NCBI GenBank assembly: GCA_033065855.1
Contig: JAVXUO010000322.1
Coordinates: 124,001-188,000, forward strand
From: Escallonia rubra
Lineage: Eukaryota; Streptophyta; Magnoliopsida; Escalloniales; Escalloniaceae
Direction: 5' to 3'
DNA: 64,000 bases
The notes beneath the pieces were generated by a model. It was given only the letters and a program-made list of their open reading frames with translations. It had not been told where the DNA came from and searched no databases. The translations under genes were made by a program, and so were the position numbers. Shown in pieces: positions 1-64,000 of the stretch. The first letter of the stretch is position 1; each line of letters opens with the position of its first letter.

Positions 1-880
1 GGGAACTCATGAGGCAGTCAACCAATACAATGGACTGCATTACTAACACAGTCGGTTGCATTATTGGAATTTCAATTCGAACGAGTAGTTTGGAGGAATA
101 AACACCAGTGGCTAGTTTGCAGGAATATAGTAGAATGCATTAGCCTTTTTGGCACATTTAATGCCTATAACAACTATATTTCATATCCTCCCTATATAAA
201 TATTTGGGGCTTCATCATACACCATGGAAACCGCCTTCTAAGCCTCCATTCATTAGAGAAACCTCAAGGCTCATAGGTTAGACTTTTCTATCTTCATCTT
301 CATGATTTTACATCATAAAAGAGAGTATTTTTGTGAGCAATTCTTTGATTGAGAGTGAGCATTCGAGTCATAAATTCTCTCATCTCTCTATTGTACTAGA
401 GCTTCTTTTGTACTCATTTTCTTTCAAGAGGGTTCATTTCTACACAATTGGTCTTTGTAAAAGGATTGTGATCAAGGCTTGGGGTTTTTTAAAGTCTTGG
501 GTGAGTTGTTTAGATCAAGGCTTGTGCTTGGTGTGGGGCCAAGTGTTTGAAAGGATTTTGATCTTGATCTGGAAGGAGATTGTTGCTAGTGAATTCTAGT
601 GCTATTGCAAGGGACTTCCTTGAAGAGATGGATGTGGGCTTGATGGTAGTTCAAGTCGAACCATTTTAATCACCTTGTTAAGTAGTTCTAACTCAAACTC
701 TTAAATTATTGCTCCATGATTGTTTAAGATTGTGTAGTTAGCATCTTGATTGAAATGGTAATTGGTTTGATTCAGTTATATATAATTGTGTTTAGTTTAA
801 ATGTTGCACTAATTTTCAAAAATCCTATTCACTAGCCCACCTCGAGAGTTGTGTTATTAGATTCAATGAGTTTTCAGTGT
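1..880 (+). repeat. Copia-like LTR, left part outside the window
   Basis: This stretch resembles the long terminal repeat of a plant Copia element rather than a gene. It has a TATA-like box (ctatataaata) at about 192-202, a T-rich transcribed part, and a right end of the style 'aaaatcctattcac...' near 820-840 that commonly closes LTRs of the SIRE-like type. The two short reading frames here (70 and 88 aa) match nothing I recognise and lie inside LTR-type sequence. The left end lies before the window and no matching second LTR is seen, so whether it is a solo LTR or part of a larger fossil is open. Confidence 0.45.
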
Positions 881-1620
881 GTCTAGACGACCATCCAAAT
901 TGATTTAGTGGATCCGGCATCTAGACATACTTCCTTCTCCGTGTTCCTAGACGAGCACTCAAATCTGTTTGGTGGCTTTGGTATCTAATAATGCATACTT
1001 TGTCCGTCGACGAAATCGATTCGGTGGTTACAACAACGGACAGAGATATTTTTTGGTGTATATAGACGACCACTCAAATCCTAGTATTCTTAGACGACCA
1101 CTATTCAAATTGGTTTGGTGGCCCTGGCATCTATATATGCTTCTTACTATTATTTCTAGACGACCACTCAAATCAATTCGATGGCTTTGGCATATATGAA
1201 TACACACTTTAGTTGTCGACCATTCAAGTCGATTTGGTGGCTCCGACAACAGGTAAAGTTCAATTTTCAGTGAATGTAGACGACAATTCAAATTGATGTG
1301 GTGGTACCGGCATCTAGATATACGCTTCATCTGTCGACCATTCTAATAGATTTGATGGCTCCGACAACAAACGAAGTTTCATTTTCAATTTATCTAGACA
1401 ACCACTCAAATCGATTTGCTGGCTTCAGCATCTAGATAAGTGCCTTAGCCAGTCGACCATTCAAATTGATTTAGTGGCTCCGACAAAAGGTAAAGTTCTT
1501 TGGTAGTATACCTAGACGACCAATCTAATCGAGGTAAGGGCTCCGGCATCTAGATATATGCCTTTGTCTATCGACCACTCGAATCAATCTGGTGTTCCGG
1601 CAACAGGCAAAGTTTCTTCT
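880..1620. repeat. degenerate minisatellite, ~119-bp period
   Basis: A phrase of the type 'tagacgaccactcaaatc.gatttggtggctcc' recurs at about 883, 948, 1060, 1155, 1274, 1394 and 1511. A sister phrase beginning 'gtcgaccattcaaat' recurs at about 1213, 1331, 1452 and 1568. Same-type copies are 116-121 bp apart, so the unit is a ~119-bp dimer of two diverged ~59-bp half units, with about six dimers in all. The left third is irregular. Short open frames on both strands here come from the repeat and are not genes. Confidence 0.85.
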
Positions 1621-2900
1621 AGGTATCCTAACATGATCAATTAGTGTTATTATTGGGCTTCTAGGAATACCCCCTCATTCAGTGACCAATCGTTTTTATG
1701 TTGGCATTGGGCTCTAGACGAGGATTCGACTTCTCTGTCTTCTTGATATTGCTTGACTCCAAGTAATTTATCTTCCCTCCAAACTACGTTGGTCTGATTT
1801 CTTTCCAAAGGATACGAAGGAAACCTTGAAAAGGTTTGACCTCATATCTATGTGAGTCCTTAAGTCAGTCTTAGGTCTTGTGGTCTTTTCTATGTTTTTC
1901 TGAAAGAATATCTTATTTTTTGTGATGTTTGCTCACTGGCGAGCTCCTCCATTTAGTGGCTCTTTAGACACCCTATTTTTGTAAGTTTATTTTAGGAGTT
2001 TATTGTTCTATTTTCTAATGGGATTTCTTGTTATGTAGGCTTTTTATTATTATCTGGTCTAGGCCTAGTAATACATAATGAGTTTATTTTAATTAATTAA
2101 GTCCAGGTCAGTACGAGTCCAATCCAGTCCAGCTGTTTAAAGCAGTCCAGTTGGTTCAGTTTAACCTAAGTTAATGTACAGAGATCGTGACTTGAATAGT
2201 TATTGATTTTTGATTTAAGATCGATCCTTAATGCAGAGATTTACCTCGGATTTATTCCCAAAATCTAGTATATTCCTCTTATCATTTCAAGATTTTCACC
2301 GAAGGACAATTAATGACCCAAAATGAAGGGGTAAACTAGCCGGTTTGACTTTTCTTGATCTTTGATTTAAATGAGATATATCCTTCTTTATTAGAAATAT
2401 TAAACTCATAAAAGTCTTTTTTGTCATTTTTATCAGCCCTCAGACCTCTATAAATTGATCCCATAGGGAACAGAATTAAGGGTCTTCCTCCAAAAAAAAA
2501 TTAGGACTTTTTCTCCAGACAAAAATCTGCCAAAAAACCTAAAGATTGAGAAATCCTTAGAAATCCCGACTTCCAGCATCAAGTACACACCTAAACTTTG
2601 ATAGGTCCTAACTTGGTCGGAAAATACTTGATTTAGACGATTCAAAAGCCCAAATCGTGAACCCTTACAAGAGCTACAATTTTGCAGAAGAAGACGAATC
2701 GATTTAAGGTGGTCTTCAGGCTCAAAACATGGTTTTTCTAATCGGGCATATTTCCTTTCTAGGTTTTCATTGATCAACCATAACCTACTCATACGATACT
2801 CGATCTAGGCAATTCCTTTTTCTCTTAGCTTAAAGTGGGTTGGGTTTCCAACGCACATGGGTTTACTTCGATTGCATAGAAACCTAACCCAAACAACCCA
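1621..2900. other. no gene recognised
   Basis: A+T-rich sequence with no convincing coding signal. The 114-codon minus-strand frame at 2448-2792 has no domain I know. A TATA-like 'ctctataaattg' near 2448 suggests old LTR sequence but no boundary can be shown. Confidence 0.4.
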
Positions 2901-3851
2901 AGTTGCACCCCGTATCCCAATTTAGGAGCCTCGCATCTAATCACGTATGATGTGATAGTTTTCCTATTCGTAGACACTACCATGGCTTCGATACTTTCCT
3001 AATTGGTGACGGTATATACAAGTCTGCCTACTTTTCATGTTGGTATTTGCATTTTAACTGTTTAGCCAAAACTTATAAGCTAAATGTTGTTTTGTATGCC
3101 CAATATCTAAAGTTTTACTTCCTATCCAAAACTTTTGTCATGACAATGATGCTTATTTTGAATTTCACTGCTACTTCTTTGTTATAAAGGATCAACGAAC
3201 CGGGACTTCTCTTCTTATCGGCCAAACTAAAGATGGCTTGTAACATCTTCCGTGTCCACGTCTTCCTGTTTCAAGTTTATAAAATAATGCTGCTCTTACC
3301 TCGACACTGGTTGACGAAGGAGCATTAAATAATTTTGGCATCTCAGACTTGGACATTCCTATTTGAGGATCGTTATGCACGTTCCCAATTTTCTCTTCCA
3401 ACTTTAATAGTTACACCTCAGTTTGTTAGGCTATCATTAGGAAAAAGCCATAGAATTCCTTTGCATGTTCATGGGATCTCAAAATTTTCATTGGACATTA
3501 TACACAGTGACCTTCGGGCACCATCTTTTGTTTAGTCTCGCAATGGCTTCAACTATTATGCACATTTTATGGATGACTCGACGAAATATACATGGATATA
3601 TCCTCTCAAATCTAAATCTGACTTCTTACCACTTTAATTGAGTTTAAACCAATGGCAGAAAATTTACTTGGTTGAAAAATTAAAACTCTGCAAACTGATT
3701 GGGGTGGTGAGTATAAGACTATATATCATTTTTTGTAGACAGCAGGGCATCATTCATTATCTCTCATGCCCGCACGTTCATGAACAGAGTGGTGCAAAAA
3801 AATGCAAACATAAAAAATGGGGTTTTCCATGTTGACTCATGCCAAGTTGCC

Positions 3852-3856
3852 AAAGT
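3852..3856. repeat. target-site duplication AAAGT, left copy
   Basis: AAAGT directly precedes the LTR terminus at 3857. The same five bases at 18421-18425 directly follow the LTR terminus at 18420. Element X homology stops at the first and resumes at the second, which supports both edges independently. Confidence 0.85.
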
Positions 3857-4400
3857 TGTTACAAAATCGCTCTAGATAAATATGTATAGAACACGATATC
3901 CAAACGAGAGAGCACAAGAAAACTGAGAGAACTCAAATCCACTTTGCACAAGTCAGATTTACAACACTCCCTCACATGTATCTCTCAATTGTTTTCCTAC
4001 TCAAATAAGGAATCTTCTCTCTTCTTGTTTTCCTACTCAAAGAAGGACTCTTTTCTCTTGACCTTGAATACAATACAAGACAACTTACTTATACTAGAGA
4101 TAAGCATGGATCTTCTCTTGATAACCAATGTGGGACATAGTTATAAGACATATATCAACAATCTCCACCTTGGCTTGTATTAACAAACCACTCCATAAGG
4201 AAATTGTAATATGCCTTCAGTACCTTCTTCAGGTACTCCACCTTGCATCCCATTTAAAGGAAGGGATGCACTTCACCTTGAACTCAGCAAGAAAGAAGAT
4301 GAATCAAGCTCAAGCGATGCTTGAACTTAACTGTTGTGACTGTCTTCGTGAGCATATTAGATGCGCTGTCATTGGCCTCATCTTTCGCTGACCGTAGCAT
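3857..4400 (-). mobile_element. Copia 'D' 3' end: LTR, polypurine tract and RNase H tail
   Basis: Read on the minus strand, RNase H C-terminal sequence of the 'DMLTK..T..KF.HCL' style runs from about 4400, followed by a polypurine tract (AAGGTGGAGAT, 4161-4171). A 304-bp LTR at 3857-4160 then starts TGTTGATATATGTC and ends TTTTGTAACA. The LTR is clearly related to the solo LTR at 37323-37675. To its right the sequence changes to Ty3/gypsy type, so only the 3' end of this element is here. It is a broken fossil. Confidence 0.75.
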
Positions 4401-6261
4401 AGCGTCGATCCCTTGTCCAGCTGTAACACGGTAATCCCCTTAAGTACGTCAGCCCCATCCTTGGACACCAACGGGATTATCCACTACGGTTGGCCTTCTT
4501 TACCCGCCATCATCATCACCCCACAATATGGATTGAGTGTAGTGCTCGACTTCTCCATGAAGTCCATTCCAAGCACCACCTCAAGCTCATCCATATCGAT
4601 GATGTTAAAGTCAGCCTTCCCTGTCCATCTGTCGATCCTCAAATCGACGTTCTTGACGACTCCCTTCGTTGGTTGCTCCTCGGCATTCACGGTAGTGAAC
4701 CAACTCTTATCCTTAGTTGGTTTTAGCCCAAGCCACTCGGCAACCCTCGGACTCATGAAGTTGTGGGTGGCCCCGGTATCCACAAGCGCTTCTTGAGTCT
4801 TCCTTGCAACATCCACCGTTGCGTAGAGCAAGCCTCTTTTCTTCTTGCTCTTCTTCCCCTTGGCAGCTTCTTCCTTTGATTTCTGCACGAACACATTGAC
4901 GCGTGCCTCCCTGTCGCTGCTGGAAGAATCCCCCTTGCTATCTTTTTGCTTCTCGAGGAACGCAATCATCTTGCCCTTGTGTGGGCAATCCCTTCTGTAA
5001 TGTGGACCTGCATAGTAGAACCATCTTCCTCTAGGCCCCACATGAGCCTTATGGTCACAAGAGTCACCCCACTTACGACTTCCCTCGTGCTTCTTCTCCT
5101 CCTTGTGATGGCGGTAACGTCCCTCGTCCCCATTCTGCCCATCATCGGTTGTACTAGGTAAGCCACTCTTCGACCTACCGTCTCCCCCATCTTTGGCACG
5201 CTCGTGCCTTGGAGATCCCTGCCTCTCACCTTGCTTGAAGTCTTCCAACCTCTCGACAATCGCCATGATAGAAGTCAAGTCGTGAGGTTCTCTTCGCCGT
5301 AACTCTGTGGCAACCCCCTGCTACAACCCGTCAACGAAGAAGCATAGTCGCTACCTCTCGGACATCTCCGGTATTTTGACCATTAAAGCCAAGTACTCCT
5401 TCACATACTCACGGATGCTCCCTTCTGCCTCAGCCGTCGAAGGTTTATCACCGATGCTATCCAGATAGAACTGCCTTTGTAGTTCATGCTTAAACTTCTC
5501 CTACGTTTTGACGTCGTTCTCATCCGTATAGCGATGCCTCCACCATGAGGTAACTGTATCCATAAGGTACATGACCGCCGTATGCACCTTCTCCTCCTCC
5601 TCATCGATGTCAAGGGCTTCAAAGTACCGCTCTAAGTGCCAAAAGAAGTTATCCACCTGCCTCGCCTCTCTCGTTCCATCGTGCGATCTCGGCTCTGGCA
5701 TTTTCTTTCGCCTTGACTGAACCGCGATACACCCCTACCTCATATATCTTGTAAGCTCTTTCTTACAAGCAACTAGTTCTTCTTGGAGCTCCGTGACTTG
5801 TCCCTTGAGATCCTTGTGTCGTTGCACCTCCCACTTGGTGAAATGGGCGACCCTCTCATCGATCAAGTCATTTAGCTCCTCTGCAAACACATCAAATTTC
5901 CGTTCCAGCAAAGTTAATCAACTGTCTACCTCCACGTCATCTAATCTATTGAAGATTAGTTCCACCTGATTTGCGACAGTCCGCTGCACCTTCTCCTCCT
6001 CGTCGATGTCAAGGGCTTCAAAGTACCGCTCCAAGTGCCAAAAAAACTTATCCACCTGCCTCGCCTCTCTCGTTCCATTGTACGATCTCGGCTCCAGCAT
6101 TTTATTTTGCTTTGGCTGCACCACGATACACCCTTGCCTCGCAGCTCTTGTAAGCTCTTTCTTACAAGCAACTAGTTCTTCTTGGAGCTCCGTGACTTGT
6201 CCCTTGAGATCCTTGTGTCGTTGCACCTCCCGCTTGGTGAAATGGGTAACCCTCTCATCGA
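4401..6261 (-). mobile_element. Ty3/gypsy gag-protease fragment with internal duplication
   Basis: On the minus strand this encodes Ty3/gypsy gag ('FFWHLERYFEALDIDEEE' style), a CCHC-like knuckle ('HYRRDCPHKGK') near 4970-5020, and a retropepsin domain with the DTGA motif ('ALVDTGATHNFMSP') near 4745-4790. The gag portion is present twice: about 5560-5880 and about 5985-6261 are near-identical direct copies. No reverse transcriptase, integrase or LTR of this family is present. It is a broken fragment of roughly 1.9 kb, joined directly to Copia sequence on both sides, with several breaks. Confidence 0.75.
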
Positions 6262-7889
6262 TCAAGTCCCACATCGACAATACATGGGGTTAAGACAGCA
6301 TTTCTCCATGGGGATTTAGAGGAAGAAATCTAAATGCATCAGCCAGAGGGGTTTGAAGTCAAGGGTAAGGAGGGAATGGTTTGCATGTTTAAAAGGAGCT
6401 TGTATGGCCTAAAGCAAGCTCCTAGACAGTGGTATTTGAAGTTTGATAGTTTCATGAAGCAGACAAACTTCACTAGATGCGACTCTGATCACTGTGTTTA
6501 TTTTCAGAAGTTTAATAACGAGGGCTTCATTATTTTAACTCTGTATGTAGATGATATGCTTGTAGCAGGTTCAAGCATGGGAAGGATTAATGAACTCAAG
6601 AAGAAGTTGGCAAGTGCTTTCTCTATGAAGGACTTGGGAAAGGCAAAACAACTTCTTGGCATAAGGATAACCAGGGACAGAAAAAGTTATGGTTGTCACA
6701 TGAAGAGTACATTGAGAAGGTTTTGAGGAGATTTAACTTGCATGCCTCTAAACCTGTGGCGACTCCTTTAGCAGCCCACTTCAAGCTTTCAAAGGAGTTG
6801 AGTCCCAAGAACAGGGAGGATGAAGAATACATGGCACAGGTACCGTACACCTCTACTGTGGGAAGTCTCATGTATGCCATGGTCAGTACAAGGCTGGATA
6901 TTGCACATGCAGTTGGAGTTGTGAACAGATTCATGACAAACCCAGGAAAGGAACATTGGCAAGCAGTGAAGTGGATTCTCAGGTATTTGAGAGGAACATC
7001 TAGGTTCTGCTTATGTTTTGAGGGTAATAACATAGATGTGCGAGGCTATGTAGATGCAGACCATGGCGGTGATAGAGCCAACGGGAGAAGCACCACGGGA
7101 TATGTTTTTTTTCTGTAGGAAGGACTGCTGTAAGTTGGATCTCTAAGTTACAGAAGATTATTGCATTGTCTACAACAGAAGATTATTGCATTGTCCACGG
7201 GATAATATGTTGCTGTGATAGAAGCAAGCAAGCAAGGAAATAATTTGGCTTTAGAGGTTATTGACAGAGTTGGGATTTGGGCAAGTAGATTGTAAGTTAT
7301 GGATTGATAATCAGAGTGCGATACATCTTGCCAAGAACTCAGCATTTCATTCGAGGACCAAGCATATTCAGTTAAGGTATCACTTTATACGATCTCTGTT
7401 AGAAGATGGACAGCTGAACTTGGAAAAGATTGAAGGTAACAAGAATCCCACGGACATGTTAACGAAGGTGGTTGACAGGCAAAAGTTAAGCCTATGCTCA
7501 ACTTTGATTAGTCTTTGTTGATGCTTCTTGGATGAGTATGACCAGCATTTGTGTGGAGTTTCAGCATTGGAGTTGTATCAGTCTCCAAGTGGAAGATTAT
7601 TGTATGTGGAGCCTGATTTCAATCCAAAGACATTGTTAAAATGAGGGAGTGACCCGAAAGTAAGTTTTTGTGAGGTTGTCCTACATTGCTTATGAAAAGA
7701 AGGTCACAACTTAGCCCAAGTATATAAGTGTCTTGTCCCACATTGGTTATTTAGAAAAAGATCACCTCTTAGCTCTAAATAAATATACATGGTCTTGTAT
7801 TGTTTTGGGTTAAGAGAGAAAACCACAACATAAAGTGGGGGTTAAGATTTTGGTTGTAACGCTGCTGAATAGTGAAATCGAAATCTAGT
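6262..7889 (+). mobile_element. Copia 'A+' 3' half: RT, RNase H, LTR
   Basis: A plus-strand Tnt1/Tork-like Copia fragment. Reverse transcriptase spans about 6292-6960 ('SLYGLKQAPRQWY', 'LYVDDM'), RNase H about 7040-7480 ('ADHGGDR', 'LWIDNQSAIHLAKN', 'NPTDMLTK'), a purine tract ends near 7597, and a partial LTR covers about 7598-7889. It begins abruptly just after a 30-bp LTR-like scrap at 6262-6291. Its LTR stops where element B begins. The first ~300 bp of RT are also present, inverted, in the A- piece at 14930-15200. It has no gag or integrase of its own and only a few breaks, so it is younger than element X. Confidence 0.8.
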
Positions 7890-10800
7890 CATATTAATTA
7901 ATGTCCAAGTCAAATAAATAGTCAACCATAGTATGACCCGTTAAGCCACCTAATTGGATTGGACCGATCAAATCCAACATTCTCCCACTTGGCCAACGGT
8001 TATACTAAGGTTGATGTCATAAGTTTTGACATAACAAAATTGAACAAAACATCTCGTAAGTTAGGCCAAATTTAACAAAAATATTAAAATGAATCGAAGA
8101 TAGTATATGTGCCTCTCAACGCCACAACACCGTTCTTCGGTTACAATCTCAGAATTTTTGCCAAATATGACAGTCAAACAGCTTTATAGACATGAAACTG
8201 CATTGTTCCATAATAAATAACAATATGAACGAGTTCATGTGATCCTTACATGAGTGTTTGTTTCAGAATAACTCAAATGTGCACTTTTAATGAGAAGTAA
8301 CAAACCATAATCATAATATCCAGAATCCAAAACAAAGGTGATCAGAAAAATAAATGTCTCAAATCAAAAACCCATCATCTAAAGGAAAGACTATCAACCA
8401 AACCCATGCTAGCAACATGTTCTCGAAAGAGAGTGGGTGGTAAGCCTTTCGTCATGGGATCCGCCAACATAGCAATCGTATTGATATGCTGAATAGACAC
8501 TATTTGATTCTGAATTCTTTCCCTCACAACAAGATACTTAATCTCAATATGCTTCGTTCCACCACTTGATTTGTTGTTCTTGGAAAAGAAAACAGTAGCC
8601 TGATTGTCACAGAATATCTTCAGTGGTCTTGAAATGGTGTCAACCCCTTTAAGTCCCGTAATGAAGTTCTTCAACCATACACCATGACACGAAGCCTCAA
8701 AACATGCCACAAATTCTGCCTCCATGGTGTGGGAAGCCACTAATGACTGCTTACCACTCTTCTATGAAACAGCTCCTTCCGCGAGCATGAAGACATAACC
8801 TGATGTGGATTTCAGGGTATCTACACACCCTGCATAATCGGAATCGGAATAACCAAGAAACCTCAAGGTTATCTGACTTCCTGTAGGTAAGCATGAAATC
8901 CTTGGTACCCTGTAAGTAACACATGACTTTCTTGGCTGCTTTCCAATGACCCATTCCTGGGTTTATTTGGTAACGTCCAAGCATGCCAACAACATATGCT
9001 ATATCTGGGTGAGTATAGACTTGAGCATACATAAGACTCCCTACTACTGATGCATAGGGAATACGTTCCATTTCATCTTGCTCCAGTTGGTTCCTAGGAC
9101 ATTGTAGCAAACTAAAATTTTCACCCTTAACAACTGGGGCAACAGTGGGAGCACAGTTATGCATATTGAACTTTTTCAGAACCTTATCAATATAGGCTCT
9201 TTAGGACAATCCCAATATCCCACGAGACCTAGCTCGGTGAATCTCAATGCCTATAACATAAGAGGCCTTTCCAAGATCTTTCATATCAAAATTCTTAGAC
9301 ATAAAGTTTTTGGTCTCATGCAACATATGCATATCACTACTAGCAAGTAAGATATCATCTACATACAAAACTAGAATGATAAACTTACTCCCACTGATCT
9401 TTAGGTATATACATTGGTCCACTGCATTTTCTTTAAAGTCAAATTTACTAATCACATCATGGAACTTAAGATACCATTGTCTAGAGGCTTGCTTTAATCC
9501 GTATATGGATTTCTTCAACAGACATTTCATATGTTCCTTGCCTTCAACCATAAATCCTGTGGTTGTGTCATATAGACATTTTCATGCAAGTCACCATTAA
9601 GAAATGCAGTCTTTACATCCATTTGATGTAGCTCTAAATCATAATGAGCCACTAAAGCCATGACTATTCGAAAGGAATCCTTTTTCGACACAGGAGAAAA
9701 TGTTTCATTATAATCTATCCCCTCCCTTTGAGTGAAACCTTTAGCGAAGAGTCTAGCCTTGTATATTTCGACATTACCTGTAGGATCTAGCTTAGTTTTG
9801 TAGACCCATTTACATTTTACAACTTTGGCCCCTTCAGGCAAGTCAACAAGGTCCCAAACTTCATTTATTTTCATTGACTCTAACTTATCTTTCATGGCCT
9901 CAAGCCATTGAGTTGAGTGATCACTCATAATAGCTTCTTTAAAGGATGTGGGATCATTTCCTATGCCTAGATTATAGTCAGCCTCATCTAGGTACACAAT
10001 ATAGTCATCAGAGATGGTTGTCCGTCTCTCTCTTCCTGACCTTCGAAGAGGTTACTCATTAGCAGGAATTAGAGCAGGATCCGTAATAGGGGGCACATCA
10101 TTAGGTACTACCTCGGGTGCATCGTTATCCTCTATATGAGTTAATGGCGCACCAACCTTTTGGATAACAGGAATAGAAACATGATCCTGAATTTCTTCAA
10201 GGTTTATTATTCTTGGTGTACTACTCCCACTATACTCAGCATCTTAAAAAAATACTACATGCCTAGTTTCAACAATTCTAGTGGTATGTGATGGACAGTA
10301 AAATCTGAAACCCTTAGACCTTTCAGGGTAACCTATAAAATGACAACTTATGGTCTTGGGATCGAGTTTCTTAGTATGCGGATTGTAGACTTTTGCTTCA
10401 GCTAAACAGCCCCACACATGAAAATATTCTAAACTTGGTTTCCTCTGTGTCCACAATTCAAAAGGTGTTTTAGGCACATACTTACTGGGAACCCTGTTAA
10501 GAATATGTACAGCTGTTTTAAGTGCTTCAACCCACAAAAACTCTGGTAGAGTGCTTTGGCATATCATACTTCGTACCATATCCATGAGGGTACAATTTCG
10601 CCGTTCAGCTACACCATTCTACTGGGGTGTACCTGGCATTGTATACTGAGCAACGATGCCACTCTTCCAAATACAAGGCAAAAGGACTAGGGTTATGACC
10701 CGTTTCAGAGAATTTTCCATAATATTCTCTGCTTCTGTCATATCTTACAACTTTAGTCTTTAGGTCGAGTTGATTTTCAACTTCGGCTTTGTAAGTCTTA

Positions 10801-12523
10801 AACATGCCAAGTGAGTCACATTTTTCATGAATGAGGTAAACATATCCATAACGAAAATAGTCATCAATAAAGGTGATAAAGTATTTATGACCACCAATAC
10901 CCGGTGTAGGGAAAGGTCCACAAATGTCAGTGTGGATAAGCTTTAAAAGTCTTGTACTTCGAGTGGCACCATGTTTATTGCCTTTTACAAATTTTCCTTT
11001 AATACATGTGTCAAAATCTGAGAAATCTAAAGAATGAAGAATTTCATCCTCAATGAGGTATTCCATTTTGTCTCGTGATATGTGACCTAGACGTTCATGC
11101 CACAATTTAGCAGAATTTTCATTCTTTCTTTTTCTCTTACCACAAGTTTTAGGAACTACATCATTCACGTTCATTATTTTCAAGGATTCAGTAAAAGAAG
11201 CATTCAAAATTAATTTGTAGAGGTTTCCCTCCAACAAACCAGAACCAATAACTCTAGAGTAAAGGAAAAGAGAGAAGCCTTTATTCTCAAACTTAAACGA
11301 ATATTCATAAGCGTCAAGTCTAGAAACAGAAATAAGATTTCTAGTCATACTGGGAACATAAACAGTATCAACTAAATCCAAATTCAAGCCACTCTCCGAA
11401 ACTAAACGGAGAGTTCCTACAGCTTCAACTTGAGTTTTCTCTCCATTTCCTTCTAGAACATTGCGGTCCCCTTTGTTTAACTTCTTCACGGAAAGGAATC
11501 CCTGCAATGAATTAGTTATGTGCACAGTTGCACCTGTGTCAACCCACCATGTATTTAAAGGAGCATCAATTGTATAAGACTCATAACAAACGCAAATAGA
11601 TAAATTACCTTTCTTTTCCAACCATTCTCTGAATTTATGACATTCTTTCCTCATATGTCCTTTATCCTTACAAAAGTGACACTTCGGACCAGAAGAACCC
11701 TTGGTACCAAAAGAGCTTGCCTTGTCAGTCTTGGTTACATAAGCACTATTATTCCCTTGCACATTACCTTTGCCAAATTTCTTTCCTTTTCCTTTTCCTT
11801 TAGATGAATCAGTTATGGCAACGTGAGCACTATCAGGTTGTTCAGACTTTAGTCTTTCTTCTTCTTGGACACACATGGAAATCAACTCGCTCATCTTCCA
11901 CTTCTCTTTCTGCGTGTTATAGTTGATCTTAAAAAGACCAAACTGCGCAGGAAGGAAAGTCATAATAAAGTGCACGAGAAAACCTTCAGATATTTTCATG
12001 TCCAAACCTTTTAGTTGAGAAGCCATATCATTCATCCGTAAAATATGCTCACGAACACCGTTGGATCCACTGTACTTGAGCATTACCATTTTAGTGATTA
12101 GAGTAGTAGCATGTGCCTTGGAAGAACCATGAAACTGTTCTTCAATATGACCAAGGTACAACTTAGCATTATCCGAATCAGGAATGGCTCCTCGAATAAC
12201 AGTCGTAATAGAGCCTTTCATAATCATTAGGGATATGCGGTTGGAACGCTCCCACTTTTCATAAGCAGCCTTTTGCTCAGTAGAGCTTTCAGCCGTAAGG
12301 GCAGCAGGCGCGTCTACCCGTAAAGCATAATCCAAATCCATAACTCCAAGGATTATGCTAATCTGCTCTTTCCATTTTCTAAAATTGGTGCCGCTCAATG
12401 ATTCATTAGAGGAAAGATAGCCAGTAATTGCAGCAGGACTATACGTTAAACAATAACAATAATCATGCACGTTAGTACCGAAACTCCACATGATGAAGAC
12501 AATTAGTTCATCATTTAACATAT

Positions 12524-12532
12524 TAAAATAAA
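12524..12532. repeat. 9-bp target-site duplication TAAAATAAA, left copy
   Basis: Identical to 13601-13609 and immediately abuts the TIR at 12533. Confidence 0.9.
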
Positions 12533-13600
12533 GGCTTAATTGCACTGTAAACCTTATGTTTGGCAATGAATTGCAACCAAAACCCCAAAGTTTAAAACTC
12601 GACACACAAGACACCAAGGTTTGCCATCTGTTGCAATATCAGGATATCACTAACAGACGTGAGAAAATCCGTTAGTTATCAAGGGTAAGATGGTCAATCC
12701 ATTAGTTCTTATTAATATGTTATCTTCTTCTTCAATCCTTGCTCATCCCAGCCCACCACCACCAAACACCAGAGACATACATTCCATAATCCCACAATAC
12801 GTAATCCCACTATACATCAATAGCTTGAATAAAAATCTTCATTCACGTTGCAGCACTTTTTAGTACCACGAACATCCAAAATCACAACCAAAGGATAATG
12901 CTGGTTCGATTGTGATGGTGGCTTCAGATCTGAGCAGATCTACAGTTGTTGGTGGGTCTTGTGGTGGCGGCTGGGTGGTCGTCTGAAATGATGTTAATGG
13001 GTTCATGGTGGTGATACGGTGGCTGATTAGGATGGAGTTAGTGTCTTTGGGCTTTACAACAACCAGTGATGGTGGTGCTATGGGGGTGATACAATGGTGA
13101 TAGTGGTGGTAGATCAAGGACGGCAGCGTTGGTGGGTTAGTGCAAACGATGGATTTGGCGGTGGTTGGTGGATGTTGTGGTGGTGGTTGGGTGTCATCTG
13201 AAATGTGTTGGTGGGTTGATGACGATGATACAGTGGGTGGGTGGGGTGGAGTTAGGTTGCGGCAGAAGGAGGAGCAGCCAGCGGCGCTTGGGGATGGAGA
13301 AGAAAGAAAGGAAATAGAAAAGAAAAAGAAAAGTTAAAAAGAAAGAAAGAAATCATAATGACAAATGTTTCGATCTGGGCCGTTGAAATTGGTTGAGATA
13401 TGACTTATGCTGAAATAATATTAAGAATGACCTGAAAAGACAAAAGTATCCTTGAAAAGTAACGGAATCGTTGACTCCCGTTAGTGATATCGTGATATTG
13501 CAACAGATGCAAACCTTGGGGTCTTGTGTGTCGAGTTTTAAACTTTGGGATTTTGGTTGTAATTCATTGCCAAACATAGGGTTTACAGTGCAATTAAGCC
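12533..13600. mobile_element. Mutator-like non-autonomous element inside Copia B
   Basis: The first and last ~130 bp are an inverted repeat beginning GGCTTAATTGCACTGTAAAC on both sides, differing at only a handful of positions by eye. It is flanked by perfect 9-bp duplications TAAAATAAA (12524-12532 and 13601-13609), diagnostic of Mutator-superfamily insertion. The 1068-bp element has a GGTGG-rich core in which about 12930-13040 and 13140-13260 are imperfect copies of each other. It encodes no transposase. The frames of 85 and 65 codons in its core are low-complexity and I do not regard them as genes. The MITE also supplies the apparent N-terminus (right of 12532) of the long gag frame of element B. 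Confidence 0.92.
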
Positions 13601-14773
13601 TAAAATAAATTGAGGGATAAACAATTTATTTGTATGAAAAAGGTAAATACACAAAACCTTTCTCAAAAGAAAAAAATATTAACATATCACTTATAACCTT
13701 CCGTTGGGCCAGTTATTAACATACAAGTGTTTTTCCATCCTTAACAATTTGGAAATCATTAAAAGCAACATGAGTACAATTATATCACCGTTGGGCAGAA
13801 AATAATTTGACCCGTGCAACTTATTATTTCATTTATTTCTGCTTAAAATTTAAAATATAATCTTCCGTTGGGCCGATTAATATTTCAATTAATAAGCTTA
13901 ACATGATGTAGTTTATCATTATCTCAACTTATAAAAGACAATAAACTTCCGTTGGGCCGCTTACTGCCAAAATAAGCAAAAATCACTAATTATTTTAAGT
14001 TCATTATCATAGTCTAGACATGCCAAACAAAGCATAAAGTTTTGGCATGATCTGGTAATTTCAGACTAATTCTTGAAATTATAATAATATTGGCTTATAT
14101 TCATCAGTATCCCATAATATAAGCCAATATTAAAATACATATGTTATCAATAATAACATATCAAATAAACAATTTTAATAGGCACAATTAAAATACATAA
14201 ACCCTTTTGAAAATCTATTTTAAAATGACCAAACAGGCCCAATTCAGTATCTACAAGCCCCTTTGAAGAGGCCATAACAGGCCCAAGTTTAAGTAGCCAA
14301 AAATAGCCTAGTTCGTTGGCCTAAATGCCTAGACAGCAGGCCATTTAACAGGCCTCATTACGGCCCAACAACTTCGGCTCACTAGACTTCATCAAGCCAC
14401 AAGGGCCGATCCCGCAGGCCACAAAACAGGCCCAAAACAGGCCTAAATAACTTTTGTTTCTGCTGGGTCATTTAACAGGCCACATGGCCATTTTTTTGTT
14501 TTGCTAAGTAACAAAACACCAAAGACATAGGCCACATACCTCACGGCCCAAACAGGCCACATGCTCTTTCAGCATATTCACTAACAGGCCACAACCTTAC
14601 TTTTAATGGCCCAAATTTATAACAAAGTAATCTGGAAACCTACCTTTTGGCGCAGCCTGTTTTTTTTTTTTCTTACTTTAACGTTAGGCATAATTCATCA
14701 ATTATTCCAACAATCTTAAAAGGGAAGTTCTATGTTTATGCAATCGATTAATGCGGCTCTGATACCACATGTT

Positions 14774-14929
14774 AGCATTATTCTCTCCAAACCCCATGTA
14801 TTGTCGATGTGGGACTTGACACCCGCCCTCACGCGAAGCGTAGGAATAAGAGGTGCTCCTCTTGAATAAGAGATGGTCCCGTTGGATCGAATGGGGCGAC
14901 AGGAGCCTAGCTCTGATACCATGCTTGAA
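14774..14929 (-). mobile_element. TRIM-like scrap between Copia B and Copia A-
   Basis: On the minus strand, a Met-tRNA primer-binding motif (TGGTATCAGAGC, 14910-14921) is followed by ~85 bp of non-coding sequence and a purine tract (GTGAGGGCGGG). About 52 bp starting TGTCAAGTCCCACATCG and ending GCTAACA come next, and then the second primer-binding motif at 14756-14767. PBS, short filler, PPT and a 'CCCACATCG' LTR start is the layout of TRIM-type miniature LTR elements. Only a partial copy seems present. A piece of the same LTR-like sequence recurs at 6262-6291. It could instead be the end of Copia B's own 5' LTR. Confidence 0.45.
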
Positions 14930-17900
14930 CCTGCTACAAGCATATCATCTACATACAGAGTTAAAATAATGAAGTCCTCACTATTAAACTTCTGAAAATA
15001 AACACAGTGATCAGAGTCGCATCTAGTGAAGTTTGTCTGCTTCATGAAACTGTCAAACTTCCAATACCACTGTCTAGGAGCTTGCTTTAGGCCATACAAG
15101 CTCCTCTTCAACCTGCAAACCATTCCCTCCTTACCCTTGACTTCAAACCTCTATGGCTGATGCATGTAGATTTCTTCCTCCAAATCCCCATGGAGAAATG
15201 CTGTCTTAACATCCAGCTGCTCTAGATGTAAGTCCTCTATAGCTACAATGCTTAATATCGTACGAATTGAAGTCATCTTCACAACATGAGAGAAGATTTC
15301 TTGGAAATCAATACCTTTCCTCTGTCGATACCCTTTCTCAACTAGTCTTGCCTTGTATCTCTTTATTCCTCCAGCTTCATTTTTAATCATGTATACCCAT
15401 TTATTGTACAGAACATTTTTACCTGCAGGGAGCTTTACCAAATCCCAAGTTTGGTTTTGTTCAAGTGAAGCCATCTCATCTTTCATGGCTTGCTCCCATT
15501 TTAACCTGGATTCATCCTGTATCGCTTCTTGATAACATTCTGGCTCTCCAGAATCAGTATACAAAATATAATCTAGTGGAAGACAAAGTTTGTCAGGAGC
15601 TTTCCTTACCCGACTGCTCTTTCTGAGGTTAAGAGTTTCAGGCACTTGTTGTTGATCACCAGCTCAAATTTCAGTATCAGTTGTCTCATCAAGGACTTCT
15701 GGACTTTCTATCCTGGGTATCTGTCCATCTTTTGGCTCATCAAGTTCCATGTATTCCTTGCTTTCTATTTCAATTCCATGTTCTTGTAACCTATCCTTAT
15801 ACAACTGTGATTCATCGAATATGACATCCCTACTCCTGATGATTTTGTTATGTTCGTAGTCCCACAAACGATAACCATATTCATCACCTCCATATCCAAT
15901 AAATACACACTTCTGAGATTTAGAGTCAAGTTTCTTCCTCTCCTCTTTATTAATATGAGCATAAGCAATACATCCAAAAACTCTCAGAAAAGAATAATTT
16001 ACTGGTTTACCTGACCATTCTTCTTCAGGAATACCACCATTTAAAGCACTGGCCGGACTTCTGTTAATTAGATATACAACAGTATCAACAGCTGCTGCCC
16101 AGAACTGTAGAGGTAAATCAGCATGTATCCTCATGTACCTTGCTCGTTCCATGATGGTTCGATTCATCCTCTCTGCCAAGCCATTTTCTTGAGGCGTCCT
16201 CTTAATAGTTCTTATTAACCTGATACCATTATTGGAACAATATTCTTGGAACCCTCTATCACGATACTCACCCCCATTGTCAGATTTTAGGCATTTTACC
16301 TTGTTCCCTATTTCATTCTCAACAAGAGCTTTCCACTTCTTAAAAGTGTGATAAACATCAGATTTATGTTTGATGGCATATATCCAGGTCTTTCTACTAG
16401 CATCATCTATAAAAGAAACAAAGTAGAAATTACCTTCAAGAGACTTTACTGTAGTAGGTCCGCAAACATCCGTATGAACTAACTCCAGTCTTTCAGTCTT
16501 CCTCTCTTTACCATCATTCCGAAAACTGACTCGCTTTTGCTTTCCATAGACACAACCCTCGCAAAAATCCAACTGAATGTTCTTCATCCATGGCAACAGA
16601 TTCTTTGAGTGTAGAATTCTCATACCACTCTCACTTAAATGTCTCAACATGTGATGCCATAATGTAGTCCTCAGATTTTCTATAGAAGCCAAAGAGATAG
16701 AGTTGTTATAGGTACCTAAAAGAGTATATAGGGTTCCTACTCTTTCTCCTCTTGCTACCACCATCGACCCTTTGGTCACCTTCCACTGTTTTTCACCAAA
16801 TGCCACAAAATAGCCTTCACGATCCAACCCGCTGACGGATATAAGGTTCTTCTGCAGTTCTGAAATATGTCTAACATCATTCAAAATTAGGGTTCCTCCA
16901 TTTGACAGTTTAATTTCGACTTTTCCCTTTCCAACAATGCTGCACCGATATCCATTCCCGACAGTCACATGTCCATAATCACCATGAACATAATCACTGA
17001 AATAATCCCTATGAGGTGTACAATGAATCGAGGCTCCTGAGTCTACATACCACACTTTGGAATTATCATCCACTGTAGCAGAAAGACATAAATCGTCATA
17101 TGTCCGTTTGTTTGAACTTACCATGTTTGCCCCTTCATCATCACCTTGTCTTCCCCCTGCTCCCTTTTTCTTCTTTGGTTATGTACAATCATTCTTCTTA
17201 TGACCTTCCTTATTACAATTTCAGCATACTATGGTTCTCCTTTTCGACTTCGACTTGCCTCTTGATTTTGATCTTCCTCTTGTAGGACTTCTTCCCCTGT
17301 TATTCTGCTTGTTATTCTGTCTACCTCTGGATTCCACGGACAAAGCAGCACTAGATGTTATACCATCACCAATTGTCTTTCTCCGCATTTCATCATTCAT
17401 CACATAACTCACAACATCATTAAGTGTTAGCGTTCCAGAAATAGTAGAATTACTCACTGTCGTTACCAAGTTATTCCAACTATCAGGCAGTGAACACAAA
17501 AATAACAAAGCCCTAATTTCATCATCAAAATTAATGCCGACAGATTCCAATTGATTTTTAACACCGTTAAAATCATTTAAATGATCAACAACAGAACCAT
17601 TTTCAGACATTCTCATATTAAACAGTTTCTTCATGAGAAATACCTTATTCGAAGCAGAAGGTTTTTCATACAATTTCTCCAATGCTTTCATCACAATTGC
17701 AGTAGTTTTTTCTTTGGAGATATTGAATGTTACTTGTGCGGTTAGGCTAAGTCTTACTGTAGCCAGTGTCTTTCTGTCCAAAATCGCCCACTCACTCGCA
17801 TTCATCGCTTCAGGTTTCTCTCCCACCTGGGGTAGATACAAATCTTTTTGATACAAGTAGTCTTCAACTTGCATCTTCCACCACTGGAAATTCATACCAT

Positions 17901-18420
17901 TAAATTTCTCAATCTTTCTTTTACCTTCTTCGGCCATTGCTCCCACTCAAACGTAGAACCTACGTGAGTAAAACTCGAACCCAAGCTCTGGTACCAGTAG
18001 TTACAAAACGCAGCAACTACGAAGCAATATATTAAGAACAAAGAAACGAGAAATTTAAATAAAAATTAACCAAATGCACAACACAAGAATTACGAGGTTC
18101 ACCAATATGGCTACGTCCTCGGAGTATGACCAGATTTCGATTTCACTATTCAGCAGCGTTACAACCAAAATCTTAACGCCCACTTTATGTTGTGGTTTTC
18201 TCTCTTAACCCAAAACAATACAAGACCATGTATATTTATTTAGAGCTAAGAGGTGATCTTTCTCTAAATAACCAATGTGGGACAAGACACTTATATACTT
18301 GGGCTAAGTTGTGACCTTCTTTCCATAAGCAATGTGGGACAACCTCACAAAAACTTGCTTTCGGGTCACTAACTCATTGTAACAATGTCTCTGAATTGAG
18401 ATCAGGCTCCACATACAACA
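14930..18420 (-). mobile_element. Copia 'A-': 5' LTR, gag, protease, integrase, part of RT
   Basis: A minus-strand Tnt1/Tork-like Copia fragment. The 5' LTR is about 18000-18420 (starting TGTTGTATGTGGAGCC), with a primer-binding site TGGTACCAGAGC at 17985-17996. Gag spans about 17230-17940, with an arginine/serine-rich tail and a CCHC region near 17170-17230. Protease is near 17020-17040 ('DSGASIHC'), GAG-pre-integrase about 16550-16750, integrase about 16040-16540 ('SFIDDASRKTWIY', 'GLAERMNRTIMERARY'), and RT about 14940-15500 ('YVDDM'). The RT stops at the junction with the TRIM-like scrap, so RNase H and the 3' LTR are absent. About three breaks are apparent. Compared with X it is well preserved and therefore younger. 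Confidence 0.85.
17998..18420 (-). repeat. 5' LTR of Copia A-
   Basis: About 420 bp, starting TGTTGTATGTGGAG at 18420 and ending next to the primer-binding site. Positions 18120-18420 match the inverted LTR at about 7598-7889. A TATA-like 'aagtatataagtg' sits near 18290-18300. Confidence 0.8.
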
Positions 18421-18425
18421 AAAGT
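18421..18425. repeat. target-site duplication AAAGT, right copy
   Basis: Matches 3852-3856 and marks the right edge of the 14.6-kb composite insertion. Integrase homology of element X resumes immediately after it. Confidence 0.85.
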
Positions 18426-20279
18426 CATGTCGGGAAAATGCATTTACAACTGATGTATTCCACATTAACAGGCTGCCCAGTCCTCTTATCGTAGTCAGTC
18501 TCCTCTCGACAAAAAAATAGAAAAGTCATTGCCATTTAATTACAGTGCTTTGAGAGTTTTTGGGTTGTCTTGATTTCCTCACTTGCGACCTTCGAATCAA
18601 AGTAAACTTGACTTTAGACCCAAAAGGTGTCTGTTTGTAGGCTATAGTCTTGTTCATAAGGGTTACAAGTGTTTGGATACCGTCAACAACAAATTGTATG
18701 TCACCCCACGTGTCGTTTTGGATGAATACCATATGCCTTATGCTAGCTAGCCAAATGTTTGTTAGGCAATCCGCTACTGGTATACCATTTTTTCCTCTAA
18801 CATTATTGGTCCAAACTCATGTTGTAACTTCATAATTAGCCTTACCAAATCCAAGAACTACAAGAATCCTACATCTTTTTCTCCCTCCTAGCTCATCCAT
18901 TGAACCCATTACCATTCGTCCCATCAAACCTGTTGTTGAGGATTTGCCTGGCACTTGCTTACAAAATCACTTCCTTCAGACCCTATTGTTACTAACGCCA
19001 AAGTTGGCAGTACTGGCAAATGCAAAATTTTTCTCTCATCTCGGTCTTATTTGCAGCCAAACCTATAGGGAATTGAACCAACCTCTTACTCACAAGCTGC
19101 ATAATATCCTCACTGACGTCGTGCAATGGGGTACAAGTACATCACCTTAGTGGCTGATGGCACTTGGTTCCTTATGCCATCTTCCGCTTCCCACACCAAT
19201 ATCATTCAACTATAGGTGGATATCCAAAATTAAAAGAAAAACTGATGGTTTCGTTGAGGGTTACAAGGCACGCCTTGTCGCCAAACGTTTCAAGCAACAA
19301 GCTGGTATTGACTACAGTTAGACTTTCAGTCCCGTTGTTAAAACCACCACAATCTGTGTTGCGTTATATTTACCTGCTTCATTTGTCTGCAAGATCAACA
19401 GCTTGATGTCCATAATGCGTTCTTGCATCCATGGGCAAATTAAGAGGATATATACATGGTACAACCCCCTAGCTATTTTGACTTGGAACATCGTGCAAAT
19501 CGCACAAGTCCCTTTATGGTCTTAAGCAAGTACCGCGAGCTTGGTACCACTGCCTTTCAGTTCGCTAATATCACTCACACGGGTTTTGTGGGTTCAAAGG
19601 TAGATACTCTTGTAGGTACAATGTGAAAGAATTTTCTTGTGCATTCTCATCTATGTGGAATATTGATTACATGTGTTTCTGTCACGACCCGAACCCACGG
19701 GTAGGCCCGTGAGCTAGGCACGTGACCGGCCGCAGACCCAATAGGCTCCAACCGAGGGCTCTGCCAGGCCTTACTACAATCCTGTGACTCCAAAAATAAT
19801 TCTAATTTACAGACCTCCAAAAATTCGAATAAAACTCTTATTACACGTCCTTAAAACTTATAAAGAAAACTTGAGGAGACCTAAGCTCCTTACATCAGTT
19901 CAAGCATAATATAAATTAACATAGACTAAAATATTCGAATAATGGACACTCATTATTCTAAAAGTTCTCTTCGGGCACTTCTCCCCCGTGTGGCTCATAC
20001 GGCTCCGCTTCCCTTAAGTCGTCACCTGAAAAGTAAGGAATGAGCGAAAGCCCAGCAAATACACCAGCCATGTTCCTAAAATAAGTTTGAAATTTCTAAA
20101 ACATGCCATGGGTTTTCTTTCAACAAATCCAACATTCGGTCATTGTCATTCTTAAAACCTTTTCCAAATACATATACACATATATATAAAGATTCAAAAA
20201 GAGGATTTTCAAATATGAGTACGATCATCGTTAATTACATTCACATCAAACGCATATTTTTCTTTCGTTAGGTATGTTG

Positions 20280-20445
20280 CGGCCAGCGTACGAGCCCTCC
20301 TGACTAGGGCCCGAAATCCCTCCTACACCCGGGATAAATTTTTGTGGACGCATGGGCGAACCACCAGCCACAGTACTGTGCATCAACGTATGAGCCCCGT
20401 TGACCAGGGCCCGAAATCCAACATTCCCCCGTTGGATATGGGGCA
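20280..20445. repeat. two imperfect copies of a ~100-bp segment
   Basis: 'gcgtacgagccc...gactagggcccgaaatcc' at about 20286-20323 recurs as 'acgtatgagcccc...gaccagggcccgaaatcc' at about 20388-20420, inside the large solo-LTR-like insertion. Confidence 0.6.
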
Positions 20446-21174
20446 CAACAACCAAGACAAGTTTCATTTGCTCATTCAACATGTACTCAGTAAAATCCAT
20501 AACATTTGATTCACATAACATTCCATGGCATTCTTTCAAGTTACATTTGTCATCAAATACTTTAGAAATAAAACGTATGCAACATAAAACTTTAAACTTC
20601 AAATGGTCAAATCATAAATACATATTATAGTTTTTGCAAATAAATATACGGAGGAACATGACAGGGGTACTTACCTTGCTCAAACATGGCTTCTGGTATT
20701 TGGTCAAATGTCGGCCCTAGCTCTTGACTATCCAAACCTAAATAACAAATCATACGGATGTCATTTATTGACGCTCGGGCACGTTTAGATATTATGTTTC
20801 TCTTAGATGAGTAAACTTTACCCAACCATCCCCCGACTTATGTATAATTGCCTATTTGCCCCCAATGCCTAAAGTACCTTATTCACCCAGATATAATCTA
20901 AAAGAGTCATTAGAAATAATTTAATAACTTAATTTACTATTTAAAAAAAAAAGCACCGAAATCTCTTTGACGAAAAAATTACTTAGCATGCTTATTAAGC
21001 TCCGAAAAATCTGAAACTTTTACTGTATGTAGATCTTGCAAAATTAATATAAGTTACTTCTTTGAGTTTTGTCCAAATAATATTCTAAAAATATTTTAAA
21101 AATTCGAAAAGAAACTGCTGGAATATGGTACCTTTTTAGCGACACTTTTTGAGTTTAAAAGTTTAGAACCAAGT

Positions 21175-21270
21175 TCTCTCTCTCTCTCTCTCTCTCTCTC
21201 TACGCAGCATCACTTTTCTCATACAAACCCATCTCCTTCTTCATACAAACCCATCTCCTTCCTCATACAA
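21175..21270. repeat. CT microsatellite and short tandem repeat
   Basis: A perfect (TC)n run covers 21175-21201. From about 21219 to 21270 there are roughly three copies of a ~23-bp unit of the form 'tcatacaaacccatctcct'. Confidence 0.85.
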
Positions 21271-23845
21271 CCCAACATGTGTTCTTACCTAAAGCACTTT
21301 ACAAACAGTACTCACACATGCATGCCCCCTTCTCCTATATCTTGTCATGCACCCACAAACACTCCCATAATCTATACGCAACCTACCAATTTTTCTGCCA
21401 ACTCACGACAACCCCAAACACACACTATTAAACACCCAGTACACATATCTTCACATTTCACTCCCTACACACATATGTACACACTACATGTACACATACA
21501 CATGCACACAAACACACCCATTAAAGCCATAACTAGCAACAAGCTCTCTACCCAGATCTGTATTCCTAGGAGTGTTCAACTTTTCCCTGGCTAATCAACT
21601 CTCCTGGGACTCCAAAACCGCAGGAGCTATGCATATGACATTACATCAGCAAATTAAACTACAATCATAATTTCTCGCTCCATTTCACTAACTATTCAAC
21701 CATATTGTTTAGTGATAGAGCTATAATGCACATATATAAGGAGCTGCTATGTAACTACCATCTTCGTTTGACTTGATCTCCTTCCTTTTTCATCCCTGTA
21801 CACACAAAAACGCCACAATACATACTCACAACCACCACCCACACAATTCCTACTAACCATTTTCTTTCCCACTTTCAGAGATCCGTTTCATACACTAATG
21901 GCACATACACACTTTTGCACGCACACACAGGCGTTTTCTTCTTGCCCAAGCCCCACGGCATTCCCCGGCAATGGCCTCGCCGGGAACGTCCTCGCCGCTC
22001 TGCTGCTCCCTCGTCTTCTTCATCGCACATGGCCGCATCAACACAATCGTTTAGCCGTTCCCGTTTCTACCGTGGCAGTCATGTGACCCTTTCTTCTCCT
22101 TCCACATTTCTCTCCATAATCTACATACAAGTCTCTCAACTCTCACCCAACGTCCATCACAGCCGTGAGCCCTCCCTTCTTGCTGCCAAAAAAAACACAC
22201 AAACCCACGTAATACCCCTCATTCCTTCGCCTGTACACACAATATTCCCTGTAATACCCAACATAAACGCAGCCCCATTCCCTTCTCCCAGTTCTTGTCC
22301 AGTGCATATATATTCCCCAATACCCATTTCACGGCAAGGTCTCTTCCCTTGCTATAAAACCCACAAGATAGTCGTAGACACATATAACATCCTAAAGGTA
22401 ATTGATTTTGGAGAGAAGGTAGAAATCTTACCTGAAGGTTTCGCCGGAAAAGTCTTTTGCCAAGCTTTCTTCGTCTCTCTCCCGTACTCTCCTCTGCCGT
22501 CATTCAGATGGTTGTAATTTAGGGTCGGCTGGTGTTGGTAGCTTATGAATATATATTAATCCCTAAACCAAAGAATTACTAAAAGCCCCCCCTTTTTATT
22601 TCATGATCCATCTAAATTCTACCCGGAACATCTATTTTTATACAAATGCTCAAATATGGCTATTTTATGAACGGTTAACGTAGTAAGAGAATTTGACGGT
22701 CTATCACCGACTCTGCTACACTAATTCGTACTAAAAACTGCGAATGAAAATATCGACGCTAACTATAAGTATAAAATTGTCGCTGAAGGTCTCTCTAAAA
22801 AAAGAAATCAATTAACGCTAATCCTTGACAGGGACAATAATCAATATCAATAATATATGTTATCGTTACGTTTTTTTTTATCCTAGGATTGTCGCTATAA
22901 GTAATAATAACCGTGTAATCTAGGTTCGGGGCATCACAATTCTCCCTCATCTATTCAGTCAATCATCAAAGCTTTGAGTCTTGAGTTTGCTGTCAATAGT
23001 TTGTGTTCAATGCACTATTTTCTTCGATGTCCTAGGGTCTCATGTTATCTCAACAAAAATATAATTTGGATTTGTAGCACCGTACCAACTTCACTGACGC
23101 CAAATCTGTGTACACTCCAATGGAAACTTCAGCCCAGCTTTCTCATGAGTCAGGCAATGCCTTATCATCATCCACCGAGTATCAAAGTTTCGTCAGCACA
23201 TTACGAATCTGTATGTAATTCGGCCTGATATATCGTTTCCTACCAAACAAGTAGTACAATATGCATACTCCAAGGTCTGATCATTGGACAGCTGCGAAAA
23301 GGATTGTCCCTTACCTTAAGGCCACCCCTACCTATGGTGTTTTTGTTGGTAAGTCATCCATGTAATCTCTCACTGCCTTTTCAGATGCGGACTGGGCTGC
23401 TGCCTAGATAATCGTCATTCCACCAATGGATATTGTATTTACCTTGGCCATAACCTAATTTACTCAAAGAAATAACCCATCGTCGCTCATTCGCGTACCT
23501 AAGTGGAGTATAACGCTTTGGCGAATGCCACTATGGAACTAGATTGGTTTTCGTTATTGTTACTTAAGTTGGATGTCTCTCTATGTTCTCCAGCTACCTT
23601 ATGGTGATAACATTTGAGCTATTTACCTTGCTGCTAGTCGTTTTCTCCATGCTCGCAAAAAGCATATGGAAAACACATAATCATTTCGTTAGAGAATGGA
23701 TTGCTGCGAAAGCCTTGCATGTTCATTAGGTATCAACTACTTATCAAGTAGCTGATATCTTCACGAAGCATTCGAGTTTTTCTCGTTCTTGTCAGTTGCA
23801 ATTCAAGCTCAACGTGATGGACCCGTTGTGCTTGCATGGGAGCAT

Positions 23846-24064
23846 TGGATAAACTGCTGACCGAGCGAAACCCATAGAATCGCATCAAGTCAATTAAATT
23901 TGATCTAAAGACATGATTCACACGGTTAATTAATGAATAGGATTGTTGTTGATATCCTTCTTCCAACCGGTATAACTTGTAATTCAAACTCAAGTGTAAT
24001 AGCTCCAGATGTATTATAAAATGAATACAACTCCCTCGCTCTCTTTATGAGAGTATTTTCAACA
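23846..24064 (+). repeat. 3' LTR of Copia X
   Basis: 219 bp starting TGGATAAACT directly after a purine-rich tract and ending TTTTCAACA, with a TATA-like 'attataaaatg' at about 24013-24023. No partner 5' LTR is visible in the window. Confidence 0.6.
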
Positions 24065-24374
24065 GTACTTCCGTAGTCTTATATAGCACCACTAGATAAA
24101 AGCTAAAGCTTCGACGAAAACCCTTCTTTGACAAAGAAAAACATGCCTAAGATCGTGAACGCATGAGCTTTACACGTTTATCTTTAAAACAAGAGTTGTA
24201 ACTATAAAAACATAGATATGTGAATAAAAAAATGCAAAAGGACCGAGTCTCTTGAGACACAAGCTCGAATATGTGCTGATTAGAAAAAGAAAGAGCTTTG
24301 GAACTTATGCACACCAAATCAAGTATTATCATAGAATCAAAACAAGTATATACGAAAATGAAGTGAAGGCAAAG
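24065..24374. other. no gene recognised between Copia X and the LINE
   Basis: A+T-rich, with only a 77-codon minus-strand frame of hydrophobic low-complexity character. Nothing supports a gene. Confidence 0.5.
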
Positions 24375-24416
24375 TCGCATCTAAAATGACACAAGTTTTC
24401 ATATAGGGATTATCGA

Positions 24417-25850
24417 TTGTTTAGAAAAAGGTCAGTTAGAGAGAGGGAGCTCCACCTTCTTTCTACTCTAGATCTGCTACGCAACGCCGGTGACGACGAC
24501 ACAGGCTGTTGCAAGAAGATCTTCAAGGCTAAGAGGCTCAATCAAAGACACCTTCTCAGGCGACTTCGTTGGGAAGGAATGGCAAAAAACGCACACCAGC
24601 AACAAACTGGTAACGAACATACTTCAAAATCAAGAACGGATGGGGTCGTTAGGCTCAGGGAAACAAATTCATGCAATGAGTCTGATGAAGACGAAGGTCT
24701 CAAGATTACGATCAAACAATTGAAGATGCAAATGGAATAGTTGAGACGGGAAAATAATGAATTAAAGAGCAGAATCAATTGTTGCGGGGATCAGACAATG
24801 AATAAAGGAAATGAAGACCACAAGGGTAATGCTTTGAATGGAAAAACAAAGATTCTGCCGTCTGGAATTCAAGGCGATGTTGCATTGAATGTTGAAATCC
24901 AATGTGTGAATGCATTGATTGCCGAAGATGAGGGTATTGAATTGGGGGCATGTGGACGTGAAGCGCGTGAGCCAGTCTTGGTTGCTGAGAGGGATGGCCA
25001 CATTAGCAAGGTAACAACTGCTTTTGAAATTAACAAGCCTTCTTTTCAAATATCTTTAGCGGGAACAGGGGAGGATTTCCCACCTTTGCCCTCGGTAAAG
25101 ATTCCTTTGATCGATCACTCCAAAATCGATCAAAGGAAATCAGGGCATAATGCCTCTTATGCTTCGATTATAAAGCCTAAAGGGATTATAACAAAGAAAA
25201 TTACTTGGAATTCATACCCCTGTAAGAAATTAGAGGGCAAAAAGGAGTGGAATACACAACTGCTGATGTGGAGAATGAACTGAATGTTTGGAGAAACACC
25301 ATTGTAGTGTATGTGCTGGGGGCAAGAGTTCATGTTCATGTGATGAAGGGATTTCTTGAAAGGAAATGGAAAATATTTGGATTGTTTTTAATCAGCTTAT
25401 TAAAATCTGGTATCTTCCTAATTAGATTTGAGGATAACATGGTCAAGTAACAAATTATAGAGTAAGGTCCATGTTTTTTTTTATAATAAGCATGTTGTTG
25501 TGAAACCATGGACCGACTCTATGACCCTTGAGAAGGAGGGGTTAAGTATTGTACCTATATAGATCAAATTACCCCAGTTTCCTCTTCAGTTCTGGTCTTC
25601 TAAAATGATAAGCAAATTCACGAGCACAATCGGGAAGCCTGTATTCATGGATCGAATGACTGCTAGGAAAGAAAGATTGGGCTATGCAAAGGTATGTGTG
25701 GCGATTGAGATTGATCATGAATGGCCTAAGGAGGTGCCTCTTAAAGGACCAGATGGTGTGATCTTTAACCAAAAGGTGGAGTACGAGTGACTGCCACTGA
25801 TATGTACATATTGCAAAACTTATGGTCATCAGCTGGCAACATGTTATAAA
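24417..25850 (+). pseudogene. LINE ORF1-like, DUF4283 and CCHC knuckle
   Basis: The first open segment (24417-24740) is charged and unassigned. The next, after an in-frame stop, runs 24741-25283. Frame then shifts into 25247-25450, then an interrupted stretch, then 25605-25790. The central part resembles the DUF4283 domain common in plant LINE ORF1. It is followed at about 25800-25850 by a CCHC knuckle ('CTYCKTYGHQLATC'), expected for nucleic-acid binding by the LINE RNP. At least four lesions separate these segments. The start at 24417 is only a guess, because no conserved N-terminus was recognised. Confidence 0.7.
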
Positions 25851-26439
25851 AAGCCACAGAAAAACAAATATGGAAATAAAAGGAAATATCAAATGTTGGA
25901 GTAGGACAAGATCAAATTATACAATCTCCAGGAAAATAGTAGAAGATTAGAACATAATCCTGTGAGGTTTGGGAATCAGTATCCTATACTGAATATTGCA
26001 GATGGCCTGGGAAAAGATCCCAGTTGGGAAAAATCTAGAAATAGCACATGAAGAATAAAGGTATAGGCACATGCTAATGTCAGCACTGGGAATAGTTTCT
26101 TAGCATTAGAAAAGGAAGGAAGTATGCTAGCAATGGATTATGATAAAGAGGCTCATGTGTGTACCAGTTCAGAGAGAATGAGGATTGACACTCTAAGAAC
26201 TCAGTTGATAAAGAATATTAGCCTCAGAGGAAAAGCACAAGCACAACATGACTACTAAGCTAGCTGGAGGGTCTTAATGATCCTGTGAGATAGAGGGATG
26301 TTAAGCAAGCAATGAAAAACTATAAGGTGCAGTTGATAGGGGTTACTGGAAGCAAGAGTTATGGAAAAAATATTCCAAAAATTACAAGGAAATAGAAGGA
26401 AGAATGGCAGTTTGACAACAATTTGAATAATAAAAGAGT

Positions 26440-29400
26440 GTCCATGTTATGGATAGGATGGAACAAAAATAAAGTGTAGATGGAAATGGTAAGCAAATCT
26501 AGCCATCATATCACTGGAAATGTGAAGATACAGAATTCTGGCATATCTTTCTATGTCACCTTTGTATATGCAAATAATAAATGAGAGAAAATAAGATCTT
26601 TATGGCAACACCTAGCACAGAATGTTATCCTAATAGGGAATGGAGATTTTAATGTGGTGAGGAATAGACAGGAAAAGCAAGGTGGCAGTGGGATTAATAG
26701 AAGGGACATAAAGGAGTTCAATCAATGTTTGTTTGCCACACAACTTAAAGATCTACCCACCTTGGGGATGCTTTATACTTGGTAAAATGATAGAGAAGAT
26801 GATCTCATTATGTGCAAGTTAGACAGAGCTAAGCAAAATGAAGGCCGGATGGAAACATACCCTAATACCAAATTTGAAGCCATAGCACCTAGAATATCAC
26901 ATCATGCCTTGATAATGATCAATGTCATGCAAGAGGCATATCAAGGTAAAATTCCCTTTGAATTCTTTAATTTTTGGATGAATCACGGTCAATTTGAGGA
27001 GGTCCTAAAAAACAAGTGGCAAGAGAGGGTAGCAGAGGATGCTTGTAAGCAGCTAAGAACTAAATTAAAGGAGTTGAAACCCCTATTGAAGAACTTCAAT
27101 AGGGAACATTATAGTAACATCTCAGCTAGAGTATGTGAGAAACTGAAAGAGTTACAACTAATACAAGCTAAGATACTACTTTATCAAGATTCAACTATGG
27201 TGTAGCAGGAAAAAGAGATTCATAGTCAGTACTATCATTAGCCAAGGAGGCCTTCTATTATTAGAAAGCAAGGATCAAACATGTGAAGCTTGGAGATTAC
27301 AATAAATCTTATTTTTAGAAGAAACTAAAGGTGAATAGGGCCACTAACAAGATCAATGCCATACATAATGGAGATGGATAGCTAATGTCAGGAGCAAAAA
27401 AGGTGATGCCAATGGCTACAAAGCACTTTCCAGAATTCTTAGGTAGCCATGTGCCCTTAAAACCTCAAACAAGAACAATATTGCAAGAAATAATATCTAA
27501 GATAGTCTCAAGGGCAGGTGATGCTGTGTGCCCCTATAACAAAGGAAGAAGTTAAAGATGCTATGTTTGCCATCAAACATAATAAAGCCCCTGGCCCTGA
27601 TGGATATAGTGCTGAGTTTTTTTCTAAAGAAATGGCATATAGTAATTGGTCTTGTCACCGCCGCAATGATGGAAATGCTCAATTAAAATAGAGGGATCAA
27701 GTTTTTTAGCAGCACTATCTTGACACTTATAGCAAAGACACATAATCAACCACTATAAGGGATTTCAGACACATAGCATGTTGTAATGTAATTTACAAAT
27801 GTGTTTCCAAGACCTTGTGTGCCAAAATTAAGAGGATTTTGCAGAACTATCACAGAAGTGGTGGTGCACCAAGATGTGTCATGCAATTAGATACATAAAG
27901 CTTATGACTCTGTTGGGTAGGAATTCCTAAGTATTATCATGGAAACCATGAACTTCAACACCCCCCCCCCCCACACGGGGCATGGGCTATGCAGTGTATC
28001 TCAACTATTAGATTCTTAATAAGGCTAAATGGGAGTGTGGAGGGCTACTTTGCAAGCTCTAAGGGGTTGAGACAAGGAGATCCATTATCTCCTTATTTAT
28101 TCTTATTGGCAATGAAAGCTTTCTCATGTTTAAAGACCAGATATGCTCAACATCAGGATTTTGGGTACCATCCAAGATGCAAAGAACTGCAGATACATCA
28201 CATGTGTTTTGCAGATGATATGTTCTTGTTAGGCCAAGCTGATCAATCTTGATGAGTTTCACACCTTATCAGGTTTGTCTTCTAATCTGGCTGAAAGTTC
28301 AATATTATTGGCTTGAGTAAATACAGAAATTGCTGAGAGTTAAGCAGACCTAGTTAGCATTCAAGTGGATGTACTCCCAGTAACCTACCTTGGCATACAT
28401 TTAATATCAACAAAGCTGCAATATAAGGATTGTGAAGGTCTACTAGGAAGAATCACCAACAAAATTGTAAGTTGGACTACCAAGGTCCTTTTATATGTAG
28501 GGAGAATACAATTGGCAATATATGTCCTTTGTAGCAAGCAAGTGTATTTGTGCTTTATGTTTATACTTCCCAAGAAGATTATTAAACAAACTGAAAGGAA
28601 GATTAGAGCCTTTATTTGGCATGGGTATGATGTAAGATGTACTGGTGCTAAAGTAGCTTGGAAAGACTTATGTCTTCCAAAGGAAGAAGGTGGTCTAGGC
28701 ATCAAAAGGCTAGATCGAGAAGTGGAACAAGGCTGCAATAGGCAAACATCTGTGGGACTTGGCTCATAAGAAGGACTCACCTTCGGTGAAATGGTGCCAT
28801 ATTTACATAATTAAAGAACAGAATTTATGGACTTTCAAACCACATATGGTGTTATCTTGGACATGGTGCAAAACCCTAAAGATCAGAGACAAATTATGCC
28901 AATACATATACTACAAAGTGAGAAATGGGCAAAAAACTTGGTTATGGTGGGATAGATGGTTGTATAATAGCACTTTAATTGAGCAATTTAGATTAAGAGC
29001 TATCTATGACTCAAGGTTGGATAGCCATGCTAAAATCAGTGAGATTATTCAAAGGAATGCATCGACAAGGCTCTTAAACAGATCAAGTGACTTAAGAGCT
29101 ATTAACTCTATGTTGGCCTCCTTACCCCAACCCAACATAGAGTTTCCTGATAGGGTAACCTAGTCCTTGCACCCTAGTGGCCAGTTTACCATAAACAGTG
29201 CATGGGAAGGTATGAGAACCAAAGCAGTGGTGCATCCTATATAAAAATTATTATGGTATCCTGGGCATATTCCTAGATGCTCATTTATATTATGGATACT
29301 GTGCAGAGGTGGTTTAAGAACAAGGGTGAAGCTCAAGGCCTGAAATGTTATCCAAGAGGACAACTATGTCATTTGCTCTCATCAGTCTGAAACTGAAAGT

Positions 29401-29766
29401 CATATGTTTGTGCAATATCCTTTTGGAAAAGAAATACGAGGATCAGCTTTTGAGAAACTGAAAGTGACAATACCTTCGATCACATGGCCTCAGGTGTGTG
29501 ATCGACTTACAAAGAACTTCAGAGGCAAGAGTATGCAAGCTAAACTTGGTAAACTAGTAGTGGCAACACTCATCTATGCGATTTGGATAGAAAGAAACAC
29601 AAGGATTTTTGGAAGGAAACAATCAATAGCTCAAGGATGTTTGTATGCGATACAACAGTGGATTAGATCCAGAATTATAGCTGGAGGAAGTTCAAATCAT
29701 CAGCAATTAATCATCAACTTTGCCAAGAATCGGGGATTGATACTAAAATCCTGCTTCAAAATGTAA
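26440..29766 (+). pseudogene. LINE ORF2 relic: endonuclease, reverse transcriptase, zf-RVT
   Basis: The AP-endonuclease-like region covers about 26440-26970, with 'GNGDFNVVRN' near 26636-26665. RT covers about 27540-28300, with 'APGPDGY' near 27588, 'GLRQGDPLSPYLF' near 28062-28100 and the catalytic 'FADD' at 28208-28219. The thumb/connection continues 28365-29163 ('KDLCLPKEEGGLGI'), a zf-RVT-like part lies near 29170-29420, and the C-terminus ends at 29766 with the typical 'ATLIYAIWIERNTRIF'. Longest open pieces are 26810-27205, 27989-28252, 28365-28769, 28759-29163 and 29404-29766, so there are at least five lesions. The enzyme would copy LINE RNA by target-primed reverse transcription; this copy cannot. 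Confidence 0.85.
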
Positions 29767-29891
29767 GTTAGTGAATAACAAAGAATCTGTACGTAATAAG
29801 GGTGTATAGGAGTGTGTATAGATGTTGAGATGTATACTATATGTTTGCCCTTTATGAAATAAAAGGACTTTCGACAAAAAAAACTCGCATC

Positions 29892-30560
29892 CATGGCATA
29901 TACGACACATGGCTAGAAAATGGTTAATATAACTTTTTCTTTGTTGTTAAATGGATTAATTCATCGTCTTTGACAATTAGCTATCATGTTTTCAGGCAAT
30001 TTTAGGCAGCAAATTTCATATGGATGGCAATATGGGGTGCCTCGTTCTGCCCTAATCGAAATTGCCTTATCTTCATTTGTTCCATCCCCACGTTGCGCTT
30101 TCTTTTATTTAATGTGCCATGCCCCACTCCATTTTAATCCTTCCTGTCCAATTTAACTTGATTCAATAAAGATCCTTCAGTGCAACCTTTTTTTTTTTGG
30201 GTATTAAATTAGCCACATTTATTGTAAAAATAAATTTTCTGACAGAAGCGGCTATGGCTGGAAGTTGTTGTCAGAGTTGGATGGCGGCGATGGGTGACAA
30301 TCGGTGGCGGGGTTGCCTCAGTTGCTCCGGAGCGAATGTCGGCAGTGTAGCACGGTACGTTGGCCGGCAGTAGGCTGCTGTTATCGGTGGTCGGCGACAG
30401 TAGTGGCTGTTGGAGTTCGAAAATAGTTAATACCAATAGTGTGTGGTGGTTGCCCGTTCGACCAAATAAAAATGGGAAAAGGAAAGCCCGCTTCTGTTAA
30501 GAGTTCCAACAAGTCGACTGCAGGCTTGTGCGTGTGAGAAAGGAAAAAAAAAGTAAATAC
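29892..30560. other. intergenic; CGG-rich patch
   Basis: Non-coding in appearance. A G+C-richer patch at about 30240-30420 carries a 75-codon minus-strand frame with no recognisable domain. Confidence 0.4.
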
Positions 30561-30893
30561 ATCTATATGGATCGAGTTCTTAAAAATCTGTTCGGGTTAA
30601 GCTAGAGATGCAAAAAAATCCAAGTAGACCCAATTAATTAGATCACCATTTACCCCATCCTCATTTGTTCCACAAATTCATTCATAACTTGTGTTTATAA
30701 ATATCACTTGAAGCGGGACACGACAGAATCTATATGGATTAAGTTCTTACGAATCTGCTCGGGTTGAGCCAGAGATGCAAAAAATCCAAGTAGACCCAAT
30801 CAATTAGATCATCACTTACCCCATCCTCATGTATTCCAAATTTATTCATATGTTGTATTTTAAAATATCACTTGAAGCGAGATGTGATGGAAC
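30561..30893. repeat. tandem duplication, 167-bp unit, two copies
   Basis: 30561-30727 and 30728-about 30893 are direct copies of one segment, differing by scattered substitutions and small indels. Shared landmarks include 'agagatgcaaaaa', 'tccaagtagacccaat' and 'atatcacttgaagcg'. Confidence 0.85.
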
Positions 30894-33167
30894 TCCAATT
30901 AGCCCCAGATTACCATCCCTTAGATGCGAGTAAGTTACTGCAAGATGCAAAGTAAAAGGACGTAAACCAAAACAAAATCAGTCAATCGCGAAGAATGCCT
31001 CTCTCACTAACAGAGACGAAAATTGTGACACCCTTCGCCGCACCACTTCCTCTTTCCTAATTATGTTTGTGTCACCACCATTGGGTTTTCCTGGTTGTGG
31101 TGATGTGGTAATCTAGATTATTATCTCTTTACGGTTTTTGTGTGGGATCTTAAGGATTATGGAGGGCTGGACGACCACGACGTTTTAGCGGCTCGCAATC
31201 GATTAGGTTGCTAATCCATAATTTTACTGCAGTGGAGATTGGCTGGAGTTTGATGAAAGGGGTAAGCTATCGGGATCCTTCAAGTAATCCTCGTTTGGGT
31301 TGTGGCGGGCTTCAGGTATGAGTTAATTTCACCGTAGGGATTACAGAGTTATGTGTTGCCACGGGTTAAAGTTCGAAAGGTGAGTCTAGGGCCAAGCTTA
31401 TTCTTCTAGGGGGAGGGTGTTTTTTTGTTTCTCGCTCCTCCTAGATTCCCTCTTCCCGGCCCTTCCCCTAGAAAGGTTTTGCGGTTGCAATTGCAGGTTG
31501 GTAGATGTTACGTTAAGGTTGGTTTTAGTCGGTGATTCTGTGAAACTCGGTTTGCTGGTGATTCAAAAAGTTCTCGGTTAGATGATGGTCAAGGTTTCCT
31601 TTGATTGAAGATGGTTGTGAGGGTCGTTCGATTGAAGATGGTGATTCCAGGGGTTTCGATTGGTGTTTCTATTGCGTCAAGGTGGACGGTCGGTAGCTGT
31701 GAGGGGCTTCTGGGGGTAAGCAGTAGGGTGATGACCGGAGAAGGAGGTGTTTTCGGTGTTGGAGTGGATGCACAGGAATCGATGCCACGTTGCAATGAAT
31801 GGGCCACGTGTCTAGAATCAGGGCTAGTGGCTGACTATATGCTGGAGTATTTCGATTGGATGTTATCTTAGTCTTTATCTGTTTTAGTTACTAGTTATCA
31901 TGTTTTAGTTGAGTTTATTATATGTAGCTGGTTAAATATAGTTAGTTAGTACACCCCATATTAAAAAAAATAGTTTATCTGTTTATAGGTTTTGTATGTT
32001 TTCATATTTTTTTTTTGTCGCTTTTATTGTAGGCTTTTATTCTATTGCTATTCCTATCAGATGAGGATGTCATCAACGAGTCTTTACTTACCTTTTGAGT
32101 ATGTTGTAATTTTCTTCCTATCTTTGGAATATATTTTTAATCTTCTCTCTGAAAGAGAGAGGGGGTGGGGGGTGTGGAACCGACCATCCGCTGAAAAATT
32201 ACCACCTGGGTGTTGATGGGTCACGATAAAGTATACTTTCTTTAATTGGTTGCTTTTGTTGCCACCATCATTTTCCTTTTTATAGTGTCAGAAGGCACCA
32301 CGGGCTTGATTATGTCAAAAGGCATTAAGAGCTAGGGTCCCAGTAATTGATACTGAAATAGAGTGATAACGGTACAAGCACAAACAAGGTTTGCTTTCAT
32401 TCATTAACAATATGAATGTTTATTCTTCGTTTCTTTTTTTTCTTTCTTTGACAAGGACAATAACTATTTTTTTTACCACTATGATTGTTTTTAATCTGAT
32501 TTATTGCAAAGAAAATCGTTTAACAGGCACGCCAAGATGACTAATACATCAGCATGTATGTGATTATAAGAGTATTTAAATGCATGTGTTAGAAAGTTCT
32601 ATGGACTTATTATTATCTGCTTATGCCATATTTTTTACTTTATTTTTCTGTTTTTCGGACTCAGAGTTGATATTTATGTAGAGCCGTGTAGACTGAATTT
32701 ACTTCAAAACTTTTATACGATGTCAAGAGCAATTGCTAGCTAAGTTGTTTCTCATTCAAGAGTGCAACTTTAGCCATTTGCTTCCAATCTTTTGGCAAAC
32801 TTACAATAAGAAGAAAGGAAAATTGACGACATAAAGTATCAAAGCTTGTGTTGGTTTAAATTAAAGCAAAAGCAGAAAAAAGAGAAAGAAAGATGAAACA
32901 TCAGCATACTGCGCTCAAAAGAAGGGAGCAATAATGTCATTTGCACATGACCAGGGGGTTCATTGCGCCCAGCCAAACGAAATGAAGAGGAATTAGACGC
33001 TCATTTCATGCCCCATTACGCTCTTTAAACAAACATACTATACCCCATTCCACGTCATTCCTAGGGTTTCTATATCGTAGCACTCCTTTACGTTACATGT
33101 AAGACTTGGATAGGAAAAGAAAAAAAGAAGAAAGAAAAATCCGCCCAATGATCAGACTCGATCATAC
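30894..33167. other. intergenic; GT-rich segment, no gene recognised
   Basis: The 31000-31900 part is G/T-rich and resembles 48660-49715 in character ('ggtgagtctaggg...cttctaggg'). It may be a relic of the same kind of non-autonomous retroposon. The 88-codon plus-strand frame at 31605-31871 has no known domain. 31990-33167 is A+T-rich with nothing recognised. Confidence 0.4.
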
Positions 33168-35783
33168 TGTTTACTTAATCCTATTTGCACAAGTAAATAA
33201 TTTCTCACTATTAATATGCTTATAGTCACTAAAGTTTTCACCACTAAGTGGCATTAAGGTATTTATCGCTAATTTCCACAATGAGATGATGATAGTTTGC
33301 AAAATTATTTTTTCATGAGAAGAAACTAACTTATATCAAATGTGTATCAAAGAAGGGGACAACTTAACAACCAAAAAAAATCATGACTTGAATTCAAGTT
33401 TTTTTTCTTCTTCTCGTTCCTCTTATGTTTCAAGTTTTGCTGTCTATAGATTGCGAGATTCAGGTTCTAGACCTGAGCTCTTTGTATTTTGTAACTTTCG
33501 CAACACTGATCAAAATCCTTTCTTTGGCTTTGTGCGCGCGTTATCGTTTTATTTTAGTCAAAGTCTCCATTTTAGAGAAGTCCTCGTCAAGAGGAAAGCA
33601 AGAATCCATACATGTTGATGAGTTTGCTAGCGAGTGCAAACACTGCCACGTTTGGTCAGACCTTTTTTAATCAGAAGGTGGAAATATCAAGTAGTAGAGG
33701 ATGTTTGAAAATAAGTTTTCAAATAATTCCTTTGAATTTCAAGCCTAATTTGATGAATTATGGGCCAATTTCTCGGTTAATTTAGTGAGATGCCATTATT
33801 TGGCATCTTTGGTCCCTAGAAATGATAAACGGTTTGTACTTTCATTTTACGTAGATGTTATATGAACCAATTTTTGAATTTTCTGGGATGATCTCATGAT
33901 TTGCATAGACAAAAACTATCAACTGTTTTTTATAGCAACTTTTAATGAATTTTAGAAGTTTGAAGATGAAACCAAGGATGGTATGAGACATGAGTCTAGA
34001 TTTCACATTAACTTTATTTGGAAATATTCCTAGATAAAGTAGAAAAAATGTTTGAAGATGATTTTGGAAAGAGGAAGGCGAACGACTTCTTTCATCTATT
34101 ATCATGGATGGTAAGTCAATAATGGCTAAACCTTTTGACCATACGAACTTGTCATATATGGATGGGCACCAAGTTGATGAAGTTGAGTTTGTCAAATAAC
34201 AAGTTTTTATGTCGGCTTTGGCAGAAACTTCTAAAAAGGAAAATAGGGCACATCACATTTCATCAATATCTTGATTCAGAAAGCTAACGAGAGAGCTGGC
34301 ATGAGTAAGGGACACGATTTCATTTAAGAAATGGTCAAATACATTGAGCCATATGACTTGCTACTAGATGGAACAGACAAATTTAAAGTTAATGCTACTT
34401 AATATTGGTGAAAAACATGATCTCGTGTCAAAAATGGCAGAAATAAATTGAGCAACGATGTCCAAATTTTTTAAAGATCGATACATTAAAGGGGATATAA
34501 TCAATACGGTTGGGGGGCAAGTTTGCAAGCCTATTATAGTTGTAAGCAAAAAACAACACTTTTCATGTAGTGTTATAGCGAGCCAACTATGGCTATCGAT
34601 TGAGAATTCCCTACTACTTATAACAAGTTTAAAGCTTTTGACACCATGAAACCTAATGAAAAATATTTATTTAGGAAGCCAACTGGTGTTATACTTTTTT
34701 GGAGAAAGATAATCTATTTGAATTTATGGAGCACACCAGGGTAGAGTTTTAATTCGATGGTTATCCGGAACTAGTTAAATATTATCTATTTTATTTTCCT
34801 CCATGCATTTGGTACAAGAACATGTTCAATTGATTGACATATCAGTAGCCATTTTGTATATAGACTTTAGTCATTGGCCAAACATCGCCATTATTTATTT
34901 ATTGGCTTGGCCAATTGTGGTTATTTGTTTGGTTCATGGTATTGCATTATATCTCAGGGTCAAGCAAGAAAAAGCGAATTAAGACAGGTGTTAGATGTCT
35001 TGTGGCACCCGAAGAAAGTTAAGATACTAAACTCTTAACTCAAGTGCCAAAAATCTGGCAAAAATTGTGCTTCTATCTGTCACTATTTCATGAGTAAAAT
35101 CCATTTGGGTTTTGCTTATCAAGAAATGGTTCTTCATAAATTCTAGATACTTATTTGTTTAAACCGGGGGGCATGTTTTTACTAGTAAATAAATTCTCAC
35201 TATCGATAGGCTTATAACCATTTAATTTATGACTTGTCCTTAACAAAATGCCACTAAATGACATTTAAGATTTTTCTATGATTTGCAAAAAAAAAGAGAA
35301 GAAGAAGAAGATGATCATAGTTTGGTAAGTTATCGAGAATAAACTAACTTATGTGAAATGCATTATCTTTGTTTAGGGATAAGTGTACTTGTTATTTCCT
35401 AGAGGATAGTTTATTTTCTGAGAGAAGTTATTTGGTAGTCATTTTTATATTTTATTGCGGTATGAGTATACGTGGCAAGACCCAAATAAGTGGACAACTC
35501 AACATCAAAACAAATCATGACTTGAATCGACATATATATTTTTTCTTTTTCCTTCTATATATTTTAGAAACTTTTGTTGTCTATTGATTGCGAGATTTTA
35601 GGTTCTAAACCTAAGTCATTTGTGTTCTGTAATGTTCTCACCACTAATTAAAATATTTTATTTGCCTTTGCGAGTGCGCTGTCTTTTTGGTTTAGTTTAA
35701 ATTTTCATTTACGGAGAAGTATTCATTAAGAGACAAGAAAGAATCTACACACATTGATTACGAGTTTGCTAGCAAGGGCAAAC
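33168..35783 (+). mobile_element. decayed non-autonomous LTR element
   Basis: Two direct repeats flank ~1.5 kb: a left one at about 33168-33642 and a right one at 35174-35783, sharing phrases such as 'gtaaataa.ttctcacta', 'aatcatgacttgaat' and 'gagtttgctagc'. The right copy is preceded by a purine-rich 'aaaccggggggca', placed like a polypurine tract for a plus-strand element, and starts TGTTTTTACTAG. The right LTR is longer, having an extra stretch near 35380-35490. No gag or pol domain is recognised inside, so it looks like a non-autonomous fossil. LTR divergence suggests it is old, and no clean target-site duplication is visible. Confidence 0.6.
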
Positions 35784-36364
35784 CGATCCGTTGTCGTGTG
35801 AAAAAAATCTTCAATTGATAAAAAGAAATTGAAAACATTGTAAAGCATGTAATGAATATCAATAACGAAAAGGGAAAGAAGATTTTTTCAAAAGAATCAA
35901 AGAGTATAAGTACGAAGAGAAGAGCTACTTTTGAGAAAAGAAAAAGAAGTGAATAGATTAATTAAATGTCACTTGTGTAAAGAGATTTAAGAGACCAACA
36001 AAGAAGACTGCATAAAAGAGCTTCTCGGTGAAAAGTGCACTTAAATGCGGGCATGCATCTTTCTTTTCTTAGCTTTCTCTCAGTGTCCAATACAAAATTT
36101 TGGAACAACTGGCTATTAGTATACATAACAATTCTGCATCTTCTCTCGATACTAAAAAAATATCTGTAGTTTAAAATATAAGATGGTTACGTTTAATGGT
36201 GCTGACCATTTTGAAATGTTGCATATATTCCGCATGATAACGCTCAGTGATTCTTCACCCCGTCTCCCCCTATCACATCAATAACCGGTCATCTAAAGTT
36301 TTTAAATGGTTAGAACCAATGATCCGGAATCATGATATAAAACTTAAATTCCATTTGGGGGTTG
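35784..36364. other. no gene recognised
   Basis: A+T-rich intergenic sequence with only short frames. Confidence 0.45.
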
Positions 36365-36616
36365 CTAGAGATACACAAACACCTTGTCTTGGTAGGTGCC
36401 CATCTCAGCAAGGAGGTCTGCACATTTATTTCCTTTGCGATACACATCCCGGATAGCAGATTCAGTTGAATACATTAATATGTAGTCCCTAATAAAGTGG
36501 GAGCAGGGGTGAAAAGTCTTTGAAGCTTCACCAAAAGTCTTTGTGGTCTTCATCATTCTTGAAAAGAAGAAATCATGTAGGTTTTTTTTGTGACTCGTCC
36601 AGTTCTTAGACCTCAC
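36365..36616 (-). pseudogene. RNase H (RVT_3-like) C-terminal relic
   Basis: An 83-codon minus-strand frame whose C-terminal half ('IRDVYRKGNKCADLLAEMG') matches the end of the RNase H-like domain found in plant LINEs and LINE-derived open frames, where 'V.REANKCADALAK.G' is typical. The catalytic acidic residues of the N-terminal part are not visible, and no neighbouring LINE sequence is identified. It is most likely a fragment of a LINE inserted on the minus strand. The assignment rests on a short stretch. Confidence 0.45.
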
Positions 36617-37140
36617 AACATTTACTTCAACTTTCTTCCGTTACACTCCTTTGAAGTGGATATATATTGGCTTTTCCTTTATATATCTCTACTATTTTAA
36701 CAAGGCCATATATATATATATGGCGCTGCATAAGTGGGCATAGTACCACCCTCCTTTGACGTCAATCTTGGTATCATGTGGTGCACTCAGTAAGAAGAAA
36801 AAACAGAAACTTCTATTGACACTGAAATGATTAAGACTTTCTCTCCAGAGCCAAAGAGTCCGGAATAGTCAGGAACGGAAGTATTCACTGCCATTTGGAA
36901 ATGGGCCCAGCTCTCGCTATAATTTCAACAATTAGGGTACGCTTCTAGAAAATATTGTCGTGTCGTCGCTAATACTTAAAGTAAAACTTAACGCGTTAAA
37001 AAATTGAAAAAGAAGGAAGACGAAAAAAAGTTAAGCTCCTTCTTCCACCCTTCATAGTCTTTATGTGATCTTTTTTTATGTATTCTTTTTGCTATTTTTC
37101 AATTATAACCGTTAAAATAAAGCGTAAATAGTTAATTAAT
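36617..37140. other. no gene recognised
   Basis: Intergenic, with a short TA-rich run (about 36704-36721). Nothing else identified. Confidence 0.45.
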
Positions 37141-37150
37141 AATGAAATGC

Positions 37151-37866
37151 GAGTTTTTTTCCTAAATAATACTATTTAAAAACTTAATTACCAATTTACT
37201 CAATTTTGAAACTTACTTACTCGCATATCACACTTTTGAAAATTGTAATTTGAAATCACGATTTTAAAGTAGAAATCGCTATTTGAAATCACGTTTTGAG
37301 TATGTATATATGTTTTTCATTTTGTTGATATATGTCTTGTATTTATGTTCTACATTGGTTACTCAAAGAAGAAGGTTGCAACTTGGCCCTTCGTATATAA
37401 GACATCTTGTCCCACATTGTTTAGAGAGAGAAGATCACTAGTATAAGTAAGGTGTCTTGTATTGTGTTTAAGGGTAAGAGATGACAGTCTTTCTTTGAGT
37501 AGGAAAGAAAAAAAGAAGAGTCCTTCTTTGAGTAGGAAAACAGTTGAGAGATACACGTGAGGGAGTGTTGTAAATCTGACTTGTGCAAAGTGGATTTGAA
37601 TTCTCTCATATTTCTTGTGTTTTCTTATTTGGTTTTCGTGTTCTATACATATTTATCTAGAGCGATTTCGTAACACATTTTAAATTACGCAGAAAATGAA
37701 AAAAGAGAAATGAAAACGTGGTTCTAAACCGCGATTTCTACTTTAAAGTCGTGGTTTCAAATCGCGATTTTCAAAAGTGTGGTATGCGAGTAAATAAATT
37801 TCAAAATAGAATAAATTGATAATTAAGTTTTAAAATATTACGAGTATTATTTAGAGAAAAAAACTC
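37151..37866. mobile_element. foldback MITE (Mutator-like) split by a solo LTR
   Basis: 37151-37317 and 37681-37866 are long inverted arms. The left arm begins GAGTTTTTTTCCTAAATAAT and the right arm, reversed, begins GAGTTTTTTTCTCTAAATAA. Perfect 10-bp duplications AATGAAATGC flank it (37141-37150 and 37867-37876), a length within the Mutator-superfamily range. The 353-bp solo LTR plus its 5-bp TSD sits at the centre, so the MITE was originally about 358 bp and almost entirely palindromic. It ends 216 bp upstream of the FLZ start codon and so lies in that gene's proximal promoter region. Confidence 0.88.
37323..37675 (+). repeat. solo LTR of the Copia 'D' family
   Basis: 353 bp from TGTTGATATATGTC to CGTAACA, flanked by perfect CATTT duplications (37318-37322 and 37676-37680). 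It resembles the LTR at 3857-4160 in reverse orientation, sharing starts, ends and the 'gtcttgtattgt...aagag' middle. No internal domain follows, so it is a solo LTR left by LTR-LTR recombination. It carries 'cgtatataag' near 37393 as a TATA candidate, 690 bp upstream of the FLZ start codon and in the same orientation. Confidence 0.88.
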
Positions 37867-37872
37867 AATGAA

Positions 37873-37876
<4 letters not shown>

Positions 37877-37906
<30 letters not shown>
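37877..37906. repeat. GA microsatellite in the FLZ 5' region
   Basis: An (AG)n run of about 15 units directly adjoining the MITE's right target-site duplication, ~177 bp before the FLZ start codon. GA tracts are common in plant 5' leaders and core promoters. Confidence 0.9.
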
Positions 37907-37909
<3 letters not shown>

Positions 37910-38082
37910 GGGTGACGTGAATAATTAAGCCTGGAAAGTGATGGTGGACGTGGACGTCTCCCAGTTTGTAGCGATCAACGGCCCAGCTTCACTCCCCAGC
38001 TTCCTCCCACCCTGTTTATCTTCACTTACCACCTTCCATCCTCCACTCTCCTCTGAGTTCACAGTGCTGTTTCTCTCTCTAG

Positions 38083-38805
38083 ATGCTGCTGGGAAAGCGT
38101 GCACGCCTTTCGATGAGAAGGACGACAAGCACGGCGGGATTCATCGACGGCGACCAGAGCAACTTGGAAGCACCGCAACCCTTAGAACCTCAGCGCCCGA
38201 TCAACGATTATGAGGAAGGGGGACCTGCGACACCGAGAGAGAACATAATCGTGGTGGGTTCGAGGGCGGGGGACCACCGTTCGGTGGCCACGTTCTCGCC
38301 CAGGTACCACAGGACCAGCCGAGGGGATTCCGTAGAGACGACGGCTGATTTCTTGAGGACGTGTGGCCTCTGTAAACGCCGTTTGTCACTTGCTCGTGAC
38401 ATCTACATGTATAGGTAACCCTGACCTCCCTCTTCCTTGTCAATCTTGTTGTTTCATTTTTTCTAGTCATGATAGCTATTTTGTTATTGCACTAGACATG
38501 TTCTACCAATTTTAAGAAGGATAACCGACTTCTGTAAAGGACGGAGGCAACACCATGGAATTTTATTGCATCAATATTCTTTTTTTCAAGAAAAAGTATC
38601 TTATACTCTTTTATTGCTTGGATACAGGGGTGACACAGCATTTTGTAGTCTAGAGTGCAGGGAACAGCAGATGAATCGTGACGAGAGAAAAGAGAAGCGT
38701 TCCATCTCCATGATGGCTTCAAAGAACGACGAACTGCTTCACCATAATCGCTCCCCGGCCTCCCCGGAGGCTTCAACCAAGAGCCAGACCGTCGCTGCTA
38801 CCTAA
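38083..38805 (+). CDS. FCS-like zinc finger (FLZ, DUF581) protein, two exons
   Basis: Exon 1 is 38083-38414, the intron 38415-38627 (gtaacc...gatacag), exon 2 38628-38805. The product is 169 aa. It starts MLLGKRARLSMRRTTS, the usual N-terminus of many FLZ proteins, which fixes the start. The FLZ domain spans about residues 89-133, with zinc ligands C94, C97, C117 and C121 in CGLC...FCSLEC. The intron falls between the two cysteine pairs, as is typical of the family. Family knowledge: FLZ proteins are land-plant adaptors that bind SnRK1 kinase subunits and link energy and stress signalling; this is not shown by the sequence itself. The gene looks intact. The proximal promoter holds a GA tract and, just upstream, a MITE with a nested solo LTR. 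No clear TATA box was identified. Confidence 0.93.
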
Positions 38806-39112
38806 GTTGAGACTTCATCAGAAGTGAGAACCCATCTAGTTAGTACTCTTTTGGCAATGATCTACTGACCATGATAAACTTATGTGCGACAATATTCATT
38901 GTCTTTCTGTTATAATCAGTCTAAACAGGTCGAAAGCTAGATTTCGACGTACCATGTATGTATATACGGCAGATATCGGTATGTACCTCTTTCCTTTTGA
39001 ACACAAAAGTTACGTGCATAGCTTACTGTCTTTGAGCGGAAGATATTTAATACATAGACGGCTACTTTATAATCGTGCGTGTGTTTTACCTTTTTCTCTC
39101 TTTTTATTTTTT
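38806..39112. other. FLZ 3' flank, no further gene
   Basis: Probably includes the 3' UTR. No unambiguous AATAAA signal was picked out and no other coding region is supported. Confidence 0.45.
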
Positions 39113-39779
39113 GGTTAATTACAGATGACAACACACTTATTATGTTTCAATTTATTTCATACATACTTTTGCCTAATTATTAAAATTAAATATTTTTTAT
39201 TTTTTTAACCTAGAGAGTTAACAAAATTAGTGGATATACAGTAATACTACTAAAGAAAATTTATTGAAAATACCATCCTTTTTTTCTCCCCTCTCCTCTC
39301 TCTTTAAAGACCATCTCTTTCACCGACCGCCACTAGCTTTTCACAACCAATCACTAGCAATAGTTTTTAAAACCACCACCAAGCCCCCCACAAAATCGAA
39401 CTCAACCACGAAAAAGGGGGGCAATAGAGGCCAGATACGTATGCGTGTGTGTGATTGGGATGTCATTCGACGCTGGCCAGTGAGAAACGAAATGGTTTGG
39501 TGGTGGGATGACGTGCTCGGATAGACGTAGACAGATTAGGGTGGTCACCGGTGTGTGTGGGAGTCGGTGGCGGTGGCTGAAGAGGCGGGAAGTCTTCTTA
39601 AGGGAAATTTCGATAGATCACAATAAATTGTGTGTTGCCCTAACTTCTATTAATGGTTCCATAAGGGAAGGGGCGTTGTGTAAACCTACTACAACCATAG
39701 CCTTTGAGTACAATTCCAATAGTTAGGCCTAACCGTATGTAATCAACAAAAACTTTAGGAGTGATCAACGTAATTAACC
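39113..39779. mobile_element. possible Mutator-like MITE
   Basis: The segment starts GGTTAATTAC and ends with its inverse (gtaattaacc), a terminus common in plant Mutator-like MITEs. The inner parts are A+T-rich at the edges and C/G-richer in the middle, as in such elements. Beyond 10 bp the arms match poorly and the flanking 9-mers are not a clean duplication, so the call is tentative. The 86- and 72-codon frames inside have no known domain. Confidence 0.4.
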
Positions 39780-39803
39780 CTTTTCGTTTTAGTCCCGTTC
39801 GGC

Positions 39804-40529
39804 GGCTAGAGGTGTCAAAAGGGCCGGGCGGCCCGATCCGACCCGTTTTTTACCCAGGCTGGCCCGGCCCTAAACGTGAATAGTGCTGGCCCTAACCTGT
39901 AGGGCCTTGGGCCTGGGCTAGGGCCAGGCCTAATATTTTCTAAAATTGGCCCGGCCCGGCCCGGCCCTAAAAAGGCTCGGGTCAGGCCCGGCCCTTGGCC
40001 CTTTTCTGGCCCTCTTTTCGGCCCTATTTTGGCCCAGCCCTTTGGCCCTAAACCATTTTGAGTCATTTTTTTTTTCTTTTCCCCTTCTTTCTTGCACATC
40101 ATTCTCTCTACACCTCATATTTTAACTTTTTGGACATGCACATTTCTTTATATTTACTCATGTGAATAGATTGTCTTTTTGCGATTCAAAATTACTCTTT
40201 GTTCCTAATCAATAATCTCAAATAGAGTAAACGTAAAGCTCTAAAGCACTTCATTAGTCATGAGAGAGATATTGAATGGTTTAGGGCATATCAATTGTAT
40301 TTATTTTGTGAATTAGTATTTTTGCAACACAAAAAAGAAAAAAAAAAGGGCCTGGGCCCGGCCCTAAAGTTAGGGCCTAGGGCTTGGGCCTGGATAGGGC
40401 CTCCATTTCTAAGATTTGGGCCCGGCCCGGCCCGGTTTACAAGGCCCGAAGCCCGAAATGGCCCGGCCCTTTTTCTGGCCCGCTGGGCCTGGGCTGGGCC
40501 GGCCCAAGCCCGGCCCTTTGACACCTCTA
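39804..40529. mobile_element. GC-rich hAT MITE
   Basis: Termini TAGAGGTGTCAAAAGGGCC (from 39807) and the inverse GGCCCTTTGACACCTCTA (ending 40529) form a TIR. CGTTCGGC at 39796-39803 and again at 40530-40537 is an 8-bp target-site duplication, with three extra bases between left copy and TIR. Both sub-terminal ~150 bp are packed with GGCCC/GGGCC-type repeats around an A+T-rich core. The 8-bp TSD and this terminus fit the hAT superfamily. It encodes no protein; the 77-95-codon frames there are Gly/Pro/Ala/Arg-rich artefacts of the repeats. Confidence 0.8.
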
Positions 40530-40537
40530 CGTTCGGC

Positions 40538-40880
40538 TATTGAAAGGTGAATATTGGCGTATGGATATTGCAAAAATTCCATCTTATAAGATGGTCCAAC
40601 AACCCAAAATGTATAAAACTATTAATCAAAACCTGAAGTTTTTTTTTATAGGAAAATGCTATTTAAGCTTAGCTTGTTTTAAATCAACTCGACGCACACA
40701 TACACCTAATTGCGTGTGTTGATGCACATAAAGCAACAAAATCGACACTCACTTCCACGGATGACAACTTCATCGAGTAGGCACCGCAATATAAAATTAG
40801 CCAGCAAAGAGCATCACCAAGTAAATACACATACTATAAAAGCCAACAACACCAAAATATAAGCATCAACAATAACATAT
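40538..40880. other. no gene recognised
   Basis: A+T-rich sequence with short frames only. Confidence 0.45.
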
Positions 40881-41184
40881 TTTTTCCATTCCTTTTATAT
40901 TTTCCTTATTTTTTGAAATTTGATAAGGACAAACAAACAAGGAAGCGTAAAATCTGCCATGCCTAAGTAACAAAGGCACGCCAATAGCCAATGCCTATCC
41001 ACTGCCCACTGCCAGCACATGGCCACGTGTCCTTTTTCCATTCCTTTTATATTTTCCTTATTTTTTGAAATTTGATAAGGACAAACAAACAAGGAAGCGT
41101 AAAATCTGCCATGCCTAAGTAACAAAGGCACGCCAATAGCCAATGCCTATCCACTGCCCACTGCCAGCACATGGCCACGTGTCC
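40881..41184. repeat. exact 152-bp tandem duplication
   Basis: 40881-41032 and 41033-41184 read as the same 152 bases, from 'tttttccatt' to 'cacgtgtcc'. No differences were noticed by eye, so the duplication is probably recent. It creates two overlapping minus-strand frames that share the same C-terminal sequence; neither is a credible gene. Confidence 0.92.
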
Positions 41185-41426
41185 AACACTAGGCAACATA
41201 AGATCACGTGTCCCTAAGCTACCAAGCCACATGCGCCCTGCGCAAAATAGCTCCACTGCAGTAGTTATACAACTTTTATTTGTGTTGTGGTGTTTTATTT
41301 GTATTATCAAAGTATAAACAACTTTTACTTGCTTTTGAACTGTTTCTTATAACTTTTTTGTTTTCTAATAGAAGTCGTACGTTAGGTGTGTAGAAAATTT
41401 GAAATTCCAAATTTCCATCAAAACTA
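41185..41426. other. no gene recognised
   Basis: Short A+T-rich spacer between the tandem duplication and the PIF/Harbinger element. Confidence 0.4.
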
Positions 41427-42097
41427 TAAGGGTCCGATTGGATCACGGAATTAGCCTTAGAATTGAGGTAGATTTAGGAATTGGACCTTAAGAATTATAA
41501 TTCTGTTGATTGGACAGTATATTTGGAATTAGAATTGCAATTCAAGCCCAATTCTAAGGAATTTAAAATGTACTGCAAGGCTCATAATTCAATTCTTATG
41601 GCCCAATATGAAATTTAGAATTCCAGCCCATTATTTTTTTCTCTCTTCGTTTCACCGCTCACAGCCTCTGCCCACGCCCGACGCTGCTTCTTCAAGCTAT
41701 CTTCCTCCTCTCATCTTTGATCAACCTCGCCATGGCAGCGACAGTCTACTGTGCAAACGGTGGCGGCTACCATCTACTATTTTGACGGCGACGGAGGCAA
41801 CGTGTTACCGACGGCGACGGAGGCAACTACGCTTTTTCGCGGCAGCGATCCCTATCTATGTTAGTAAAACATCTATGCTGATTTTGCTTTGGTTTTAGGT
41901 TGGGTTTGTCTCGGTTTACTTTGTTATTGATTGTGATTTTAATTTCAAAAGGAAGTTTGCTTTGCATTTCAGTTTCAAATGAGTTTAGCCGAGAGATAAT
42001 TTTCAGCATTTCTTCTCTTGCTTGTTCATGATTATAATGCCAGTCTTGGGAGGATGTTTAGTGATCTTCTCTCCTCTAGAACACAGTCTTCATACCC

Positions 42098-42330
42098 AAC
42101 CAAGCTCCAACCCTGAATCCTTTCTTCAATATCTCTTTTTCGCCATAACCTCCTGTCATTCCTCCTCCTCTCGTCGGGCCATTCATGCCAAAGTAGTGAA
42201 ATCATTGAATTACAGAGATGGGTTCATTGGTGACCATTTGGTATCTCTTTATGCCAAATTAGGATGCTCTAAAAAATGCACACCAACTGTTCGACGAAAT
42301 GCCCGACAAAGATTTTGCTTAGTCTGTTTT
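42098..42330 (+). pseudogene. PPR-protein gene fragment inside the PIF/Harbinger element
   Basis: One frame reads 'RAIHAKVVKSLNYRDGFIGD' followed by 'HLVSLYAKLGC', the style of a plant PLS-class pentatricopeptide repeat. After a frameshift in an A-run near 42275-42283, another frame continues with 'AHQLFDEMPDKDF', the next part of the same repeat type. Only about two repeats are present, with no start, no organelle-targeting region and no C-terminal E/DYW domain recognised. It is most simply a captured exon piece of a host PPR gene (RNA-binding proteins of mitochondria and plastids), now broken. Confidence 0.65.
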
Positions 42331-43919
42331 TTGAACCCTGGTAATCACACACAGAGGTTTCCATCCAACCTACTTCCCTTTCTCGACTTTCAGTTACTTC
42401 TGATGGCTTCATTAATCTACTATCTGGATGTGGGCTGCATTAGCCCCCCTGCCCCCTACCATTAATCATATGACCGTTTCAGCTTTTTTCATTTGCAACT
42501 TGATGTTGTTTCAGAAGAATATAAGCATCCAAATCTATTTCAACACAGGCCACCATATTCCCTTTGACAACTCTTTGTCCATGTCCATGGTCATATTAGA
42601 ACTGACATATCATCAGTTTAATCAAGAAGAGAAGCACAATGTGCAGGCTTTTCTTGTCTTACTACTTGTTATATACTCCGTAGTTAGGTTATCTTTTGGT
42701 ATCAACTGTCGTATACAATCATTTGTTCTCTTAAAAACTCTTAATAGTAATCTCACTCAAGTCTAAAAATAAAAAATCTTCCATAAATAAAAAAACTGAA
42801 AAGACTCATTGCTACCGAGTTTAGTTATTAGGGCTAGGATCAATTCCCTTGATTGTGTAGGATGGTTCTGTGGACCACGTATACTTTACGTACGCATAAG
42901 CTACTACAGTGCTGCAATCTCTCTGTGTTTGTACATAGCTTCAACCATGGTTGTGATGGACGCAGTTTATGCAATCTCTAGCATTTTGTTACAATTATGC
43001 AGATGCGGTGACCATTTTCTTAGGGAAGTTCTTATAAAAACAACGCGTAGGACAGTCAGGGCGGACAAGAGTTCATAAATTGATGCTCATGTGGCTACCA
43101 CTTTCCTTTTGGTAATAAGCCAGCAGTACAATGGAAATCCCAGTTGTTGCAATTCACAGAAGGCACTGGTGCGAACTTTTGGCCAGAAAAGAGACATTAG
43201 TACTGGCACATAAAATGTTCATTTGATTTTCTTGTCTTCTAGCTATCTTCAGTACTTGACAAAGAAATACTTGAAGAAGAACGGATAACTTTAGGAAGTT
43301 GAAGGAGAATTTCTTTAGTGGATTACTGGAGAAATATGTTTGTATGTTGTATGGTCTTGGTGTTGACAATTGAGAGTTCTCATTGAGGGGAGAAAAAATG
43401 AAAAAAGTAAAAAATAAAAATAAAAACAATGTGAGATAATCAGATGTAGCATTCCTGTGTAGTGTGCATACTTCTTGGAAAAAAAAATGAGATTTTAATA
43501 TTTATGAATTTGCCTTGGTGACGGCTTACTTCTTTCATATGTCCTCTGTGCACTGTTTCTACTTCGTGTTCTTTGCTTTCATGCTTTTTACCTTTCATGG
43601 GCTTGGTTATGTTCTTTTTGTTGTACCACAGTGTATTTCGTCAATTGGCTCTAATTTAAACTCGTTAAATCGGTCATTCTTCATTTTAGCTTTGAGTGGT
43701 GAAGCATCTTCTACCGTGCTAGCATTCTTCTGTTTTTACTGTACTCTATGGTTACCTTAACTCCGGGATATTATAAACAAAGAGTAACAATTTGAAATGT
43801 AGCATTGTTGTGTTCACATCATTGAGGAAAATTTAAATTAACTTGTGTATGAATTTGACTTGTGAGGGCTTACTTCTTCATATTTCCTCTATGCATAGTT
43901 TTTCAAAGCTACAATTGCA

Positions 43920-44094
43920 AGTGCGGATTTCATATGAGAAATTATCAGAAATGCCAGATTTGGATCAGCTTGAGTTGCTTAAAGCTTATGATGTGCTGAC
44001 TAGGAATGGGAGGAAGTTTGAGTCGTTCATGTCCCTTCCATTTCACTTGAGGAAGCCATGGTTATTGATGCAAATAAGCAGTCATAAGACTTAA
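43920..44094 (+). pseudogene. Myb/SANT-like C-terminal fragment
   Basis: The frame 43843-44094 ends with 'LDQLELLKAYDVLTRNGRKF' and then 'SFMSLPFHLRKPWLL'. This resembles the C-terminal tail of plant Myb/SANT-like proteins related to Harbinger's second ORF, where '.LL.A.DLL.D..KA..FL.L....RK.WLL' is common. No Myb domain is visible upstream in the same frame. Position inside a Harbinger-type element supports the reading, but similarity is by memory and modest. Confidence 0.4.
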
Positions 44095-44665
44095 GATATG
44101 GAGCCAACAAGGAACTTATATACTCTGAATTGTTTTCGAGCTTAGTTTTTTAGGAGCTATTTTCTTACTTAATAGTAGAGATCTAATTTGTTAATCACTT
44201 GCTACTTTTAAGAGTTACTTCTTTTTGTTAAGTCTAAGCACATTCTTATATTTGAGAACATTTTCTTGTTGTCAAGTACTAGCAGATAATTGAAGTTCTA
44301 ATATGTAACTGTTAGGTTGCAAATTCAAGTTTGCTTATGGATTAGTTGTATTTTTTCATTTTATAGTTAAGTCATCTTATGTGTATTTTCTTTTTCTTTT
44401 GTTCAGTGGGCTGAGGCAGGGCGGGGCGGGAAGTGTTGTTGGATATGATTTAGTGAGACAAATATCAAACTCCCATTTTGAATATTTACCTCTTGTTTTT
44501 TTTTTTACTTTAGCAATTTCAATTCTTAATCTAATTTTTTGTGCTAACCAATCAATGGAATTACAAATTCTAATCAATTCCAAGTCAATTCCAATTCCCA
44601 TGGAATTGGAATTGAATTACAATTCTCAATTTAAATTCCAATTCTATTTGCCAATCGGACCCTAA

Positions 44666-45582
44666 AGGAAAAGTAAAAGGCAAAACAAATGCCAAAAGCG
44701 AAGCGTTCATGGCGGACTGAGGATTTTGGGTAACACTAGAATTGTTAGAAGTCATGACATATGGTCACTGATTTACTTTAAACTCTTCTACAGACTATAC
44801 TGGAACGACGAGCCACCCCAATCAGGAATCCAGCAGTGTACAATACATTGCTATTACAACCCTTATTCCATTTTTGACATTATCATTATATATTATTATA
44901 GTCTTATGAAGATTTCAAAGCTCTTTTAGCACAACTTTTCTCTATCTTAATTTTAGCGGGATCTATCAACAAAAAGGTTTACATGGTTTTGCTTCTAAAG
45001 AACTTTTATCGTTTTACAAGGACCAATGTCAAATTTGTACATTAAAGAATTATCAAATCCCAACTTGATTATCCATGGTTTAAACGTGCCAAATTATTAC
45101 ATTACACTAATTTTTTGGCTCAAATTAGTCCAAAAGTGGACGAAAATGAGCGGCCATTAAATTCTATCGAGGACAAATATGTCGTAAATATGTCATGATA
45201 ACATAAAAACAAGTCTGAAGTCACATGGCACTATTATGACTGTCTGATTTGCTTATTCTTTTAAGATGATGTCTTAGTTTAATGACGAAAAGACAAAAAG
45301 AAAAGATAAGGAAAGCTAATTTTAATTTTTTTCTCTATTCATTCACCACCGATATTTCTTTTTTCCTAGTCCACGATCATCATACACACCACCACCACCA
45401 ATAACCACCATGCCCATCATTGTTGCCTACCACCTGATTTGTCATCCACCAGCCATCACCACAGTCCACAACCACCCTTTAACAACCACCAACCACCAGT
45501 CACCAGGCATCGCCACCATGCCATTCAACTAAACCACATACCCACAACCAAGGTTACCATACATACATATGCCATAACCACC
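44666..45582. other. intergenic, CCA-rich at its right end
   Basis: No gene recognised. 45380-45580 is rich in CCACCA-type runs. Similar sequence continues at 46922-47070 and 47760-47900 beyond two hAT insertions, with GGTGG-type sequence at 48060-48250. This may be one older MITE-like element split by hATs, but I could not find its termini. Confidence 0.4.
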
Positions 45583-45590
45583 ACTGTACC

Positions 45591-46913
45591 TAGACCTGGC
45601 AAAAAGGGAACCGTACCCGTTACCCGACCCGTACCCGGTCCAAAATCCCGGGTACGGGTAGCCATTTTTACTACCCGCTGAAATTGGACCCGGACCCGAA
45701 CCGACCCGTAAAATCCGGGTCGGTTCGGTTCGGATTTCGGGTAACCCGAATTTACCCGGTTTTTTGAACTATAAATTGGAAAATTGGAATGTGCCCTAAT
45801 TTCACTACATTCGTTTCTCATTTCTCTCACTCTCACATAAACGATAGACCCACTTCTCACTTCTCACGCCGTCGCAAGCCAAGACGGCAACAATCTGCCG
45901 GCGACGGAGCCCTCCGGCGACATAGCACTCCTGCGAGTCTGCGACGGAGCCCTCCGGCGACATTATTGGGTAAGGCCCAGGGGGGTTTGCCGTTTGCCAG
46001 AGAAGTGGGGCTCCGCACATCCATTTGCACCTTCTGCGTTGGGAGTTGCCTTTGTTTTAACTTCCCTTTATATGTATGGGATTTAAGGTGATGGCCCCAG
46101 GTTCTCTAGTGTTTGTCCCCTTTGACTGGAATGCTTGCTCCAAGAACCTGCTCATTCTTTGTTTGTGCTTGAAGGGAACCCTTCAGTTCATACATAGTCA
46201 AGCTTCGCAAGTCTTTTGATTCTTCTATTGCAGCAGCAACATGTTCAAATTTTTTAGACTAGCTTCTTAGAATTTTTTCAACTACTTTCTTTTCTTGAAT
46301 TTGGTCTCCACAGCTTTTTATTTGGTTAACAAATTAAGCAGCCCTTGACAAGAAATCTCTGACATTTTCATTCCCAGCCATCGTTAAATTATCCAATTCT
46401 CTCCATAAAGTTTGCAGTTCTACTTACCCCTTGTTGTAAATACTGGAGTGCTGTTGCAATTTTCATTTGTTTCTCTTTGTATTTCTTCTTCCTTGCCTAC
46501 GTCCATTGTGTAGAGCTCTCTGGTGGAGGTGGTTCTTTATAGCCTTCCTCAACCAAATCACATAGGTCTTGTGAGATGAAAAATGTCTTCATCTAACTGC
46601 TCCAGTATTCGTAGTACTCGCCGTTGAATATCGGTACTACTCCTTGCGAGTAATTGAAGGTGGTAAGGCTTGAGCTTGCTGCCAGAGAGCTTCTTGATTA
46701 GATTGACCTTCTTTGGTTGTAACTTTATGCCAGAGAGCTTCTTGATTAGATTGCCTCAAGACCCGCGGGTAATACCCTACCCGCCAGGGTAGGGTACGGA
46801 TCTCATATATTCGTACCCGGGAAAACCCGGGTATAAATTACCCGACCCGGTTTTACCCGGATCCGGCCGGGTATTACCCGTACCCGCGCGGGTAGACCCG
46901 TTTGCCAGGTCTA
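45591..46913. mobile_element. hAT element with GC-rich ends and an internal gag fragment
   Basis: Inverted termini start TAGACCTGGCAAA on both sides. A perfect 8-bp duplication ACTGTACC flanks it (45583-45590 and 46914-46921), diagnostic of hAT. Both sub-terminal zones are dense in 'acccg/cgggt' motifs. The 1323-bp interior holds a doubled 'gcgacggagccctccggcga' (about 45900 and 45942) and, on the minus strand near 46100-46590, a Copia-type gag fragment. A 25-bp phrase is repeated at 46681-46705 and 46729-46753. No transposase domain was seen. Confidence 0.88.
46100..46590 (-). mobile_element. Copia gag (UBN2-type) fragment within the hAT element
   Basis: Minus-strand translation gives phrases typical of the UBN2-type gag of Copia elements ('LVEEGYKEPPP' near 46540 and 'FEHVAAAIEESKDL' near 46200), in the right order and spacing. 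No LTR accompanies it, so it is a fragment rather than an inserted element. It is an antisense fossil relative to the window and is broken several times. Confidence 0.65.
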
Positions 46914-47071
46914 ACTGTACCATCCCGTTATACACTAGCCACAAGATCCACCCTTGACCAACCACGATCACCATTGTCCTGTCCTCAATCACTTTTGACC
47001 GCACAATCAGTCCACCACACCATCGATCCACCATGCCTTGACCTCCGGTTCAACCAAGGCAGCGTTTGGCA

Positions 47072-47747
47072 TAGGGGCGGAGCACCCCCATGACCCGAGG
47101 AGGGGGAGGGTGGCACGGCACCCCTCAACATTTTTGAAATTTTCTTTTTAGTTTTTTAGATAATGAATAAAAATATTTACAAAAAAGCCACTGTATTGTA
47201 ACATTAATTTATTATTATTTTATTTTTTTGTATTTTTTACTATTTGTGCCATCGGCTGTCATAGTCTTTGTTTTTGTCATTTTCTTGCTCTATTCATTCT
47301 TCCAAATCCCAAATTCTAAATCTCCAAATTACAAAAAAAAAAAAAACAGAAAAGAATATATATTAAGTTTATTTATTTTTTGTTTAGTTTAAATTCTTTT
47401 CATTTGTTAACTTATACGTGACTAATGTACTTATACGATTAATAATCACATTATTAATATATCTATACAATAAGAGTTAAGCTTCTTTCATGCAAAATTA
47501 GTAACTTATTATTGACTAACTTTAACAAGTTAAATAAATCACCATGCATAGTGAAATATATTGTTAGTAATCAAATTGAGCAATCTATATTTTATTTAAC
47601 GTAGTCAATAGTGACGCTAATTATAATATTTTTTTGATTATTTTGGTTCTATGTGATCTTGAACATTCTGAATTCTTTATGTTAGCCATCAAATCGTTTT
47701 TATGATTTTTTGGTACCTCACGATTAGACTTTCTAGATCCGCCCCTG
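47072..47747. mobile_element. hAT-like element, AGGGGCGGAGC terminus
   Basis: The left end 'taggggcggagc' and the right end 'gatccgcccctg' are inverted and match the termini of the hAT at 51766-53034. The core is A+T-rich and non-coding. The flanking 8-mers (tttggcat-like versus gttcggtg) are only partly alike, so the target-site duplication is degraded or the edge is off by a base. Confidence 0.55.
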
Positions 47748-48660
47748 GTTCGGTGGCGATTAGTTGGTCATGACGGTGGTCTGTGGTTCCTCAATTATTG
47801 CGTGATGGTCAGCGATAAAGGTCCACCCCAGCTCCACTTCTGCAAAATCTCTCACCACCGCCCTCGCTCGCACCACCCACCACCACTATCCATTTCACCA
47901 ATCGCCAACATAAACATGTAAACAGATCGCACCGCCCACAACCCTTACCCGTCTCATATATACATCTCATACATACATGTAATAATAGATTTACGACACA
48001 TCATGTGACACAGTAATACATATTGGCCTTATTTTAGGTCATGGTAGTGAGGTTGTTCCTTTTTTTCCTTTCCAGCTATTAGTGGTGGTAGTGGGTGTTG
48101 TGTGGCACGACAGGTGATGGATGTTGTGTGGGGCTTTGCCAGGTTTTTTGTGTAGCTTAGCTGTGAGTGGTTGTGGATGTTGTGCAGCTGTAAATGGTTG
48201 TGGGTTTTGTGCAGCATAAGTGGTGGTGGATGTTGTGCGGCTGGAGTATTGGTGGTTGATGATTCTGGAAAAAAAAAATAGGGAAAGAAGAAGAAGTAGT
48301 GACTAGGTCCACATGAATCTGTTTAGGACTATATTTTCATAATAACAGTTTTACCGTTTGATTTTTTAACATATGTTAGCTGTTTGACTTATTTAGTTAA
48401 AAAACACATATGTAAGTAGTGATTCGTTACATTTTAAATATTGAGTTTTCGGTACAGACTCAAAATAAACCTTTTCAACAAGGGAACTTCGGAAGGTTTT
48501 TTTTTTCTTCTTTTTACGGGTGGATTTTAAACTTGTTTTCAAGTGTACTCTAGATGTTTCCTTCAAGATCTCCGCGAGTTCAACCGTATACCTTTGACAC
48601 AGGCTGCTGTGTACGGTGTATAAAATCTTGGAATTTTCTTGGACATCAAACAAGTTTTAC
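47748..48660. other. no gene recognised; GGTGG-type low complexity
   Basis: 48060-48250 repeats a 'gtggttgtggatgttgtgcag' theme several times. The short frames on either strand are low-complexity. No gene supported. Confidence 0.45.
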
Positions 48661-49715
48661 GGACTTGGTAGGTTAGGTCGTGTTTAGATAGGGTTTCAAT
48701 TGGGATCTGGGAAGCTTTGGTGAGTTGGACGGCCGTCGGGGTTGCGACGTTTTGCCTCCGATATGACGTGGTCTTCTCTTTTCGCCGGCGTTGGTGATCG
48801 GTTTGTGTGAAGTTCGGTGTTGCTGTTCGGGGCTTCGATGGTTCCTCGTTTTGGGTTGTGGTGGCTAACGGGTGAGTAAGGTTTCTGTCGGATGAGTTGT
48901 CCTGATTTCGGAGTCAAGGGGTTGGGGCTTGGTTGAGGGTTCGTCTGATCTTTCTTCGTCGTGTTTGTTGAGTTTGAGCTCCGTTGGGTTGTGATCGATT
49001 GGTGAGTCTAGGCTAGGGTTTCTCTTCTAGGGCTTATTTTCCCCCTTCCCCCCAAGTTGATTCCCCTTCTCCCCTTGCCCTAGATTGGTCTGCGCTTGTA
49101 GATGGTTGAATTAGGTGGCTTGGCCGTGTTGCGACGGAGGAGGTTACAGTAGGTGGTCGGATCTCGGCAGGTGCGATAGGTGGTCTGGGCTCGGCTGAAG
49201 ATTAGGCATCTTCTGATGGAGATTCCAGTGAGGCAGGTTAGTGAAACAACTTTGGGGTTTATCGGGGCTGGGCAGTGGAATGGTGGCCTGAGAAGGTGGG
49301 AAATCCGGCGCCGGCGAGGGGGCACGGGGTTCGAGGTGAGCTGCACCCTTAGGGCGGCTGTCAGGTCTGATCGTGGACAGCTGGCAGTGCAGTGTATTTG
49401 TTATAATTTGTTTGGTTGTTTTCTTTTGGTTTTCTTGATAGCTTGTGTTATATTTTTTTAGGTTTTTTTGCTTTAGTTGGTCTTTTTTGTATCCGTTTGT
49501 CTCGGCAAGTTACGATAAATTAGGTTGAAGTGTAAGATATGCTCTGTTTCAGTCTAATTGTAATTTGTTTCGGGCATATAGGTTAGTTGTTGGTTTAGTG
49601 TTTTGATAGCGTTTACTGTTATCTTAATGTCTGTAATATAGTTGCTCTGGCCGGGACGGACGACTTGTATAACATTTTACTGATAATATATTTCTCCTCT
49701 TAACCAAAAAAAACT
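48660..49715 (+). mobile_element. possible non-autonomous LINE-like retroposon
   Basis: A ~1-kb G/T-rich segment ends in 'cctcttaaccaaaaaaaac' at about 49693-49712, the kind of 3' end shared by many plant L1 elements. It has no RT. Its character resembles 31000-31900. The 5' edge and any target-site duplication are unclear. Short frames of 73-93 codons have no known domain. Confidence 0.35.
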
Positions 49716-51757
49716 TTCAAATAAAATAAGAAAATTTAAGAATGAAAAATTTGCAGTCTGGCATTGCTTAATGAAGCAAGAGTACGTGGTCATTCGCATA
49801 TCTATGGGATCGATTTCATTGTTCTAGTTACACAAAGTTGTGGTTGACATGAGCTTGCAGTGCATACTCACAGGCGTCCCTGAGCCTTGGCCTGCAATCA
49901 TCAAAAGGTGCACGTTGCACTTTCTTCGTAGGCATCGTCCTTAGGAGTGCAGCCTAGCTTTTTAGCAACTAGCAAGGGCCGTGAGACTCGGATCATTTGT
50001 GAAAGGTTACGACTGTTCTTTTTTGAAACAAACTTTTAAGAAAGTTTATTTCCTTTTTTTTTCTTTAGAAATAACCTTTAAACGACGATTTTTTGTTTTA
50101 GTGACTATGAAATGAAGAATGTTGGGTAATCAATGTTGATAACATATAAAACTTGTTCATAAGCACCTTTTGGTACAATATAAAATATTTATGTCTAGTC
50201 ATCATTTTGTAAGTAGTCACTAGAGGTTATTTATTAGTGTATTTTCGAAGGCAGTTTTGCTGCAAGAAATATTGCATGGGTAGAATATATTGTCTTAAAG
50301 ACACAGGGTACACCTTTTGACTCATGCGTTCTATGTACGTCCTATGATATTAGAAGAACATTTCTCCATTTGCTGCTGCTTTTGAAGAGGATACAAAAAC
50401 TTTGAATGCAATTGTCTAAAGATATATTGCTAATAATATTGTGGGTCAAGTAGACCTATGACTCGTTCGCTTTAGAGAACTTTGATTGGATATATGGACC
50501 ATCAGAACTTGTAGCAGTACGTTAATTAATCGATTCAAGTTAATTAGAAAAAAAAAAGTCAGTTTGGTTGCTAGTTGCTTTCATGAGTTTCAAAGGTCTG
50601 TTGGAGATTGTGGTGTCATGAGTTCAAAATTCTTAGAAAGGATTTTATTACATAATTCTGCTTTGTCACGTCATATTATACTTGTTTCTGGTTAAAATAC
50701 TTTGGACTCAAATTATATACATAATGTATGCAACTATAAAGGCGCGCCAGGATCTAAGTGATCCAAGTATTATTGAACAGTAATTCTTAATCAAAACAGT
50801 TAGCAGAATTTTTTTTTGACCCCCTTCTACTTTAAGCGTTTTGCGAGATGACGCCCTCCAGTGGCAGAGGGCAATAGGAGGCACTCATACCATCCCTTAC
50901 ATGACAGGGTCTCCTGATTTCTCACGTTTTTTACATGTTTAAGGGCAAATTTGTTTATTTCCTGCATTTTAGAGAGTTGGAAATTTAGAGAGGTCAAAAT
51001 ATAATTTGAAGTGATAAGGTGATTTCAAATGGTTGATTATGAAGAAAGATCGAGTCCTGGTCAAGAACAAAGCCTCACGGTTTGTACTGGGTACTCGTTT
51101 AGAGCGCTCATACTCCGAGTCCGCGTCTATTGCTTCTATGGAAGAAAGAAAAAAAAATTGGGCATGAAATAAGCTATATACTGCCACCGCTCACCTTCTC
51201 GAACCTTTAATAGCAGAATGTAAGCATTCACCACTCCATCATCCAACATCCAATGGGCATCCTTGAAGTGTTGATCCGTATGACTGTCCGAGTGTAATGA
51301 TCACATACACGTGGCAAATCCTCTGGGTCAATCTGCTTGCGTCCAAAACAATGTCCCTTCCCCAGTCTCGCTTGTCTCCATCGTGAAGTTTTAGGGGGTG
51401 ACCTTTCTAATTTTTAGGCTCCCGGATTTGACTTGGCAGGCTCTTCTGGGTCACTTGAATGTGAGGTTGTGACCCAATAATTGATGCATCTCCAATGTAT
51501 GTGCCATGGAATGCAGCAGTCTGAGCGTTCCAAGGGCACCCTCACTAAACCGACGACTTTGCATCAATCTTTGATATACCTCTTGTATGAGATTGATCTA
51601 TCCGAGAGTAAAAATAGTTTAAGTCAAGAGAAAATCCAACAAATAATTAGTATAAGAAGAAGAATTAAAAAAATACAATATTAAAAATTTTGGCAAAATA
51701 TTAGTATAAGAAGAGGAAGAAGGTTGCTCCCGTTAAATGTAAAACCGGTTTCGCTAA
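49716..51757. other. no gene recognised; contains one copy of a dispersed repeat
   Basis: Mostly A+T-rich. 50889-51070 is a copy of a ~180-bp repeat whose partner is at about 54968-55148. No coding region is supported. Confidence 0.45.
50889..51070. repeat. direct repeat, copy 1 of 2
   Basis: Shares with 54968-55148 the phrases 'aaatttgtttatttcctgca' and 'tgaagaaagatcgagtcctg' and intervening similar sequence, in the same orientation, 4.08 kb apart. Family unknown. Confidence 0.75.
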
Positions 51758-51765
51758 AGCTCGGA

Positions 51766-53034
51766 CAGGGGCGGAGCTAGGATTTCATCTCAGGGGTACT
51801 AAAAATATATCGAATTAATCTAATTATTGCGTTAACTTAATTAACCTAATTATTTCAACCCACCATTCAACTAAATCACATATCCGATTCTCAATCCAAT
51901 TGGGTCACATCCTCCATCAACAATCTCAATTCTCAAATGTTCAATGCACATTTAACAACTGAAAATCATCAATTAATAACATAAAATCATCAATTAATAA
52001 TCTCAATTCTCAATGCACAATCAACAACCTAACATTGTCAAACAAATAATCAATGCTCAAATGAGAAAAAAATTGTTCGAAATGCACACTAACCTCATAT
52101 TTAGAACGGCGTCGTTGTCGCCGATAGTGGGTTCTTCATTCTTGGTCGCCGGTGGAGTGAAGACTCAAGAAGATTATTCGTCCACTTCGTCGCCGGTTGA
52201 GGTGAGGTCGTCAGTGAGTCGTCACTTCGCCGCCGCGACGTCGCCGGCTCATAGATCTAGGACCACCGTCCTCCCCTGGTGTGCAATCAGCATGCCGTCC
52301 ACGTCCTTGTAGTCTCCAATGCTGCTTCCTATACTCGTCTCCCAAATGTGAGATGAGAGTCCTTCATGTAGATGAGAAGGCCACTCTTTAGGCTGAAGTA
52401 GCCTTACAGTACCTGCCTAAGTAATTCAGTGGGTCCCTCGTTCCTTTCCATCACCGTCGCCCTGTCTGCCGCCACTTTCAACACGAACCAGTCCTCGTCC
52501 CCATCTGTTTCTCCCCTAAGCATTCTACTTTCTCAAACAACCTGGCCGTGCTCTTCGGGTCAAGCCCTTGCAATTGATTAGTATAAATTTATATGATTAT
52601 TAATCCCAGGACCTTTAGTGATGAGTATCAGTACAAAAACTAGTTCGATTCCTGGTTACACATAAAGCTTGCAAGCTGAGCTTGGCCGCCGGTGGAGCGA
52701 AAACTGAAGAAGATCGTTCGTCCACTTCGTCGCCGGTTGAGGTGAGTTCGTCAATGAGTCGTCACTTTGTCGCAGCGACGCCGCCAGCTCGTAGATCTAG
52801 GCTGGATCTGTAGACAGCCCAGATCCAGATCTGTAGAAGATCGTTCGTGGGCTCGTGTCGTACTGGCCCCGTCTGCGATTTCTCGGAGTGAGGCGCCGTG
52901 GCCGAGAGACGGTGAGAGCCGAGGTCGTGAAATTGAGAGGAGAAGAGAGATAGAGAGTCTATTACTGAAATATTTTTTTTCAAAATTTGAGGGGGTACAT
53001 TAGCCCCCCCGGTACAAGCGTAGCTCCGCCCCTG
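51766..53034. mobile_element. hAT element carrying a DUF620 gene fragment
   Basis: Termini CAGGGGCGGAGCTAGG (left) and GCTCCGCCCCTG (right) are inverted. Flanking octamers AGCTCGGA (51758-51765) and AGCTTGGG (53035-53042) agree at six of eight positions, fitting an aged hAT duplication. Inside, about 52141-52262 and 52681-52803 are diverged direct copies of a ~120-bp segment ('tcgtccacttcgtcgccggt'). Between them, on the minus strand, lies a fragment of a host DUF620-family gene. No transposase is visible. Confidence 0.78.
52262..52570 (-). pseudogene. fragment of a DUF620-family host gene
   Basis: Minus-strand reading yields 'LDPKSTARLFEKVECLGEKQ' (from about 52568), then 'FVLKVAADRATVMERNEGP', then 'SGLLIYMKDSHL', and finally 'GDYKDVDGMLIAHQGRTVV' (ending about 52262). 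This is the order of the conserved core of plant DUF620 proteins, whose molecular role is unknown. The segments lie in different frames and a short stretch between the last two is missing, perhaps an exon junction. No start or stop of the parent gene is present. It is flanked by direct copies of hAT sequence, suggesting capture by the element. Confidence 0.72.
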
Positions 53035-53042
53035 AGCTTGGG

Positions 53043-54352
53043 AAGGTAGTTGCTTCTCCTCCTCGTAATTTTCTTACTTTTGCCATGTAAACCACTCCAC
53101 AATTGCCTTTTTGACCATCTCAAGCTTGTCTAACCAAAAGTTGGCACTTTCAAGCTCTATTAATGTTCAAGTCCATAGTTCTTTGCACAGAAACCCTTGA
53201 ATGCCATATATCTGTTGCACGCAGCGCTTCGGCAATCTCAAAGCTTGTCAAGGGCGTCTGACATGTGCTCCTGTGAAGGTCCACATCATAACCTCATGCT
53301 GATCAAGAGGTTACGATGGGACTCCATTTTATTATACTGAGTCCATGTAACCTAGTCACTGAACATGCTGTCAAATTCGTCTCGATTAAAGTTTTCAATT
53401 GTGTTTTTTAAAAAAGTATTTCCAAAATAATTTTCTATGGACGAGGGTACCATGCTCTAAATAACTTTAGTCCTAATCCTCTACCGCATGACGAAAAGTC
53501 GAGTTCATATATAGTGTTACTTCAGTATTATGTGTCACTACGATCATCGCGCTGAGAGATCACAAAATAAAAGACCCCCTTTGTAAGAAATCAAAAGCAT
53601 CTAACAATAAAGGACGATGGCGTCATATTGATTTAATTTCTCACATAAGTGAAGCTAGACTTACTTTTAATGTAAAATCAAGTTGTAATGCTAATGCATA
53701 TCTGAATTCTGTAAAAGTAAAAGTACTGCAGCTTTTGTCAGACGATACAATTTTCCAAAGTAGACATTGTTTTTGCAAAAGTCATTCCTTCTGGGTTACT
53801 CATACGAATGTGGAATTCATGTCTCTTACGCACCTCTTGTTGAATAAACTCTTTGGTTACCAAAAAAAAAAGGCAAAAGAAGTCCAAAATGACAAATATC
53901 AATATACCTTTCTCCTTAAATCCATCTTCTTAATTACTAAATTAGTTAACTATCCATCTTACAAATTTGAGAAAAGCAGCTTTCCTATGGATTAACAAAC
54001 AACTCCCAAAGAAACGATTGAAAACTCATGAAGCGTGACTAGAATTCGATTTAAAAGTAATTGCTACACTAATGTGTGACTATTTGTACTTTACTCAGTA
54101 AAAATATTTGGAGGAGGGACAACATATTTTTTATTTGGCTAAATCAAGACTCTTTTGTCATTAACTAATTTAAGAGTGTTACTATTGTCTCTTTTAACAA
54201 CAAAATAATGTGAACAGACTAAAAAAGATGTGGATTTAACCCTGAACAAACAATTTTTTATATAATACTCGTAAATCTTGTCATCAAAATTTATGTTTGG
54301 CTGCCTCTCTGCCCTTGACTTTCCAGCCTAACAACTTGTAACCTCAAAATAC
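53043..54352. other. no gene recognised; possible retroposon tail near 53880
   Basis: 'ttgaataaactctttggtta' followed by an A-run at about 53859-53870 looks like a plant L1 3' end, but nothing upstream is recognisable LINE. No gene supported. Confidence 0.4.
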
Positions 54353-54355
54353 TTA

Positions 54356-54737
54356 GAGGCCGTTTCGGATTGATTCTCCAAAGTGAATTGTAATTATTTC
54401 TGAATCAGTTTATAAAATCGGCTTTAACCGATTCAAGCGTTTTAGTTAAAAGTTGATGAAGGTATTTGGATGTAAAGGGATTAAATTAAGTTTAATGTAG
54501 CAAAATTACTATAAAGCGTATTCAAATTGAAAGGGAGCATTTAATGTATGTTTATATGTGACGATATTTTAGTAATTCTCCTGGTCAGACTTGATTATCT
54601 GAAACTGATTAAATCATAATACAAGAAAATGAGGATTCTGGATTTAATCAGTTTACTCTTTTTTTGGCCAAACACTTAAACATGATTTAATTTGAATTTA
54701 ATATTTGACGATTATAGAATCAATCACAAATACCCTC
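54356..54737. mobile_element. Tourist-like MITE (PIF/Harbinger type)
   Basis: Imperfect inverted termini GAGGCCGTTTCGGATTGATTCT and, reversed from the right, GAGGGTATTTGTGATTGATTCT. The flanking trinucleotide TTA is present on both sides (54353-54355 and 54738-54740). Length 382 bp, non-coding. TSD length and TIR fit Tourist-type MITEs. Confidence 0.65.
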
Positions 54738-54740
54738 TTA

Positions 54741-56823
54741 GGCAAGGACAATATGGCATTACAACGTTGGTGGCATTCTGGCAAAACCATAAGCTACAAT
54801 ATGGGGTTGCTAATTCTTCAAGAGTCGCTGAAACCTTAAATTTTGAAGTATAAATGAAAACTTGTGCAGCTCCACTAACATGCGTTCATTGCGTACCTAA
54901 CCGTAAGGTGCCAGAGCGGATTTTGGGGATCCGATGGTAGGTGCCTAACTCACTCCTACTCTCATTTCGTACCATTCTTTACATGACAGAGACTCTCTTG
55001 ACTTCTCACATTTTTTACATGCTTAATTAAGTGCAAATTTGTTTATTTCCTGCATTTAAGAGTGTTCGAATTTTAGAGAGCTCGTTACAATTTCAAGTGA
55101 CTAGGTGATTTGAAATGGTTGTTTGTGAAGAAAGATCGAGTCCTGGTCTCGTAGTGATTGTGATTGTCACTGGAGTGTATATTGAAATGTTGTTATAGAG
55201 CTCTTTTTTTTTTAAAAAAAAATACATATATATACGAATCATTCATATTTTTCGCTTTTGATTTATATGTAATAGCAGTCCCATGATGATGATGTTTATA
55301 TGCTCACAACAGGCTCAAACTTTCAGCTCAAATGAGAAAAGCTTAATGAGCATCTTGCGCGAGGTTTCTATAAAAAGGGTTGAGAAAAATATATTAGAAC
55401 AATCAAGCGTTTAGTGAATTGCTAATTGACCACAGCGTAATAAAGTTTTGACAAGGCATATATGAACTCAAAAAACTTGTTAAGAATAGATGCCTAAACT
55501 CACTAAAAAAAACTATTGAGTCACAGAATATTAGTCGACTCGGAATCGAAAGAAAACTCCTAAGACTTGAAATTTTCTTTTCTAAAGTTTACGTGAATTT
55601 TGAAAATTCTTTGCTTGTTATACCAATCCTAAGTAAAACGTCGAAGAGGTAAAATTATGAAAAATCAAATTCTAAAGAAACATCTGTGTTTAACTTTTTT
55701 ATGTTATGAATCATCTTGATTTAAATCAATCTTTAGGTTCGGCTATGGTTAATAAGTTTTTTAGATGAGGATGATTCGGAACATCAAGCTTCTAATTCCG
55801 CAACTGTATCTTGAAAAGATCTTTTTTCCTATTCTGTAAAATCTTCCCGCTAAATTTTTTCTTCAAGCTTGCAAATATCATCATGTTTTTTTTTTCTTCC
55901 TAATATTATAACCATCACTGGGATCTAATGCTGAGCTATAAGAACTAATAACTCCACTGCATGCTCATTAAACCTACTGTTTACTTCCTCTATTTGAGAA
56001 TCTATGGCCGTTGTAAGTTTATCAACTCGATAGTGATGAGGCATTGTGATCCGGTCGATCTTGAGGATTGCGAGATGACTTTCTCTAGTTACGTAGCAAG
56101 CTTCCCTCTTGGGAATGTATACGTCATGCTCTTTGCAAAATAATTCATACTTTCAAAAAGCGTCCCACCCAACTTCCCTTAATTGTTGAATAAGCCCCTT
56201 CGGTTTGATGAGGTGAGAGAGAAGAGTGGGAAAGAGAGATACACGGTGATTTTGTATTCTCTCGTGTTGGAGAGAGTGAGGGGCCCGTAAGCGATATCAC
56301 AGTAGAGAGAGAGAACCAAAAGAAAGAGAATTGAAGACAAAATTGTATCGAGTTTACGAGTAGAGGGAGGGAAAAAAGTGGAAAATAGAAACAGATACAC
56401 GGGTGATATTGGTAATTGAATTAAGGAAAAGAGGGATGGAAAATTTTGATTTTTCCCATCCTAGTGGCAAATTTTTTGTTCTTATCAAGACAAATAATCG
56501 TAATTATCCGGTTCAATTTTACATTAATTTACAATACAAGTTAGTAGATAGACAAGAGGGTAGGCCAACTTATATAAATATTGTATTGCACGACAAAATT
56601 TTAACCAATGTTATGAGTTTTCAAAAATTTTGGTAAGAAGATAGGTATAACACCATATATAGTGACCATTTATTATCATAAATATATTTAGAGATTTTAT
56701 TTAATGACTCTAAAAACCTGTTAAGAATTTTTGTTGAAAGTGCTAGCAAAAAAATCATCAGAAATATTTAACAACTATTAATTGTCGCTATATAAAAGAT
56801 TATAGATATCTACAACCAGGTTA
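54741..56823. other. no gene recognised; second copy of the dispersed repeat
   Basis: 54968-55148 is the partner of 50889-51070. 56200-56400 is GA-rich. The 60- and 77-codon plus-strand frames at 55961-56143 and 56403-56636 have no known domain. No gene supported. Confidence 0.45.
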
Positions 56824-56873
56824 GTAGCGAATTCTTTTTCCCACACTTGTAGCGAATTCTTTTTCCCACACTT
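56824..56873. repeat. 25-bp tandem duplication upstream of the BAHD gene
   Basis: 56824-56848 and 56849-56873 are identical, each starting 'gtagcgaattctttttccca'. It lies about 180 bp before the BAHD start codon. Confidence 0.92.
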
Positions 56874-56943
56874 GCCCCACTGTAGACCCTCCCAGCTAAC
56901 TGTATAATGCACAGTTTGAAGATTGAACACTAAATAAACAAGC

Positions 56944-56983
56944 CACGTGCAAGATGTTCCTCTTCTTGCTATACAAAAATATA
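56944..56983 (+). promoter_or_regulatory. G-box and TATA-like box of the BAHD gene
   Basis: CACGTG (56944-56949), the G-box core recognised by plant bZIP/bHLH factors, is followed by 'tatacaaaaatata' (about 56970-56983), a possible TATA element ~70-80 bp before the start codon. Both are placed plausibly, but function is inferred from motif and distance only. Confidence 0.5.
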
Positions 56984-57049
56984 CAGATTGAAGAGGAAAG
57001 CAAGTTTCTCTTCAATAGTTAAACCCTGTTGTTCTGAACCAGGAGCAAC

Positions 57050-58339
57050 ATGGATGTTCAAATCTTGTCTAGCGAGTTCATAAAACCATCAGCTCCAACT
57101 ACAGATGAGAAAAAAAACTACAAGGTGACCTTCTTCGAGCAGCTGGCTCCTAAGATGCATATACCCCTCGTTTACTTCTTCTCGTTCGAGGGCCAAGACA
57201 CGGTTGAAAATGCTGGCAAGCAAGAAAAGTTGAAGAAATCTTTATCGGAGACCTTAACCGTCTTTTACCCGCTAGCTGGAAGATTTGCAAACGATGGTCT
57301 CTCTGTAAATTGTCGTGATCAAGGGGTTCTATATTACGTGGCCAAGGCCAATGTTGAACTCGCTGAATTTTTCTCCGAGGTGAACAAGAATCTTGACCTC
57401 TTAAATGATTATTTCCCTAGAGATATTGGGGCATACAACTCTAGCACAACTCCGTTGGTGGCAGTGCAGGTCACAACTTTTGAATGTGGTGGAGTAGCAG
57501 TAGCTGTATCTTCTTCGCATGCTATAGCTGATGGATTTACGGGGTGCACCTTCATTAGTGATTGGGCTGCCATGAGCAAATTAGGAACGATCAAGCCTTT
57601 GAATTACGAGAGGTCTGGATTCCCAACGAAAAATAGAGATGGGATCAAGCCGCCTCGGGGATGGAAAACCGGCGCTAAATATGTCACGAAGAAATTCCTG
57701 TTTGATGGTTCTGCTGTTTCATCTTTAAAAGCCAAGGTTGCCCCTAAGGTAGCACATCATCCTTCAAAGGTGGAGGTGACGATGGCGTGTATATGGAGGG
57801 GCCTTATTTGTGCTTCTCGAGCAATACATGGAGATTTGAGGCCTTCTGTCATGTCACTCACTATGAACTTACGAGGCAGAACACCTATGCATATACCAAG
57901 TGATTCTTTTGGAAACTGTTACATTGAATTTCCTATAAAGTTCATGGGCGAAGAGGACAAGATGGAGTTGCACGACTTGGTCGCTTTGGTAAGGGACGCA
58001 AAAAAGAATACCATCGCGGAATGTGAGAAAGCTTCAAATCCCGATGAACTATTTTCCCTCGTATTTGAGAACCTGAAGGAAGTACGCGAAATCATGCACG
58101 ACGACAAGGTAGACTTTTACTACCTGTCGAGCTTGTGCAGGTTTCCTCTATACCAAGCGGATTTTGGTTGGGGAAAGCCGTGCTTTATAACAGGTGATAG
58201 TGTGCCTGCTGAAATGGTTGCCTTGAAGGATACCGAATGTGGTACTGGAATTGAAGCGAAGGTGAGCGTGACTGAGGCAGATATGCTCGGACTGGAAGCC
58301 GATCCAGACGTTATAGCATTCACTTCGTTGGTCAAGTAG
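57050..58339 (+). CDS. BAHD-family acyl-CoA-dependent acyltransferase
   Basis: A single 429-codon open frame with no intron. The catalytic motif HAIAD (H157-D161) accepts the acyl transfer from a CoA thioester to an alcohol or amine. The structural motif DFGWG is at 371-375 and the common 'YPLAGR' at 73-78. Length, motif spacing and the intronless layout fit clade III BAHDs (vinorine synthase-like or benzyl-alcohol acetyltransferase-like), which are cytosolic and act in alkaloid, ester or terpenoid modification. The actual substrate cannot be read from sequence. The start is supported by a good context (caacATGG) and the canonical N-terminus. The gene looks intact. A G-box and TATA-like box lie upstream and an AATAAA at 58503-58508 downstream. 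No neighbour suggests a pathway cluster. Confidence 0.95.
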   Translation: MDVQILSSEFIKPSAPTTDEKKNYKVTFFEQLAPKMHIPLVYFFSFEGQDTVENAGKQEKLKKSLSETLTVFYPLAGRFANDGLSVNCRDQGVLYYVAKANVELAEFFSEVNKNLDLLNDYFPRDIGAYNSSTTPLVAVQVTTFECGGVAVAVSSSHAIADGFTGCTFISDWAAMSKLGTIKPLNYERSGFPTKNRDGIKPPRGWKTGAKYVTKKFLFDGSAVSSLKAKVAPKVAHHPSKVEVTMACIWRGLICASRAIHGDLRPSVMSLTMNLRGRTPMHIPSDSFGNCYIEFPIKFMGEEDKMELHDLVALVRDAKKNTIAECEKASNPDELFSLVFENLKEVREIMHDDKVDFYYLSSLCRFPLYQADFGWGKPCFITGDSVPAEMVALKDTECGTGIEAKVSVTEADMLGLEADPDVIAFTSLVK

Positions 58340-58502
58340 CATCCTCCTACCCGTTCAATGTAGCATCAAACTAAATCTTCCGAGAATAATCGTGTCTGTA
58401 CTATCATTCTCTTGATTAGTTTAGCTTCCTGCATGTAATAATTTGATTATTTGGTCTCTTGGTTCAGCAAGTGTCAAGTTGCTTGAACATTTTCAGTTGT
58501 TG

Positions 58503-58508
58503 AATAAA
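58503..58508 (+). terminator. candidate polyadenylation signal of the BAHD gene
   Basis: AATAAA lies 164 bp after the stop codon, preceded by T-rich sequence, as expected for a plant near-upstream element. Confidence 0.5.
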
Positions 58509-60149
58509 CGATTCACTTTGCATTTATCCTTGTCACGGCTCATTTCTCGTGTTAAGCAAATGATTCAGTAGTCATTGCTGGGGTCACAAAACAGAATATG
58601 GGCTGAAAGTGAACGCGTTTTAAACCAAGATTCTATAGGGTTGATGACATCTGTATGACAATTCTAGAATTACCTTATACTAGCCAATAATCCGAGTTAA
58701 GCTCGGGTCAGTTTATAGAATAGAGTATATCATAAGGTTTTAAAGAGTATATTAATATGTATCATATATCGTGAGACAAAAAAGACATTACTATTATAAA
58801 AAAAATATTATATTTGGCTATAAAGCATAGGTAGCGACACAATGGAGCCGCTAGATACTTGCTATCTTTAAACTTTTATTTTTAGCTGTCAAGTAATATT
58901 TCAAATGAATATTGACTTAGCACTTAGAGTAGTAGAATAGTCATGCTGGTGCCATATACAGTTAAATTGCGAATATGTTTGTGCTTGAAATTAAAAAGTG
59001 ATGACGCTATGGCGTATCCGTTTTGAACTGTATGTTATATATGAGCATAATTCTTTATCTTCAAAGATTTTTGAGATGTTACATATTTTTCAGAGGTTAT
59101 TATAATGATTAAGTAGAAACTAAATGGAATAAAGCTGCATTTCAAATTAACAGGAGTTATGTATACACCTTATTACTTTCAAATAAGTTATTATTGTCTG
59201 CAAAAATAAATTTGACAAAACGATCACATAATATCCAATATTTTCACACACACACACACACACACACATACACACAAGTGCGCACGCACGCGCGCGTGTG
59301 TGTGTTTAATTCTTGTAAGATGCTAATAATAAGGATTAAATTTATAAAGATGACGTGTCCTTATTTCGGATTGTTAGAATTATTTTTCACATCTTCAATG
59401 ATTTGTCACCAAGTTATAGTTTTCATATCTACTAAGGCACTCATAGTTCTTTTTTTTTTTTCATGCAAATTTAATCAAGTATAAATAAAAAAGTCTTTTC
59501 ACTGATCGTAAGGTTCTATGTAAAAATGAATTGGTTAATAGTTTGTTTTGTAGAATTGCATAGATATATTTTTATATTTTAAAGGTTTCAAATGTTTTCA
59601 AATATAATAATTAAGAATTACTTGATTTAATTGTACATTTTTTTCTAATACATTCTCGATTTCTTTTCAAAATCTCATATATGCGGTGTAGCCATTTTGA
59701 TTATCCTGCGGTGTTATGAAAAAAAAAAACTATCTTATAATTGGATTATTGATCTTATATACTGCATAGATAAAATTTTTCGCAATGATTATATTATGTG
59801 TAAAGAAATATACATTTATTACATTAGAATAAATTTAAAATAACTATGACATAATCTTTTTCTTCTTAATCTCATTTGTTATTTTTGTTTTCTAGATATA
59901 TGATTTTTTTATCATCGTATGAGAGAGTTAGTTTTAAGGACATGATAGCCAAAATTATATTCTAATAAATTAGTATATATATATTTTTTACAATTAGTCC
60001 TCAAATTATATAAGGGTTTCTGCAAAACTAAATAATATAGCCCTCACATAGTTTTTACAGAACTAAATAAACTTAAAAATATGGATCACATCCAAAATAA
60101 TATTTGCATACATTTAGATACACTAATATGTTTAAGATATAGCATTAAA
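58509..60149. other. no gene recognised; AC/GT microsatellite
   Basis: Very A+T-rich. 59245-59305 is an (AC)n run passing into CGCACG and GTGTGT. The 96-codon frame spanning it is an artefact of the repeat. Confidence 0.5.
59245..59305. repeat. AC/GT microsatellite
   Basis: (CA)n, then cgcacgcacgcgcgcg, then (GT)n. Confidence 0.9.
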
Positions 60150-60412
60150 TCTTTTTTAGGAATAAATAGCTACTGACCCCTGTACTATACACAGTGTGCG
60201 ATCCCCCCCCCCCCCCCTTAACTCTAAACTTAAGCACTAAACTCCCCTACACTTAAGGAAATTGGGCACTTCAAACAGGTCCGTTATGAATAACGTGAAA
60301 TGATCAAAATACCCTTATTTCTTTTGCCGTATTTAATTTTAGTACCATTCTTCCGACTTCCTTTTCTCTCCTCTCTCACTTTTACTCGATCCCCATAAAT
60401 AAACACACACAC

Positions 60413-60413
60413 T

Positions 60414-60476
<63 letters not shown>
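60413..60476. repeat. CT then CA microsatellite
   Basis: A (CT)n run of about 24 units followed by (CA)n. Minus-strand frames of 72-85 codons across it are artefacts (RERERE repeats). Confidence 0.92.
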
Positions 60477-60631
60477 GTTAACACACATGCACACACACTC
60501 TTCACGGTTTCCCCTCCCCCCACCCAAACACACACCCACATGCAAACTCACACACACTGCTCTCTCTCTCTCTCTCGGAAGTCAAACTGGTTTCCTCACT
60601 TGTAATGTCATTGGTATTTTTGCATTGTAGG

Positions 60632-60934
60632 TCTGGTAATGACAGCAACAGGGCAGTTGAAAGCATATGTCAGTAAATGCCAGAATGGAACTCTGTAAGC
60701 AGCTTGCCACAGCTTGTTAACTCTCTCAAGGGACGTCAGTACGAGCGGATTAGGTTTACTAACCCCAGTAGTCACTTACATATGTACAATGTCAATTGTT
60801 GCCCTCGCGCAGTGATTTTGTCCGGATTCCAATGGGATTCTACTAACCAGAAGTTCAAGTTGATCTTTGAATGCATCTTAAATTCATCTTTTCTCAAAAG
60901 ATATTATTTGCAAATTTCTGTGTGTGTCCTTTGA
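60632..60934 (+). other. exon-like segment inside the Mutator-like element, unidentified
   Basis: A splice-acceptor-like 'tttgcattgtag' at about 60620-60631 precedes a stretch whose translation ('GNDSNRAVESICQ' and, after one stop, 'SSLPQLVNSLKGRQYERIRF' and onwards) looks like real protein rather than repeat sequence. An open frame runs 60677-60934. I do not recognise the family. It could be a captured host exon or chance; no donor site was assigned. Confidence 0.4.
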
Positions 60935-62015
60935 TCAGTTGCCCATTTTCTATAGGGTGAATTTGCATGCTTGTTGCTGCCCATTAACACTTCATATTCA
61001 TGCATTGCCGTGGGACAGAAACCAGCAGTTGTCTGTCCTTGCAGCTATATTACCTACCTTAGCAATTTGATTATGCATGGGTGCATCGTGCATGAGTATT
61101 GAGCTGGACTAGGCTTTTTTTTAGTGTTAAAGCTGGACCAAGGTTGGGCCACTGGTTTATTGTAGGGGATTTCTATAGCCACAAGCATAGCTAGGTTCAT
61201 TTTACAAACAAGCTTTTATTTAGTCAAGTTCTACTCCTTTCCATAATCAGTGGAGCCGAGGGTGTAAAGTAACTATATGAATTTTAGAGCTCAATTCAAG
61301 TTCGTAAGTGAGTCTGAACTCATGAGCTATTTGCTTCATTTACGGTCTATGCACAGAAAATGTTCCTGTGCTTTTGGTTAAACTAACACAATCGATGTGC
61401 TAACTAACAATATTGTTTTTGTTTTTAACCTATGAGGTGTGGCCAGTAGAAGTAGGTAGATGTTTTTCTTAGTGTAGAGGTCAGGTGTTCTTAGCTATCT
61501 GATTACAGCATTTAGTTTATAGTGGCAATGTATGCTCAATAAATAGTACAGTAAATGTCCGCCAGCTTCCCGGGAAGACATGCTCCTATGTTTACCTGTA
61601 GATAAGAAACTTTAATCAGAAAATCTAGCTGCTCTGTTATCATATGGGCGTGTGCCGATTTGTGGCTGTGTGCAGAGTTGGAAGGGGGGGGGGGGGGGGT
61701 GCGTTGGCCTGGTGAGGGGACCTGTGAGTTTAGAGTGGGGAGGAAGGGGAGGACAGTGAAGAAGAGGTAAAAGAATGGGTAAAATTGTCATTTTTCTAAA
61801 ATAATCGTTAGTCAACGCGTGTGCGTTAAATTTAACGATTTCTGCTTAAGGTGTCCAATTTCCGTAAGTGTGGGGGGTTTAGTACTTAAGTTTGGAGTGG
61901 GGGGTTTCCGTAAGTGTGGAGGTTTAGTACTTAAGTTTTTTTTGGGGGGGGGGGGGGGGGGAATCGCACACCGTGTATAGTACATGGGTCACTAGCTATT
62001 TATCCCTCTTTTTTA

Positions 62016-62228
62016 ACTATCAGATTTATGAATAAGCTTTATCATTATTACAATTTCAATTAATAATTATTATACAGTCATTGTTGGTCGCATGGCCCCA
62101 CCCAAAAAGATATGGTTAATTCTTTTTTTTTTTTTACCAAAAATATTCTAAAAGCTATATATTATATTTATAAATCTTTACATTGCTACGGTAAGCATAT
62201 ATTAAAATAAAATAAATATAAATCAATT
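62016..62228. other. short spacer, no gene
   Basis: A+T-rich sequence between the Mutator-like and CACTA elements. Confidence 0.5.
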
Positions 62229-64000
62229 CATTACAAGAAATAAGGCTTTTAGCGACAAGGAAATCCGTCACTAAAAGCCTATAATCCGTCGCTAAAAGTT
62301 CCTCGTATAAAAAGCCAGTTGCTAAAAGTTTTGCGACGGAATTCTAAATCCGTCGTCTAATATTGGACTTTCAGCGACGGTTTGTTTTATACATTAGCGA
62401 CAGAATTTTCGTCGCTAATTGTATTTTTTGTATTTTAATTTATTTTCTTTTTTTTGAAAATAATTTATTCGGTAAACTTTTAAGCGACGAAATGAACTTT
62501 TAAGCGACGGAATGTCCGTCGCTAAGTCTCCACTTTTAACGACGGAATATTCCATCGTTAAAAGTGGAGATTTAGGGAAACTCTTTAGCGGCGAAATAAA
62601 TCTGTCGCTAAAGTCAATTTTTTTAATGCCCAAACATGTAATCAAATTCAAGTCTCAACAACAAGGCACAATCCCCCAAATGCATATTAGGGTTAAATAA
62701 TTGTTGATCGATCAATAATTATTTAACCCTACAACAGACACAAAACAACTATATAACTTTAAAAAATGTTTATTATAATAAAAAATAAAATGTACAAGCT
62801 GGGAACCGGATACAATCGATTAGGGAGGGGAGAAGAGTACAAGCCGGGAGGGCACGAGAGCGGGAGGGCGGTACAAGCTGGGAGGGCATGAGAGGGGGCT
62901 CATCAGGGGTTGCCGAGTCCTGGATCTGGATCCTGCTGATCTGGAGCCGACTCGGCATGTCCAGCAGCAGTGCCCTATTGATCCTGCGCCCGGATCATCC
63001 TGATCACCTCCGTAGCAATGCAGCGGATCTCGTCCTCGTCTAACGGACGCTACGCAGCCGGTGCCGGTGTCTGTGGAGGGGTAGCGGGGGGTGGGGACAC
63101 TCCTATCACGGCACGTGCAATCGTGCTAGGCAGGCCGCGTATGCGGCCTTTCGGCCGATTGATGACCTCCAGTGTATCCAGCCATCGCTTCAATGCCCCA
63201 GTACTCGTACCCGTACTTGTGGACACTGATGGCTGTCTGGACTGCTGCTCAGATCCCCTAAGCTGCTCATACGAGGCCTGTAAAAATAGTGATTTAAAGA
63301 TATGTTAGGGCATTAACGCAACGCACATTGAATACAAAGACTAAAATTTAATAAATTAAACAAATTCATCGATCCGCCGGGCAATATCTGAAACATAGTC
63401 CCCCGCCCGATGCGCCTCGTCCTTGTCCTTCTTTCTCACGTGCGTCTGACTATACGTTAGAGCTACAACCTCATCCTCCTCCTGGTCCGGGTGTTTAACC
63501 GCATTCTTGTGTCGGATAACGTCGTGTGCCACCAATCCCCCCATGTGCGTCGGATCTTTTTCACGTCTGTTCTCGGCCCTTCTCCTACTTTTGGCGTCCC
63601 AGCCTGGATCAGTATCCCACCGATCAAATCATCTGCCCCCATACAGTCAGAGATATCCAATGTGGGGGATATTTCTTCAACTCCTGCATCGGGGCACCCT
63701 CGGGCAGCATCTTCTTCGCCCAGTCCCGTGCGTCGTGCAGCCATCGGCGCTAATTCTTGCCGATATAGGCAAAAAAACACATGCCGCCCCAGCGCCTGCT
63801 AATCAGGCGAGTCAAACGCGAACCCCTCCTGCAAGGCATCCAATTATACAAATTAATTTAAATACTAAATTCTAATTAAACAAATACTAACGCAGTAAAA
63901 AATAGTTAATCGTACCAGCCACTCCTCCCATAGGGACTCTCTCGTCCCGGCATCCCAGTCCTTCCAATACAGCCGTGGCTCGAAGAATCGACCCTTCACA
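62229..64000 (-). mobile_element. CACTA (En/Spm) element, one end, running off the window
   Basis: The left terminus CATTACAAGAAA (62229-62240) resembles the canonical CACTACAAGAAA terminus with one change. It is followed to about 62620 by many sub-terminal repeats of the type 'ttagcgacgga' and 'tccgtcgctaa' in both orientations, a hallmark of CACTA elements. To the right is a decayed spliced transposon gene on the minus strand. The other terminus must lie beyond 64000, so size and TSD cannot be judged. Confidence 0.7.
63050..64000 (-). pseudogene. CACTA-associated gene, Transposase_24-like, partial and broken
   Basis: A minus-strand gene entering from beyond the window. Exon segments are >64000-63916 ('GRFFEPRLYWKDWDAGTR'), 63828-63362 and 63277-63050. 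They are joined by introns 63915-63829 (gtacg...ttgcag) and 63361-63278 (gtttaa...ttacag), both with clean GT-AG ends. The middle exon includes 'LTYSQTHVRKKDKDE' near 63400-63460, like the '.RTHT.K.D..FVD' region of Transposase_24 proteins carried by CACTA elements. The last exon includes 'INRPKGRIRGL' and ends at a stop at 63050. A stop early in the middle exon and a frame change inside it show it is non-functional here. The assignment is by remembered motif and by position in a CACTA element. Confidence 0.5.

Follow-up and report, generated by a model that had tools for sequence, protein, structure and literature searches.

Complex insertions of LTR retrotransposons that lie within a single target-site duplication (TSD) are known from Triticeae, rice and maize; in them the two outer LTRs closely resemble each other (Sabot and Schulman 2007, PMC1950507). 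The same study describes recombinant elements that arose after integration and have no common TSD. In rice, tandem LTR-retrotransposon insertions with TSDs are relatively abundant (PMC11899658). Truncated and chimeric extrachromosomal forms of transposable elements were found in epigenetic mutants of Arabidopsis (PMC10462705), and recombination within the Onsen family was attributed to the reverse transcription of two transcripts packaged together (PMC5668417). Here and below, these four sources are cited from excerpts of their text.

The locus described here lies in a window of 64,000 nucleotides, the whole stretch of Escallonia rubra DNA that was analysed (contig C1212, 124001-188000; assembly of 566 Mb in 3222 contigs), and the case consists of a single locus in a single assembly. 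The insertion is pieced together from four LTR-retrotransposon families, in the order D(-) F(+) A(+) E(-) F(-) A(-) from left to right. Like the template-switch insertions in the excerpts of PMC1950507, which are large, have a single 5-bp TSD and are read as one integration of fused cDNA, it is bounded by one 5-bp TSD. Those insertions, however, have like outer LTRs and are built from a single family, with three LTRs and two cores, whereas here the outer LTRs belong to two families, four families contribute and parts are inverted; an inner complete LTR and two complete cores are absent, the E core being near complete, that of A split and that of D truncated. With the post-integration recombinants of the same excerpts our locus shares outer LTRs that do not come from one reverse transcription, but those recombinants have no common TSD, whereas this locus has AAAGT. 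The rice tandem insertions are also TSD-flanked multi-element structures credited to a single insertion; in the excerpts of PMC11899658, however, they show high-identity LTRs and internal regions in alternation, and more complex arrays were filtered out. The Arabidopsis forms offer a parallel in extrachromosomal retrotransposon DNA that is truncated and fused, and in truncated insertions with TSDs, but the circle in the excerpts of PMC10462705 combines one element with a gene fragment, and these excerpts show no concatemer of four families whose LTR termini are mixed. Recombinant Onsen DNA likewise integrates, but only one family is involved (excerpts of PMC5668417). An open-access literature search of partial cover, with subscription papers mostly outside it, found no four-family insertion with LTR termini of different families. 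Such an insertion is a rare accident, but probably not one without precedent in kind.

The preliminary description had placed AAAGT on both sides of 3857-18420, a D LTR of 304 bp at the left end and an A LTR of about 420 bp at the right, with the integrase homology of a host element, X, broken exactly at these edges, and had reasoned that a perfect TSD around two unlike LTR types needs a chimeric element, recombination between elements or a conversion-like event. The edges, the unlike LTRs within a perfect TSD and the chimeric nature were borne out, the chimera being a four-family mosaic. The two AAAGT copies, at 3852-3856 in X and at 18421-18425, beyond which X resumes, bracket the 14.6-kb insertion, and a 5-bp match has a chance of 0.0012 at the local base composition. 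On the left, the insertion begins with the U5 terminus of the D 3' LTR (3857-4160, 304 bp, minus strand), and on the right it ends with the U3 terminus of the A 5' LTR (17999-18420, 422 bp, minus strand); the two LTRs belong to different families and can only partly be aligned. With the D LTR as query (40 of 1238 candidates scored), 32 of the 39 other full places start at query base 5 or 6, which corresponds to 3856-3857. The termini of copies elsewhere were compared by eye. The 5-bp TSD was perfect in nine of 11 A copies (L019 and L024 have one mismatch) and in seven of the eight readable D-LTR copies (L056 has one mismatch), a count that leaves out L054 and L055, whose ends run off the sequence read; one E copy and one F copy were examined, and both TSDs were perfect.

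X is an old, low-copy Copia-like element. When AAAGT is kept once, its two flanks are collinear: 28 residues of X match the A integrase ungapped over the join (residues 349-376, 12 identical), between flanking matches to the A integrase that end at residue 306 and resume at residue 392. The score of this join alignment, 43, is not decisive alone, as unrelated frame pairs in the same comparison reach up to 41. A search with the joined flanks found four X relatives that match both sides, and all four have them within 2-5 bp of the expected spacing (C1219, 223 versus 221; C1870, 228 versus 223; C1046, 226 versus 221; C1194, 228 versus 223), these values being distances between flank matches, not alignments of the intervening bases. 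In the closest X copy (L050) both sides are collinear and about 165 bp are absent at the insertion site, so that this copy carries no information there on the empty site.

Family A comprises Copia elements of about 4.9 kb with LTRs of about 420 bp, and the LTR pairs of its copies L019, L020, L024, L025 and L058-L064 are 95.5-99.8% identical. The insertion contains A in two pieces. The 5' part (14919-18420, minus strand) has the complete 5' LTR, PBS, gag, integrase and reverse transcriptase as far as the YVDD region, and the 3' part (6289-7893, plus strand), which is inverted relative to the first, runs from the reverse transcriptase into the 3' LTR, of which it keeps the first ~297 bp. The stretch 7598-7889 that the preliminary description had listed among the LTRs to be aligned is this truncated, inverted A LTR piece, and its limits are corrected to 7598-7893. 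The two pieces are complementary and overlap by 292 bp. In the 582 columns present in both, all nine listed minority states are common to the two pieces, and 22 of the 24 differences between them are changes found in one piece alone, 15 in A(+) and about half as many, seven, in A(-). Because minority states are shared and the differences are mostly private, both pieces appear to derive from one template or from very close ones; two independent A copies are unlikely to lie behind them, as one haplotype is common to both.

Family E also consists of Copia elements, present in many copies, with LTRs of 556 bp (measured in L044). Its piece (7893-14787, minus strand) keeps 88 bp from the start of the 3' LTR and ~18 bp from the end of the 5' LTR, together with the PPT, the internal region and the PBS. 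Both A and E have the integrase before the reverse transcriptase, a Copia-type gag and RVT_2 (Pfam), the features of Ty1/Copia, the integrase core of E scoring below the curated Pfam cut-off. The stretch 8543-8816 is missing from several other E copies, and so E occurs in two size forms.

Family F is a TRIM with LTRs of ~106 bp, a PBS that is presumably of the iMet type from its motif, a tiny internal region and a 5-bp TSD. It was described from five stretches (L045-L049), the 106-bp LTR length and the TSD CATCT being checked in L045 only; two of the five, L046 and L047, are tandem arrays of F. A 30-bp LTR piece (6262-6291, plus strand) corresponds to LTR positions 3-32 and is identical to L045, and the main piece (14787-14933, minus strand) carries the last ~11 bp of the 5' LTR, the PBS, the internal region, the PPT and the first 35 bp of the 3' LTR. 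The two pieces are complementary, with ~63 bp of the LTR absent. We rejected the view that F is a chance scrap, as 147 bp match a multi-copy TRIM.

The preliminary description had also supposed that further insertions followed the chimeric event. This holds for a TIR element of 1.07 kb inside E (12533-13600), with TIRs of ~155 bp and a 9-bp TSD, TAAAATAAA, at 12524-12532 and 13601-13609, which we take to be Mutator-like by the criteria for that group and which is the sole clear later insertion. It is not supported for E and F: their LTRs are truncated at both ends and they have no TSDs of their own, so that they appear to be parts of the chimera. A plain nested insertion of E in A was likewise rejected, since the interrupted A LTR is not taken up again after E and the E LTRs are truncated.

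The D internal region (4161-6268, minus strand) encodes an aspartyl protease in an ORF of the window; its 5' end, PBS and 5' LTR are absent. The protease scores above the Pfam cut-offs in D of the window and in another D copy, L022, which also shows similarity to a Ty3-type capsid and gag below the cut-off. Neither integrase nor reverse transcriptase was detected by Pfam in one D ORF of the window and three of L022, and D can be classed from its sequence as a putative non-autonomous element, having LTRs and no detected pol. D LTRs give self-matches of 346-464 bp in ten copies. In L021, a D-type LTR borders a Copia element that has gag and RVT_2. The D family, which has many copies, combines LTRs common to this Copia element with an internal aspartyl protease of retroviral type and a capsid similarity of Ty3 type that scores below the cut-off (window 4161-6268; L022 1012-5315), and it is possibly a non-autonomous hybrid of Copia LTRs and Ty3 gag. 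A tandem duplication lies inside D (5591-5869 and 5990-6268, spacing 399) and is also present in L022 and in several other D copies. A comparison with L022 had suggested a 1.1-kb deletion in the window D at 5456, which was rejected and read instead as an insertion in L022, because its ends there resemble inverted repeats and many other copies align through. This insertion, at about 2672-3818 of L022, has inverted-repeat ends and is presumably hAT-like, judging from its motif.

Elsewhere in the window, a D-type LTR at 37323-37675 was considered as the lost partner of the D LTR at the left edge and rejected, as it is an independent solo LTR bounded by a perfect TSD of its own, CATTT; it lies between inverted repeats at 37151-37297 and 37713-37866. 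No second locus mixing A and D termini was recognized by eye among the scored places (40 of 1238 D candidates and 40 of 1223 A candidates).

The bases common to both partners at the joins number 7 at D-F, 3 at F-A, about 1-3 at A-E and about 2-3 at E-F. None of the joins was found a second time among the candidates scored, which were 40 of 604 for the D-F-A span, 40 of 453 for the E-F-A span and 40 of 549 for the A-E span. Three F matches extend 23-24 bases beyond the E-F join at 87-89% identity; in L047, the only one of the three inspected, the bases past the join are F's own LTR. The F LTR compared with the E tail at this join scored 10, a value that the best of 200 shuffles also reached. 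The F LTR is thus weakly like the E tail, which makes the exact switch point soft, and a few bases at the join fit neither family cleanly.

A and F are both divided by the same two breakpoints, one of them in a 15-bp stretch shared by A and F with one indel (14919-14933). Since in both families the two parts lie at opposite ends of one segment, an inversion of ~6.29-14.93 kb is the simplest reading, and the segment looks like the product of one such event. With the inversion undone, the order would be D(-) F(+) E(+) A(-), with the joins F5'-D5', E5'-F3' and A3'-E3', and two of these three joins are of opposite polarity. The three inner joins involve six segment ends, of which five fall within LTRs; the exception is the inner end of D, which lies in gag. 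Apart from the lost LTR sequence, little is missing from E and F between their two LTR borders.

To compare the ages of the segments, we counted private substitutions, defined as states absent from every sampled relative at positions where all relatives agree. The counts were 65/3027 (internal) and 5/411 (LTR) for A(-), 35/1263 (internal) and 7/290 (LTR) for A(+), 40/2009 (internal) and 10/243 (LTR) for D, and 65/3646 and 10/527 for E. Private divergence thus ranged from 1.2 to 4.1%, with the D LTR at the top and the A(-) LTR at the bottom, and this heterogeneity was not significant either across the eight segments of A, D and E (p=0.12) or with the counts pooled by family (p=0.18), F being left out of the test. 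The samples comprised 11 A copies, five E copies, seven LTR rows from four of eight D copies for the D LTR (L022, L051, L052 and L057) and seven of the eight D copies, without L022, for the D internal region. As a clock, private divergence is coarse and its values vary with the relatives sampled, and A(+) has twice as many private changes as A(-) in the columns common to both; read as such a weak clock, the similar values fit one event. The 5' and 3' LTRs of A differ at 12/291 positions, and the A stretch that is present twice also shows 12/291 differences between its copies, which would make the inversion about as old as the A insertion, with a wide error. The closest relatives of D are 90% identical (40 places scored of 459 candidates), compared with 96% for the closest relative of full-length A and 95% for the closest match of full-length E; this greater divergence of D is compatible with D being older.

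Ordinary reverse transcription yields a product in which both LTRs are alike, so that unlike termini within one TSD need another route. The route that we favour, with a confidence somewhat better than even, is that four cDNAs were joined end to end and that integrase then inserted the concatemer by its A U3 and D U5 ends. Linear cDNAs of co-active A, E, F (the TRIM) and D (the non-autonomous element) would have been joined in both orientations through homology of about 1-7 bp, with their inner ends trimmed and the outer ends, A U3 and D U5, kept intact. A Copia integrase would have joined both outer ends to X in concert, leaving the 5-bp TSD, and the inversion would have occurred at or soon after integration, with breakpoints in the F LTR and in the A reverse transcriptase and with the duplication of ~292 bp of A. 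Joining of trimmed cDNAs would give near-complete E and F elements with loss of inner LTR sequence, and joins in both polarities. As to the pairing of ends, the D U5 end equals the U5 end of some A copies over the last 10 nt, TGTTACAAAA; the 5' LTR of L019 and the 3' LTR of L020 read TTTTGTAACA, and many A copies have one change there. As its last ten bases equal some A U5 ends, the D end could pass for A's own. What was read directly from the DNA in building this proposal is the edges, the collinearity of X, the four families, joins unique among the scored matches, the single A haplotype and the similar divergence; from these we infer the end joining of cDNAs, the pairing of ends across families and the inversion. 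That the locus is the fossil of a cross-family synaptic complex, in which one Copia integrase paired A U3 with D U5 on a four-family concatemer with two non-autonomous members, is a bolder claim, to which we give a little short of an even chance.

The strongest rival follows the conversion-like route suggested in the preliminary description. A alone would have inserted, creating the AAAGT duplication, and a later break in its 3' LTR would have been repaired by copying D, F and E with template switches, the filler beginning at the TGTTACAAAA common to the A LTR and D and ending at about position 297 of the A LTR. The D terminus in the window and some A U5 termini do both carry this sequence, homology of about 1-7 bp is present at the joins, and pairing of two families by integrase becomes unnecessary. 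The break, however, would have to be trimmed to within 10 of ~125 bp and three further switches would be required; near-complete E and F with LTR ends are left unexplained; D and E are not significantly different from A in private divergence, so that similar ages would be a coincidence; and no donor locus with D-F or F-E was present among the scored matches. We regard this repair as unlikely, while treating it as the main competitor of the joined-cDNA origin.

Less probable still is that reverse transcriptase switched between A, E, F and D RNAs within a single particle, in which case A plus-strand strong-stop DNA would have supplied the right LTR before insertion by integrase. Complex insertions with TSDs and recombination within a family are both known (excerpts of PMC1950507 and of PMC5668417, respectively), two of the joins show homology of 7 and 15 bp, and one F break and one E break are at or near the PBS. 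Templates of a single polarity, however, do not directly yield the two joins of three that are opposite in polarity, and a normal second strand transfer would have given like outer LTRs. Serial independent insertions with deletions, which would make the AAAGT match and the exact LTR termini coincidental, suit a repeat-rich region with one later TIR insertion, but they require a 5-bp match of chance 0.0012, a collinearity of X with one AAAGT that is accidental as well, and the presence of E and F without TSDs of their own, and we consider them very improbable. An assembly error within the interval, conceivable in a repeat-rich genome of 3222 contigs, has the smallest probability of all, as the joins have about 1-15 bp of homology rather than long repeats, the outer TSD matches and the window is free of N.

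If the joined-cDNA origin is correct, cDNAs of several families, among them a TRIM and an element in which no pol was detected, would have coexisted and been joined before integration, and the integrase would have been able to use the ends of two families. Such joining would also offer a route to hybrid elements with unlike LTRs, which is unavailable through ordinary reverse transcription. The locus would also be a warning that an insertion with unlike LTRs inside one TSD gives no valid date when its outer LTRs are compared. Outside the insertion, the window also contains a perfect tandem duplication of 152 bp, at 40881-41032 and 41033-41184.
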